A DNA stretch of 64,000 nucleotides from the NCBI GenBank assembly GCA_015146655.1, contig VKHL01000106.1, positions 38,419 to 102,418 on the forward strand, read 5' to 3'. The notes under the pieces are model-generated. The model made no database searches. It had not been told where the DNA came from and saw nothing but the letters and a program-made list of their open reading frames with translations. The position numbers and the translations under genes were made by a program. The DNA is from Ochromonas danica. Lineage: Eukaryota; Sar; Chrysophyceae; Chromulinales; Chromulinaceae. Positions 1 to 64,000 of this stretch are shown one piece after another. Each line of letters opens with the position of its first letter. The stretch's first letter is position 1.

Positions 1-2357
1 ACATTACTTTGGAAGATATCGTAAATTTGTCTATTTGGCACGTAGGGAAAGACTAAGAGCGGTTCTCAAAATAGTAATAGTCATGCGAAAACATGCCCAA
101 TTGACAAAGTTGCGTGTAGTTTTGAAAAGGAAGATGCGTTATGGTCTATTCGCTCATCAGTTGAATAAAATCCACACAGCTCATTCTTTCCGTCAGCTTC
201 GATTTGCTTATCTTTATAGAACGAAGTACCAGTCCCTTTCTATCCTATTTAAAGTCCTGACCAGACTATTACTGAAATGGTCTTTCAGCAAACTCATCCA
301 TCAGACTCTTCGGCAATCGGTAATGAAGAAGCTACGTGATTTGCTCATTAGGCAGCATATTTCGAATAGAATTTATCCAGATGCGTATCAAAGTGTCCGT
401 GTTATTGCCAATGATGCAGGTGTAATGCCTCTTCGACATGATCACAAGCAAAATCTGCCAGGCATGACTTCTGACAGTGAAGAGGCTCTTGCAGTGTGGG
501 AGCAACTCGTTGTGCCCAAGAAACGATTGCTGAGCATTGAAACCTTGCATTATTATAAGGCTTTCGCCTCCTGGATGGCAGTTTTCCGTTTGGCTCAGCA
601 TTATCGACGGGGAAATGCCCTACATATTAGCCGAGGTGTAATGGAAAAGTTGATTTTGCAACTGGGAAGGCGAAGAGAAGCTGTCGCACGTATTCAACCC
701 TTTTGGCGAGGAACACTAGCTCGCATGAAGTTTTGTTTGATAGTTTCTCAAATGCGTCGAAGGGTTGAGTTCCAATTACGAAAGCGGTTGGATCGTACGC
801 GAATAGTTCTCCACAGAATGCTTTTGCTTACCTCTACAAGACATGCGAGTAGACAGATATTACAACGAGCAGTGCGTGTGTTTCTATCTGGTCGTAGATT
901 GAATCATAGACGGCGAGTCGTCGCTTTTCTTCAAGAGAATGAAAATAAGTTGAATCGATCTGAGATGCAAAAGTATCTGTGTCGACAATATTTCCAGTTT
1001 TGGTATGAGACCCTTTTGCAGGCGGTCTTAGACAAACTATTTGATATTAAATGCGACTTTGATGAATATGCGTCCACTTTTCAAAGAAGAGTTCGTAAAG
1101 GAGGTGAAGATCTTCATCATGATGAAGAAGAGGATAATGATGAAGGCTATTCTTCTAATTTGAAAGCCATTGAAAGGTATCACAAACGATTAGACAGACA
1201 GAAGAATAAAAGTGCTCTCACAACTACTACTGTTCAATCAACAAAGTCTTCCAAATCTTCACTTCCTTCTCTGGGAAGAAATAAGAATCATTTAGGCCCT
1301 GCTCCTTCTCTCTTTCCTTCATCTAGTGCGATGTTCTTTCAATCAGATATCTTTCATCGAACTTTTTCTCAAATTCGATCATCTCATATTTTCATACTGT
1401 CCTCTCAACTTCTTTCTCAATTACCTTTACAAGAGTTACAATATTGTCTCTTTCATAGTGATGTAGTAGTTGTACAAGGGGTAGAGAAGACGATGCTGAA
1501 GATTGTGTGTGAGTGTTTCAGAGGTAAAAAGGTCATATTTAATTATGGAAGAGTTTCGGATAAATCTACTGTAGAATTGATTATCGATCTGGCTACTTCC
1601 AGGCAATTGCTGGACTCCGTTGTTATTGATCGATCAAAGTGGCCACTCACCTTACCCACTCAACGTGGAGGAGGAAACCAAGAGCTTGCCATCGAATCCG
1701 ACGAAGGATTTGCGTTGGTTTTTCAGCATGTTGACATGAATTGGATGAGCTCACTTCGTCTAGCCAGGGCACTCGCTATCTACGGCGAAGAGATTGCATT
1801 GCAATTAAGACTTCGAAGTTATGCCTCAAATGATCGAGTTGCTCCATCAACAGAGAAACTGTTATCAGAACTGATTCTTGATGTTAATAGCTTCGGTTGG
1901 ACAGGGTTGCTTGTAATCCTACATTCTCTTCGCAGCTATGCTTCCTTGATTAAGCTGACTATTGAGCAGAACAGCGAGCAAGTGCCTTCCACTTTAAAGG
2001 CGGCGCTAACCAGCCTTGCTGGTCATACACAATTAAAGGTAAATCATTTTTAGTCATGCTGTGTGTAACTATCTTCAACATTTGATGGCTGTTCGTTTGG
2101 TGTAGGTTTTGGTCCTCAAGGGTTGGTTTCCCGCCTCAATTTATTGCCATATGTCGGACCTATTGGAAAAAGCAAGTGGTTTCTCTGCTCTTACTCGCCT
2201 GGAGTTGCAAGAAGGCTATCAGCGAGAATCACGTCACGAGGGATTGGACGAAGCTGAACGAGCCGCAGCAATAGATCGAATAGTGCACTGGGCGAAGATA
2301 AGAGCCTATTCCAACTCTGCTATTGGGTTGTCTGTAGTTTCAGACTTCATTCAATAG
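1..2357 (+). CDS. IQ-motif protein, 5'-truncated by window edge
   Basis: The frame is open from base 2 (upstream exons lie outside the window), so the start is missing. Exons are <2..2038 and 2106..2357, joined by a 67-bp phase-0 GT..AG intron; the stop is TAG at 2357. The visible part is about 760 residues. It is rich in Arg/Lys/Leu helices and contains an IQ-like calmodulin-binding motif (I-Q-P-F-W-R-G-T-L-A-R, about 689-721) and a second IQ-like remnant right at the left edge (H-Y-F-G-R-Y-R-K-F). An acidic linker follows (about 1100-1150). The last 150 residues have leucine spacing like leucine-rich repeats, but I do not recognise a named domain. Calmodulin or myosin-light-chain-type binding is inferred from the IQ motif only; many such proteins are cytoskeletal or ciliary. 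Confidence 0.75.
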
Positions 2358-2677
2358 TAACATACTGTCCTATACTGTCCTACCATTGTATTTATGTATA
2401 AACGTATTAAGTTCTTCTTCATCGATTAGTATCCTAAACAGTAATGAGGTTGCAATCAGTTTGATATTCCCTAGATTAAGTCTAAGAAGTCCCGGCAGTC
2501 TATACAGTAGGAACCGCAGTCTTTTATACCCATGACTGTAGGGTACTGTAGGGTGCTGTGCTTGTAATGAACAGATGCAGTCTGGACGTCTGAGTCTGGC
2601 ACCCTGGCCTTCTGGCCCTGCTGAGGTGTCAGCAGCAGAGTGCCACCCACAGAAACAACAAGACCGCAACCCATGCC
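2358..2677. other. Intergenic, 320 bp
   Basis: This lies between the IQ-motif gene stop and the EGY-like gene start. It contains a short imperfect repetition of a tactgtcctac/tactgtaggg-type motif (2363-2375 and 2535-2555). I see no supported gene. Confidence 0.5.
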
Positions 2678-5600
2678 ATGCCATCAAAAAAGAAAAGCAT
2701 GTTGACTTGCCAGCTCTTGCTCTTTCTGCTACTCCTTATCCTAGATGGAAGACTAGCCTTCCATCCTTCTCTTCCTTCTTCTCCACAACACCAGAGAGTA
2801 CTACTCTGTCGTGCAGTTTCTCGAGGACTAGTTGTGGGGGTGAGGAGAAAAGAGACAACAGCAGTAGGAAGAAGCAGAAGCAGCAGATTCTCTCTCTCCA
2901 CTCTCTATGCCCATCATCATCAGCAACAGCAGGATGTAGAAGAAGATGATAACAGACAAGCAAGTGATAATAGTTCAACAAGGTTTTCCAATCAGAGCAA
3001 GCTGTTAGAGCAAGCCAAGAAGCTTCGTGCTGAAGCAGAGTCCATGGAACGTGCAGGAAAAGAAGAATTGAAACAACAACAGCACCAGCAAGAAAAGGAA
3101 GAAGATGATGGGAGAATAATACCTCCTACTTCTTCTTCCTTTCTAGAAGCTTTTGCATCAAATCGTGATCTCACCAAACTAAAACAACAATTTGACAAAA
3201 ATTATAATAAGAAGAATAATATATCAGAGAAGATATATGTTGCAGAAGAAAAGGAACTATTACTTGATTTGAAGGAGATTCTTTCTTCACGATCAGATAG
3301 TAATTCTTCTTCTTTACCATCTCTTGTGGTGACTATCAAGACTGATGATTCCTTACCATCTCTAACAACAACTGCCCCAACCACTACGACTACGACACAC
3401 TTACCTATAGCACCTTCTCCTTCTCCACGGAGAGTTCGTATCAACTATGCGGAAGCTTCAGAGGAGTTATTGAAAGAGTATGGTCTAGCCAAAATGTTCA
3501 TTAAAATGGCGGTTAACAATCTGGTACAGAGTGTAGAAGATCCGAAACTTCGACAGATCTACTACTATTGCCTACTGAAGGAGATATTGAAAGTGTCTGG
3601 TTCTGATGATGTTCCTCTAGGGAAGCTTGGAGAAAAGTTTAGTGAAAATGGTGAAGGTTGGCTGGAAGTAGAAAAACATGTTCAAGAGATTCTCGCTGAA
3701 GAGGCAGCCATAGAGGAAGAGGAAGAGGAAGAAGATGATGAGGAAGATAGACAACTTCAACACAGCGTAACTCATTCTATAAGAAGCTCTGATACTATTG
3801 CCAAGAAAGAAGAAACAGTCAGGAGTACTTTAAATGTTGATCTGGCTCTGGAGAATAATGTCAACCTTCTCAACCAATTGGAAGCAGCTAACAAGGCAGC
3901 TGAAAATGGCACTCCTGTGGTAGTGAATAATGTCTCACTCGCAGCACTCAGAGATATTGTCAAGCTTAACACTGTTTTCTTGGAAAGCTCTCAAGCCATG
4001 ACAGAGAAAGGAGGAAATATTGAAGAAGCATTGCAAGCCTATCTTAAGGTTTATAACACTAGCATGAACGAGAAGCAGAACGAGATCAACAACAGCATGG
4101 AGGTTCTAAAGAAGAAGGATGATAACAACAAGGATGCTAAAGTCAACAATAATGATAACAAGGACAAAGATGCTAAACAACCATTCCTACTGTTTGATCG
4201 TAGTGCGAATACTCCAGATTGGGTGAATGTTTCCTCTGCATCAGAAGAATTTCTTCGTTTAGCATTTCCTTCAGAAAGTCGACAAAAGGGTGAAGAAATT
4301 ACTCGTAAAGGAGCTGGTCTATTACAAGCTGTCTTATTGAAGGATTTGTTTACAACCTATTCTGTACGTCGTTTTGATGGTGCTGTCATATTTAATGGAG
4401 AAATGAATCGAGGATATACACCTGAAACCTTACAAGCGAATATTACAGAACGTTTAAAACAATACAATCTAACTGAAGCATTAGATTTTTCAATCTTAGA
4501 AGATGATGTCTATCCACCATCGGATAGTATGGATCTAGAAACTATCATGACGTATGTTGTAGAAGATCCCACCACAGCCGTCGTTCTCTATCCAGCTAGT
4601 TGGACACCCAGGGCGAATATGGTTTATGATCAACCTAATAAGATGATACGTTCTTTTCTAACCGCATTTGCTTTTGGAACTTCTGTTAGCTTTGCTATCA
4701 GTTGTAGTAATATTATCACCCCACAAGGTCTTCGATTAGATGACCTATGGACATCATTTTTCCCACTCTTATTTGGTATCTCAGGTATTAACTTCTTAAC
4801 TGAGATAGTTGAACTTACAGTCGCTTCTATGAAATCCGTTAAATTGGATATTACTCGTGTACCTTCTCTAAATCTCTTTAACTTTGGTACAAGAAGTGTC
4901 TTAACTACTTTAGCACGTGATCGTAAGGATATCTTTGACTTAGCCTGGTTTTCCTGGTCAACAGGTACAGTCACTTCCTTCATCGCTGTGCTATTGGGTA
5001 TTTACTTTACCAAGACAGCAAGTCCTGAGATGGTGCAAAGCTTTCCAACGATTCCTTCTTCGATCTTCGAGTTAAATACAATTATACGCCAACTCTTTAA
5101 TGGATTAATGCCCAATGTATTGGCAGTCTCCGAAGCGGGCAAAGCAGAAACAAATGTTCATCTTCATTGGTTAGCAATTGTAGGGATGAGTGGATTCATA
5201 TCACAAGTCTTCCAGTTACTTCCTCTTGATTCCAGTGCAGGAAGTAAGATGACTTTAGGAGCTCTAGGTGCTCAACTACATCGTATATCCAGGGGGTTGA
5301 TGAATCTAACCAAGATCATCTTCATGGTAGCGGTCTTGTTGAATATCAAGGCCATTACCTCCATTCCTCAGACATTTGATATAGAAGCTGTTACAATTGA
5401 TTTCTTTCTCTTTTCTCAGCTTTGTGGATTAGAGTTGGTAAGATGATCTATCTTTCTGTTTCATATGATGATGTTGATGCCTTGTTGTTGATGATTGTTA
5501 GGACTTGCCTGTAAGAAATGCTATGACACCCATCGGAGATCTACGCATGGTGGCTTATTTTGCAGCTGTGTCGATTTTGGTTATTTCCTTCGTCCCCGTG

Positions 5601-5684
5601 GACAATATCAATCAGCACAGCTTGCAATCTGCATATGATTCAGCGGCGTCTTTCTTCTCCAGCTTCCAACACTATCTACCTTAG
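2678..5684 (+). CDS. EGY-like plastid site-2 protease homologue, catalytically dead
   Basis: Exons 2678..5437 and 5502..5684 (64-bp phase-0 intron) give 980 residues. The N-terminus is a hydrophobic signal peptide followed by L-A-F-H-P, as in ochrophyte plastid presequences; ATG at 2699 is an alternative start that matches the paralogue at 18035-19772. Residues about 60-500 are acidic, low-complexity and coiled. From about residue 500 the sequence follows the EGY family (M50 intramembrane metalloproteases of chloroplasts): a soluble domain, several membrane segments, the D-R-K-x-x-F-D element, and a closing T-P-I-G-D-x-R segment in exon 2. The HExxH site is replaced by T-E-I-V-E (708-712), and in the N-x-x-P-x-x-x-x-D-G element Asn is Gln847 and the metal-binding Asp is Ala854. 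It therefore cannot bind zinc as EGY1/2 do and resembles plant EGY3. A pseudoprotease role is inferred. Confidence 0.82.
2736..3117 (+). repeat. 382-bp near-identical inverted repeat, copy 1 (presequence module)
   Basis: This stretch matches the reverse complement of 19342..19723 at 381 of 382 positions by direct reading, with no gap. The one difference, in the codon for residue 122 or so, is GAA here and GAT there. It encodes the end of the signal peptide, the plastid presequence and an acidic coiled stretch. Identity stops abruptly on both sides, although the proteins remain distantly alike beyond it. Confidence 0.95.
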
Positions 5685-5895
5685 ACCCTCTTTTTCTTTT
5701 TAACACATGTAATTATGATATAGTCCAGAGGTTGTTGATGCTATTCATGGTGTTTTATTGTCGTACAGTAGATGTGCAGAGCAGTGGCAAAGGGTTTTCA
5801 AGGACAGGAGGACGGAGGATGAAGTTATCATCATTACCATTAAGACGTGACTACAACACAATATGGTGGTCAAATAGAGGAACGGGTCTGTCTGT

Positions 5896-7982
5896 TTAGG
5901 TGGCCTTTGGAGTTGTCCATCCGGCAGCCACGGGGCCTTGATCATAAATGATCTCACGATGGCAAGACCATACAAGCTGGATAGCTTCAGGTGTACCAAT
6001 ACCAGCAGCTCTAATCACAACAGCACATGAGAACAGCACGGATTACAACAAACGAATTTCACCATAACATACCTGGGATCACCAGCAGGTCCGAACCAAT
6101 GGTTCTGAGGAGCACCTGTCGTGCGGGCACGAATACCACTATAGGTCGTACCATTCACCGTGTTGCTCAAGACATAGTTCTGGAACTGAATGTCTCTTGA
6201 AACAACTGCAGCTGTGAGATGTGCTTCAGTGCGTTCCAAAGCCTCCAATACTTGGTCTAACTCTCCATCTTTGTATTCCACAACAATCTACAAGTATAAA
6301 GAAAAATAAGATGCTCACTTTATATTGGCAGGGATAATAGCTAGTTTGCATACCTGGAAAGGTCCAAAGATCTCAGTGGTGCACAAGGCGTAATGCTCCT
6401 TCTTAAGCAACTCCTTCAGGGGAATCTATCATATCAACGAGATGGAATTACTTCTAAAACAATGGTAACATAGCGGTGTGTTTCAAGGAATAACCTTAAT
6501 GGCGGTTGGTTTCCAAGAGCCATAGCAATCAGGGATCTTGTGATTAGTCTGTAAGTCACCACCGAACAGTAACTCAGCTCCAGGAACCTTCAACAAAGCA
6601 TCGACGTGAGCAAGGAATCTAACCATCAGAAACAAAAGGCAGTGGGTTAACAAGCAATTGAAAGCATATCTAGAAGAGACACAAAGTCAACCTGCTGTTG
6701 GGCACAGTGAGGACAGGCCCCAAAGTGAGATCATCCAACTTCCTTCTCTCTGCCAACTTCTGAATACGACCTAACAATCCAGCTTTAACCCAATTAGCAT
6801 GGACAAACAGCGCTGATTGAGCAGAGCACTTTTGTCCTGAATATGCGTAAGCATCTTGATCACAGACCCAAGCCACATAATCGATATCATGGACATCTGG
6901 ACCCAAGACCTAACCAACACAACAATCGCCTTCACCATTTGATTGAGAGAAATGAAAGAGAAAGTAATACGTACCTTCCAATCCCATCCAGCATCTTCTA
7001 ACTTAACCTTTCCATTGAGTTCCTTCGCTAAGAACTCTCCCACTTTAGAGGAGCCAGTGAACTGAGTGACACGAGGCTTGGCTTGAAGAAGCAGCTTGTG
7101 CATGACAGGTCCATCACAATTGATGAAGTCCACATCTCTAGCTGGCAAGCCGCAGTGAATAAGCATGCGTAATGTCTGCTCTAATACAACAGACACCCTG
7201 GAATCTCCTTTGATCAAGACTTTGTTACCCATGAACAAAGCACCCATCAATTGTAAGATTGGAATCTCAATAGGAAAGTTGAAAGGAGCAATAATGGCAA
7301 TATTGCCATATGGCCATCGATAACCAGATGACAGTTGACCTCCATGATCACCGGGTACTTGGAAACCTTGTGCTAAAAAGCGTACATTATCACCACTAAA
7401 ATTCTGGAAGAATCTTTCTGTAACATGTAATTCTGCTTTAGCTTGATCGTAACTTTTGGGAGCAACACGTTGGATGAGTTTAATAAAGAATTCACGAACA
7501 TCTTCTTTACGTAACATAGCAGCTGCTTCCGCACAGACAGTACCATAGTGTAAGTAACGTTCAGGATGCTTGAAAGGATTGTGTAATCCGGACTTAGGCA
7601 CGGCATGCGCATTTTCAACAAAAGGACGAAGATCACTTTCCTTCGAATCAGACACTTTCATGAAAATATCGCCATTTAAAGGGTCAGGTAAATTCAAGAG
7701 ATGATCGGCAGTCTTCCACTCTCCAGACACTATTCCATTTCATGTCCATTTCCAAAACACATAATCGCCCGGTAAATTCCAGACAATCACAAAGCAAATG
7801 ATGTAAAGAGACTTACCAAGATTCTGAACCACATGAACATGTTTACCAGAGAGTTTGAAAGGATCAACAGTAGCAAAAGCTTCTACATTAGAATGTTTCA
7901 TTTGAATACGTGTTTTCAAGAATTGATTCTTTATCAATGATGATGTCTTTGGTAGTCGTTGTACTAAATTAGTCGTCAACAT
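5896..7982 (-). CDS. ALDH12: Delta-1-pyrroline-5-carboxylate dehydrogenase, ALDH12 family
   Basis: Seven exons on the minus strand (7982..7817, 7729..6975, 6909..6692, 6618..6495, 6425..6354, 6287..6073, 6010..5896) join in frame to 554 residues, close to plant ALDH12A1. The enzyme oxidises P5C/glutamate semialdehyde to glutamate with NAD+, the second step of proline catabolism. Visible hallmarks are the P-F-N-F-P cofactor-site segment, F-T-G-S-S, the general-base Glu300 in L-E-D-A-G, the nucleophile Cys335 in S-G-Q-K-C-S-A-Q, and E-I-F-G-P-F. The first 35 residues are basic and lack acid residues, consistent with a mitochondrial presequence, the usual location. It is convergent with the EGY-like gene, 211 bp away. 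It is the most intron-rich gene here after C2CD5. Confidence 0.95.
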
Positions 7983-8481
7983 ATCTGATATGGAATTATA
8001 ATAGCTTCAAGAGTGGATCTAGTAGAAGACAGTGGTGGTAAGGTGGTAACAAAGTAGTGTTAGTAGTTGGCAATAGTCTAATAGCTATCTTAGACTAGTC
8101 TATCTGTTGCTGTTGTTCTTATTGTTTTGTTGTCCTGCGAACAGTTCTGCTTGAGGTTGCCAGCCAGGATTCTTGCCCTCTAAACCTCAACAAAACAGAG
8201 TTAAAAGTCCACTTCTTGGATGAACTTTAAGTGTTCAACATCCGACATCTTCTGCCTTGTTGCCTTTGATTCACTACATGTACTTGTAGAACGGAAGTTG
8301 AGTTGTCATCATTTGTTTGATTTGTTACATTACAAACTAACCCTAAAATAGAAATATTAAAACTTTAACCTCAATAGATATAATAAGTCTAAATAACGAT
8401 CTTGGCGTAGGTGAATCATGGAGGATAATTGGGATAGTTGTGGTGATACTACTGTAAATACCGAGTTACGTCATGGCAGAC
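7983..8481. other. Intergenic, about 500 bp
   Basis: This is the promoter side of ALDH12 and the 3' flank of the first cysteine-rich gene. The right part (from about 8281) belongs to the tandem duplication described below. No gene seen. Confidence 0.6.
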
Positions 8482-9669
8482 TTAAACCATGTTGGGATCT
8501 TTCACGGGAGGAGCAGAAGCATTAGCGGTCAAAACTGTCCCCTCCGCATAAACATATGTTGGCTGAGCTGGTGCAGCCTCGGCGTATTGAACAGAAGAGT
8601 GGGGGGCGACTTCTTGAGCTGGTTGCTGAATGTAGACCACTTGGGCAGGTTGAGGGGTTTGAACGATATTATGAACTACAATTGTTTGAGCAGGAGGAGG
8701 TGGCACTGGAGCATTGGCGCCGCGGCCAGTGAGCTGACCCACGGATAAGCAGCATGCCATTTTGCACTCTCCTTGAACGCAACAGACACAGAAAGGCAAA
8801 CAAGTATACATGCAAGGTACCTCTTCATCACAAGGAAAGGCACAGCGACGATCAAGACAGAAGTTTTGATCCATGCATTTGATACAGGTTGTTGGCGTGG
8901 AATAACAAACCGCGTTAGATTTGGCCAATAAGCAGCACGAGCGCTGCTTCTCTCTCTCTTTATCCCAACACAAGGGCTTCATGTAAATAGCAGTATTCTT
9001 AACGCATAGACACTGCTGACGCTGTACGCAACCAATACAAGCAGGGAAGCTGCAGAAGCAGGAGTCGATGGTGCAGCAAGTGGCACTGTGAATGTCCAGA
9101 AACACATTATCAGTGAGATCGAAAATATACCAAGATAGGATGCAAAGGAAACTCACTTGCAAGGGACGGCGTCGTACACATTAGAGAGACCCTCCTTGGA
9201 CTCTACATTACGCAACATCTCCCCAGGCTGGAGCATGGACTCATCCAATGGGCAACCACATACCCATTCAAAGCAGAAGCATTGGCGATATAGTTTACAT
9301 CTGCATTCCGGATTGGTCAAATCTGAAACACCAGATCCCAATAAAAAGCAGACGTTCTGTTCGTTGTTGGCAGGTGTGCACTTGCAACTATAGTATTCAT
9401 CCTCAATGCACAAGAACTGAGTGGCTCCTTTGCAACCAAAGCAATGTGGCCAATCCAGATAGTCACAGCGGAAGGCACAGTAAATGGGATCCAAACTAAA
9501 TCATACCAATTTGGTGATATGGTCTTAGTGGATGCAGTATTTTCAGAAGAAGAAAATAAAAATATTCTTACCGGATAAAATTTGGTGGAAGACCAGGGTT
9601 TACAACTGGCGTAGCAGGTTGATTCTCTACGATAATGGTAGTGGTAGTAGTGGTAGTAGTAGTGTCCAT
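8482..9669 (-). CDS. Cysteine-rich protein A, tandem paralogue
   Basis: Exons 9669..9572, 9495..9157 and 9085..8482 join to 346 residues. I do not recognise the family. The protein starts with a Thr run and a short Pro-rich segment, has no signal peptide or obvious membrane segment, then a body of about 200 residues packed with cysteines in short C-x-C, C-C and C-x-x-C spacings. The C-terminal third is Gly/Pro/Gln/Tyr-rich, and the chain ends K-D-P-N-M-V. The tail holds one copy of a roughly 50-residue module (A-P-V-P-P ... V-V-H-N ... V-V-Y-I-Q-Q ... V-Q-Y) that is present three times in paralogue B. Disulfide-rich structural protein or metal binder are both possible; neither can be shown from sequence. 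Both introns match those of paralogue B. Confidence 0.85.
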
Positions 9670-9869
9670 GATTTGACGAGGAAATCCAAATGATCGAAAG
9701 CGGTTGGATTGTGGTGCTGGGGTATCTTGGATATTAAAACGCGTTGTTCAAAATTTTAATGAATAAACAGGTTTCCATTTCCCTGTCATTTTCGTTTTGT
9801 TTCGTCGCCTTGTTGACATGAAACAGAAATAGTAATAAATTGTATAGATGGCTGTTAACTAGAATGTCC

Positions 9870-10085
9870 ATGACGAACAAATTAAATGGAGAAGAAAGAG
9901 TTCACCAAGCTGAAGTTCAAGCAATTTGAGATTGCTCAAATTTGTACTTTGTTGATTTAAACCACCGATCGCACAGACTTAGCCCTGGCGAAGAAACTTC
10001 GAGCAGAATTCTGTCGTCTCTTGTTTAGTACTGAATTGAAAGATTGACAACGTTCTATTAGTGGGATAAATAATGATAGATAATA
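9870..10085 (+). pseudogene. Dead copy of first exon of the receiver/TPR/CNB gene
   Basis: This segment aligns with the first coding exon of the gene at 12112. The ATG context is preserved, but a length change soon after the ATG shifts the frame, and in the aligned frame a Tyr codon has become TAA and a Cys codon TGA. No later exons of the parent follow, since the second cysteine-rich gene starts instead. It was evidently carried along when the cysteine-rich gene was duplicated together with its divergent neighbour's first exon, and has decayed since. Confidence 0.9.
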
Positions 10086-10373
10086 AACGCAGCAAGTCTC
10101 ATCGATCACCAGTTAACGTAACTAAGAGGTGTGTGTTTCTTGAGGTTGATAACCAGGATTTACAAGTCAGACTCACTTCCCTCAAGAACATTCTTTGAAG
10201 TGTCATCATTTATTTGATTTGTTACAGTATCAACTAATCCTAAGATAGAAAGTTCAAAACTTAACCTCAATAGATAATATTCTAAATAATGTAGCTCTAG
10301 GCTTAAGACATGGAGGATGATTGGGATAGTTGCGATGGTACTACTGTAAATACCGATTTACGTCATGGTCAGT

Positions 10374-11879
10374 TTAAACCATGTTGGGATCTTTCACAGG
10401 AGGAGCAGGAGCATTACTGTTCAAAACCGCACTCTGCGCATATGCATATGTTGGTTGACCTGGTGTAGCCATAACGTACTGAACAGGTTGAGGTGCAGCT
10501 TGAGGTGGTTGCTGAACGTAGACCATTTGCACAGGAGGAGGGGAAGGTGCGACGTTGTGAACAGCCATTGTTTGGTCAGTAGGAGTTGGTGGCACTGAAG
10601 CATTGTCGCCGCGTTGACCTGGTGTACCCATAACGTACTGAACAGGCTGAGGTGCACCTTGAGGTGGTTGCTGAACGTAGACCATTTGCACAGAAGGAGG
10701 ATGGGAATGTACGACGTTGTGAACAGCCATTGTTTCATCCGTAGGAGCTGGTGGCACTGGAGCATTGGCTCCGCGTTGACCTGGTGCAGTCATAACGTAC
10801 TGAACCGGTTGAGGTGCTCCTTGAGGTGGCTGCTGAACATAGACCACTTGCACTTCTTTGCCATGAAGAGGGGGATGAGTGATGTTGTGAACAGCCATTG
10901 TTTCTTCAGTAAGAGGTGGTGGCACTGGAGCCTTGGCACCGCGGCCAGTGAGCTGACCCACGGACATGCAGCACGACATCTTGCACTCTCCTTGAACACA
11001 ACAGACACAGAAGGGCAAACAAGTACACAAGCAAGGTACCTCTTCATCACAAGGAATGGCACAGCGGCGATCAATACAGAAGGTTTGATCCATGCATTTG
11101 ATACAGGTTGTTGGCTTGGAAAAACAAACCGCCTTTGATTTTCCCAACAAGCAGCACGAGCGCGGGTTTTCTCTTTCTTTCTCCCAACACAAGGGCTTCA
11201 TGTAAATAGCTGCGATATCAACACATAGACACTGTTGACGCCGCACACAGCCACAACAGGCAGGGAAGCTGCAGAAGCAGGAGTCGAAGAAGCAGCAAGC
11301 GGCACTGTGAATATTCAGAAATACATATCAGATGAACTCAAAAGAAAACCAAAACGACAGGACACTCACTTGCAAGGGACGGCGTCGTACACATTGGAGA
11401 GACCCTCCTTGGACTCTACATTACGCAACATGTCTCCAGGCTGGAGCATGGACTCATCCAATGGAAAGCCACAAACCAATTCAACGCAGAAGCATTGGCG
11501 ATATAGTTTACATCTCAATTCTGGCTGGGTCAAATCTGAAACGCCAGATGCCAATAAAAAGCAGACGTTCTGTTCGTTGTTGGGAGGAGGGCATTTGCAA
11601 ATATAGTGTTCATCCTCAACGCACAAGAACTGAGTGGCTCCTTTGCAACCAAAGCAATGTGGCCAATCCAGATAGTCACAACGATAGGCACAGTGAATGG
11701 AATCTAGGCTAAATCATAACAATTTCTGTTACTTTGTTCGTATGGGATGCACTTTTTTGAGAAAGAAAATAAGTTCTCTCTTACCGGATAAAACTTGAAG
11801 GAAGACCAGGGTTTACAACAGGAGTATCAGGTTGATTCTCTACGATAACGGTAGTAGCGGTAGTGGTTGTAGTGTCCAT
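10374..11879 (-). CDS. Cysteine-rich protein B with tripled tail repeat
   Basis: Exons 11879..11785, 11708..11370 and 11304..10374 join to 454 residues. It is the tandem paralogue of the gene at 8482: the same Thr-rich start, cysteine body, intron positions and K-D-P-N-M-V end. The difference is the tail. Here a 47-50-residue module (A-P-V-P-P ... M-A-V-H-N ... V-V-Y-V-Q-Q-P-P-Q ... P-V-Q-Y-V-M ... P-G-Q) occurs three times in tandem (about 10410-10930), against once in paralogue A. Pro/Gln/Tyr-rich repeats of this style suggest an extended or aggregation-prone tail. The gene is head-to-head with the one starting at 12112, with 232 bp between the start codons. Function unknown. Confidence 0.85.
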
Positions 11880-12111
11880 GGTTTAACGAGGAAATCCAAA
11901 AGGTTTAGAAGCGGATTGTAATGATGATTGTGATTGGATTGTTCTGCTGTATTAGGGGAGGGTAGTTTCTTGGAAAGTAAAAACGCGTTGTTGAATAAAC
12001 GAACAAGCAAGTTTCAGCCGTTTTGTTGTTTTGCAAATGGAGTGGTTATAGTATGAATTGATAATAGATATGGATATAGATGTTTGAACTATTTCAACAA
12101 CTAGAATATCC
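11880..12111. promoter_or_regulatory. Candidate bidirectional promoter
   Basis: 232 bp separate the start codons of cysteine-rich gene B (minus) and the receiver/TPR/CNB gene (plus). The same arrangement exists in decayed form at 9670-9869, so this interval is part of the duplicated block. No defined element was recognised. Confidence 0.4.
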
Positions 12112-15100
12112 ATGAAGAATCAATCAGATTTAGAAGAGTTCACGAAGCTGAAGTTTAAGCAATTGGAGATTGCTCAAAGTTGTACTTTGTTAATCTACAC
12201 GCGTGATCGTACAGACTTAGCGCTGGCAAAGAAACTTCGACCAGAATTCCGTCGTCTCTTGTTTAGTACTGAATTGAAAGATTGTCAACGATCTATTAGT
12301 CGTATAACCAATGATAATAAAGAGGAAGCGCCTGTTGATATTGTAAGTCATCACTCACTGTGACTAACTTGTTGTGATTGTGTATTAGGTATTAGTTTAC
12401 ATGGCCTGGCTTTGCTTTGGTTTGTATTGAATGGAAGTGTGTTGGTTTACATGGTCTTGCTTGTGTTGACCTTGCTTGTGTTTGTGTTCAATGGAAGTGA
12501 TAACGTCAATCATGGTTTGTGTTGTTTTGTTTGTTTTTAGGTTTTGGCTGACTTTGATTTAAGTATTCCCAAGTTTATTGATTATATTAATAAACGACCA
12601 AGTCAAGCAGAAACTAATCTTTGCCCTTTAATTCCAGTTGTCATCTTAGCTAAAGAGACTTCTATTAAAGATGTTGAAGATCATCTCTTACCTTTTGGTG
12701 GTGTCAATAAGATATTAGACCCACCATTCAAAAGTCATACAGTCTTTAACGTTCTCTTAGAAGCATTATATAATCGTAATAAAGTTGAAGAAACGTTCAA
12801 TTATATCAAGAAAGTACCAACTAAAGCAGCAAAATATCCTTTTCTTTCAATTTTTGAAGCTAAACCACCTTTAAAGAATAAAGAAACAGAAGAGATTACA
12901 AAGAATTCTATTCTTACAGGATCAACTTCATTACATGCTGCTGATCATGTTGTATTAGATGAATTAGATGCTGCATCAGAGAGTTCTAGTATGTTACCAG
13001 ATTGTGTCAAAGTTGCACGACGGAAACATCCTGAACTAAACAATCAATATGAATCACCTGAATTAGATGAGATGCAGGACAATCTTGGTAATGGATTATC
13101 TGGAGGTGTTAAGAGACCTGGCACTCCTCCACCTGCAAGTATTCTTAAGAAACAGTCTAGCTTTGGACGACAACCTTCTCTGTCAGCATTTCGTCAACGA
13201 TCTTCGAAGAGGTTTAACTTTGGTGATTTACAACATGTTAATCAAGATGAGGAAGAAGAAGAAAAGGCAAAAGTGGATAAGCTAGTCTTACCAGATGAAC
13301 AATGGAATTCTATCAAGTAAGATGAATTGCCTTTCGTGTGTTTGTTTGGTGGATGATAAGGATTGTATCTGATGAATGTTTGTATCCTCTTATTGTTATG
13401 GTTATTGTTATGGTTATTGTTTTTGTTGTTGTTGTGGTGGTTTAGTATGTTAGATTCACAAGAGGCAAGAAGAGGTTCACTAATGCTATTCTCAGACGAT
13501 AGTCTCAGTAATAACAATTCACATGAAGGAATGTCAGTTAGTACTACAATGGATGGAGAAACTCTCAAGAAGAAACTTGCCACTATGGGTGTTCAGAATG
13601 AAGTTCTTATGGATTCTGTTCATCGTCCAGTATGGAAGGAATCAAAGCAAGCAGGTAGACAATCACTACTACCCATGCCACTATCCACTATCGCAATGAC
13701 TCACCCACATCTGACCTGTGACTATTGTAGAGAGACAACTAAGACGTACAGGAGGGAAAGTGGTTCATGACTTTTCTCATTTCTTAGAGAAACAACCACC
13801 AGCATTGAATAAAGTACGAACTGTCAGTGGTCTAGATCGTAAAGTTTGTCAACAAGCATGGAGAGCAATTAAACGACCTCTCACATCCAGTGCTATTGAT
13901 CTTCGTAGTGGTAAGAAGGTTTACTCCTCACTCACACATGATGTCTTCTTCACTTTGTCTGTTCATCACAATGATTTAATAGAGAAAAGTGGTTTGCCAA
14001 GATTAGACACACTTCGAGTTGTTACTGAAGGCTCAACACCAAAAGGCACACCAAAGAGCTCATCAATGAAAGGTTCATCAGAAAGGATTATAACACTTCG
14101 TAAAGATGATTCCTTTTTATTACAAGTTACTAACAACTCAACAGGTAAAAATACACCAACAAAAGCAATGATGAAAAGTCGTGCAGATAGTATTCATAGT
14201 GGAATATCTGGAGAAGGTGATCATATCTCAATAGTACAAGAAGATGATCGAAGTTGGTTAAAGAAGTCTGGAGGTGGTAGTGATTTAAGTTTAAGTTGTT
14301 TTTCACAAGATCCAAGAAATACATCAAAATACTATCGACGTATAGCACAAGTTGCTAAACAAAATATTCCTGATTTACAAGTTAGTGAATTATTAGATAT
14401 TGATTTTACAAATCAACGTATTAATTTAGGAGAAAAGGATATGTTAGAAAGAGGTCTTAGTTTACAAAAATCAGGTGATATGGAATCAGCTGCAATCTAT
14501 TATACACGTGCTGGTGCACATAGTAAAGATCAAGAAATTAGTCGAATGTTATTAGGTAATTTAAATTATAATTTAAAGAGATTATTATCAGCTTTGAAAT
14601 ATTATGATCAAGCTATTCATATTATTGAATCCAAACCAATAGGAGTACGTCCTAGACAACATGCTTTCTTAGCTTATTATAATCGTGCTATTATCTATTT
14701 CCGTCTTGGTGATGATGATGATGGTATTCGTGATATTACAACAGCTTTAGAATATAATAATGAACATTTACAAGCACGAGAGATTCTATCACTTGCTAAA
14801 CGTCGACTTGGTCTATATGGACAAGCAATTGATGAAGCAATTAAACATAAAAATTTGAAAGTTGATTTACATGTTAAAGAGATTGAAAAACAAAGAAAAG
14901 CATTCGAAGCATCACAAAAGCTTCGTATGGTTAAAGGCAATACTACTAACAACAATAACAATGATCATGATAATAATAACAACAACTATGATGATGATGA
15001 TATAGTTCATCCTATTGGAGAAATTCAACATAGCAGTCATTTACTTCAATCTGCTATTAGTCGACGTGGTGAAAGTATGTTAAGTAAAGGTAGTAATAAC

Positions 15101-17834
15101 GGTGGTGGTATTAAGACAATGCAAATTGAAGTACCAGAATCATCATGTCGAAGTTCTTTACGTGATCGTGTAGCAGCACATCGTGGTAGTAACAATGCCT
15201 TTGGTGCTAAAGATAATGATAACAATGATGATGAAGAAAGAGGGAATAGTACAGAATTAGCTGATGGTTATTTGAAATTATTTAAAATGCAACATAATAT
15301 TAAATTAGAATTATTTGATGAAATTTTTAATAAACCAAATGATATTCAAAGTTCATTATTAATTGAACCACTGAAACGAAAATCATCTGATATTAAAATT
15401 ATTGCTAATTATTTAGAATTTTTTCCTTTTCTTTATCCTTTAGGAGAAGGTTTATTAGAAGAATTATCACAATGTGTTGAATATCGTGCAATATGTAATC
15501 CACAATTAGTGTCACAAAATAATCGTCTATTTGGTCAAAATCAAGATCCTTATGCTGTTTGTCTATTAATGAAAGGTCATATTCAAACACGTTTAGATTA
15601 TAGTACACATCAATCAATGACCAATCTCTTCTTAGATGATTATTATGAAAATGAAGTATTTGGACATATTGATTATCTTTTCAATATTATGAGTCGTCCT
15701 TTAGTGAAAGTGATTGAAGAAACACTTCTATTACATCCAAAACATCGTAAAAATACATCTTCTCTCTTTAATACAGCAAGTATTTCTAATCTTGGTTCAT
15801 CATTATTACCATCTTCTCATGGTGATGGAAATGATAGTCTACCAAGTGATTCTAGTGATGATGATACGGATGTATTATTATCTAAAGTTGATGATAACAA
15901 TGAAGCTCATCAAGCTCTACTACAAGAATTACATAGTCTATTAGCCATTGCAGAAGGGAAACAAGGGAATAATGCACAAAATGCAATTTCTCCAACTAGC
16001 AGACTTCAACGCAATGGTACTGGACTTAGTTCTGCTCCACCTGAATTACCCACTACTATCTCACGTGCTATTCGACCTGGCATGTTTGCAACCTATTGTT
16101 TAGCTTCACCATGTGAGTTATTAATGTTCTCTAAGAGAGATTATTATTGTCATTTATATGCACCAGCATTAGAAGAATTTCGATCGCGTTTAGAAGCGAT
16201 TAAAGCATGTGGAATATTTTCACGTTGGAGACCAGAAGAAATGATACGACTTGCTCGTATGGGACGTATCTTACATGTTAAACGTGGTACAATTATTATT
16301 GAACAAGGAGAAAAACCAAAACATTTATTTATTATTATGAAAGGAATGTGTAAAGTGAACAAGAAACCAAATCGTACAGAAATGCTTTTACAAAAATTGG
16401 AGATTGCAAGAGAAAAAGCACATCAACATGATCTTAAATATCTATTCCATCATAAACCTCTTCATTTAGGTATTGAAAGTTCTCCTCCAATTCAACGTAA
16501 AGCAGAAGAAAATGTTGATTGGGATAGTAAAGACAATAGTGAAGATGAGTTGTTAATAGCAGCAGATAATACAATGACAGCAACTCTGTCATCATCATCA
16601 AAGCCTTCTAGTCCTAATAAAGGACGAAATCAGAAACCATCAACACCTATGACACAAAAGATACATAAAGGTCAAATTGCTGGTGGACTAAGCAGATCTC
16701 AAAGTGGTTCTGCGCCAAATACTCCGGTATCTAAGAAACATTTGGCTAAACAAGGTGAGCATCATCTTAACTCTCCGATTCAATCCAAACCAGCAAGTGC
16801 TACTATGACAACTTCGAATACAAACACATCCAAATTGGTAGTGAACGCCGCCTCGACTCTACCACGAGTTGATCACCATCACTCATCAGCTACAAGCACA
16901 ACAACAGCAGCAACAACAACAGCAGCAGGTCCATCCTCAACTGCCAATACTAAACCACCTCTTAACAAGTCCTTAACAAGATCTGCTCCTCCTTCTTCTC
17001 AAAACAATCATTTTACTTTTCCTAATACAACTCCTTCCACGAAGAAGAAATCTCAAAACAAACTATCACATGAACAAAAGTCTTCTCATTCTCTTCATGA
17101 TGTCAAACATTTCCCAACAGTCATTGATTTACCTCCTGCTTCACCAACATCTGCTGAAAAGGAAAGAAGAGAATTACAAATAGAAATTGAGAAATTAGAA
17201 GATCTTATCTCTCAAGCTCGTTTACAAGATGCTTTTGAAAATCACAGACAAAATGGTGGTGGAAGTGCAAGTATTAGTCGAATCCATTCTACTGACAATC
17301 TTCATGATCGTGTTGTTCAAGGGAATAGACCTTTTACTCGTGCATCTGTTAATATGGATCAACCAGGTGATAAAGAAGCTCGTGAATTAGCAGTGACGTT
17401 AGGTAATATTGATGCAGAGATTGCAACGTTGCAATGGCCTATGATCTTTGGTGAAGCTTGTATTCTTGATCCTGAGCATGGCTTTAGTCGAGGGTCAGTC
17501 GTGGCTGACACTAGTTTAGAACTCTTTGTTCTTCATAAGACACAAATACAAACCTTCCAAATTGATGATGCATTCCTTGACAGAGTAAAAGGTAAGGAGA
17601 ATATCTGTCTGTCTGTCATCGTATTGATCTCTTGTATCATCATTTGACTCTGATTCTTCTCTGTGGATGTTCTGTTTAATAGGAAAAGGTGTTGTTTTCC
17701 CAAGCGATCCTGATATTGTTGTCGATCTTTATCATAAGCAACTTTGGGGAGGTTATTGTAAAGATGTCATGAAGGATATTTCCACGAATAAGTGGCCCAA
17801 ATCTCTTAAATCCCATGAACCCTTTAGTGTTTAG
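12112..17834 (+). CDS. Receiver-like / TPR / double cyclic-nucleotide-binding fusion
   Basis: Exons 12112..12342, 12541..13316, 13446..13654, 13731..17591 and 17683..17834 join in frame to 1742 residues. Residues about 20-145 follow the alternating strand/helix pattern of a response-regulator receiver domain: V-L-A-D-F-D places an Asp (81) where the phospho-acceptor sits, but the usual K-P near the end reads L-D-P-P, so it is a degenerate receiver. A low-complexity linker follows. TPR-like helical repeats run about 640-790. A first, weak cyclic-nucleotide-binding-like region spans about 960-1075. A second starts at about 1222 (G-T-I-I-I-E-Q-G-E-K-P) and its F-G-E-A-C-I-L end comes only at about 1640, after an insert of roughly 350 disordered residues. 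A signalling scaffold is inferred; ligand binding is uncertain. Confidence 0.8.
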
Positions 17835-18034
17835 AGGCTGAAGATTGGATTGTAACAACTATGAGAACTCATACTAATGTTGTTTTGTATAATATAACCT
17901 GTAACTTAGAAAATAGAACACAAAGAAGAAATACATTTAGTACTGACTATTTACACTTCCAATCAACCCATATATCCAAACATTCATTCATTCACTCACC
18001 ATTCCACTCAACTGATGGTAACAAATTGGTAATA
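17835..18034. other. Short convergent intergenic region
   Basis: This 200-bp gap lies between two convergent stop codons and is AT-rich. It holds nothing beyond presumed 3' untranslated sequence. Confidence 0.5.
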
Positions 18035-18762
18035 CTATTTCCCATTGTTATTGTCACGATGATTTTCAATCTCAGCCTTTGCCTCCAAGAAAATCCCCCT
18101 GGATTCTTGAATCTTCGTCACAAAGGCTTTTAACCCTTCTTCCATGATTTCTTCTTCTGTGATTGTTTTCATGGCTAGTAAGAAGGCAATGTTTGCTTCT
18201 ATAACAGAAACAAGAAGACTGAGCTCTCGACCAGTCAACAAGGAATTGCTTCCATCGATTGGATATGGAAGAGTGTCGTGCAAGATTCTCTCATTGATAG
18301 CTTTCATTGTTGACAATAATTCAACAGCAGCCCGTCTTCCAGCTTCTCCTTCTAATGGTAGCACGATGCTGGCAACAATTCGATCATATTCTTCTTTGAT
18401 CGAAGTGACCAATCTCTGCATGCGATCATTAACTTTGTCCACAAAGTCAGGGCCCATGTTCCACACGTTATCAACCTTTCTTAACTCTGCCATCTAACAA
18501 ACACAATCAGATAACATGCATATGCAATAAGATGAATCAATGGAATGGAATTCATAGTCTAACCTCTGATAGAATGCAGTGAGTGATGATGATCTTGTCA
18601 AATGGATCATCACTTTCACTACACACAGCTTTAATTGCCTTCTCATAACATTCTGCCCCCATGGGATCTTTGAGAAACTTGACCTTCCGTCGAAGCTCTT
18701 CCACTTCCTTTTCCAATTGCATTTGTTGCTCTTTTGTAACTAACACAACACAATAATTGTCG

Positions 18763-18809
<47 letters not shown>

Positions 18810-19772
18810 TTCATCCTCCTCATCATCATCTTTTATTTCATCTTCCTTTGACTCTCTTTCCATCACTTGACCCTCTTTCGACTTCTTGGGTAATTCTTGA
18901 GCAATCAGCTTTTCAGCCCGCTGAATGACTCTCTCATCTAGTTCATCCTCTCCATTAGCCAACTTAGCCAATTCAATAGGACCTAGCATAGCAATCTTCT
19001 TCATCTCTAGTAACATACTATATCGATAAATCTCTTGTTCTCGTGGATCAGTTGTAAAGTCTACAACTCGATCTAAACCAGGTTTGAAAACAATTTGATA
19101 AAGAAGTTTGTTTTCTCCAATAATCTCTTTTTCTAATCCTATACTTGCTTCTGTATAGTTAACAAGGTTTACTTGATTAATGATTGTTGGAGTGTTTGTT
19201 ATGGTCTGTTGGAAAATCTCATTCTTGTCACTGCCCTGTACATTCTCTACCAGTTCTTGTTTCCAATGCATTAGATTGCGTTTCACTGCAAAAGCATCTA
19301 CAAAGGAACCAGAACCATTAGATGAAACTCTATGAGTAAGAATTCTCCCATCATCTTCTTCCTTTTCTTGCTGGTGCTGCTGTTGTTTCAATTCTTCTTT
19401 TCCTGCACGATCCATGGACTCTGCTTCAGCACGAAGCTTCTTGGCTTGCTCTAACAGCTTGCTCTGATTGGAAAACCTTGTTGAACTATTATCACTTGCT
19501 TGTCTGTTATCATCTTCTTCTACATCCTGCTGTTGCTGATGATGATGGGCATAGAGAGTGGAGAGAGAGAATCTGCTGCTTCTGCTTCTTCCTACTGCTG
19601 TTGTCTCTTTTCTCCTCACCCCCACAACTAGTCCTCGAGAAACTGCACGACAGAGTAGTACTCTCTGGTGTTGTGGAGAAGAAGGAAGAGAAGGATGGAA
19701 GGCTAGTCTTCCATCTAGGATAAACAATAGTAATAGAAGGAAGAGCCAAAGTGTCCGAAAGGCAGTCAACAT
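18035..19772 (-). CDS. Plastid-targeted acidic protein, paralogue of EGY-like N-terminal half
   Basis: Exons 19772..18564 and 18493..18035 (70-bp phase-0 intron) give 555 residues. The start M-L-T plus a hydrophobic run and L-A-F-H-P form a bipartite plastid presequence. From there about 127 residues are the same as in the EGY-like protein at 2678 except for one Glu/Asp change. Beyond it the two remain distantly related (S-F-V-D-A-F-A against S-F-L-E-A-F-A; N-Y-T-E-A-S against N-Y-A-E-A-S; D-P-R-E-Q-E-I-Y against D-P-K-L-R-Q-I-Y). It has no membrane-protease domain and stops after a helical region. A pure Asp run lies near the middle. Function unknown; it may bind or regulate the EGY-like protein, but that is inference. 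Confidence 0.82.
18763..18809 (-). repeat. CAT/GAT trinucleotide microsatellite coding poly-Asp
   Basis: An uninterrupted trinucleotide run of about 15-16 units that reads as consecutive Asp codons on the minus strand inside the plastid-targeted paralogue. More Asp/Glu codons follow with small interruptions. Length polymorphism between strains is likely. Confidence 0.9.
19342..19723 (-). repeat. 382-bp near-identical inverted repeat, copy 2 (presequence module)
   Basis: Reverse-complement partner of 2736..3117, with one mismatch in 382 bp. The two copies lie 16.2 kb apart in opposite orientation, in genes whose other parts are only distantly similar. Confidence 0.95.
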
Positions 19773-19939
19773 CTTTGCTTTGCATTCTGTGTTGAAGTGA
19801 GAAGGTATCCCCTGAAACTAACCTCCTTCACTTACCAAACTCTAAACCTGGCCAGTATAAACCTTATAGTTATTGCTGTGCGTGTTAGCACCTTGGATGA
19901 AACGAATCCATTTGATTGTTTTGATTGTCATAAGCAACA

Positions 19940-20840
19940 ATGACAGAAGAATTGGATAATAATGAGGAATTCTTTCAATCTATGCCTCGAATAGGTCTTG
20001 GTGCCTTTAGCTTAGATTCTGAAGAATTGACAATAGAGAGATTTAAAGAGTTTCTTGAAAATGGTGGCCGTTTAATTGAAATTGCCGAACTTTTCAGCAA
20101 TTTCCAACATCTCTTACCCGCTCTTGATCAATGTGGTATCTTACGAGAAGAGCTAATTCTCATTGTACGTATCTGGCCACAAAACTATAGTCCCACAGCT
20201 TTACAAAGTCGTATTGAACGATTTCTGGAGTTATCCAAATTCTTGTACATTGACATCCTCCTCACACATGCACCTATTGATATTGCGAATCGATTTGAAC
20301 AATGGCAAGCATTAGAAGCTTGTAAACGTAAAGGACTTGTACGTGCCTTAGGTCTATCGAACATGTCTCTAAATCAGTTGCTAACGGTTATCAAAGATGC
20401 CACCATCTTGCCATCTTTCTTTTTCACTGAAATTAGTCCTTTTAAACAGCAACGTGAATTAATTGACTATTGTCAAGTTGCTTCCATAGTAGTTATTAAT
20501 GTTGAACCATGCTGTAAAGGTATTCGTAATCGATTACCAAAGGTGATGGAACTTTGTCAACGTCTTCAAGCCTCTCCTGAACAGGTACACCATCACATAT
20601 CATATCCTACGCTCACTCATCTATGCTGTTCCTCACGGTTGATGTTGATGTCTATAGATCTTATTTCGATGGTCACTTACCAAGGGATATGTTACACTAA
20701 TCCCATCGACCAACAAGTCTGTAGGTTTGGATCCAATCTTCCTCAACAAGCCTTTACCAGAAGACATCATGACTATAATGGAAGAGTGGGATGAAGATAA
20801 AGGCAGTGCTTGGGCTCCTATCGTAGATGAGGATAACTAA
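19940..20840 (+). CDS. Aldo/keto reductase-family protein with altered catalytic tetrad
   Basis: Exons 19940..20584 and 20658..20840 (73-bp phase-0 intron) give 275 residues, slightly short for the family (about 300). The TIM-barrel landmarks are present: P-R-I-G-L-G at the start, Y-I-D-I-L-L-T-H-A-P, V-R-A-L-G-L-S-N, and in exon 2 the cofactor segment R-W-S-L-T-K-G-Y-V-T-L-I-P-S-T-N. The catalytic Asp-Tyr-Lys-His tetrad appears as Glu (I-E-I-A), Phe (L-F-S-N), Arg (I-V-R-I-W) and His (T-H-A-P), so three of four residues are changed. NADPH binding may persist but ordinary carbonyl reduction is doubtful. It is head-to-head with the plastid paralogue, 167 bp between start codons. Confidence 0.88.
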
Positions 20841-21055
20841 TAAGAGAAAGTTGGTGTGGTAAGAAAACGAAAATCCGTAACAATGGGCACAATAACCACA
20901 CGTTGTGTTAACAAAACACGAAGCGACTATTCTGACAAGTCCTGCAAGAATTGTCAGCATACCTGTTAACTACAAAACAAAACACACCATATAATACTAA
21001 AAAACAAACGCACCACCGTAGGCGACACACTGGAAACACACGCTCTGTTATTCAC

Positions 21056-23328
21056 TCAACGTTTGGCCTTTAATGAGCTTGTAGCTCCTCCTGCCCCTCT
21101 TTTCAAGGCACTGGGTTTAGCCACAATGCTTTGACATTTAGGAATATGACGTTCAGCTGCTTTTTCATTGAAGCGTCTGCCACAGTGAGGACAGAGAATC
21201 AGGGAAGGGTCGGGCGCTGTTACGACTGGAGGAGGCAAAGGATCTCCCGCAGCTTTCGCCTTGTTATATTCACGCATAGCTTGCATTGCTTGACGGAAGG
21301 CACTGGATTGAGCTTTCCATTTTGGTAGTCCTCCACCATTCTCAGCAGGTTTAATGGGTCTCTGATCATTCATAGGAGGGCCTGCAGCCATAGGCGCCTG
21401 TTTGGCCTTTTTGGCTTCTTCTTTCTTTGCTTTCATATTCAACTTAAGTAACTCAGGATCATCTTTGACACGCATCTTTGTCGAATCAAAGACCTTACGC
21501 TTCTTCAAGAAAACTTTCTCGCAAATTTTCACATGTTTGGAGAAGGCGATAGGATTGAATTTTCGTTCACAATGTGGGCATTGCTGTAACTCACCATCCA
21601 TTGCTTGCCCTTCATCTGCACTATCCTGAGCAAACGATTCATCATTGTATCGATTGTCATCGTCAGATTCTTGCGATGAATACTTTCCATATGATTGGCT
21701 AGGAGGTTGAGGATTACCGAAACCCTTTGCTCCACCATTCCGTGCCTGTTGAGGAGGAATCGCTGCTTCCTCAACCACATTGCGACCCATATTGCTACGA
21801 GAGCTGCGTGTTGGGACAGCTGCTTCCTCAACTACATTGTGATTTCTGTTGTTTTGAGAATTTCTTGACATACTTGATTGGTTTCCAGGCTGCTGTCTGC
21901 TATTGTAATAACTATTGCTATTCACTTCTTCAACAGGTTGGGGTTGAGGTTGAGTTCGACTTCTTCTGGCAGGGACAATAACTTCAACCATTTCTTCATC
22001 CTCTTCTTCTTGTTCTCTTCTCTTAGAATAGGAGGACCGAGCCGGTGCATCAGCTATGCCATTGCTACCATTACCATACCCACTTCTTCGTTGCTCTCTA
22101 GCTGGATTGAATTGATACGAATTCTCCAAGTTATCCGGTGCTGTTCGTCGACCAATGGACGGTTGAAATTCTTCATTGTTATTCAAAGTCAGTCCAGCTC
22201 CAGTGGATCTATTGAAAGAGCGACTGCTTGATCCACTGCTTTCGGACTGTCGAATCTTATTCTTCAATAATGACAAGGCAGGTTTCGCCATAGCAAGCTC
22301 ATTAGCTCTTGGAGATGTCCTCAAACCATTACTGCGATTCTCAATAGCATCTTCCACGAATCGACTATTACCATTAAGAGGAGCATCAGAATAGGAACTA
22401 AAACTATTGGCACGCGGTGAAACATTTCTCTCAAAGCCACCCACAGCCCTTCGACCTTCGACAAAGTCACTTTGTACTCGCTCCATAACTGGAGGAGCAC
22501 CACGGAAAGCAGATGATCGAGCAGTTGTTTCAGGCTTTTTGTCATTTTCTGTTTTAGGTTTATTGTTACCCGATTGACGACGTTTAACTTGTCCAAATCC
22601 TCTAAATGTGGTGTCATCATTCCATCCAGGACCCATATCTCCTTTGCCATCATTACGAAGCATAGAAGAGAATGTCTCATCTGTATCCACAGCAGGAGAT
22701 GATTGGTTATTATTGTTGTTGCTATTGCTGTGTTGATTACTCCTTTCGTCTTCATATTGTCGTAAGAATTGACTTTTGTACTTATCACTGTTTGAATTGG
22801 AATTGATTGAAGAGGCACCTGCTGAAGGGCGAGGAGGGGCTCGACTATTTTGTGCTGCAACAGGTCCGCCAAACTTCTTGAGCTCCTTGCCAAGAGCATC
22901 TGAATTGGGTGAAGGCGGCAGATCACTGACCAACGATTGATTCTTATTCCGCTGAGCTGGCAGAGGCATCTCCATGACATCATTATTAGATGGACGAGCA
23001 ACTTCGACTAATCGATCCAAGGAATCCACAGCACCACCTTTGAAGCTGTTATTCCCATTGGCACCAACAGCACCAGATCGCTTGGGATTAATTGAAGGAG
23101 CAAAGGTATCGCCTTCATGTAAAACATTTTTCCTTTCTTCACGTATTTGTTTTGCTCTTTCTACAGCAGCCTTTATCAGACAAACACAATATTAATTAAT
23201 TAATGAAGAGAATAGTTAATGTGGAGTTAGAAGAAGATTGTTTGTTGGAAGGTGGAATAAAAGCAAAATCTGATTTAATGCGCTACCTTTCTTCGATTTG
23301 CCCATTCTGTCGGATCAGCTGACTTCAT
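21056..23328 (-). CDS. ZC2HC1-family C2HC zinc-finger protein
   Basis: Exons 23328..23287 and 23170..21056 (116-bp phase-0 intron) give 718 residues. The short first exon supplies M-K-S-A-D-P-T-E-W and the sequence continues as charged helix (A-A-V-E-R-A-K-Q-I-R). The middle 500 residues are Ser/Asn/Arg-rich and disordered. Two C2HC fingers close the protein: C-P-H-C-E-R-K-F ... H ... C at about 545-564 and C-P-H-C-G-R-R-F-N-E-K-A-A-E-R-H-I-P-K-C at about 674-693, with a basic linker between. This is the FAM164/ZC2HC1 arrangement, widespread in ciliated eukaryotes. The fingers are certain; the molecular role is not known. Confidence 0.9.
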
Positions 23329-23607
23329 CCCTTTGGAATCAGAAAGATAGTTCTTATTTTCTATTCTTTAACTGACCAAGACACAGTGTCTTCTTTGGAG
23401 GATGGTGATTGATGAGTTGATGCGATGGCCGTTATTGTATCGCGCGCGCACTCACTCAGATCGGCTTTAACTTCACAAACCGTTTCGTGATTTTCATGTC
23501 GTGTGCATGCAAAAGGAGACCAACAACAGAGGGTCAGGGAAAGGTGATTTAGGCTGTTGTTATCATTATTATTGTGAGACCCATTAATTTGGATTATCAT
23601 ATTAATC
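23329..23607. promoter_or_regulatory. Candidate bidirectional promoter
   Basis: 279 bp between divergent start codons of the zinc-finger gene (minus) and the Ser/Pro-rich gene (plus). No specific element recognised. Confidence 0.35.
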
Positions 23608-25467
23608 ATGCCTGTTACAGGCACGATAGGAGGTATATCTGGTCATACCAACAAGAAATATCTCCCACAACAACAACAAACGCGCCAACACAACAACAAT
23701 GCCTATACATTCTCAAGCACAGATCAAGCACCGCCACCTATGTGGCCGAGTGAGGAAGCTAGTGAGATCTCTATTCTTGGCAATCATTTCGCACAAGCTG
23801 TCGCAGTCGTTAGCATTGGACTTGGTGAGGAAGTCTTAAAAGCCAATAAGCGTCTCCCCACAAAGAAAATCTTCTTTGAAGAGCCACAGTACAATCCTGC
23901 TATTGCTAATACACATATTGATCATGAATATGATGCTCATTTTAATGAAGAAACACGCTATTGGGCTAAACGAGGAACAGTTTTCCCTACCGCGAAAAGG
24001 AATTGTCAAGTACCACAGCCCAAGAGATTCATCAAAACAGGTCCTGATGTCAATCATGGAGAGAAGATCTTTGGTAGAACACGGCAAGTGCATCAACTTT
24101 CGGGAAGGAAGAAGTTGCTAACTGAGTCCATGTATCATGATACAGTAAGTACTCCCTTGTTGGTTCGCATGGTTAAACAATGATTTCTCATTCTATTGCT
24201 TTTCTCTTTGTGTACGTCTCTCATCTGTACAGTCAGTTGTTGAAGCGATGAAAGCACGGACTGAAAGTATAGGACCAACGACCTATTCCATCTCTGATCC
24301 ATGGATGCAATTAACAAAACCTGTATGCGGAGAAATTCCTGGTAGTTCTGCCTTCAAAAGCTCTACAGAGAGATTTAAGGAATCTCCTCGACCTGGCGGT
24401 CCTCGTAGTCCACCAAGAAGTCCATCGCCTTCTCGTTTCACTCCTTCTCGTCACACTACTCCTGCTCATGGGATAACCCTTCCTATGCCTTCTCTTCTGA
24501 TATCACCCGCATTATCGGTAGTGACCGAGAAAGATGGAAGTCATCCTTTTATCGATGGAAAAGATAGTTGGGATAGCCTGTCTTTCGATAGAAGAGGCTA
24601 TCCATCTAGTCCACCAAGTCTTGCATCTGGCTCACCTGATCTAGTGATAACACCTCTTCAGCCGCAATTATCCACTGTTCAAGATTCTCCTATTCCTTTA
24701 GTTGGTTCACCTGGAACGAGTTTACGTAATCGAGTGCGAAGTGCAGATATCGTACACTCGAAAAAGCCTGGCCATAGCTTTGGTCGACGCTATGGCCCAG
24801 ATGGAGTGGATATGATGCTCCCTTTTCCTTTTGAATCTCAAGGTCATGAGAATATTGTCTCTCGAGTGGAGGTAAGTGAAGTAGGATGATGATTAAGTTT
24901 GTGGTTTAGTTCTTTTCTAATGCGATCAACAATGTCAATGTTACTGAGCAGAGATATGATCTCACTGCTATGAGAGTGGAGAGTCCCACTGCCAGTCCTA
25001 GGCATAATCAAAGTCCGCCGAAATCTGCTCCTGTTGGTATCTCGCGAAATAACCTCAAAGAAATTACATCTGAACGAATAGGAAGTTCTCCCAATAGGAG
25101 GCGATCTAATCCAGAATTCTCTACGATTGATGTATTGCCACCTTCTTCTTCCATGTCAGCTCTCACTCATGCCACAGAAGAATCCTCTCATCAGCGGAAC
25201 ATTACCGGTCGATGGAATCCTCCACTATGCTATTCGAAAAAGCCTCTTCATGAAAAGATTCTTCAAGAGCAAAGAGAGTTAAAGCAGTTGCAATTATCCT
25301 CTATTGAGGAATTGCGTTCATATGAACATGAGAGCATTAACAAGATGTCAATGCGTCCAAGAGCGCAAACTTCAATGGACAGTCTACCAGGAGGAAGTCA
25401 TCGAAAAGAACTAAGTCAACGCCAACGGCAAAGTCAACGCCCATATACGTCCTCCGGATTGCTCTGA
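23608..25467 (+). CDS. Unknown Ser/Pro-rich protein
   Basis: Exons 23608..24144, 24233..24871 and 24952..25467, with two phase-0 introns of 88 and 80 bp, give 563 residues. I do not recognise it. The first 60 residues are Gln/Asn/Pro-rich. Residues about 60-180 look folded and basic (G-L-G-E-E-V-L-K-A-N-K, Y-W-A-K-R-G-T-V-F-P-T-A-K-R). The rest is Ser/Pro-rich with many S-P pairs, as in proline-directed kinase targets, with a short charged helix near the end. No signal peptide or membrane segment. The first exon is the best candidate for a conserved domain. Confidence 0.8.
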
Positions 25468-25884
25468 TGCTTTTGCTGGATACACTGTTTTGTTTTCTTG
25501 TCTATATATTTCCGCTACGGAATCAATTTCCTCTTATTTCCTTTGTAACGATAAATTTATGCGAAGTCTTCCGCCCTATCGATAGAAGTGATCTGCAGAG
25601 TGTTCAAATCATTTTCTTGCGAAATGATCAAAAATAAGTCAATCTGAACCAATAGGTAGTGGTAAATCCTTCAATTCGTCACATCTAGCTCTAAATAGTT
25701 GTGCCATGAGATAACGCAAACTACGGCACCCACATGGATTGAGCGTTTTGATCAATGAAGTATTAATAGGTAATGATTTACTTTACGAGAAATGTTGTAC
25801 ATAAGTCAGGTCATAAAGTGCGTTAGCAATTAACTCAAAAGAAATGGTGAGAGGAAAGGTAGAGTACTTCACGTTATTTTCTTT
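25468..25884. other. Convergent intergenic region, 417 bp
   Basis: This lies between convergent stop codons of the Ser/Pro-rich gene and the CobW gene. No open frame, RNA-like structure or repeat stood out. Confidence 0.5.
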
Positions 25885-27138
25885 TCACTTGTTGCCACTT
25901 GAAGCGGGGGCAGAGGGAGGAAGTCGCACGAGAGCATCCTCATCCACCGGACCCCAAACCTCTCTGCCTGACTTCAAAAGGATGCGATAAGGATTGCCTT
26001 CATCCCAAAGCTTGATTACAATGCCATCTTCAAAGACATCCTCATCAACGTATGCCTGGACATGAGTACCAACATCAAAGCGCAATGGCTTGGCAATACA
26101 ACTTCGGAAGCCTCCTTCTAGCAACTCCTTATCTAAATTCTTACCAATGAACACAAACTTGCTCGTTCTCTTCTCATTGGCTTTCCACTCGTCCATAAAG
26201 GTCCCACTAAAGAGCATGTGAATACCTTGAAAGACGAACTTCTGATCCATGCCCTGGACATTTAACACTCCCTTGTAGCGGAACAGATCAGCCCCTAAGG
26301 TACGAAGCAAGATTTGAATCCAATGTTGAAGGTGACCAATATTAAGTGCTTCAGGTAGTTCCAAGGCGACAGATGAGACAGTGCTATCATGCTTATGATC
26401 ACCGCCTTCTTCCTCCAAGAATCCAGGCTCCATCTCCATCACTCTTTCCAAGCTAAAGCCTTCAATATTGAGAATCTTTTGCACATCCACTTGTGACTTT
26501 TGGCATGGAATAATTTCAGCTGCTGTGTTAATGGTTCGAATGCGAGAAGAAAGTTCTTTGATTTCTGCTTCTGATACCAAATCAGTTTTATTCAATAAGA
26601 TCTTATCAGCAAAGGCAATCTGCTCAACAGCTTCATTCTCAACACCTTCTTCTTTCTCATCATCAAGATGTTGCAAGACATGCTTAGCATCCACGACAGT
26701 AATGATAGCATCCAAAGTACACAGATCTCGAATACTATCTTCAACAAAGAATGTCTGTGCTACAGGAGCAGGATCTGCTAGGCCCGTTGTCTCAATCAAA
26801 ATAGCATCAAACTTACGCTTTTGTTCAATGAGAAGACGTTGCAAGACTTTGACCAAGTCAGTGCGAACAGTGCAGCAGATGCAACCATTCATCATCTCGA
26901 CCACTTCCTCTTCCGATTCAAAGCGACCTTTGCCAATGAGTGCATCATCAACACCCACAGCACCAAATTCATTTTCAATAATAGCAAATTTTAAGCCTTT
27001 GGTATTAGCTAAGATGTGATTGACCAGAGTGGTTTTACCACTTCCAAGAAAACCTGTCAACACGGTAATAGGAATCTTCTTACTCATGATATTTGAAGAA
27101 TGAAAATGGATTGTTCTTTGGAATTGATTTGTGACCAT
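25885..27138 (-). CDS. CobW/ZNG1-type metallochaperone GTPase
   Basis: A single exon. The likely start is ATG 27087 (400 residues, M-S-K-K-I-P-I-T-V-L-T-G); an in-frame ATG at 27138 would add a short basic leader that could be mitochondrial. Counting from 27087, the P-loop G-F-L-G-S-G-K-T is at 12-19, the metal-binding C-x-C-C in N-G-C-I-C-C at 69-72, E-T-T-G-L-A-D-P and N-K-T-D follow, and the CobW C-terminal domain comes after. These GTPases hand zinc or another metal to client enzymes. The last 60 residues form an added module (G-x-x-V-x-A-Y ... W-x-x-G-x-P-Y ... G-R-E-V-W-G-P-V-D-E-D) seen attached to varied algal and oomycete proteins. Divergent from the gene at 27506. Confidence 0.9.
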   Translation of the reverse strand: MVTNQFQRTIHFHSSNIMSKKIPITVLTGFLGSGKTTLVNHILANTKGLKFAIIENEFGAVGVDDALIGKGRFESEEEVVEMMNGCICCTVRTDLVKVLQRLLIEQKRKFDAILIETTGLADPAPVAQTFFVEDSIRDLCTLDAIITVVDAKHVLQHLDDEKEEGVENEAVEQIAFADKILLNKTDLVSEAEIKELSSRIRTINTAAEIIPCQKSQVDVQKILNIEGFSLERVMEMEPGFLEEEGGDHKHDSTVSSVALELPEALNIGHLQHWIQILLRTLGADLFRYKGVLNVQGMDQKFVFQGIHMLFSGTFMDEWKANEKRTSKFVFIGKNLDKELLEGGFRSCIAKPLRFDVGTHVQAYVDEDVFEDGIVIKLWDEGNPYRILLKSGREVWGPVDEDALVRLPPSAPASSGNK

Positions 27139-27424
27139 GGAAGAAAGGAAAGAAGGATCACTCACTCACTTCCAGTCATGGGGACTGGAAGACTGCAACT
27201 CTGGAATCATTATTTATGGAATCCTTCTCTTCTCCACAATCTCGATCTCTCTCCAAATAGCGCACTTTCAATTGAACTAATTAACTACCCTGATAATCTA
27301 GAATAGATTAGTTGGACTCCATTGCAGTAGTTACTCTTCAGCTTGATTTATCACGTCATCATCATACCAAGTCTGGTCAACAAAGAAATGAAGATGATGA
27401 TGATGATTACCACGCGGGGCAATA

Positions 27425-27468
27425 ATTCCACACCATTCCATAGCATTCCATAACATTCCACCATTCCA
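27425..27468 (+). promoter_or_regulatory. Phased ATTCCA cluster upstream of start
   Basis: Five ATTCCA hexamers start at 27425, 27435, 27445, 27455 and 27463; the first four are exactly 10 bp apart, one helical turn. The cluster ends 38 bp before the ATG at 27506, within the 370-420 bp gap separating two divergent genes. It could be an operator-like array for a DNA-binding factor or simply a decaying minisatellite. Confidence 0.45.
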
Positions 27469-27505
27469 ATAGAATGCCATCAAAATCACACAAGAAAGAT
27501 ATAGT

Positions 27506-28489
27506 ATGGCGTATACATTTAAGGTATTATTTGTCGGAACAGGAGTTAGTACAGCTATCCCTAATATAGCCCATGTCTTAGAGCGATCAAAAGGAGATCA
27601 ACCATGTCTTGTCTGTCAAGATGCGATGACACAACCACACAGTAAGAATAAGCGTAACAATGTCTCTATTGCCTTATTGTTTGAAGAAGAAGGTGCAAAG
27701 CGTTGTATTTTAGTTGATGTGGGAAAGACCATGAGAGATGCTGTTATTCATTTACTCCCCAAATATGACATTGAAGAAGTGCATGGTATTCTCATTACAC
27801 ATGGTCATGCAGATGCTATGATGGGATTAGATGATGTACGTGACTTACAAAAAGTTGAGCGTGTGGCAGTAAAAAATCCGAAGAATCCAGATGAAGTCTC
27901 TATTGGATTTCGTGTTCTGTCGGGACCTTTGCCTATCTACCTCACACAAGAGACCATGCAAACTATTGACCGTGTCTTCCCCTATCTGACTGGACCATCG
28001 CAATACCTGGATGAAGCAGCTAATGTTATTGAAAGAAGAGTAGCATTGTTGAAATACCATGTGGTTGATGAAAATGCAGAACTTCTCCTTCATGGTCTGC
28101 CTGTCCGTTGCTTCCCTGTTTGGCATGGAGGACGTTATGTCTCATTGGGCTTTAATTTTGGTGCACCAGGTGAGTTTGTGTATATATCAGATGTAAAGAT
28201 CATACCCGAAGAAACTTGGGCATATTTGAGAGGGATACCGAAGATTAAAGTCCTCGTACTGGATGCTCTGGATCGAGAAGGAATATTCTCTCACATCGGT
28301 CTGATTGAAGCCTTGGCTATATGCGACGAGTTGAAGCCTGAGAAGGCTTTCTTTACAGGAATGTGTTGTGAAATGGGTCTGCATGAGGAGGTGGAACAAG
28401 AGCTGCAAGCTATGGGTGTCAATCATCGGCTCGCATACGATGGCCTCCTATTGGAAGGATTTCAGAGATTAGAGAAGAAAGAAGGTTGA
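27506..28489 (+). CDS. PhnP-type metallo-beta-lactamase-fold hydrolase
   Basis: A single exon of 327 residues. The fold hallmarks are G-T-G-V-S near the N-terminus, C-x-x-C followed by S-K-N-K-R-N-N (a pattern of the PhnP/eukaryotic MBL-phosphodiesterase branch), D-V-G-K-T-M-R, the metal site H99-G-H101-A-D103 in T-H-G-H-A-D-A-M-M-G-L-D-D, P-V-W-H-G and Y-I-S-D-V. The sixth position of the H-x-H-x-D-H motif is Ala (104) rather than His, which I believe is common in the eukaryotic branch. Cyclic phosphodiester or nucleotide-type substrates are typical; the actual substrate is unknown. Cytosolic by absence of targeting signals. Confidence 0.88.
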   Translation: MAYTFKVLFVGTGVSTAIPNIAHVLERSKGDQPCLVCQDAMTQPHSKNKRNNVSIALLFEEEGAKRCILVDVGKTMRDAVIHLLPKYDIEEVHGILITHGHADAMMGLDDVRDLQKVERVAVKNPKNPDEVSIGFRVLSGPLPIYLTQETMQTIDRVFPYLTGPSQYLDEAANVIERRVALLKYHVVDENAELLLHGLPVRCFPVWHGGRYVSLGFNFGAPGEFVYISDVKIIPEETWAYLRGIPKIKVLVLDALDREGIFSHIGLIEALAICDELKPEKAFFTGMCCEMGLHEEVEQELQAMGVNHRLAYDGLLLEGFQRLEKKEG

Positions 28490-29326
28490 TAGTCTTGGGT
28501 AATCTGGCTAAGAAGTGTCACACTTTGTTCAATGTCCATCTTAAATGTGTCACAGTCAACTGCAGTTGTTATGGTCAATCTCTTCATGTGATTCTAGACA
28601 GTTGAAGATCATCTAGTTGTGACTCAGATAAAATAGTTTTGCGAAAAGCTGTCTTAACAACCACTGTTTGGATCAAGTGAAGAAATTCTTCGAGAGAGAC
28701 TAGTCTTTCTTTTACACTTTCTGAAGCCATTCTCCAGATGTTTCTTTCATGGCAATTCTTCGCCATGCCTGCAGCCATTTTCAATAAGTTGTGAATATTC
28801 ATACATTACAATACAAACCTGCACCCACTGATAGGTCTACTTGGTTCATGCATTGTCTGAGTTGGGTCCGAATCGGATGCTAAATTTACTGCCTTTCGTT
28901 TGGCTTGAAAAGCTCGCCATGGTCACCATAGGACTCACATGCTGAAAACATTCACTGATTAAATTGACTAGATATGATCAATTAAAACCTAGAGTACTTG
29001 TTTCACAGGGATATGTTATGAAAAGGGTCCCCATGAGGAAGCGGGCAACAACTGAAAGTTATTCTTCACTGTGTTCAATCTCCATCTCTGATAGCTTTCA
29101 AGTTCAGTCAGTAGCTAGGATAATGATGACGTGTACAATTGTGAACTGGGCCAGACAGTAAGAGTTAGATGCTCCCAATACTAGGACTTGTGTTTGTTGC
29201 AGAGGATTGCGCTTTCGCCATCATTCGTTCTGTGGACAGAGGGAATGGGAAGGCTGCTCACGACAGCACAATCATGTCCAATTTCAGTTAAGCAATATAA
29301 ATAATAATGGGAAGGATAAAGGGTTA
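28490..29326. other. 837-bp gap with a weak minus-strand coding candidate
   Basis: There is no confident gene. On the minus strand, 28802..28584 is an ATG-started frame of 72 residues with helical, protein-like composition (R-M-A-S-E-S-V-K-E-R-L-V-S-L-E-E-F-L). Possible small upstream exons exist near 28830-28930, for example one starting M-V-T-M-A-S-F. The splice choices are ambiguous, so this is a candidate small gene only. Confidence 0.3.
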
Positions 29327-30142
29327 TCACAGATCATATGTCTTTTTCAGCACAGCTTCAAGTCTCGCTCGTGCCAGATCTTTTGGTAAACCACCACGAA
29401 GCATCTTACGATAAATGAAGACTTGACCACTCCCATAAGTTGTCTCTATTGTTACAATACGTGCCAATTCAAAGCACTTCTCGTCGAGGAGTCTAAGATA
29501 ATCACTCCTTTAAGCAGTGAATGTCGCTGAAGAGCAGAGAAGGACGGTGCCTCACCTGTTATTGACAAGCATCAAGACTGACTCCACTGGCATTCTTTGA
29601 GATATATTGGTAATTCTCTTCATCATATCAAAGCCAAAGTTTGTTGCGTGAATAAATATCAAGGAAGCATAAGACCAATCGAGATAGGTGCCATCTCCAT
29701 TGAGAAAGGCAGTCTCGCATCGATCCAAAGGACTGCGAAAGTTCTTTCCAAAGACGGTTTGGAACTCCAATGCTTTACGATGAAGAGACCCAACAATCTC
29801 AATGCCTACACACTTAGAGAACATGTTGAATATCGAGGCAGCAATTACAAGCTTTCCAATACCACTGCCCACATCTATGAAGACAGCCTTATCGTCAAAA
29901 CTGATGCCATAGTCACGCAGACTCAATATTAGTCGAGCAAAGGATGGTAAATAAACCTCACTGTATACCATTGAATCGTGATCAATCTCTTCTTTAATCA
30001 TAGCTCTCCATCGTTGACTCAACTGGATTGTCTCGCGCAGACTGCATCTGTGGAACAATTGGCCATTAATCACTTCTAATCGTTCTTCAGGTGACTGATC
30101 TTCAATATGTGTTGGAGCATGATGATCAGCTTTGGTACTCAT
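29327..30142 (-). CDS. DOT1-like SAM-dependent methyltransferase
   Basis: Exons 30142..29556 and 29492..29327 (63-bp intron after phase 2) give 250 residues. The first ATG in the frame is 30142. The region preceding the SAM site reads Y-S-E-V-Y-L-P-S-F, as in DOT1 (Y-G-E-V). Motif I is F-I-D-V-G-S-G-I-G-K (88-97), followed by C-V-G-I-E-I (motif II acidic residue) and an N-G-D-G segment. DOT1 enzymes methylate lysine 79 of histone H3, and short DOT1-like proteins also include non-histone methyltransferases; with no extra chromatin-binding domain the substrate stays open. Divergent from the gene at 30442; the 299-bp gap contains two copies of a 12-bp word (30228 and 30250) 22 bp apart. Confidence 0.85.
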
Positions 30143-30441
30143 GGAGTGATTACTTTTAGGTTCAATCCGCACAGCAATCAATCCATTTCTAACACACCCA
30201 TTTCATCAACAACCCGTTTTCACAGTCAAAACGGAAATCTGAAATTCCGAAAACGGAAATCCCACTCTGTTGCAACGGTTTTCTTGTGTAACGGCTGTTC
30301 GTTGTGTTGGTGCGGCTGATGCTGGCTGGTCGACAAGTGCAGTGTATTCAAAAATTAGCAATAACAACGACATATCATATCCCCATTTCCTTTTAAATAA
30401 TATTTCTATCCTACCAATTTTTGTTCCTAAATTGATAAAGA
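30143..30441. promoter_or_regulatory. Candidate bidirectional promoter with repeated 12-mer
   Basis: A gap of 299 bp between divergent starts. The word aaaacggaaatc occurs at 30228 and again at 30250, two helical turns apart, which fits a paired binding site. This is observation only; no factor is known. Confidence 0.4.
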
Positions 30442-33086
30442 ATGAAGCCTGCTCCAAGAAGAGATGAAGAAGTCGCATCTTCTGGTTCTGATACTGAAAC
30501 AGAGTCTGAAGAAGATGAAGACACAGTAAGCAATCTTGCCCACCTTTTCTCTCATGCCTTGTCTCACTTTTTTTTACTTGTTCTTTCTCTCTCTCCTACT
30601 ATTTTTAGGGGTTGACAGAAAATCAAAATCGTCTACTCTATATGATTAGTTTATATTCACGTCGTGCAACACCTGGTACAGATGAGAAAGATCAATGGGT
30701 CCGTAAACCTGCTTTAATAGTCTTAGTCTATGAAGGTATTGTAGCAGGTGTCTTAGATTATGATTATGCACCTTCCTCTGCACTTGTTCAAATTCGACGA
30801 ATTTGGATGAATGTCTCACAAGAAGGAAAGTCAGATATTGAGTTCTTGCGTGAAGAAGAACTTGTTAATGGTTTACAAATGTCTTCCAAGTCATTCCAAC
30901 CGATCACTTGTTATCAAATTTCTGATAAAGGTAAAGAGTTAATAAAACGAATTTCTCGTAAAGAAAAAGAAGCTGTACATGAGTTTGTCTATGCTCGTGG
31001 AACACGTGAGTTATTAACTGTACAATGGGATGGTCGTAATTATTACCTTGTCTCTGCATCTGGTTATCGACGTAAATCAACTATTACTGAATGTGAAGAT
31101 GTGTCTTATGTCTCTTCAGCGTATATCCCACAATGTCTTCGGTATGGTGGAAGACCAACTTTAAGTAATGCACATCGTGCTCATGAGTCTGGTGTGAATG
31201 TACAAAACAATCTTGACGAGTTAGATGAAGTGATTACTCTAAACTCTGTGTCTATTATTGTGGCAGAGTATATCCCCTTTGGTGCGAATCAAATCGTACA
31301 GTTAAATAATAATGTTGGTTCTACAGAACGTTGTCAAGGTGGATTTATCTCACCTGCTATGGATGCTGATTCTTCAGCAACTCAAATTGAGATGAGTCCT
31401 GAGCTTACCTCTGTAGATATTCTTGATTATACACTAACGAATCATATCAACTTTGAAGCTGAGATTAACTTCGCAAATGATGGAGAAGGTGTTGTACAAG
31501 TGGAGACTTTTGGCGTCTCTCTTAATGCTGAAGGAACTTGTTTCTATGGTTTACAAGTAGAAGCTGTATTAGATCGTATTAAGGATAACATCTCTTTAGA
31601 TCATCTATCTCGTCTATTAGTAGATGTTCAATCTGATTCTTCTGCTATTGTAGATGCTATTATCTCTCAATATCAACGTGATTTGATGAACTTAGTCTTC
31701 TTAGGAGATGCTGAAAATCGTAATAAAGTCAATTTGATTATTGCTAATGAGATTACCCCTCATTTAACAGCCGAAGAGTATATGGATAAAGGAGAGTATG
31801 AGAATGAGCTCAAGCAGGTGTTGGGTGATACCAAAGCTGCTTATGACATTTCTGAACATGACACACTGATCTTTGGTGCTTATGGTTTACTTGTAGCAGG
31901 ACCAAATAGTCGTCATCATGAACCTCTACTATGTGCTTATCTACAATTTATTACAATTGATATCTTCTTACAAAACTTTTTTGCTCGTATTTGGATTCTA
32001 AATGATGATATGCAAACCACGAATAATATTATACAAGATGGCGATCGTGATCCAAGAGCATTAAATCGTATACGATATCGTATTTGTAAATTAGCTAAAG
32101 ATATTATTATGTTAGAAGAGATTTTGGGATATATGTTAGAGGCTTTGGAGATTATTGAAATTCCACCAGAACCACCTGAACAAGCTGGTCGTTCCTTATA
32201 TGAACGATTAGAAATTGCTGGTATGCGTAATCAACTTGTACGAAGAGCTATGGATTTGAAAAAGAATATTGCTGGTTCACATCGTTTTCTTGATGTTTTA
32301 CGTGAAATGTCTTCCGTTGTAGCAGAGACGAAGATGTTCATGTTAAATGAATCATTAGATTTGAATACAAAACGTATGTGTTCATTACAAGATTCAAATG
32401 AACGTGCAGCAGGTTCACTTCAAATCTTACAAGTTATCTTTGGTGGAATTTTAGCTTTCAATATTCTAGATCGATTAACAGGTAATACATGGACTGTGAC
32501 CAATTCAGATTGGTTTGGTTCATTCTATCGGACAGCAATTGTAGACACACCCTTTCTATGGTTTGTATTGTCTATCTTAGCATGGCTTGTTGTCAGTTTA
32601 GCACTTTATCAAACTTATCGATCCTCTAACTATGTCAAGCAAGGATTGACTACAGTACGATTAAAGGTGAATCGTAAGATCTTCATTGATAAACTACATG
32701 CTTTTCTACGGACTAAAGTCCATTCTTTTGAAGATCGTCAATATGATGATAATTCAGATATTGTACGAATTACATATGAAGATAATGTGAAACGTGATTG
32801 GGGTGGAAGTAAACCTATTATAACCTTGGAATATGATGAAAGAAATGCTTATCTATTCTCTGTCACGGTACAATACAATCGTCGACGAGCACGTAAAGCA
32901 TTAGTCTTTAATGCAGAAGAAATTCGTGAGAAGATTATGGATGAATTGAATTCTATGGATGTCTGGGACTTCAAAGGAGAAGATCGATCACATGAAGATC
33001 TTGCTGCTGATAAGCGAGCCTCTATTGAAAAACTCTTGGAGGAAGAAGAAGATCAGAATGAAGTTCATGCTGCCATGGGCAAGTAA
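30442..33086 (+). CDS. Large protein with two C-terminal membrane segments
   Basis: Exon 1 (30442..30525) encodes an acidic 28-residue leader and exon 2 (30609..33086) the rest, giving 853 residues. I do not recognise a named family. The N-terminal two thirds is soluble and mixed alpha/beta. A helical section (about 550-650) ends in S-N-E-R-A-A-G-S-L-Q-I-L-Q-V-I-F-G-G and leads into two hydrophobic segments (about 650-670 and 695-720) separated by a short Trp-containing loop. This is the topology of CorA-like channels, but without a GMN motif. A charged alpha/beta domain of about 110 residues follows on the same side. Membrane-anchored sensor or transporter-like protein is inferred. Confidence 0.8.
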
Positions 33087-33463
33087 TGATGTTTTGTGAT
33101 CATGAACCTTACCCTTAGCAAAGGGTTTGCAAGGGGAAAGGGACTTTGTTTCTTTGTTTGCGTCAGTGGTGTTATTATATATACTACACTGTATGAATAT
33201 GCTTCATTTGTAACTATACTAGCTATCATCAGAATCACCAGAAGCATTCTAACTAGAAGCTTTGCATGTCCAATAATATAATAGCATCACTACTAGACTA
33301 GCAGCAGCAGAGCAATAGTCTACACTTCTCTTAATAGCATCTACTAGTACTGGACATACTGTGTATACACACTGTGACAAGAGAAGGGAGCAGCGTGGAA
33401 GAGAAGTAAGTCATCACAAAAAAAACATCCAAAATAAGGAGATGGTATCATCTCATTTGATTT
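33087..33463. other. Convergent intergenic region, 377 bp
   Basis: Presumed 3' untranslated regions of two convergent genes. It contains scattered short imperfect repeats around tctacactt/ctagtagta words. No gene seen. Confidence 0.5.
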
Positions 33464-33918
33464 CTATACAGCAGAGTTGTTTTTGTTACTATCAGTGTTA
33501 AGGTTGAGAAGGTTGTTAAAGTCCGTCTTCTCCTCGTCAGGTAATTCAAAACTATCGGATTTACATCGTGGAACTAGTGGTACAGTCTCTTCAGAGACTT
33601 CCTCTTCAACGTTTTGACTTGCTGAACCATATTTCCATTGTACAAACCACTATGGAAAGACAAGAAAAATGAAGAGATGGTGAATGGATCTTTCTGTTAT
33701 CATGTGTTATAGTTTAGCAGCGTGTTGTGTTGGCTTACCTCACCAATCCATGAAAATAACACCAAAACAGCAATAGCGATAACAGTTATTCCTACTACAC
33801 TATAGGGAGTTAAAGCGAAGTGTGAAATGGAGGAATGATCCGATGAAATTAGATCTTGAGTGGTGGAACTTTCATGTTGTGCTTGAACCACATCATTCAT
33901 CCTGAGCTTTTTCAACAT
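33464..33918 (-). CDS. Small single-pass membrane protein
   Basis: Exons 33918..33739 and 33649..33464 (89-bp phase-0 intron) give 121 residues. The first ATG in frame is 33918. An N-terminal polar stretch precedes one strong membrane segment (V-V-G-I-T-V-I-A-I-A-V-L-V-L-F-S-W at about 42-58), and an acidic C-terminal tail encoded mostly by exon 2 follows. The family is not recognised. The clean splice and the open, protein-like second exon support it as real. Confidence 0.65.
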
Positions 33919-35600
33919 CTTGATGGTATTATCCAACAACCAATCTAGCTATACACAGTCTATCTGCACACAAGCAAAGTATTCTATGAGACAAGATCGA
34001 CTCTAACAAAGGCGGGATGTCTAGAGAGGAGTCTCAATGAGATGGAAGTAGTGCAACAACAAGTTGGACTTCCACTCGCTCACTCAGTCACTCCATCGCT
34101 CACATCACATCACATCGCACTGGACCGCTTCCGGGCCTCACCCTCACACCCCAGCACAACAATCTGTCCCCATCACCGATCAACAGATAGTCTCAAGAAG
34201 GATGGTTATTGTACGTACCAGTAGTACAGCAGTGCAGTTGAGTAGAGAAGACTAGACTGAGTTGAAGAGAAGTGTTACTCTAGCACCATTTAAAGGGCAT
34301 CACTAACTAGACTATGAGTACTGTGAGGAGCACAGCCTATGATGTGGTCATTCTCATCCCAATGTGATGGTTAGCATGCAAAATAAGATGATGATATGGC
34401 CTTTATAAGTGGTTGTTATTATTACTGTTGTTGTTATCAATGATATTACTTCTTTCAATGGAGTAGTGCTGAGAGAAAGAAGTTGAAAGGTGAAAGCCCA
34501 GGCCAGTTTGCCATCATCGCCGTTTTCTTCGTCATCAGAAAGTCATTGTAGACTTTATCGTAAAGAACGAGCAGTGCCTCGTGAGGCCAGTGAGCACATC
34601 TGGCGAGCATGTCTCCAATTCAGCCAACATGGAGCGAAAAAGACCTTCGATGCTCTGGAGGATTAGGATGAGCTCTTCCACCTCATGATTGTCATCATCT
34701 CTGTCTATTCATTGCTTATTCACGACGATATATATGTTTTCTCCTGTCTCTTGCCCAAACGAGGTTTATCGCAACCGCTGACTCCCTATCTCCCTAACAC
34801 AGATTGCTTTGGTTTCTATTCCAGCTGTGAATGACGGAGGGTTGTTTATGTTATGCAATGGCAGACAACATGAGCTATGATGATATTCCCTCCACAAGGA
34901 CAGTTCACAGTGAAGTGTTGTGTTGTCTGTTGTCTGTGTTTAGAAGGAAGGAAGGGTGGTCGAGTTGTAGTCTGTGGGACTCTGTTCGTTATGACGCTGA
35001 CTTGGGCCCGTGCGAGTTCGATTTGGAGGGTTAGATTGGACATCAATCTTTGCTCTGGTCACAAAGAAGTCCTTTACTTCGTTGTGTGTTTTGCTGTAGC
35101 CGTTCTTAGTCATTATTTTCTTTTCTGCTGCTTTCTCTTCTGTGTGAGTAAACGCAACATGTCTCACTGCCAAGCACACTTGGAAACTAGACGGCTCCAT
35201 TCAAATGACTATAATAGAATGCAGTCTGCGTCATTGCATGTTATTGTAATCACTAGAATGGAGCAGTCTGATTCATCTGAGGTCCTGTTTGTATGCGACG
35301 CATTGGCATAAATTTAGAGAAATTCCCAACGACTCTTCTTCACATCAACTATCGCATCAGAACACCTGGAAATCAACAGCCATACTATCAAATACTTCGC
35401 TGGGCACCTTCTTGTTACAACTGCTGTACGTCCTCACCAAACCTCAAGATTTTGCTCAATGGAATCCATGGATTCCATTATCTCCTCCACTGCCTGCTGG
35501 TCTTGAGTGGGAATTGAAATCAATCGAATCAAGTGAATTTGCAGCCAAAAGAGCTCCGACCAAGTCCTTCTTTACTCATTATCTTCCTATCAACTAAGCA
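33919..35600. other. 1.7-kb gap with coding-like fragments
   Basis: No complete gene could be assembled. Two plus-strand stretches look coding. One is 34487-34660 (about 58 codons, no ATG, containing H-C-R-L-Y-R-K-E-R-A), with a further open stretch after a single TAG. The other is about 35320-35597, ending Y-L-P-I-N and stopping three bases before the C2CD5 ATG. They could be exons of a gene whose joins I cannot place, or leader exons of C2CD5. A CACT/CATC-rich stretch lies at 34075-34125. Confidence 0.35.
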
Positions 35601-38600
35601 ATGCCTTCGTTAGTGAAAATTCGCATAGAGCGTGGTCGAGATCTTCCTCCTATGGATCGCAATGTCAACGCTGAGGCTTCCACTGACGCTTATGTGGAGA
35701 TTCGCTTAGAAAACCAATTACAACGTACTACAACATGTCGTCGTACATTAAATCCTGTCTGGAATGAAGATTTCCAATTTGAATTCATTGATGATTCTAC
35801 GTTACAAGACACTCCATTAGAATTGAAATGTATGGATCATGATCTTTATTCTTCTGAATTAATTGGTGTAGTCAATATTGATCTCAATCCTTTAATTATG
35901 AGAACTACTCAAGGGGCAGATAAAGACCTCATCATTAGTGGATGGTTCCCCTTATTCGATACTGCACGTGGTGTACGTGGATCTTTACTAGTCACAGTGA
36001 AATTACAGTTTATTGGAAATGAGAACCCTTTTCGTGATTCTTCTGCGGGTATTCAATTTTTCACATCATCAGCTCTCTCTAATAAATGTTTCTTTATTCA
36101 AGAGATTATAGGTTTTGTTGAAGAATTAGTTGTTGAAGATGATCCAGAAAATAGTTGGCAAGATTACTTTTTAAAAGGCAATAAGACTTCGAATGATAAT
36201 CGTTTACGTGTTTTATATAACCTTTCAGCAGAAGTTCGTCGTAAATTAGGCAAAAAGGCATTTGAATGTGGTGGAAATGCTGTTTTGGGATATTCTTTTC
36301 ATTTTGATACTGAAGGTGCAGCAGGTATTGTTGCCAGAGCATGTGGAACAGCTTGTAGACTATTAAAAGCAGATGAGTCAACCTCTCGATCTTGTATTAG
36401 TCGTATGAAGTTTGATGCAGTCACTAATAATGCTCCCGACTGGACAAGATTGGTTAACTCGTCCTGTGGTAACTTTATCATTCCACGTGAGACTGCAGAG
36501 AAGTTAGGATTCAAGTTTCAACGTAACAATGCAGGGACAGGGTCAAGTAAAGTGCATGACGGTGCCGTTGTGTTGGTCCAAGCGAAACCCTACAGTCACA
36601 CTATAGTAGGTGTTCAGATGGTTCCTTTCTCTTTACAAAGAGAGAGTGCTGCGGGTATGAATCGTCATGAAAGTCTAACTTCTAGACATGGGCATGGTAA
36701 AGGTGATTACCATCATAATTCAGATGCATGGAATATCCCTAACACACATGCAGTTGATAGCTCATTGTTATTCCAGCAGGTGGAGGTTCAACTACTAACC
36801 ATGAGAGCATTCCCCTCGCATGTTCAGGTTAAACTAGGTGGATTAGTATTAGCACGATCAGTGAAATATTTTGGTAAGAATGACATCAGTAGTGCAGATG
36901 GACAAGACACATTGACTGATTGGTGGCAAGAATTAAGAGAAGAGATTAAATCTCATGCGAAGACTTTATGTTGTCGTTATGTGATAGGTTATTCAGAGAC
37001 ATGTGCTATTCATGGTGATGTCTGTATTCTCAGTGCTATGGGGACTGCCGCCTCATTGAAAGGTTTGGGGCAAAGTCCACAGATGTTACTCATTCCAAAC
37101 TATTCTCCTCCAGGTGAATCCTTTTATCGTTCTCCTCCTAGCAATAAGAAAGACTCAGTAGCAGCAGCAGGTAGTGGTGGCATGGTGGATAGTGATGATG
37201 GAGGAGGATCAGTGGATGATGACGTCTTATCACCTATTCCTCACTTAGAAAGAAGACAAACAAATCAATCTGCTGGTGACAACTCTATCATATCTCATGG
37301 TGGTGGTGGTAGTAATAGTAGTAGAAGGAGATCAGCTTCTTCTTCAGATCATGCTGCAGATGAAGAAGTGAGAGGGATATTGATTCATCAACATAGTCAA
37401 CATAGTCAACATCATAATTCAGATGGACACCATCATCATCACAATCATCGAAAACGAAATCGTCGTAATAAACGAAGAATGTGTACTGCTACACATGTTC
37501 CTTATAATCATAATACTGCACCATTTGCGTTTATGCGTTTAGTTCCATGTTTATTATGTAAACGGAAATGGGTACCAGAAACTATTTTGAGCACAACGGA
37601 ACTCCCTGCAGGTCTACCTGTGCGTGGCAAAGGTCGTCTACTCGAAGCAAAAGTATGTCGAACCCGCAAAGGTGCATCAGGTGAAGCGGATGCAGTAAAG
37701 ATTTCAGAAGTATTACCTTTCTTAGAATATGATATTCAACGACAAATTACATTGAAATTGAAAGTGTTAGGTATTAATGCTGCATTTGGTTATTCTTGTC
37801 AGATTCATGTTAGTAATGATGTAGTCGTTGCTACCGCACATTGTACAGGTGTCTATCTATTGTCATTACCAGCTCCTCCACCATTATTAATCATGCGTAG
37901 TCGTGAAGGACGAGGTGATCAAGATGCTCGTCTAGTAGCATTACAAAGGGAATTAGATATGTTAAGTAGTATTTATAAAGACCTGGCAGATCAACAAGAA
38001 CTTCAATCAATACAACGACAACAATCATTAGCTGGAGGAGTTGGTGCAGGAGGGTCATTACGTACAGGTAGTCATCATCATAATAGTCATCATAATAGTC
38101 GTAGTAATACCTTGTCTTCTTCTATGAAGAAAAAGTCAACGTCACATGATGTTAATGAAGATACTATTACTACTAATACAGCAGCAGAAGAGAAAGGAGG
38201 TGAGATAGGTAGTGTGGGTAGTCGATCAAGAAGTTCTTCCTCCTCGACTAGTTCCAGTAGTTCAAGTAGTTCTTCTGAAGATGATCATGGTGGTGATGAT
38301 ATTAGTAGTTTAGCTTCTCCTTCTTCCTCCTCTTCTTCTTCCTCTTCTTCTACCTCTACACCAACTTCTTCTAGTGAGAGTGAAAGTGGTGGTGCATCAG
38401 ATGAAGAGAAAGATACTTTTGATGATGGTATCAATACACCTCTTGAAACAGCAACTATTAGCACTGCACCAGATCCAACTATTACCACCACGTTAAGTGC
38501 AGGAGAAGCAAGTATGGCAGGGTCATCTTCTAAACGACATCGTGCACCATCTCATTCCAGTGGATTATCTGATAAAGACATGATGATTCGTAAACAACCC

Positions 38601-40695
38601 AGTAACAAATCTAGATCATCTAAAGAGGATAAGATGACGACGGCAACAGCTTCTTTACATATTGCTACATCAACAAAAGAACGGAAAAGTCGTAAAATTG
38701 TTTTCCGTGATGATCGTGCACCTTATATCTTAGAAGTTGATGATGAGACTGATTCTGATATCATCTCTGTTTTAATGGACTTTATGCCTCCTTTAGGATT
38801 TGATATGGTGAACCTTTCGGTTAGTGCTCTCCATATATGATGCTTTTGTCCATGTTTCTCTTTTTTTATTGATGTTTGTGTCTGTGTGTGTATGTGATTG
38901 CATGATATGACAATGTGTTATGATAGAAAGTGCCAGGGAGAAAAGATGGTTTACATGGTGTGGGTAGATATGTCTCTGTCTTGCGTAGATCTCAACTATT
39001 ACCCAATAAAGGAACTCCCGCTTATCTTTCTTCATTATCTAATCCAGCAACAAATAGTTTCCGAGATTATGAAGTTGGACCTACAAGTGTATTAAACAAG
39101 CTATTCCATGAAGCCTATATCAAACTATGTTATAGCTTGAAGTCTATGGTACCTTGTGAGGTAAGATATACTAGTGTAGTACAGTTAATAATGAGTCTAA
39201 TTGTTGTTTTGGGGTAGATTTTGAATATGTCACATCACATCAATGTGGTGGATGATGGACAAGTTGAAATTCTCATTACAGCTATGGTAAGTTGTACTAT
39301 AAATGTATTATAGTCGATCTATCTCATCCATTTTATCCAATAGGTGCATAAAGTAGTTACCAGTGATATGAGTAGATCCTTACGCTATCATGCAGGCTCC
39401 ATCGCTGACTCGGAGATAAGCGGTAATCAAGAATGGCTACAGACAGAGTCTTCTACGAATGTCCATTTCACAGCTGGTCAATGGGTTACTCCTAGAGTTG
39501 ATAATAGTTCAAATAACCCGACTGAGAGTATTGGCAATAATAAAGGAATTGCTGCTTCACAGAGTCCCAAGCCAGCAGCTATGATGGCTCGGTCCACTTC
39601 CTTTGAGACTTCTCAACCACTCGATGGGAGCAGTGGTGGTGGTCCAAGCAATCAGACTATTAAATCAAGAGGTAGAGCTGTCTCGAATAGCTCTTGCGAT
39701 AGTCTCTTTATTGGTCTGCCTAGTGAAGGTTCACATGATCTCCCTAATATTACAGGTTTGTCTGATTTGTTATCTTTCTTCCTCTGTCATCTTATCATAT
39801 TCTGTCTAAATCGTCATGTTTTACAGAGGATGAATCTCATCCAAATAGTCTAACCAGCAGTGTACGCACGGCTTATCATGAAGCATCAGCTTCATCTTCA
39901 ATCAGACCTTCAAGTAAACTGGAGACTATTGAAGAGTCAAGTAAGTTTTCATACATAGTGAAAGTTGCTTTGTTCTGCCTATTAATACAATCTATCTGAA
40001 CTTTTGTCAGTTCCTCTGCCTAGTGGAACTATGTCGATGTCTTCAGTAATGATGAATCAACAATTTGCACCAGCTTCTTCTTCGCCTATTTTGTATCCTG
40101 AGTCTAGACACATGAGCATGTCTTCCACAGTGCCAGGTATGCTTCCCCAAGGATTGTTTTTGTGTGATTTCTCTCCTTTTGATTGACTTGTGGGATGTCT
40201 TCTTCAGAGTTTATTCGAATGTCTTCTGCTCCAAGCAGAAAGCATGCAGGCAGTGTGAGTAGCATGGCGATGGCATCAGCTGCTGTCAATCCTGTGGCTA
40301 TTGCACAAGTCTTATTGACACCATTACCTCGTATTCCTGGAACAAGAATCAAGCGTCACTTAGGATTGATCCAACTTCATTTCATTAAGGATTCTTGGAG
40401 TGCACGTGGAGAGGATTCTCTTGGTTCCTATGCCCATCTCGTCCTGTCTGAAGTGAACGCTCTGGCCAGAGCTCATGTAGCGGCGTTAGGAGGAAATGCT
40501 CTGTTGTGTTATAATCTTGTCCCTCAGGAGGCTGGCGGACGAGTGGCTCGAAGTCAAGGGTTCACGATGTTTTCGGTCACAGGCGATGCTGTGTCTTTAG
40601 AATTCCATGTCGAAGCTAATCAAGGACTGCCTTCACAAGATATCGCGCTAGAAGGTTTTACCATGCTTCCCATGAAAACTATGCAATCCATATAA
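35601..40695 (+). CDS. C2CD5: C2 domain-containing protein 5 (C2CD5/CDP138) orthologue
   Basis: Seven exons (35601..38819, 38927..39160, 39218..39286, 39344..39755, 39827..39940, 40011..40136, 40208..40695) join to 1553 residues. An N-terminal C2 domain (1-130) has the Ca2+-loop acids (D-L-P-P-M-D-R, M-D-H-D). Next comes the C2CD5 signature (I-S-G-W-F-P, I-I-G-F-V-E-E-L-V-V, G-N-A-V-L-G-Y-S). The protein ends with the paired late domain (R-A-H-V-A-A-L-G-G-N-A-L-L-C-Y). In animals the protein binds Ca2+ and membranes during GLUT4 vesicle fusion; an alga presumably uses it in general vesicle traffic. Long Ser- and His-rich inserts (about 500-650, 800-1000) enlarge it beyond the roughly 1000-residue animal form. 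A TAA in another frame lies directly upstream. Confidence 0.92.
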
Positions 40696-40703
40696 CCATC
40701 ACC

Positions 40704-40870
40704 TACCTACCCAAGTGATGACAGGAAGTCTACTGATTCTCTCATGTATGATGCCAACATGAAGTAGAGCAATTGTAAGGTACTCATCCAATGACATCTA
40801 CTATATGATAGTATGTTCTTACTTGAAGCACAAGGCACATCACACTACGGCTCTCTCACTCCTTCAAACA
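40704..40870 (+). repeat. Diverged direct repeat, copy 1
   Basis: About 165 bp that recurs at 41465..41622 in the same orientation with small indels; by eye roughly three quarters of positions match. It starts 8 bp after the C2CD5 stop. Shared words include cttacttgaa, catccaatg and cggctctct. Confidence 0.8.
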
Positions 40871-41464
40871 ATCACCTATGGGAGATATTGCCAATCACTG
40901 ACAAAGAGCATCCACCGTCTCATTATAGCCTGCTGACCCGGGTCATTTATAGCACATTCAATGAGACGTTGCTACAGCAAAATTATGATGATTCGACAAA
41001 GTACAAATTGCTGCAGCAACGTCTCATGAGCTGTAAACGACTCGTTTGATAAGGACATATTGATTCCTGTTCCTGGGGGATCCACACTTCTTTTTGTCCG
41101 CTTGCAGGGAGAAGTCGAGCAAAACCTCAAACCTTCCTCTGGTCACCACAATGCGATTCTCAGCCTTTCTAAGAGAAATATTTTGACCGCGAAGAGAACT
41201 TAATTTGCAAAATTCATCTGAGTCGTTTTGGCAACCTTTCCGCACTGCAGAGAAAAGAGTATATTTTCGCATGACTAATTAGTAAATCCTTTTGGGAGAT
41301 GTTTTCAACTCTTTCCTCGGTACATGCATAATAAATAGCACAGATTTTAAGTGGTAATGTTGATAGAAACTCCACTGTGCGCTTCATAAGAGTTGTTTCG
41401 CTACATTGCTTACTCCCAGTGAGGATAGAGAAACACTGTTAAACATCCTTGTTGGTGATGCTGT
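40871..41464. other. Intergenic between the two repeat copies
   Basis: No gene is supported. A minus-strand frame at 41272..41024 codes 82 residues with plausible composition (basic, no repeats), but without homology, splice or context support. Confidence 0.3.
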
Positions 41465-41622
41465 ATCTACCCGAATGATGACAGAAAGTCTACCGATTCT
41501 TTGTTACATGAATGATGCCTACATGAATTTAAGCTATTGTTAAGTGCTCATCCAATGGCATCTATGTTCTTACTTGAAACACAAAGCACATCACAACACT
41601 GCGGCTCTCTGACTCCTTCAGC
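41465..41622 (+). repeat. Diverged direct repeat, copy 2
   Basis: Partner of 40704..40870, about 760 bp downstream. Neither copy has clear terminal inverted repeats or an open frame, so an old non-autonomous element or local duplication are equally possible. Confidence 0.8.
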
Positions 41623-41743
41623 AAAGATGACCAAAATCACTGGCTGTGTGGTTGAGACTAAATTATATTAAACGGTCACAGCACAGTCAAGTTGATAAGA
41701 CAAGAAGAAGATTGATAGCAGACTCGACCAAACTCAAAGAGAA

Positions 41744-42879
41744 TTACTTCTTCGTCAGTGGCACGAGTGCTTCTGCATCATTTGGTTGTGGCGCCTTTCG
41801 CACCTCATCTCGCTTTGGAGCTTGTTGATAAAGTGTTCCAGCAAGAAGACAGACGCAGACAGAGAAGATACCGAAGGTTGAAGAATGCTTGTCCCAGACC
41901 AAAGTGTTGAGCAAGACAGTCAAGAACTTGTTCACCACACCCACGAGAGTGTAGGTGGTGGCACTCACCATACTACGACACAACCAACCAGTATATCCAA
42001 TCAAAGTTCCCGCAACACAAGAAAAGAGTAATAAAAAGGCGCCATTAGCAGGCATCTCAGCTAACTTCTCTGCAACATTATCATAGTCTCCATTGGCATA
42101 TCCAATCAAAAACATGGGCAATGCAGCCAGGAGATTACAGTACAGGACAGGTCCCCAAATGCTATCCATCTTTACGGAAGATGTCAACTTCTTTCCATAA
42201 GTCATCTCAAAGGTAATGAGGAAGAAATAGAGGATGACCCAATAGTATGCACCGATACCATTGAGGGCAAACTCAGAATCCGCTGTACAGTACATAATGG
42301 CACCTACTGCTACCGTTAATAAAGAGATCGTAGAGCGTAAAGAAGGCAAGGCACGGTCCATAAAGACATACTCGATGACGGTAACAGCGATAGGAGAGCA
42401 GGCACGGAAGACGATGACAGTCTCCACATTGCTATGCGCTAATGCTTGCATATTGGCATAGATAGCAGCCACAAAGGCAACGATATACAAAGAATAGGCT
42501 TTGACTTTAGGCCATTCCAGGTCATCTACCACACCTCCTAACATCTTGTAGACCAACACCGCCACAGCTGACACGATAATTTGAATGAAAGAAATAACTG
42601 AAGGGATAGGGAAGTACGCGATGACCATCTTGTTGGCTAAGAGGAGAGTGGAAGAACATAGCGAATACGCTATAATCGCCAATGCCACCTATTACGCGAT
42701 AACACAGCAAAACACAACACAACGCCAAGTCAGTCAGTCAATCAATCATTCAATCAGTGAATCTGTCAAGTTCAAAACAATCCAGAAAAAGGAAAAATCC
42801 ACAGCCTTTGAAAGACTCTCAAAAGGACATCACAATAACTCACCGAAACGGATGTGGAAGTGTCTTCTAATCGCTGCAT
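41744..42879 (-). CDS. Nucleotide-sugar/triose-phosphate-family transporter
   Basis: Exon 42879..42844 encodes the first 12 residues and exon 42688..41744 the rest, giving 326 residues; the 155-bp phase-0 intron contains a CAGT/CAAT-rich run. The protein shows about ten hydrophobic segments over its length, with S-S-T-L-L-L-A-N-K in the first, an arrangement of the drug/metabolite transporter superfamily, and V-G-V-V-N-K-F in the ninth. That last element corresponds to the G-x-x-N-K site of Golgi GDP-sugar transporters, so a GDP-mannose/GDP-fucose-type carrier is the best guess. The ending is L-T-K-K, a possible dilysine ER/Golgi retrieval signal. Substrate cannot be fixed from sequence alone. 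Confidence 0.87.
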
Positions 42880-43202
42880 GATAGTTCTATTATTGTCACT
42901 TCTCAAAGCTGTTCACAGCCCCCAGCCATCATGTCCTCACTCTCTGTGGGAGATGAACCACGCATAGTAATAACTCCACGCGCACTTTTTCCCTCATGAT
43001 TTCAGTTTCATGAAGGAAAATGGAAACTGAAATGCGTATCTTATCCAAGTTCCACATTCCATGCTGCATTTCAACAACTTGTTCTATCTCTTCTCTTCTT
43101 TTATTAATTCATTTAACAAGATGTTATCTAACGCTACTAATGATGTGCTGTATGAGAGAGGATATGTTTGTGTGTGGGAGAACAAACAAGCGTCTCTATT
43201 TT
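42880..43202. other. Intergenic, 323 bp
   Basis: This is upstream of the transporter and downstream of triosephosphate isomerase. It is AT-rich with no gene seen. A tttcagtttcatgaa/ggaaactgaaat inverted pairing occurs at about 43001-43033 and could form a hairpin. Confidence 0.45.
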
Positions 43203-44392
43203 CTATTTGGTAACACGAATAATGTCAGCAAACTCGGGTAGCAAGGAAGCTCCGCCCACGAGGAAGCCGTCAATATTAGGGGCCTTGATAAGAGCCTGGC
43301 AATTACTGCTCTTCACAGATCCTCCGTAAATGATGCGCAGCGCTGAAGAAACGGGGACAGAGACATGATCAGCTACCCACTTACGAATTTTAGCGTGAGT
43401 CTCCTCCGCCTGTTGTGGAGTTGCCACTTTCCCGGTCCCGATAGCCCACACAGGTTCATACGCTATCACTAGATTCTGCCAATCACTGTCCCGTAATAAG
43501 GCAGCAATAGCAGAAAGTTGAGCTGCACAGATGGTCATGGTCTCTCCGTTTTCTCTCTGAACTGAATTCTCACCAACACACACAATTACCTTCAAACCTC
43601 CTCGTAGTGCTGCAAAAACCTTCTTAGCAACAAGCTCATTGGATTCGCCATTCATTTCAAAGCCCATGCGCCTCTCAGAGTGACCAACGATAGTCCAAGG
43701 TACACCAAAATCATGGAAGAGCTCAGCACTGATTTCTCCAGTGTACGCCCCCACCCCGTTGTGCACAGCAACATTCTGTAGTGCACATCAAAAGACACTC
43801 ACTTACAAGCCAAGAGCATTTTATCCCATTCTTTAATTACCTGAGCAGCCACTGCAATATCGTCACGAAGATGTTCGATGCAGAAGCTCAGATGAATAGA
43901 AGGGACTGCTATCACCACCTGTCATGGAGAACAACAAGGCAGAAGATCATCATCGGAGACTGTCCTTGATTGTGAGAAGACATGAGGTTACCTCTGATTG
44001 AGGAGGAATCTCCCCAGCGCTATTGAGAAATTTCACGATTTTCTTCACCTCTTCGACTGTTCCATGGCACTTCCTATCTCCCACCATAGCAATGGCATGA
44101 TATTAGGGAAGGGAGGGAGGCAGCAAGGGAAGGGAACAGTGGAATCTTACCAATTGGCGCCAATAAAGATCTTCCTTGAAGAAGTCTGCTCGGGGATGAA
44201 TGAGTGCAGAAGAGGAACAGAGGAGGCAGTGGCTGGCAGATCTAACGCGGACTCGTCCAGAGAAGAATCCTCATCTGTTGTCCGTAGGAGAAGGTCGCAT
44301 TCCGTATTACTCTCTGCTTGATTGCTTGAGACATTGATCAATAAAGCCAGAACACTCACCACAAAAAGAAACAAATTCCACTTCGAATTCAT
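43203..44392 (-). CDS. TPI: Triosephosphate isomerase with N-terminal signal peptide
   Basis: Exons 44392..44151, 44073..43992, 43918..43841 and 43775..43203 join to 324 residues, against about 250 in ordinary TPI. The catalytic residues are all in place: Lys82 in G-A-N-W-K, His in V-G-H-S-E-R-R, Glu in A-Y-E-P-V-W-A-I-G-T-G, and the phosphate-binding Y-G-G-S-V and G-G-A-S. The enzyme interconverts dihydroxyacetone phosphate and glyceraldehyde 3-phosphate. The extra 70 residues begin with a clear signal peptide (N-S-K-W then a run of F/V/L) followed by an acidic spacer with no Phe at the predicted cleavage site. In algae with secondary plastids this suggests the ER route, either to the periplastid compartment or the plastid. 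Head-to-head with the gene at 44632. Confidence 0.93.
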
Positions 44393-44631
44393 GGTTGTTT
44401 TGACGGAAACTTGAACTTCCACCCCCGCGCAATAATAATATTATGCTCGCACGCAACAAAACTAGCGGGCGGTTGAGTTTTCAGTTTCTTCTGACTGAAT
44501 GTATGAAAAGCAGTCAGTCATCGAATTTAAGTGGTAGTGGAGTGACTTTGACCTTGACCTGGAAGTATTGAGAGAAGGTCTTCATCTGAGAGAAAGTGAG
44601 AGAGTGAGAGACCCCCAGGGAGAGAGGTGTC

Positions 44632-46281
44632 ATGCTGAGAAGGAAAGATAAGAAAGTCTCTCCGATTGAAGAGTTAGAAGGGACTGTACAAGCAGATCCC
44701 ACGAACTTCTCCACCTTGTGTCAATTGCTTCAACTCTATTACCAGCAAAAGGAAGGGGAAGATCTGCCAAGTATTGTACACCATCACATAGACACTGCTG
44801 TGAGCCTCTTCACTCAGAATGGTGCCACTTCTATTCCACTGACAGATGGCTGGGTGTTAGTGGAGATTTTGCTTGACAAGTGGAAGATAGAACGCTTTGT
44901 CATTCGAGGGAATCTTAGTCTGAATACTTCTATTGCCAGGAAGCAGGTTTTGACTCATTTAGAGACTGTCTTATCCATATTAGCCCATAAAAAGGATGAT
45001 GACAAGAGTTATAGTCAAAGAATTAGTTTGACCATTGCCTATGTAAAAGAGTGTCAAAATAGACTGGGTGAGGCGTTGGCAATCTTGTCAGACCTCATCA
45101 CTATGCAAGCTACTGATCAAGTAGACTTATCTTTCATCATATTGAAAGCATCTTTCTTGTTGAGTCATGTTGGTCAGAAGAAACAAGCTATTGAATATTT
45201 AGAATTTCTACGAGATGATCCTCCACAGGAAGGGTTTAGCCAAATGCATATTCAGGCGTACCTGATCTTGGCTTATGAAAGTGGTGGTGGGGCGTATCAA
45301 GCTCTGTTGACCAAAGCATATGCAGACCTGCACAAAATCTGCCAGGAAGCACACAATAAACATCCGAACAAGCAAACAAAAAGGTTGGTAGACTTGGTTG
45401 GGAACTCTTCTGTTGTGACAAAAACAAGTGAACTATGGGAAATTCTGGCAGTCCATGCACTCGATCGTTGTGAGTATGTCATCGCTGCGGAAATACTGGC
45501 CATTGGAGTTAAAAAGGCTGCTGCCAAGGGTCCATTGCTGCAACGCTATGCTGAGGTACTCTTTTTGCTAGGTGACAAGGAAAACGCAGAGAAAGTGGGT
45601 AGCAAAGCATTTGAAGTATTGCCAGATTCTTCAGAGTTGCGGGATCTTCTTGTTCAAATTGCACCTGAAAAATGGTCTGACCAGCTTCGCTTCACCTCAA
45701 TACCTCATGACAGTTCTTCATTGGGAGGATATGTTGGCGGGTGGAGAAAAAAGGAAAAAGAATCTCAAATAGAGAAAGTTCAAGAAGGAATAATGGGAAA
45801 GATTAAGGCAACTGCGAGTACGATCACTCATGCCATAGCCAGTGCTGGCCTACACGTCGGCAGACCTCTCTCAGCTTTGCACTCTCCGCCAAAAGTGGAG
45901 AAGCAAACACCGAATGCTCAAGAAGCAACAGCTGAAGCTCATGCTCAACCCTCCAAGTCTGCGGAAGTTAAAGTGAAAGAAAATGATGTTTTGGAGAGCG
46001 TGGTTAATTCCAGTTCAAGTATTGAAATTACGAGCAAAGTTACTAAAAAGCCCAGCAAGCCAACTCATTACGATCTACCGAAGGACTGGAAACCAAAGAT
46101 AGGAGACAATTGGGAAAGTAAAAAGCCGCAAAAGCCCACTCTGTCAACGGACGGAAAGAAATACCTTAGCCTCGCTCTTCAAGGCAATAACAATATACAC
46201 TTTTATACAGCTGGCTTACGGACGGTCTCGCTAATACGGCAACAGTCTTTACGAAGCGACTCCGTGAGTCCTGAACCATGA
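44632..46281 (+). CDS. TPR-like helical repeat protein
   Basis: A single exon of 549 residues, starting M-L-R-R-K-D-K-K. Residues about 10-340 form helix pairs with TPR-like spacing (for example E-A-L-A-I-L-S-D-L, K-Q-A-I-E-Y-L-E-F-L, Y-A-E-V-L-F-L-L-G-D-K-E-N-A). The remaining 200 residues are Lys/Ser/Pro/Glu-rich and probably disordered, with D-L-P-K-D-W-K-P-K-I-G-D-N-W-E as the one compact motif. TPR arrays mediate protein contacts; the partner is unknown. It shares a 239-bp divergent promoter region with the TPI gene. Confidence 0.8.
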   Translation: MLRRKDKKVSPIEELEGTVQADPTNFSTLCQLLQLYYQQKEGEDLPSIVHHHIDTAVSLFTQNGATSIPLTDGWVLVEILLDKWKIERFVIRGNLSLNTSIARKQVLTHLETVLSILAHKKDDDKSYSQRISLTIAYVKECQNRLGEALAILSDLITMQATDQVDLSFIILKASFLLSHVGQKKQAIEYLEFLRDDPPQEGFSQMHIQAYLILAYESGGGAYQALLTKAYADLHKICQEAHNKHPNKQTKRLVDLVGNSSVVTKTSELWEILAVHALDRCEYVIAAEILAIGVKKAAAKGPLLQRYAEVLFLLGDKENAEKVGSKAFEVLPDSSELRDLLVQIAPEKWSDQLRFTSIPHDSSSLGGYVGGWRKKEKESQIEKVQEGIMGKIKATASTITHAIASAGLHVGRPLSALHSPPKVEKQTPNAQEATAEAHAQPSKSAEVKVKENDVLESVVNSSSSIEITSKVTKKPSKPTHYDLPKDWKPKIGDNWESKKPQKPTLSTDGKKYLSLALQGNNNIHFYTAGLRTVSLIRQQSLRSDSVSPEP

Positions 46282-46383
46282 GTACTTTATCATACTCAGC
46301 AACGATGACTAACCTTTTGGAGGTATTATATTATTCCTTATTAGATTATTTTATTAACGTTATAATTATTATTTCATTGTGAT

Positions 46384-47562
46384 TTACTCCCCAAGACGGA
46401 TGAGTTGTGTCAACATCACTGCTAACGATAGACTTGCAAAGGCATAGGTGAACGAGGCTCGAAGGGATTCTGCATGATAGAGTTGATTGATTTCATTAAA
46501 GAAGGTGGAGACTGTAGTCAAAGAGCCCAAGAATCCATCAAGGAAAGGTGTGAGCCATTTCCAATGCTCAGCATATGCCAACAGGGCGACTGCTATAGTT
46601 ACTCCACACAGATTACAGCTCAACGTGTGGATCTTCAACGATGGTATCCAGGTTGTTATTGCTTTCTGTTGAGCAAGAAAATATCGAATAAAGACTCCAA
46701 AAGGTGTTAATGCAAGAACTCGAATACCAGCACGTACATTACTTGAAACAAAGAAGGAATCAACACAGTCTATTATGACTAACACCCATACCACCACAAA
46801 CCAAGCCCAAGCTAAGATAGCAAGGAAGATAACAATATTTGGAAGAGCAAAGAGTGGATGATTCCAAAGCACTTCTAAAGGACGAGAAGTGACATGTTCA
46901 GTAGAGACTGCTGTGTGAGCATCTATAGCATGACGATGAACATTCTTCTCAATATTCATCGTCTCCATCTCTTCACTTTCTTGATCGATTGGTATAGGGT
47001 CATGACTAGTAGGTAGAGGCTTCATTGTTGCTGTTGTTGCTGTGGTAGTGGTGGCGGCAGATGGTAGTTGGCGAGGGTTAATGCCTAAGAGAAGAAGATG
47101 TGCTTCAGCTAATGAAAACCCAAACAAAAAGAAGCTCCACATGATAGAAAACTCGATACACAATACTACTAAATTCCCAAACCAATAGTCTTTAAAGTTT
47201 CCTTTCATATATTTGGATAACCAAGAAGAGAAAGTAGTAAGACAACCACAAAATCCGACAGAACCTCCTTTGAAGAGATAACCCACTGCCACTGAGTCAG
47301 ACTCTGGGAGGATTTTGTCTAGATGAGGAAACATCCCTGACAAATAGCCCATAGTAAGACAACCCGTGAGGTTGGCTATGAGGAAAGGCTGTGTTGAGAA
47401 GACTGTCAGCATGGCATTGGTGGCAGCATTGCCAGAGTCTTCCACAACAGGCACTTGGAGCATCGCCTGACCATAAAGATAGCGCAATCCTGATCCAAGG
47501 TAACCTCCAAGGATCACCAGACTTAGCTCAAGAAAAGGTGGGATGCAGATGACCTCCATCAT
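46384..47562 (-). CDS. FEX: FEX/CrcB fluoride export channel, two-domain
   Basis: A single exon of 392 residues. Two CrcB-type units of four membrane segments each are joined by a linker of about 110 residues (Thr/Ala-rich, acidic) plus an extra hydrophobic helix. Unit 1 carries G-F-C-G-C-L-T-T-F-S-S-W and an Asn in the second helix (I-A-N-L-T-G). Unit 2 carries F-L-G-S-L-T-T-V-S-T-F and C-N-L-C-G. These are the pore Asn and Phe-box elements of fluoride channels. The fused form is the eukaryotic FEX design, in which two antiparallel units make one channel of the plasma membrane protecting against fluoride. Both units keep their TTxS motif, so neither looks degenerate. Confidence 0.93.
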   Translation of the reverse strand: MMEVICIPPFLELSLVILGGYLGSGLRYLYGQAMLQVPVVEDSGNAATNAMLTVFSTQPFLIANLTGCLTMGYLSGMFPHLDKILPESDSVAVGYLFKGGSVGFCGCLTTFSSWLSKYMKGNFKDYWFGNLVVLCIEFSIMWSFFLFGFSLAEAHLLLLGINPRQLPSAATTTTATTATMKPLPTSHDPIPIDQESEEMETMNIEKNVHRHAIDAHTAVSTEHVTSRPLEVLWNHPLFALPNIVIFLAILAWAWFVVVWVLVIIDCVDSFFVSSNVRAGIRVLALTPFGVFIRYFLAQQKAITTWIPSLKIHTLSCNLCGVTIAVALLAYAEHWKWLTPFLDGFLGSLTTVSTFFNEINQLYHAESLRASFTYAFASLSLAVMLTQLIRLGE

Positions 47563-47934
47563 TTACCCCTTAACAGTTCTCATGGATAAGAACAGAAAAT
47601 AATCGAAAACCAAGAACCAACTGCACACTGAAAAGTCACAAAAGACGATTTATAAACCACCTTTCGGAGAACCGGTTTAAGAATTCAACAACCACAAACT
47701 CAAAAGGTGATAGTGAAATAAAGATGATAGTAATTAGATCTCTTTTACGTCAATGATGATATATCTTCTCTCATGACCACCCTGTCTTATATCTACAGGA
47801 AGACCTACGAGACAAGGCAGACCATTTCTCATTCTCTTCTCTATTCCTATCCTCCTCCTCTCTCGTGCTCCTTTCCCTCTTCGCCTCCTATTCCTCCCCC
47901 CTCCTCTCTTCTTCTTCTTTTCTTCCTACAGTCT
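47563..47934. other. Intergenic, 372 bp
   Basis: Upstream of FEX and downstream of RER1. A pyrimidine-rich (CT-rich) tract of more than 100 bp lies at about 47815-47935, that is, a purine tract in the RER1 3' untranslated region. No gene seen. Confidence 0.55.
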
Positions 47935-48656
47935 CTATTTACTGTCCTTGCCACCCTTTCCATTGTAGACAGTCTTTCCAAAAGAGAAAGGTACGTACTT
48001 GTACTTAATCATGTGAGCGATCTGACGCTTCATTGTGATAAAGAACAAGACAATGAAGTAGAGCAATAAGATGGGCCAGAAGACAGGCACATCGAAGACG
48101 GTGAAGAAGGTCATCACCAAGGCGATTAGCGTCGCTCGTGTGCAGGTATACCAAAACTTGAACTCAGGCAATCTCCGTGCAAAAGGCCTATCATTCCCCC
48201 CAATACCCATTATGAATTGATATCATAGATACAAGAAGGAAAGAGGAACCTGTTACCTGAATTCATCGCTTTCCGAGACAGGCAGGCCAGTGTCGATATC
48301 GTTTTCTTCAGGATCAAACTACAATCATAAACACATGCCAAGAGAAAGACACACAGAGACAGAGAGAGTAGATCAGACCAACAGTCAGATATGACACTGT
48401 AAGAGGTGATAGTAGAGGAGTGTGTGTGTACCTGAGGTGACAAGAAGCCAATCAGTTGATTCAATAAGAATATTCCCAGGCCATAGGTCACAATAAACCA
48501 TCCATTCGCAACATAAACTCGTGCACCATAAATAGCAAAGAGAAGACAAAAGCCGATCCAACGGTAGAGGATATGTGGACTGGACTTATCAAGGAGGTAT
48601 TGATACTTCTTGGAAAAGGATTCAAAGACTCCTTCAGTGGACGCACTCTCTGACAT
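47935..48656 (-). CDS. RER1: RER1, Golgi-to-ER retrieval receptor
   Basis: Exons 48656..48432, 48318..48257 and 48187..47935 join to 179 residues, the usual size. The family is unmistakable: [45 protein letters not shown], and the [11 protein letters not shown] transmembrane segment. RER1 is a four-pass Golgi protein that returns unassembled membrane proteins to the ER through COPI. The short middle exon lies in the cytosolic loop between the second and third membrane segments. No unusual feature. Confidence 0.97.
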
Positions 48657-49127
48657 TTTAGATGGGACTATAGCACAGGTAGTGAGGTAACTAACTGATG
48701 ATAAGAGGTGGAAATGACTGAGTGGTCAGAAGCGGATGGAATGGATGATCCGATGACTTGGGACTTGCTCACTTGCCGCAGCACTCACTCGACAACAACA
48801 ACGCCAACCTGGCCAACTGAACTCTTAAGGAAATCACTAAATATATTAAGCATTTACACACCACCACTGCTACTAACCCTGACCCTGACCCTAACCGTCT
48901 AAGTACCAGTCTTACTGCAATGAGGATATCAATTGTTACTTTCCAACAACTGAAAGAATGAATTCGGTGGTGGTAGTGGTAGAGCATCAATTGAAACCAT
49001 TAATAATTGCACAAAACGATTATAGCATAGCAGTAAAACAAAGTGATGGAGAAAAACAACCGAGAGATACAATCTACAGTCTTCAAAAGGACAGTTCAAA
49101 TAAAGCAAAAAGGGGTGAGCCGCACAG
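48657..49127. other. Intergenic, 471 bp, with telomere-like repeat
   Basis: Promoter side of RER1 and 3' flank of the next minus-strand gene. Apart from the telomere-like array at 48874-48896, nothing was recognised. Confidence 0.5.
48874..48896. repeat. Interstitial telomere-like array
   Basis: Four consecutive hexamers, TAACCC TGACCC TGACCC and TAACC, in perfect 6-bp register. This is the C-strand of a TTAGGG telomere with two A-to-G variants. It sits between genes, far from any visible chromosome end. Confidence 0.75.
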
Positions 49128-50865
49128 CTAAAGAGAATCGCCACTGGCGAGTAGAAGAGTAGTGGAAGTCGAAGGAGAAGTAAACCTGACACTCTGAAAG
49201 CGATTGTCTTCGATCTGCCACCATAACTCCTCCTCGGAAACATCAAAATCATCCTCAGCATTGCTATTCCTCGCTGGAGCCACAGTTTGGATGTTTAGAT
49301 CAAGTATTAGCGAGGTTGTGCTGGACGTGTCTTCCTTCGGACGGAACATGACATTCTGTTGAGCATCTTTGCATAGCCTAGTAGCAGCAGGTGATACGGG
49401 ATGAGTACTGGTTGGGCTCAGGGATTGGTCAAAGAATGTCCATAATGGCAAATTGGAGCAAGGCAGCAATGTGGGGACAGCGGAATGAGGATCAGAATTC
49501 CTCGAGCCCAGGCATTTGGACGAAAGCATGTGCTCTATGACGATTGATTTATTGTCATCACCACCACGACGAATCTTCCACAAGCTGGGTGCAGTAGTCA
49601 CGGATATTATTGAAGCGTAATATACGAAAGTAATCGAGTTATTCACCTTTCGCGATCAGAGCAAGCTTTCAGCACTATCTTCCCTCCCATGAATGCTCCA
49701 GGCTGCCAGCCGAGGCATAATGAATGAGCTGTTATTGTTGTGCCAGTGACGGCTATACGCCACTGCGCATAGACTGTTTGATTCGTCAAAAGTAAAAGCG
49801 TCTTCTTGCTTCCAAATCTCGTCAAAGTTAAGCCAGTTGTATGAGGAGTGAGGGGGGATATTTCCTACGAAACAAGCAATAAAAGCATTATTTCAATGGC
49901 AAAACAAATCGCAGAAGGAACCCTAACCTTGCTCTGCAAAGAAATGAGTCTGTTTGACTGTGGTATCAACAAAGCAACAACAAATCCAGACAAAAACAAA
50001 AGCATTCCACCCATTACAATCTTCCATGTTGGCATTTGGACTGATTGATCAGAGTCAACGGGAGAGTGTGAGGAAGGGGCGGGAGATCGCATTGGCGTTA
50101 GTATGTCCACACCATCACTATCCATTGATAAGACATCAGGACTCATGGGTGGTCTACCAATTAAGTTGTAGTCATCAAGTTCGCTGAAAGGTTTGTGTTC
50201 ATCTTTATTGTCTTGTTTCGCTGGTGGTCGGCTACCCGATAGAAACAAATCTCTCCCCATTGAGCGCACTACAAACGGCGACGGGGAAGCAGATAATTGA
50301 CTGTACTCACTTGCAGAGTCTTCAAAGAAACTCTATTCAAAAGGAATATAAATAATGCTTGTCACTTATGTTGGTTCAAAGGGAAGTTGCTTACCTCTTC
50401 CACCCGAACCACACGATATGTCAACTCTCCCACATTTTCTTTCTTCTTTAGAATAGGTAGCTTTAGTTCCTTCTCACTATCTACAGACGCAGCAAAGAAG
50501 GTAGTCGTTGCCTCTCCTAAGATGGTCTTCAGACTACTATCCGTGCAAACCGTCAATTTCAGCAGAAAAGTACTGCCCGAGTAAGTCAGAAGGTCTTCTA
50601 ATGCACTAGTTTTGTGATCAAAGAGATAGCGAGAAGATGATCCTTTGCTTTCATAAGTCATAGACTGTATGGTCTTGGAATGCTCTCCTATAGAGACAGT
50701 GCAGAAGAGGGAAGGCAGAGAACATGTTGTTGCCTTGCCAACCAGACTGATTGCGAGGATCTCGAAGTTAAATCTAACCAGAGTCTTGCTGGTAGAATAT
50801 AAGGCTGGGTTATTTGGTATAGTGTTCTGAGCGGGAGTAGCAACTGTTCCACCTTTCTTCTTCAT
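49128..50865 (-). CDS. Unknown one-TM protein with C2-like N-terminus
   Basis: Exons 50865..50395, 50332..50311, 50268..49928, 49864..49647 and 49584..49128 join in frame to 502 residues. The second exon is only 22 bp. Residues about 20-150 show the strand pattern of an NT-C2-type domain (V-R-F-N-F-E-I-L-A-I, F-L-L-K-L-T-V, L-G-E-A-T). After a Ser/Pro-rich linker comes one membrane segment (I-V-M-G-G-M-L-L-F-L-S-G-F-V-V-A-L-L-I). The exons beyond encode a beta-rich segment and an acidic tail containing S-E-E-E-L-W-W-Q. The start is the first ATG of the frame. I cannot name the family; the C2 call is tentative. Confidence 0.7.
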
Positions 50866-51493
50866 TCTCTTGATACTGTCAGTGGATGATAGGAATGACA
50901 AATGAATACCCTCTTACACCAGAAAAGAGACTATTATTGTGACAATGAGAAAGTCGAAAGAAGAAGAGAGAGTTCCGTAAAGTCTCTATGTGATACTGGA
51001 TTGATATCAGATATCAATTCAATTCCTCAAGAGGAGGAGAGGAGGCAGCGCAATGCGCAGGAACCCGGAGTGCTAGACTGCAACTGCTCTGGGAGAGAGC
51101 AACGGTCAGATCACATCTTGGGCATCATTGAGAAAGACTAAACTTGTAATAAACATAGGATAGCTGTTTTGAACGTTATCAATTAATCGAAGGACTAACA
51201 ACAATTAGGAACACAAAACTTCATGATTTGATCTCACACTGATGGACTAATGGAGATTAAATCATCAAGCATTGCACTATCTGGCACTATCTTGCACCAC
51301 TTTCGAGGTGACTCGCCAATGAAACCGGATCTTGGCTCTTTGTCGGCTAAACGTTGACGATGGTGCACTCAACATAGCAAAGCTCCATCGACCACCTCAA
51401 ACGAAAATGCTACATTAAGATTCTCAGGAATCGGTACATATGTACAAAATATATACCTCACAATTTGGAAGGATCTAACTATAGATAATAAAC
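50866..51493. other. Intergenic, 628 bp
   Basis: Lies between two minus-strand genes. I saw no supported gene. A plus-strand frame at 50902..51141 is short, basic and unsupported. Confidence 0.5.
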
Positions 51494-52687
51494 TTACTCT
51501 CTGCTTGGTAAGAGCACTAGACCATTTGTGATGCTTGTGGGCAATCCTCCCCCATCAGATGAACCATTTAAACTCCCACTTCCATAGGATAGAGTAAAAT
51601 CCGACATGTCGTTTGATTTGAGGCGTTTATTAGGCGGAATATCTTGGGCATGGTCATGTATTGGAACAGACGCGGGAGAAAGCAAGGAGATTAACGTTTC
51701 TGCTCCTTCAATCAAGTGTTCGCCGCGGCCAATAACATGGTGGAGGCGGTTGTTGTCAATAATCACTTGGCCTTGATTACCAGGCAAGACCATGTTTTGA
51801 TGAATAAATGTAGGTAACACAACAGGGCCTTGCGGGAAAGGAAGGGTGCCACAAATTCGCCTTGAGGACGAAGAAGCAGTTCGTGAGTTATCACTCTCAG
51901 TCACGCCAGACTTTCGGGTCTTTCCTTCGTCACTGCACGAGCTAGCAGAGCCATCAGAGCTATCCATGAGTGGCAGCATATGGCCTATTCGATGCGCATC
52001 ATGAATAATAATATTGTTGCCAGAAGCAGCAACCATGCGAGGATCGACAGGGACACAAAGGGTAGTGAGCAGATTGGAAGCTTGAAGTACTTCGGCATCG
52101 GAATTTTCTGATCTGTGAGCTCTCTTATGACTACTTGCAACAATAAAAGGAGTTGAAGGAAAGGAAGAGGTCACAACGAAATCAGATAAAGTGGAATATT
52201 TCAAAACGATGATGTCGACCACGTGATGTTCCTGTGAGCCACTCCATCGATTTGACTTCCAAGAATAATCCCATGAGCAATGCTGGGCATTAAATGTGAT
52301 TAAGAGATCTAAGCTCTTTTTCTCTGAAGAGATGACAGCAACGTCGCCAATAAAGAGTTCTCCTTTCTCAGAGGCTTTGTCTGACTTCGTGCGAATATTC
52401 TGCATGATGGACTGTTTACTAACTATCGAACGACTCGAAATACCTGGAGTATTAGCGGGACGAGTCTCGGCAATAAAAAGATAGGAATGGATATTGAGTT
52501 CGCTTTCATCATCTTCAGATGCAGTTAGTCGAATTCGTACCCGCAAAGGAAGTCCACAAAATCCGGCAGCGATATGACCTCGAGGATCACACGCAGGAAA
52601 GCAACGTAAGGACTTCTGTCTTGTTGATCTATTGTTTCGAAGATAACTTCCCGCGATAGGGGTCTCAAAGAAACAGGATTGAATCAT
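51494..52687 (-). CDS. Unknown 397-residue protein
   Basis: A single exon from ATG 52687, 397 residues. Not recognised. The first 200 residues look folded (L-P-L-R-V-R-I-R-L, F-I-G-D-V-A-V-I, V-V-D-I-I-V-L-K-Y) with beta-strand-like spacing; the rest is Ser-rich with predicted loops and scattered hydrophobic patches. No signal peptide, membrane segment or catalytic motif is seen. A GTAAG at the end of the frame (about 51496) could be a splice donor instead of a stop, so the C-terminus may be incomplete. Confidence 0.65.
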   Translation of the reverse strand: MIQSCFFETPIAGSYLRNNRSTRQKSLRCFPACDPRGHIAAGFCGLPLRVRIRLTASEDDESELNIHSYLFIAETRPANTPGISSRSIVSKQSIMQNIRTKSDKASEKGELFIGDVAVISSEKKSLDLLITFNAQHCSWDYSWKSNRWSGSQEHHVVDIIVLKYSTLSDFVVTSSFPSTPFIVASSHKRAHRSENSDAEVLQASNLLTTLCVPVDPRMVAASGNNIIIHDAHRIGHMLPLMDSSDGSASSCSDEGKTRKSGVTESDNSRTASSSSRRICGTLPFPQGPVVLPTFIHQNMVLPGNQGQVIIDNNRLHHVIGRGEHLIEGAETLISLLSPASVPIHDHAQDIPPNKRLKSNDMSDFTLSYGSGSLNGSSDGGGLPTSITNGLVLLPSRE

Positions 52688-53518
52688 TCCACGTCGTCTT
52701 TCAGGATGAGTGACGGTCAGTTCTCCAATTTTCTATACTAAATCTTCAAAGAGTGGTCAAAGAGTTCGCCTGTGTCCAATCCTCCCTCAAGCGAAGGTAA
52801 ATTGAAACAGCAAAGAATAGGAATTGGGTTGACTCTTCGGTGAAAGGTGGAAAGAGGGAAGGACTGTGGAAAGAGATGATCATTGCAACCTGCTGACACT
52901 ACGCAAGCAGACGACATCCCTCACTACTTCGATCGACAGAGGAGATTTGTAGGAAATAAATCCATAAATATGGGTCTCGTAACTGCAATAGTGGAGATTT
53001 CTCAATCCCCACCCACCTCCATCAATTAGTCAGCACACTGTCTTCTCTACCTTTGCTCTTCTTTCCAACCATCAAGATCATCCCATTCAACGCATCTCGT
53101 TCACTTTGGATTGAAGTTAAACCCATGTGGCATGTGGTCGTTGACATCACCCATTGGTCATTTTTCAACTTTCACGCCATTTTTAGGTCGATTTAATTAT
53201 TTAAAAAAGAAAATAATAATTGATGACCGCACAATTGCTATCAACGGCTCAGTGATATTGACAAAAAGGAAAATAAGATAATAAAAAAACAAGTGGATCT
53301 AGTTAGGTGAACTTTATATATTTTATATTTTGTGCTACTGCAATTTCTATACTACATTGCAGTGACAATGGGAGGCCATTAGGCACACTGAGAGGGACAA
53401 AGTGTATTGTTTACCTCAGGTAAAGTTAAATACACTAAAACTCGAAGGAGATCGGCAGCTCATTTATTGGATGCAATCTCCTCTGTATATAAATTGATCT
53501 CAATACCTTCTCCGCAGT
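52688..53518. other. Intergenic, 831 bp
   Basis: Promoter side of the unknown gene and 3' flank of the amino-acid transporter. AT-rich, with poly-A/T runs around 53205-53340. No gene or structured repeat found. Confidence 0.5.
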
Positions 53519-54958
53519 CTAGACCATGTTCATAATCGTAACAACCACCACAGCAATCATGACAAAAAGACCCAGTGCAAGCAAGGCTCTGGCATGATTG
53601 TACATGGCCGCATCAGTGGGCATAACTTTCAAATAGATAGAAGCCGGCAAAATAAGGGTGGCAAGAGAACCTGAAGCATCACAGAGAACAAATTAAACCA
53701 GTGTCAAATACCTTAAAAGCATTTATCACTCACCTCCAATACCACCAGTGATATCCAAAATGAGAGAAAAGGCATCACCGGAAGCTAAGCCAGCAGCCAA
53801 TAGGCCGATAACAATTGCTGTGACTAAAAACAATAGTGCGACCGTCAGGATAGAATGAGTAGTTGTGCTCAAGAGTTCAGAACGCAAGCCTGTTGCCATC
53901 TTCACGATACTATATCTCATAATCACGAAGTTTACGGGGATGTAAAGAATGAGATGTGTGACAACCATGACTTTGAAGAAGTCATATCCATGGCTGTGGA
54001 AGTTGTCTAAGATCATGCCATCAGTTTCGTCACCGAAAGAAAGATAACCAGCCACTCCCATCACGGCACACATGCAAGCACCAACAAAGACTGCTGAGCC
54101 TGTAATCCAAGACCAGGATGGCAGATTCTGACATTTCTTTTCTGTGGTGATATAAGCTTGAAAGTTAGCAGAAGCACAAGATAAGGCAAACACAATCGAA
54201 CCCGTTGATTTAATTGTTCCCAAAGCACTAAAGATCCGATAAGAATCTGGCTTATCACCCATGACATGCTTGATGGGTCCCGCGATTAAAACCAACATCA
54301 AGACAGCAACAATAGCAGCAATGGAGAACAAACTAAGCCAAGCCAAGTGACCGAAATGTCGGAAAAGACATACTGGAGTAACAAATATTCCCACAGCGAT
54401 AATTGTAGTAAAGTAGTCACCACAGACAACTTCATGGCAACCCCAAGAATCCAATAAAGAGGACAAAGTCGTGCCTACGATTAAAATATAACCCAATTGG
54501 GATCCAAAGGTAAGGACAATAATGGACAAGTCAACTAGACGTTCTCCATTTTTATTAAAGGCTCGTTTGGCAAGGTTAGAGTATTCTAAGACATCCTCAT
54601 GAATACCCGCCGCTGTGAGGCAGAGCAGTCCTGTCCAGGTGGCAATAGAAGCAAGAAAGAAGCCAAGCAAACCACCAACGATACCACTCTCTTTGAAGAC
54701 GGCAGGTTGGTTGAGGATACCCGAACCAATCATAGTGTTAAGCAACAAGAAGGAAGTCAGCCATCCACTATTTTGCGGATTTAACGCACTAAATGAGGAG
54801 GAATAAGACAGTCTAGAAGCTCTATCTACTCTCTCATCCATGTCCTTGTAAGACTGAAAATACGAATCTCCATCATCTCCCATGACTGCGCCGGAGGGTA
54901 CGAGGAGTGCTTTGGTTTGGTTTTTGCGTTCTACATCATCATCATCATAATTCATCAT
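53519..54958 (-). CDS. Amino-acid/auxin permease family transporter (SLC38/AVT-like)
   Basis: Exons 54958..53734 and 53670..53519 (63-bp intron after phase 1) give 458 residues. A polar acidic N-terminus of about 60 residues precedes about eleven membrane segments. The first reads L-L-N-T-M-I-G-S-G-I-L-N-Q-P, the substrate-binding helix of the Aa_trans family. Later elements include G-Y-I-L-I-V-G-T, F-A-L-S-C-A-S-A-N-F-Q and G-Y-L-S-F-G-D. The C-terminus completed by exon 2 is the last membrane span. Such proteins move neutral amino acids with H+ or Na+ across vacuolar or plasma membranes; which amino acid is not predictable here. Divergent from the SRPK gene. Confidence 0.92.
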
Positions 54959-55369
54959 ATTGTAAGGAGAGTATAAAATTGAAGAAAAAAAGAGGCAGAG
55001 ACGATGAGATCTGGATAGAAAGATTAAAAAACAGAGACAGAAGGTGATCTAGTATTAATTACGATCTGTTCTGATATCTTTTTCCTGACTGCCCCAACAA
55101 CAGCACAGCACCATTCATCCCACCACTAATTGTGTAATTCCTTATCTCCTTCTGCTGTCACCCAAGATAGTGAATTACCTTCCAAGAGTGTAATTCCTTA
55201 ATTGACTTAAATGTCTGTTTGGGGTGAATGTCCATGGCATGACATCCTTTTCTCTATGAGAAGATTTGTAACTTCTTGATCTTATTTAAAATAGAAAAAT
55301 ATTAAGCAAAAAAATATCTCTAGTTTAGTTAGGTTATATAGGAAAGAAATTTCATAATCGAAAGAAAGG
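54959..55369. promoter_or_regulatory. Divergent intergenic region, candidate shared promoter
   Basis: 411 bp between the transporter and kinase start codons. The phrase taattcctta occurs at 55133 and 55193, roughly 60 bp apart. No further element recognised. Confidence 0.35.
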
Positions 55370-58300
55370 ATGCAAAGTGGAGGTAAGTCATCTTTCTTTG
55401 TTGTCATAGTAGAATGGTCTAATCAAATCCATCTCATTTCTTCATAGTGAATAAGAAAGACTCTATGCTTAACAAGACGGGTCCGTCTTCAAATGCAAAT
55501 ACAACGAAGAAACGACGTAAACCTACTTTAACAGTAGCGAAGAAAGGATCTGTTAAGAAGAAAGATAAACCAACTACTACCACTGCCGCAGCACAGAGTA
55601 AAGCAGGTAGGCAGTCTACTCTACACAGTCTACGTGTCACTCTAAGACCATCATCTACACTGTGCTTCTGTCATTCATGCGCATTCATGAGAGTATACAC
55701 ACGTTAATGCTCACTGTCACTCTCTCACTTTGACTTGCTATTGGATTGTAATATATTTTCGTCTCATTCCTGCTTGTTTGTCTCATGTCTCGTATGTTTA
55801 ATCTAGATGCCAAGGAAGCGACAGTCAATAACGTGTTAAAAAGCTATGGTGGGCATTTATCCACTGATCCAGCAGATGGTGGCTATAGCTCCCAAGACTA
55901 TTCAGATGATGAAGAAGAAGGAGAAGAATCGTATCGTGCTGGAGGATATCATCCTATTTCCATTGGGGATAAGTTTAATAATGGACGATATATCGTCATT
56001 GAAAAGTTAGGATGGGGACATTTTTCAACAGTTTGGATGTGTTATGATAAGAAGAAATCACAAGAAGATTGTCCGCATCTTGTTGCGATGAAAGTTCAAA
56101 AATCTGCACCAAATTATCGTGAAGCAGCTTTAGATGAAATTGAATTATTAAAATGTGTTACCAATGCAGTAACAGCTGTAATAAATCGTGGAGAATATCC
56201 TGTCGGATTTGATCCACATGTTGTACGATTATGTGATTCATTTGATCATATGGGTCCAAATGGAAAACATCTTTGTATGGTCTTTGAAATGCTTGGTGAA
56301 AACCTCTTAAAAGTTATTAAGAGATATAATTATCGTGGTATTCCTCTCTCTATTGTCAAGAGCTTTACAAAGCAGATTTGTTTTGGATTAGATTTCTTAC
56401 ATCGTCATTGTCAAATCATTCATACTGATCTCAAGCCAGAGAATATTCTCATCTCTGCACCACTTAGAAGCATTGATCCTGATCGTGTAGCATCGTTAGT
56501 TACAGATAAAGTGTCTTCGAATGGGGTGGGCAAGAAGAAGAAAAGTGGGATTGCCTCGAGCAATCACAACAGCTCCGATCTACACGAGCATATGGCAAAG
56601 ATGTCACTGGATGAAGATGCGAAAGGTGGAGATTTAACAGCAGATCAAAGAAAGAAGTTGAAGAAGAAGTTAAAGAAGAAACGCCAACAGCGCAAGAAGA
56701 AAGACGAAGCCAAGAAGCAGCAAGGTGGTCGTTCATCTCGCAAGAATCGCCGCGAAGCAGGCAAGCGATTGGAAAGCTCCTTAGAGAAAGACCAAGCAAA
56801 GCAAGAGATGATGTTGATGGAAAGACATAGTGTTCCCTTGGTGGAGCCAAGTGAACCCAAAAGTCGCAGTGCGGGAGGACATGGTGGTGCACTAGATGTA
56901 CAAGATGCTAAAGCCATGAGCAAAGATGTCCTTGGTGATGGTGATGAAGAAAAAGGAGAGCATACTAGTTCATCCTATGCTAGTCTACTTCGTCCATCCG
57001 TCTTTGGCTTCATTAACTTGGACTATCACACAGATCGTAAGACACAGCTGCCCGCTACTCATACCCCCAAGGTTCTGAAGTATAATTCGATTGCTCCGAT
57101 ATCAAAAGAACTCTATGTTTCGCCAAGTGCACTGTTTAGTGCTTCTTTGCCAATGGTGCTTCCAGTAGATCGTCTTGTTTCTGTACTGGGTTTACCTCAG
57201 AAACAGGATGTCCACGTGGAAGGAGAAGAGGCGGAAGATGAGTGGTACTATCGCCTTCAACTTAGCCCGGTTGTTGCGGAGGTGTTTGGAGGAGATTCAG
57301 ACATTGAAGATATTTCTGATACTTTCTTCGCTGTGCGATCACTTGGACAACATTTGGATTATCTACCAGGCTTGGTGTCAAGTTGCCTTATTCATCCATC
57401 GTATTTCGGATCAAGTGAATGGGGTATCTTGGGAGATGAAAAGATGGTGGTCTTTGAACTACTCCATCATGCCGCCATGACTGAGCATATTATTGCCTTC
57501 TTTGAGAAGGCCATTCCTGGCTTTGTCTTCATGTGTCATTACGATTTTCCCTCGGTGAACATGGAAGAAGAAGATAGTGATCTGCTCCTAATTGCTCGTC
57601 AGCTCTGCAAGCACCCAATGTGTAGAGCACTCTCACAAGATGCGGAAGGCAAGGAAGATCAGCCTGTAAAGCGTGCTATTTCCTATGCGGAAGAACGAGA
57701 AGAGCAACTGTCTTCTCGATCAAACAGTCCAGATCAGTACGACGATGAGCTCTATGGTTCTGGGGCACTGCTGGCGATTGATCTCTCTTGCATACTTCGA
57801 TCTATTATCTGTATGAATGGTGGGGAAGAGCTTGTTGATGAAAAGCAATTGGCTGAAGTGTTCCTGCGAGTTCGTCCACTTGAAGATCGTTTGCGTATTT
57901 TTGTGGCTGATAATGACAGTCTGTTATCGACAGAATACGAAATACGTCGAATGTTTCTTCATACACGAACCATATCAGGAAATGATTCTATGGATGAGTT
58001 AGACTCAGACCAAGACTCTGTGCATTGGGAGCAGAAGAACAAGGATGCGGAAGATACAAAGGAACGTTTGAACAACCAATATCGCAATTCCAGTGTCTCC
58101 ATTGTTGATCTAGGCAATGCTTGTTGGACATACAAGCATTTCACAGATGAGATTCAAACACGGCAATATCGAGCCCCAGAAGTCTTAGTAGGAGCAGGGT
58201 ATGATACACCGGCGGATATGTGGAGTTTGGGATGTATTATCTTCGAACTCATGACCGGAGATCTCATGTTTGATCCGCACTCGGGCAAGACTTGGAATCG

Positions 58301-58780
58301 TGAAGAGGATCACTTAGCTTTGATTATTGAATTACTTGGTGAATTCCCACGCTCTCTCGTGGCGGAGGGCAAACGGTCATCAGAGTATTTCACTCGTAGT
58401 GCAGAGTTGAAACATATTCAAAGTCTCAACTTCTGGTCTCTCAAAGATGTGCTCCAGGAGAAGTACAAATTCACCGAAGCGGAAGCAAGTGAAGCCGCAG
58501 ATTTCTTAGAGCAGATCTTAGTGGTAAGTTGTTGCTTCTTCCTCTTCTGAGAGGACTTGTTTGCTTTTCTTTCCTTCTTGTCACTTGGGCTAACGGCTTT
58601 TTTGTTGGTGGATTTGTTCAGATTGATCCACAGAAAAGAGCATCAGCAGCAGATTGCTTACAACATCCTTGGTTACAAACATCTTCGCACTCAACTTCAT
58701 CAAGTCAGCGAAACAAAGCTTCATCACCGAAGCCTTCTTCATTGCCTTCTGAAAGTGTCATAGACTTGCAAGATGATTGA
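55370..58780 (+). CDS. SR-protein kinase (SRPK) with 545-residue insert
   Basis: Exons 55370..55382, 55448..55606, 55807..58523 and 58622..58780 join to 1015 residues; the first coding exon is only 13 bp (M-Q-S-G plus one base). After a Lys-rich leader come the SRPK hallmarks: Y-R-A-G-G-Y-H-P-I-S-I-G-D, K-L-G-W-G-H-F-S-T-V-W, catalytic H-T-D-L-K-P-E-N at about 263-270, V-D-L-G-N-A-C-W for DFG at about 824, R-Q-Y-R-A-P-E-V, and R-A-S-A-A-D-C-L-Q-H-P-W-L in the last exon. SRPKs phosphorylate RS-domain splicing factors. The spacer between kinase lobes, usually 200-300 residues, is about 545 here, with a basic K-K-K-L-K-K-K segment that could serve nuclear localisation. All catalytic residues are intact. 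Confidence 0.93.
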
Positions 58781-59100
58781 GATAAGAACTTATCATAAGT
58801 AATAAGTGATGATGATCTGTTATGTGAAGCTATATTAGCTGCAATGAAGTATAATGATGATAATCACTTTCTTCCTCCTCGTAGTTCCTCAGCTCTACTG
58901 ATCTACTCTAAAAGAACTTTTACATTCCACCACCATACATTCCAATACATCATCTTTGTTTCATACACCGTTCCATCGCCGACTCCATATGTTTGCGCCG
59001 GTTCTGGGGAAGACGCGTTCTTCGCTCCCCCTTATCCTGCTGGTCAAAAATGATTTGTCGCCGATTTGTCAAAAATGCAGGTCGTCGATTTGTATCACTG

Positions 59101-59140
59101 ATACTATTAGAAATAGTATAGTGAGGACCCCTATACTATT
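59101..59140. repeat. Nested inverted repeats
   Basis: AATAGTATAG (59112-59121) is the exact reverse complement of CTATACTATT (59131-59140), with a 9-base loop. The same left arm also pairs with ATACTATT at 59101-59108. Possible hairpin or remnant of a small inverted-repeat element. Confidence 0.8.
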
Positions 59141-59159
59141 TGGACTACTTATACTATTG
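59125..59159 (+). repeat. 35-bp diverged direct repeat, copy 1
   Basis: The unit beginning ggacccctatac recurs at 59378-59412 with about six differences. Each unit contains two spaced GGAC...TATAC half-units. Confidence 0.7.
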
Positions 59160-59377
59160 TTCATCAAAAGAGGGTTGGACTGGGAAAAGTCAGGTAAATA
59201 AATAGTCATTCATTAGAAACACTTCACAATCCTCTGCAATACTCTTTATTCATCACCATTAATCATTATTCGTCTTCAAATTCAAGGCCACGAAGATTCT
59301 TGTCAATAACATTCACAATAAAAGTTCTCATTCAGATCGCTTTCAAGCTGTAACTTTACAAGTTCACTATATTATTT

Positions 59378-59412
59378 GGACCCCTATACAATTAGGACTT
59401 CTTATACAATTT
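59378..59412 (+). repeat. 35-bp diverged direct repeat, copy 2
   Basis: Partner of 59125-59159, 253 bp downstream in the same orientation. Confidence 0.7.
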
Positions 59413-60202
59413 GGTCTCCCCATACAAAACGGTAGAACCCGTTGCAATCAAGCCCTTTCACACCTTTTTCGTTTTCATTGGAAAACAAATTGTAAAAGTC
59501 AGTTTACGACTCAGAAAACTAAATTTGAAAGTTCACTAATCCGATAAGCAACGTCCTGTGTTGCAGTTGGGGATGGACAAGTTCAACAACAACAAGGCCA
59601 CCCGAATGTTGTGGAATGTGAAGCAACTCAATTGAGGCAGACTGACAGAAGACTGGAAGAGCGAATGTTGTCAAAAATCAATGGAAATCGAATGCTGCGA
59701 AAGTTTCGTCGGCCGAAATTTCCAGAGCAGAGGCGGGAAAAAAATGACTCACTCACACTCAATTGATTTTAAAAAAACCGTTTTCGCAAGTTTGGCGTCG
59801 ATTCTTGCTTCGACGGGAAAACTCCATCTTTGGAAAAGCTTTAACTAGATATATGAGAAATACAGATTAAAGTCACACTTTGCATAGTGGAAGAAGGTTA
59901 GCGAACGCAAAGTGAGTTCTGAAATCATTTATGTAAGCTAAACTCAAAGCTTGTAAACTGATTATATAGACGAAGAACCCAATGTGCACTTACGAGTGGC
60001 TCTTGAAGAACTTCGGCCCCAATGAAGATTCCCATGCTACATAGCGATAGGCCTGATAACAGCCTTTATCTTAGACCCAACAAAGCTCAAGGAAATGTAG
60101 CCACCACTCTTCACTTAAATGTTACAAGAGTGGAACAACGGGTAAGAGTCAGAAGTTACTCAGTCTACGATGAGTGAACATAACCAAAAATAATGCCATT
60201 CA

Positions 60203-61948
60203 TCAGTTCTCATTTGCAAACAGCCAACATCCCTTTCCCTTCAAATACTTATAAATAACCTTGTATCCTTTCCCATTGATCTCGCCCTTTTGTAATCTTC
60301 TCCATACACGCTTCTCTTCACCTTCTCTCTCATCCAATGCAAGCATACTTGACATCTCTTCCTGGCTTAACTTCACTTCATCTAAATATACCTTCCTCAG
60401 CCTTGAATGATGCTTCACTGCTAACACACTCTCCTGTCCTGCACCAGGCATCCTCAACTCTTCCAACATTTCGCAACCTAGAATCACCTTGCTTATCATC
60501 TCATCGGTGAAGCTGCATTGCTCTGGAGGAAGCCTCATGCCAAATAACCATAGCATCTTTAAGCCATTACCATACTCCTTTAAGACAGATAAACTCAAAT
60601 CACCAAACCTCTCTTCAGCAAGATTAACTATCAACCGCTCCAAACGAGGAAGTTCCTTCACTGCTTCGATTAAGATAGATTCTGACATCATCCCATTCAG
60701 ATCAGTGAGGTAAGGAGATAGCTTAGACTTCATCAAAACCCAGTCATCATGTTGCTGTACAAAGTTCCCACAGAACGGGTGATTGGACACCGTTAGTTTA
60801 CATTGACTTCTTAGTATTGCAAGACGCATACATTCCAAAAACTCATCCTTTTCCTCTCTCGAAAATCGATCAATTGGTTGCAGCACGTAATTTAATTCAT
60901 TTTGATAATTTACATTTATGCTGATCGCTTCAAATCTGGAAGGAGAATAATGAAAGGAGGTGAAATTGGAACATAACTCATAGAGCTGATATATCTTCCT
61001 TATAGAAAACTCATCAGATGGAGTATCACATGTGAACAAGCTCACTCTCTTCAACTCAGGACAAGATCTTCCCAATGTAGACAAACAATCCCTTGCAACA
61101 TAATCTACTCTGCATGGCATACTAAATCTTCCCACCTGTAGTGTCTCTAAATGCTCTCCAACAGAAGATAAGCATTCTAATAGCTTCAGCAAGGAAATGT
61201 GGGTAACAATCAAACCCAACTTCTTCAGAGGAGACCTATTCTCATGAAGAAGGATCATTAATTCATCCACACTTTCTTTGCTAATGCCATCATCAGAGAA
61301 CTCAAAGTCTTCCATACTCGACACTTGGTTCGCGAGGAGTTGGAGAATCATACTCAGGGTAGAAGGAGATGCAGAAGCTGGTGGCCAGAAATTAATGGAA
61401 ATGTTGTGTAAGGTGTTGGCCTTTATCCCTCTTCTCAAAGCGGACAATATCAAATTAGTAATCTCACTGCTGTCGTTCGCTCCGAAAAAGCACATTCCTT
61501 CCAATCGAATGCACTCTTTAACAAACAAGTACAATCTATCCTCCAACACACTCAACGTGCTCGAATCCAGAGAACGCACAGTTGCATCCAAGTCATTCGT
61601 GATTTCTATTGAGCGAATAGATGGACAGTAGCTTCCAAAGTCTAACTCTGTTGCAATAATAAGATTAGCAAACACACTCAGTCGCACAGGAAACATTTCC
61701 ACCAACAACACCTTACGACTAATCAACCACTCATACCACCTTTCCATAGAGTGCTGGGATAGCCTTCGCAAAATATCCCAGTTTCTCATCTTCAATTCAC
61801 TTAATGAACACAACCATACCTCACGATCTTCTTTCCCTACACAACCTACATCCAAACGTGACAGATCCCGCCATGATGGTAACCACTCTGAGTAGACAAT
61901 ATGAAGAATGTCTCTTGGTAACTGCAATAGTAGAGATTTGCTGGACAT
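60203..61948 (-). CDS. F-box/LRR-like protein
   Basis: A single exon of 581 residues from ATG 61948. Residues about 8-50 (L-P-R-D-I-L-H-I-V-Y-S-E-W-L ... L-S-R-L-D-V-G-C) resemble an F-box, though without a textbook Trp-containing core. The remainder contains irregular leucine-rich repeats (for example L-E-T-L-Q-V, L-K-R-V-S-L, L-E-R-L-I-V-N-L, L-K-M-L-W-L-F-G-M, L-E-E-L-R-M, L-R-K-V-Y-L). F-box/LRR proteins supply substrates to SCF ubiquitin ligases; here the F-box is weak, so that role is inferred. The ending K-V-I-Y-K-Y-L-K-G-K-G is basic. Confidence 0.75.
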   Translation of the reverse strand: MSSKSLLLQLPRDILHIVYSEWLPSWRDLSRLDVGCVGKEDREVWLCSLSELKMRNWDILRRLSQHSMERWYEWLISRKVLLVEMFPVRLSVFANLIIATELDFGSYCPSIRSIEITNDLDATVRSLDSSTLSVLEDRLYLFVKECIRLEGMCFFGANDSSEITNLILSALRRGIKANTLHNISINFWPPASASPSTLSMILQLLANQVSSMEDFEFSDDGISKESVDELMILLHENRSPLKKLGLIVTHISLLKLLECLSSVGEHLETLQVGRFSMPCRVDYVARDCLSTLGRSCPELKRVSLFTCDTPSDEFSIRKIYQLYELCSNFTSFHYSPSRFEAISINVNYQNELNYVLQPIDRFSREEKDEFLECMRLAILRSQCKLTVSNHPFCGNFVQQHDDWVLMKSKLSPYLTDLNGMMSESILIEAVKELPRLERLIVNLAEERFGDLSLSVLKEYGNGLKMLWLFGMRLPPEQCSFTDEMISKVILGCEMLEELRMPGAGQESVLAVKHHSRLRKVYLDEVKLSQEEMSSMLALDEREGEEKRVWRRLQKGEINGKGYKVIYKYLKGKGCWLFANEN

Positions 61949-64000
61949 GGTCTATAGAATCTTCTTATAATACTTCTTCTTTTCAAAATTTCCAATTAAC
62001 TCAGTACAGAAGAAGTGAACAACTGCTTCTTTAGTAGGAAGAAATTTCCAAATCAAATGGTCGTCAGACAAAAATGGATGTGAGGATTCGCAGACACTTT
62101 GGATATGGGACAAGGCACATGGATGAAATTTTCGCAGACGGGGTTCAGCCATTGTGAAAATGAGAATTGAAAACTTCCAATTCTCGACTTTTGGAGTCCT
62201 CAATACTGAGGACATCACACCTCTTCAAAACCAGAATGAACTTAGAAATGCTTTTAGAGCATGAAAACTCTTGGGAAAGAAGATGTTAGTAATTTTTCTA
62301 GCTATTCAGAAGGTTGATGATGCTAGGGTGGGCGAAAAGTTGGAACTAAAGGAGATTGAAGTCAATGAAGAAGCATGGATGCAGAAGGCTCCTCCTAAGC
62401 ATCATCAACAATCATAGCAACTAGGCTTTTCCTCAACGAAGCCCACACTAGAACATAGATTGGTCATCGAGACGAATGTTTATCAGAATACTGACGAGTT
62501 GGAGAGTCCTTGGAGAGTCCTTTTTTTTCTGCGTCATTGAGAGATGTCTTGACAGCAGACAGTATGAAAGTAAGCGCTACTTTATGAGCTCGATGCAGAC
62601 AAGTTATTGTAAAATAGTGATGTGAAAAGTCCTGTCCAAGCAGGAAGAACTCTTTCGTTTTGATACGTGTAAGACGGAGTTGCTCAAGATGTTCAATCTT
62701 ACTTCAAAGTTACTAACGTCAATCAGCTGATAGATACCTTAGCAAGTGGGTTCGTTTGTGGCAAGCTACAGCCTTTATTATTTTGCCATAAGAAGGCCAA
62801 GGGGGAAGGTCTGAAATGGTACCATCATTGGCACGAGGTACTCAACCATGATCGTGATGAAGTGTTGCACCTAAGAATGAATGGTATTGGATGCATTAGT
62901 ATGCCCGAATCTCATATACCGTACATCACCACAGACCATACCCCCACAATTATTGGAATGAAGCGCTTCTTAGAAGAATAAATGACACAGCATTCTGCAG
63001 GTAAAAGATAGGACAATCGATGACGAAGCTTAAGAAACTGACTTAGCGGCTATTGCTGAATCAAGCATTGAAGCAGGCTTGCAATTTATTCTGCAGGCTG
63101 AAGTATTTGTTGGCGATGAAGGTATTCACACATTCGTTCTATATACACCAGCTTAATATTACGTTGATGTGCGCACTACTTGCTGCACGTTAATATTATG
63201 CTTATCATCTTTTTTCCTCATTTATCACCCAATGAAAACACTTCTCATAGTTAATTACCATATGTTATGCCATTCATATTTAGCTCTGCATCACAATTGC
63301 AGAAGCAGCACACTACTAGGTTGGATCAAAATTTGCAATCTGTAATAAGTTGATGAAACAGTTTTCAATTGGATTTTGGTCGTAGCTGTAAGTGGGGGAG
63401 ATAATAGAAGAACACAGAATAGTTATCACATAGTTGATTCACTCGTATCAGATCAACAATTCCCGCATTGTCCAGGACACCCAGCCAATCCCCAATCCCC
63501 CCAAATCCACTCCACCGCCTTGTTGGATGAAGTTGCCTCGTCAAAGAGATTCAAGCTGAAAAAGCCTTGGTGGCGCCTGAAAAAGAGCAGATTACTTCTC
63601 AAATGGATGGTATTCTTTGGGCTACTGCGGATGAGATCATGGATGATATGAATGAAGCACACCACTTAGGCCTGGGAAAGGATTTATCTCAAACGAAAAC
63701 TAGTTGGGCATCGCAAATAATCCAATACAAGCTCTCTAAGATGAGTGTCATGTGTCATGGCTTGAAGAATTTGATTTGGAGGGTCAAACCTTCTCAATTC
63801 AAGAATTGAGGTGTTGAGTCGCGAGGTTTGGAGTCGAGTGTTTGCGGAAATCGGCGAATCGGCGAATCAGCGAATCGCCGATTTTGCGAATTGGCAGGTG
63901 AACAGAATGTGTTTGCGGAAGCAAATCTTGCGAATCTTTCTTGTCTTTTTGACAGCACATAATTTTAATCATTTAATCAAATCTTTCTTTGATTCTTCAC
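61949..64000. other. Right-hand 2 kb: degenerate coding fragments
   Basis: No complete gene could be built. Plus-strand stretches with protein-like composition are about 62286-62416 (K-V-D-D-A-R-V-G-E-K-L), 62676-62981 (about 100 codons, ending K-R-F-L-E-E, no usable ATG), 63040-63121 (E-S-S-I-E-A-G-L-Q-F, ending at a possible splice donor) and 63540-63809 (D-E-I-M-D-D-M-N-E-A-H). They lie in different frames with stops between them. On the minus strand 62215..61952 is a basic 87-residue frame next to the F-box gene. A broken or heavily spliced gene, or transposon relics, are the options. Confidence 0.4.
63850..63881 (+). repeat. Four tandem 8-bp units
   Basis: ATCGGCGA, ATCGGCGA, ATCAGCGA and ATCGCCGA follow one another without spacer. 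The flanks (tttgcggaa before and about 40 bp after) are also related. Likely a small minisatellite. Confidence 0.85.

Follow-up and report, generated by a model that had tools for sequence, protein, structure and literature searches.

A near-identical inverted tract in two diverged paralogous genes of Ochromonas danica, best explained by ectopic gene conversion

Results and Discussion

A nearly identical tract between old paralogues

Two convergent (tail-to-tail) genes in the 64,000-nucleotide stretch analysed here (the window) share a gap-free match of 382 bp, 2736-3117 on the plus strand against the reverse complement of 19342-19723, while the remainder of both genes is strongly diverged. 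We attribute this tract, with a probability of roughly 85%, to ectopic (interlocus) gene conversion between old inverted paralogues on the same contig, and the best explanation is that conversion here was recent and possibly repeated. The features involved are the following.

2678..5446, plus strand: gene 1, intronless, 922 aa (ORF and translation)
2713..2735, plus strand: 5' flank of the tract within gene 1, coding for the signal-peptide core, diverged from gene 2 (BLAST alignment)
2736..3117, plus strand: arm 1 of the tract (gene 1 codons 20-147), differing from arm 2 at 2 positions
3118..4117, plus strand: 3' flank in gene 1, homologous and strongly diverged, residues 148-480 (input of the codon alignment)
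18035..18493, minus strand: gene 2 exon 2, 152 codons and stop (ORF and splice inference)
18494..18563, minus strand: inferred gene 2 intron, 70 bp, GTTAGA...TTAG (frame-keeping GT-AG scan)
18564..19772, minus strand: gene 2 exon 1, 403 codons, containing a long run of Asp as well as arm 2 (ORF and splice inference)
19342..19723, minus strand: arm 2 of the tract, in inverted orientation to arm 1 and at equal codon phase

The arms lie 16.2 kb apart on a single contig, in inverted orientation, and a phase check showed that the codon phase of the tract is identical in both genes. The sequence-only reading of this DNA had described an ungapped 382-bp match ending sharply at both edges, and so we found it, the edges being abrupt exactly at the coordinates above. 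The single-base difference that it had counted gave way to two mismatches, one at 3049 (A/T, Glu/Asp) and one at 3079 (A/G, synonymous). The longest exact run is 313 bp and starts at 2736. Both mismatches fall within the final 69 bp of the tract, which is too weak an observation to be given a reading. A search of the whole 31.2-Mb assembly retrieved just two copies, both at this locus pair, and the tract is therefore not a dispersed mobile element or transposon.

Gene 2 encodes a 555-aa acidic protein, read on the minus strand from 19772 to 18035; the borders of its intron are inferred, and several alternative GT-AG choices also preserve the frame. It corresponds to the N-terminal ~470 residues of gene 1 only and, judging by sequence resemblance, is a paralogue of that N-terminal half. 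Beyond the tract, homology was found in three stretches, each scoring above all 1000 of 1000 shuffles (54 vs a maximum of 47, 85 vs 58 and, narrowly, 56 vs 54, the last one between the end of gene 2 exon 2 and gene 1 residues 395-467). A score of 107 was obtained for the gene tails, the best of 300 shuffles reaching 101; once acidic runs were masked, the values were 92 against 62. The tail of gene 2 reached a best E of just 0.13 in a whole-genome search, so the resemblance outside the tract is remote; exon 2, searched against the genome at E <= 1, had no match besides gene 2 itself.

Synonymous sites were compared inside and outside the tract, as the sequence-only reading had suggested. Within the tract dS was 0.012 (1 synonymous difference in 85 sites), whereas outside the synonymous sites are saturated: the 274 aligned codons of the 3' flank gave a pS of 0.744, with 33% amino acid and 48% nucleotide identity. 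All codon positions are equally conserved up to the hard edges of the tract. On the 3' side, then, the tract is far more alike than the homologous sequence next to it, synonymous sites included, and the view that the two carriers are paralogous past the tract but much more diverged there holds. The patch scored 352, against a maximum of 45 when codon columns were shuffled, and none of 2000 shuffles reached it, which rules out a chance origin. On the 5' side, a 405-bp BLAST alignment has 11 mismatches, 2 in the tract and 9 in the 23-bp flank. The protein resemblance in this flank (the signal-peptide core) was reached by 62 of 1000 shuffles and is not significant; given this score and the shortness of the flank, homology at the 5' edge would be conjectural.

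The genes carrying the tract

Gene 1, as read from its sequence, has a signal-peptide-like N-terminus, an acidic linker and a C-terminal membrane half, with F28 following a candidate cleavage site (GRLA|F). It had been called EGY-like. The M50 homology behind this name is supported by a match to a protein encoded on contig C120 (28% over 116 aa, E 3e-11 in a single comparison and 4.6e-7 in the genome search), which itself matches Peptidase_M50 (PF02163) at 3.5e-13. An active protease is not supported. The hallmark of EGY and S2P proteins within Peptidase_M50 is the HExxH zinc motif, and the M50 motifs of gene 1 are degenerate: TEIVE is aligned to HDGAH of the C120 homologue, and QLLPLDSSAG stands (aligned by eye) where the homologue has NSLPIGRLDGG. 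The Pfam search with gene 1 itself gave no match. Plant EGY3 is described as a pseudoprotease of the S2P family devoid of protease function (PMC9355673), and gene 1 resembles it in having an M50-like membrane region without the zinc-motif residues of its homologue; it differs in its low identity, given above, to the M50 protein of its own genome. A scan of viral contigs for relatives of gene 1 produced 600 pattern matches, 0 of them confirmed.

The assembly contains 47 matches to light-harvesting proteins, some of them exon fragments. These matches, together with the F28-type cleavage site, suggest a secondary red plastid. The gene 1 product is putatively located in the plastid.

Probable recent gene conversion and its precedents

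The proposal of a very recent gene conversion, already made from the sequence alone, is well supported because diverged homologous sequence follows the tract and synonymous sites within it are as identical as the others, and also because there are two copies genome-wide and two further pairs with a like pattern (see below). A break in one copy would have been mended without crossover, with the inverted copy 16 kb away as template, and 382 bp would have been overwritten. Conversion is reported mainly above ~80% identity (PMC3924818); at ~48% the flanks are far under this value, and a single event between them in their present state would be unusual. Repeated earlier conversions are thus probable, and may have kept the tract segment convertible while the remainder of the genes escaped. 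The two present differences would either postdate the latest conversion or have outlasted it. At the mutation rate of Phaeodactylum tricornutum (4.77e-10 per site per generation; PMC6604790), used as a stand-in, 2 differences in 382 bp would correspond to ~5 million generations, an order of magnitude at best.

Gene conversion is described in either orientation and as more frequent within than between chromosomes (PMC3966223). In the C. elegans data of the same study its frequency becomes lower as distance grows (range 1-8 kb), and it is suggested that pairs of equal orientation are favoured; set against these trends, an inverted pair 16.2 kb apart would count against conversion. So might the tract length, since 382 bp exceeds the 50-200 nt towards which surviving Caenorhabditis tracts cluster, yet it is inside the reported range of 12-2,958 (PMC3966223). 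The inverted modules of hsp16-48 and the fog-2/ftr-1 pair of C. elegans likewise show local near-identity in same-chromosome duplicates, inverted or direct, but they are only 416 bp and 763 bp apart and their flanks are much less diverged than those found here (PMC3966223). Conversion has likewise been proposed in another alga with a secondary plastid, for the silicon transporter genes SuSIT1 and SuSIT2 of Synedra ulna; in that case identity covers the whole of the structural genes, while here it is partial, and the broader reading given by those authors is a recent duplication (PMC6114903). A silicon-transporter-like locus is found on contig C2 of the present assembly, with a weak match (46.1 bits vs a family cut-off of 26.8).

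Similar pairs elsewhere in the genome

In the 302 kb examined, a non-random sample composed of contig C20 (reached via a weak match, E 0.106) and C106 (the contig of the window), five locus pairs had identical runs of at least 100 bp. Three of the five, the pair described above included, look like a near-identical patch within diverged paralogues. The RGS-domain pair of C20, in direct orientation, shares 282 bp at 100%, with two matches genome-wide, and its flanks have about 32% amino acid identity on one side and 25-45% on the other (a 5' codon figure, 28% of 43 codons, was left unused as probably being partly intron read-through). The other, a histidine-kinase/response-regulator pair in inverted orientation, has an identical run of 458 bp; near-identity extends through an apparent intron (with indels of 21 bases and 1 base) and amino acid identity downstream is 60%; its patch has a third match of 287 bp at 99% on contig C161. 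Two locus pairs were not counted as conversion. In C20 182999-183542 / 186523-187066 (544 bp identical), resemblance beyond the run is weak and restricted to near one edge, and another C20 pair, arranged in tandem at 51-56 kb, is 94% identical over 2.5 kb. Patchy identity was also seen in two more pairs on C20, one at 73/107 kb and one at 60/185 kb.

Conversion is an ordinary process, and judging from these sequences it seems to have marked other places in this genome in a similar way. This indicates that partial near-identity of old paralogues in this alga can originate at the DNA level, and ignoring it could mislead gene trees and the dating of duplicates in this genome.

Alternative explanations

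The sequence-only reading had also considered the capture of a presequence and a tract confined to the targeting region. With signal and transit boundaries judged from composition and charge profile, rather than from a targeting predictor, the tract starts at codon 20, past most of the signal-peptide hydrophobic core, and extends to codon 147, which is ~70 residues downstream of the basic transit-like stretch and falls in an acidic/Gln-rich region. It is not a clean presequence module, and capture becomes the weaker reading because its edges coincide with no signal or transit peptide boundary. One-step capture in a more general sense, by a replication template switch or partial duplication transferring a segment from one gene to the other, in either direction, would fit the sharp edges, the low flank identity and a 5' side lying within the gene without significant homology. 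We nevertheless regard it as unlikely: diverged homology restarts within a few codons on the 3' side of the tract, where it would be expected and without a change of frame, and the RGS patch is flanked on both sides by diverged homologous sequence.

It is less probable still that assembly or polishing replaced the sequence of one arm with that of the other, by overwriting or copying. Repeats of this size may mislead short-read assembly, and the analysis covered one assembly; but both ORFs remain open and in frame through the tract edges, the arms differ at two bases and both sit within one 102-kb contig free of N. The other pairs, moreover, vary in orientation and length, and the near-identity of the histidine-kinase pair across an apparent intron, with its indels, is unexpected from simple overwriting. 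As for selection on DNA or RNA (a shared regulatory or structured element) having preserved identity since the duplication, the idea is in keeping with the 5'-end location of the tract in the two coding regions, and the third match on C161 indicates that long DNA identity can reach beyond a local pair. It is hardly credible here, given the uniform codon positions up to hard edges and the saturated synonymous sites downstream. There was no fold signal either (z -0.48, with 30 of 100 shuffles folding equally well), and the two Rfam matches were both below the gathering score and on the opposite strand, which together rule out an RNA element.

Possible inversion between the arms

Gene conversion aside, inversion of the intervening segment via the 382-bp arms is possible judging by their arrangement, and makes them a specific inversion candidate; one orientation is present in the single assembly. 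Inverted near the 5' ends of convergent genes, the arms might even be a candidate recombination-driven switch, recurrent exchange keeping them identical, a reading that we hold to be very improbable. Were it true, a crossover between the arms would invert 16 kb, swapping the promoters and signal-peptide starts of gene 1 and gene 2, and, as the arms agree in frame, neither gene would have its reading frame broken.

A near-identical tract in two diverged genes

Over 382 bp, positions 2736-3117 (forward strand) match 19342-19723 read on the opposite strand, with no gaps and two mismatches (3049 and 3079); the longest exact run, starting at 2736, is 313 bp. The gapless repeat reported by the sequence-only reading is therefore real, with the small error that it had counted one differing base. 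A DNA search of the whole assembly (31.2 Mb in 337 contigs, the window being on C106) retrieved these two arms and nothing else. No RNA structure signal was found in the tract by a folding test, nor any RNA family match up to gathering score. The arms form an inverted repeat with a spacing of 16.2 kb, share one codon phase, and lie within two convergent genes:

2678-5446, forward strand: gene 1, EGY-like protein, intronless ORF of 922 residues
19772-18035, reverse strand: gene 2, acidic protein with a long Asp run, two exons and 555 residues if a 70-bp GT-AG intron is taken out

The tract had been described as a plastid presequence module, a description that does not hold. It starts at codon 20, past most of the Leu-rich core, includes a putative cleavage site (RLA|F28) and a basic Ser/Arg-rich stretch reaching about residue 75, and goes on for some 70 residues beyond it, within an acidic, Gln-rich region. 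These signal and transit assignments are based on composition and on the ASAFAP-type motif mentioned in PMC4329603, to which the site here (RLAFHP) bears a partial likeness. The edges coincide with no functional boundary, and in this respect a tract left by recombination is a better fit than the capture of a targeting unit.

Beyond the tract, gene 2 has three stretches that align in collinear order with residues 152-185, 255-336 and 395-467 of gene 1. Each scores above all 1000 shuffles, the last by a small margin (56, the highest shuffle being 54), in agreement with the earlier claim that the genes are paralogous beyond the shared segment. Gene 2 lacks a counterpart to residues 481-922 of gene 1 (414 of 1000 shuffles reached the score). 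Given the collinear matches and this missing half, gene 2 is paralogous to gene 1 over the N-terminal half of the latter. The relationship outside the tract is remote, because the gene 2 tail got no better than E 0.13 when searched against the whole genome; at E <= 1 its second exon, used as genome query, found only itself.

Divergence and mechanism

A comparison of synonymous divergence inside and outside the tract, proposed from the sequence alone, gave a clear contrast. In the codon alignment the tract holds one synonymous difference in 85 sites and one replacement difference in 293. On its 3' side, where 274 codons were aligned, synonymous sites are saturated (pS 0.744) and identity is 33% (amino acid) and 48% (nucleotide). 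The 5' piece of 17 codons has 41% amino acid identity. The best patch scored 352, against a maximum of 45 in 2000 codon-column shuffles. Purifying selection at the protein level cannot be the cause of identical synonymous sites, and a recent transfer of sequence at the DNA level between two old paralogues is demonstrated.

The transfer is best explained by repair of a break in one arm, with the inverted arm as donor and no crossover. Gene conversion is reported in both orientations. For C. elegans, PMC3966223 (section 4.3) describes it as 3.7-fold commoner between loci of one chromosome than between loci of different ones, dropping with distance across 1-8 kb, and suggests that pairs in the same orientation are preferred; a human study cited there saw no effect of proximity. 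On these orientation and distance data, an inverted pair 16.2 kb apart would be a possible, though not favoured, layout. Conversion acts mainly above about 80% identity but can happen below it (PMC3924818). Because the flanks are only 48% identical, the simplest history would be one of repeated conversions that kept this segment alike while the remainder escaped. One conversion event within a core that was conserved locally is possible, and so is a template switch instead of repeated conversion. The main weakness of the conversion reading is that significant flank homology is found on the 3' side only. We regard ectopic gene conversion, a known type of event that seems to recur in this genome, as a convincing but unproven reading of the tract.

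If a crossover between the arms occurred, it would flip the interval and place the body of each gene, in frame, behind the promoter and signal start of the other. The assembly has a single orientation of the interval. Between the arms (8298-12320, reverse strand) lie two tandem Cys-rich protein genes, with DNA identity of about 78-92% by piece; the second copy has internal repeats of ~160 bp in its Pro/Gln-rich end.

Similar pairs in the same genome

As background we used a non-random sample of 302 kb (C20:1-200000 together with the whole of C106, 102 kb), in which 462 ORFs (stop to stop, 100 aa or longer) were compared. There were 32 paralogous ORF pairs, opposite-strand shadow ORFs included, 15 of them with an identical run of at least 100 bp, and these 15 collapse to five locus pairs, the gene 1/gene 2 pair among them. 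A tandem pair with 94% identity across 2.5 kb and a 544-bp direct repeat of 100% identity (C20 182999-183542 and 186523-187066, spacing 3.5 kb) were not counted as conversion cases. The other two resemble our pair:

C20 153480-153761 and 157609-157890, direct: RGS-domain pair, 282 bp, 100%
C20 20681-21138 and 23428-23885, inverted: histidine-kinase/response-regulator pair, 458 bp, 100%

The RGS-domain run has two genomic matches, and amino acid identity in its flanks is 32% on one side and 25-45% on the other. The histidine-kinase pair has 60% amino acid identity after the run, 43% over 157 aa before it and additional 98% patches, and is near-identical across an apparent intron, save for indels of 21 bases and one base and one mismatch. 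Its family is large (40 matches scored among 54 candidates), and one of these matches, on C161, is 99% identical over 287 bp. Several contigs hold equal-score copies among the 40 scored matches, which suggests possible local homogenisation (concerted evolution) of the family; C33, C53, C57, C132, C135 and C174 have two or three each, some inverted. From the resemblance of these two pairs, the gene 1/gene 2 tract is probably one instance of a recurrent process.

Gene 1 as a putative pseudoprotease

Gene 1 had no Pfam match of its own. Over residues 697-810 it matches a predicted C120 protein (32 of 116 aa identical; E 3e-11 as a single comparison, 4.6e-7 in the genome search), itself a Peptidase_M50 member (PF02163, 3.5e-13). 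Gene 1 resembles an EGY-type pseudoprotease, because TEIVE stands where the C120 protein has HDGAH, and the LDGG motif is likewise missing, as judged by eye. The M50/EGY-like C120 protein itself (positions 349-2430 of its locus) retains LDGG and carries HDGAH in place of the HExxH zinc motif.

Two further features of the assembly may be mentioned. Four equal-score light-harvesting protein matches on C224 (8673-16382) are spaced by exactly 2407 bases, as would follow from tandem amplification in the very recent past or from a repeat in the assembly. GC content is about 41-42% in C106 versus 46.6% in the first 200 kb of C20.
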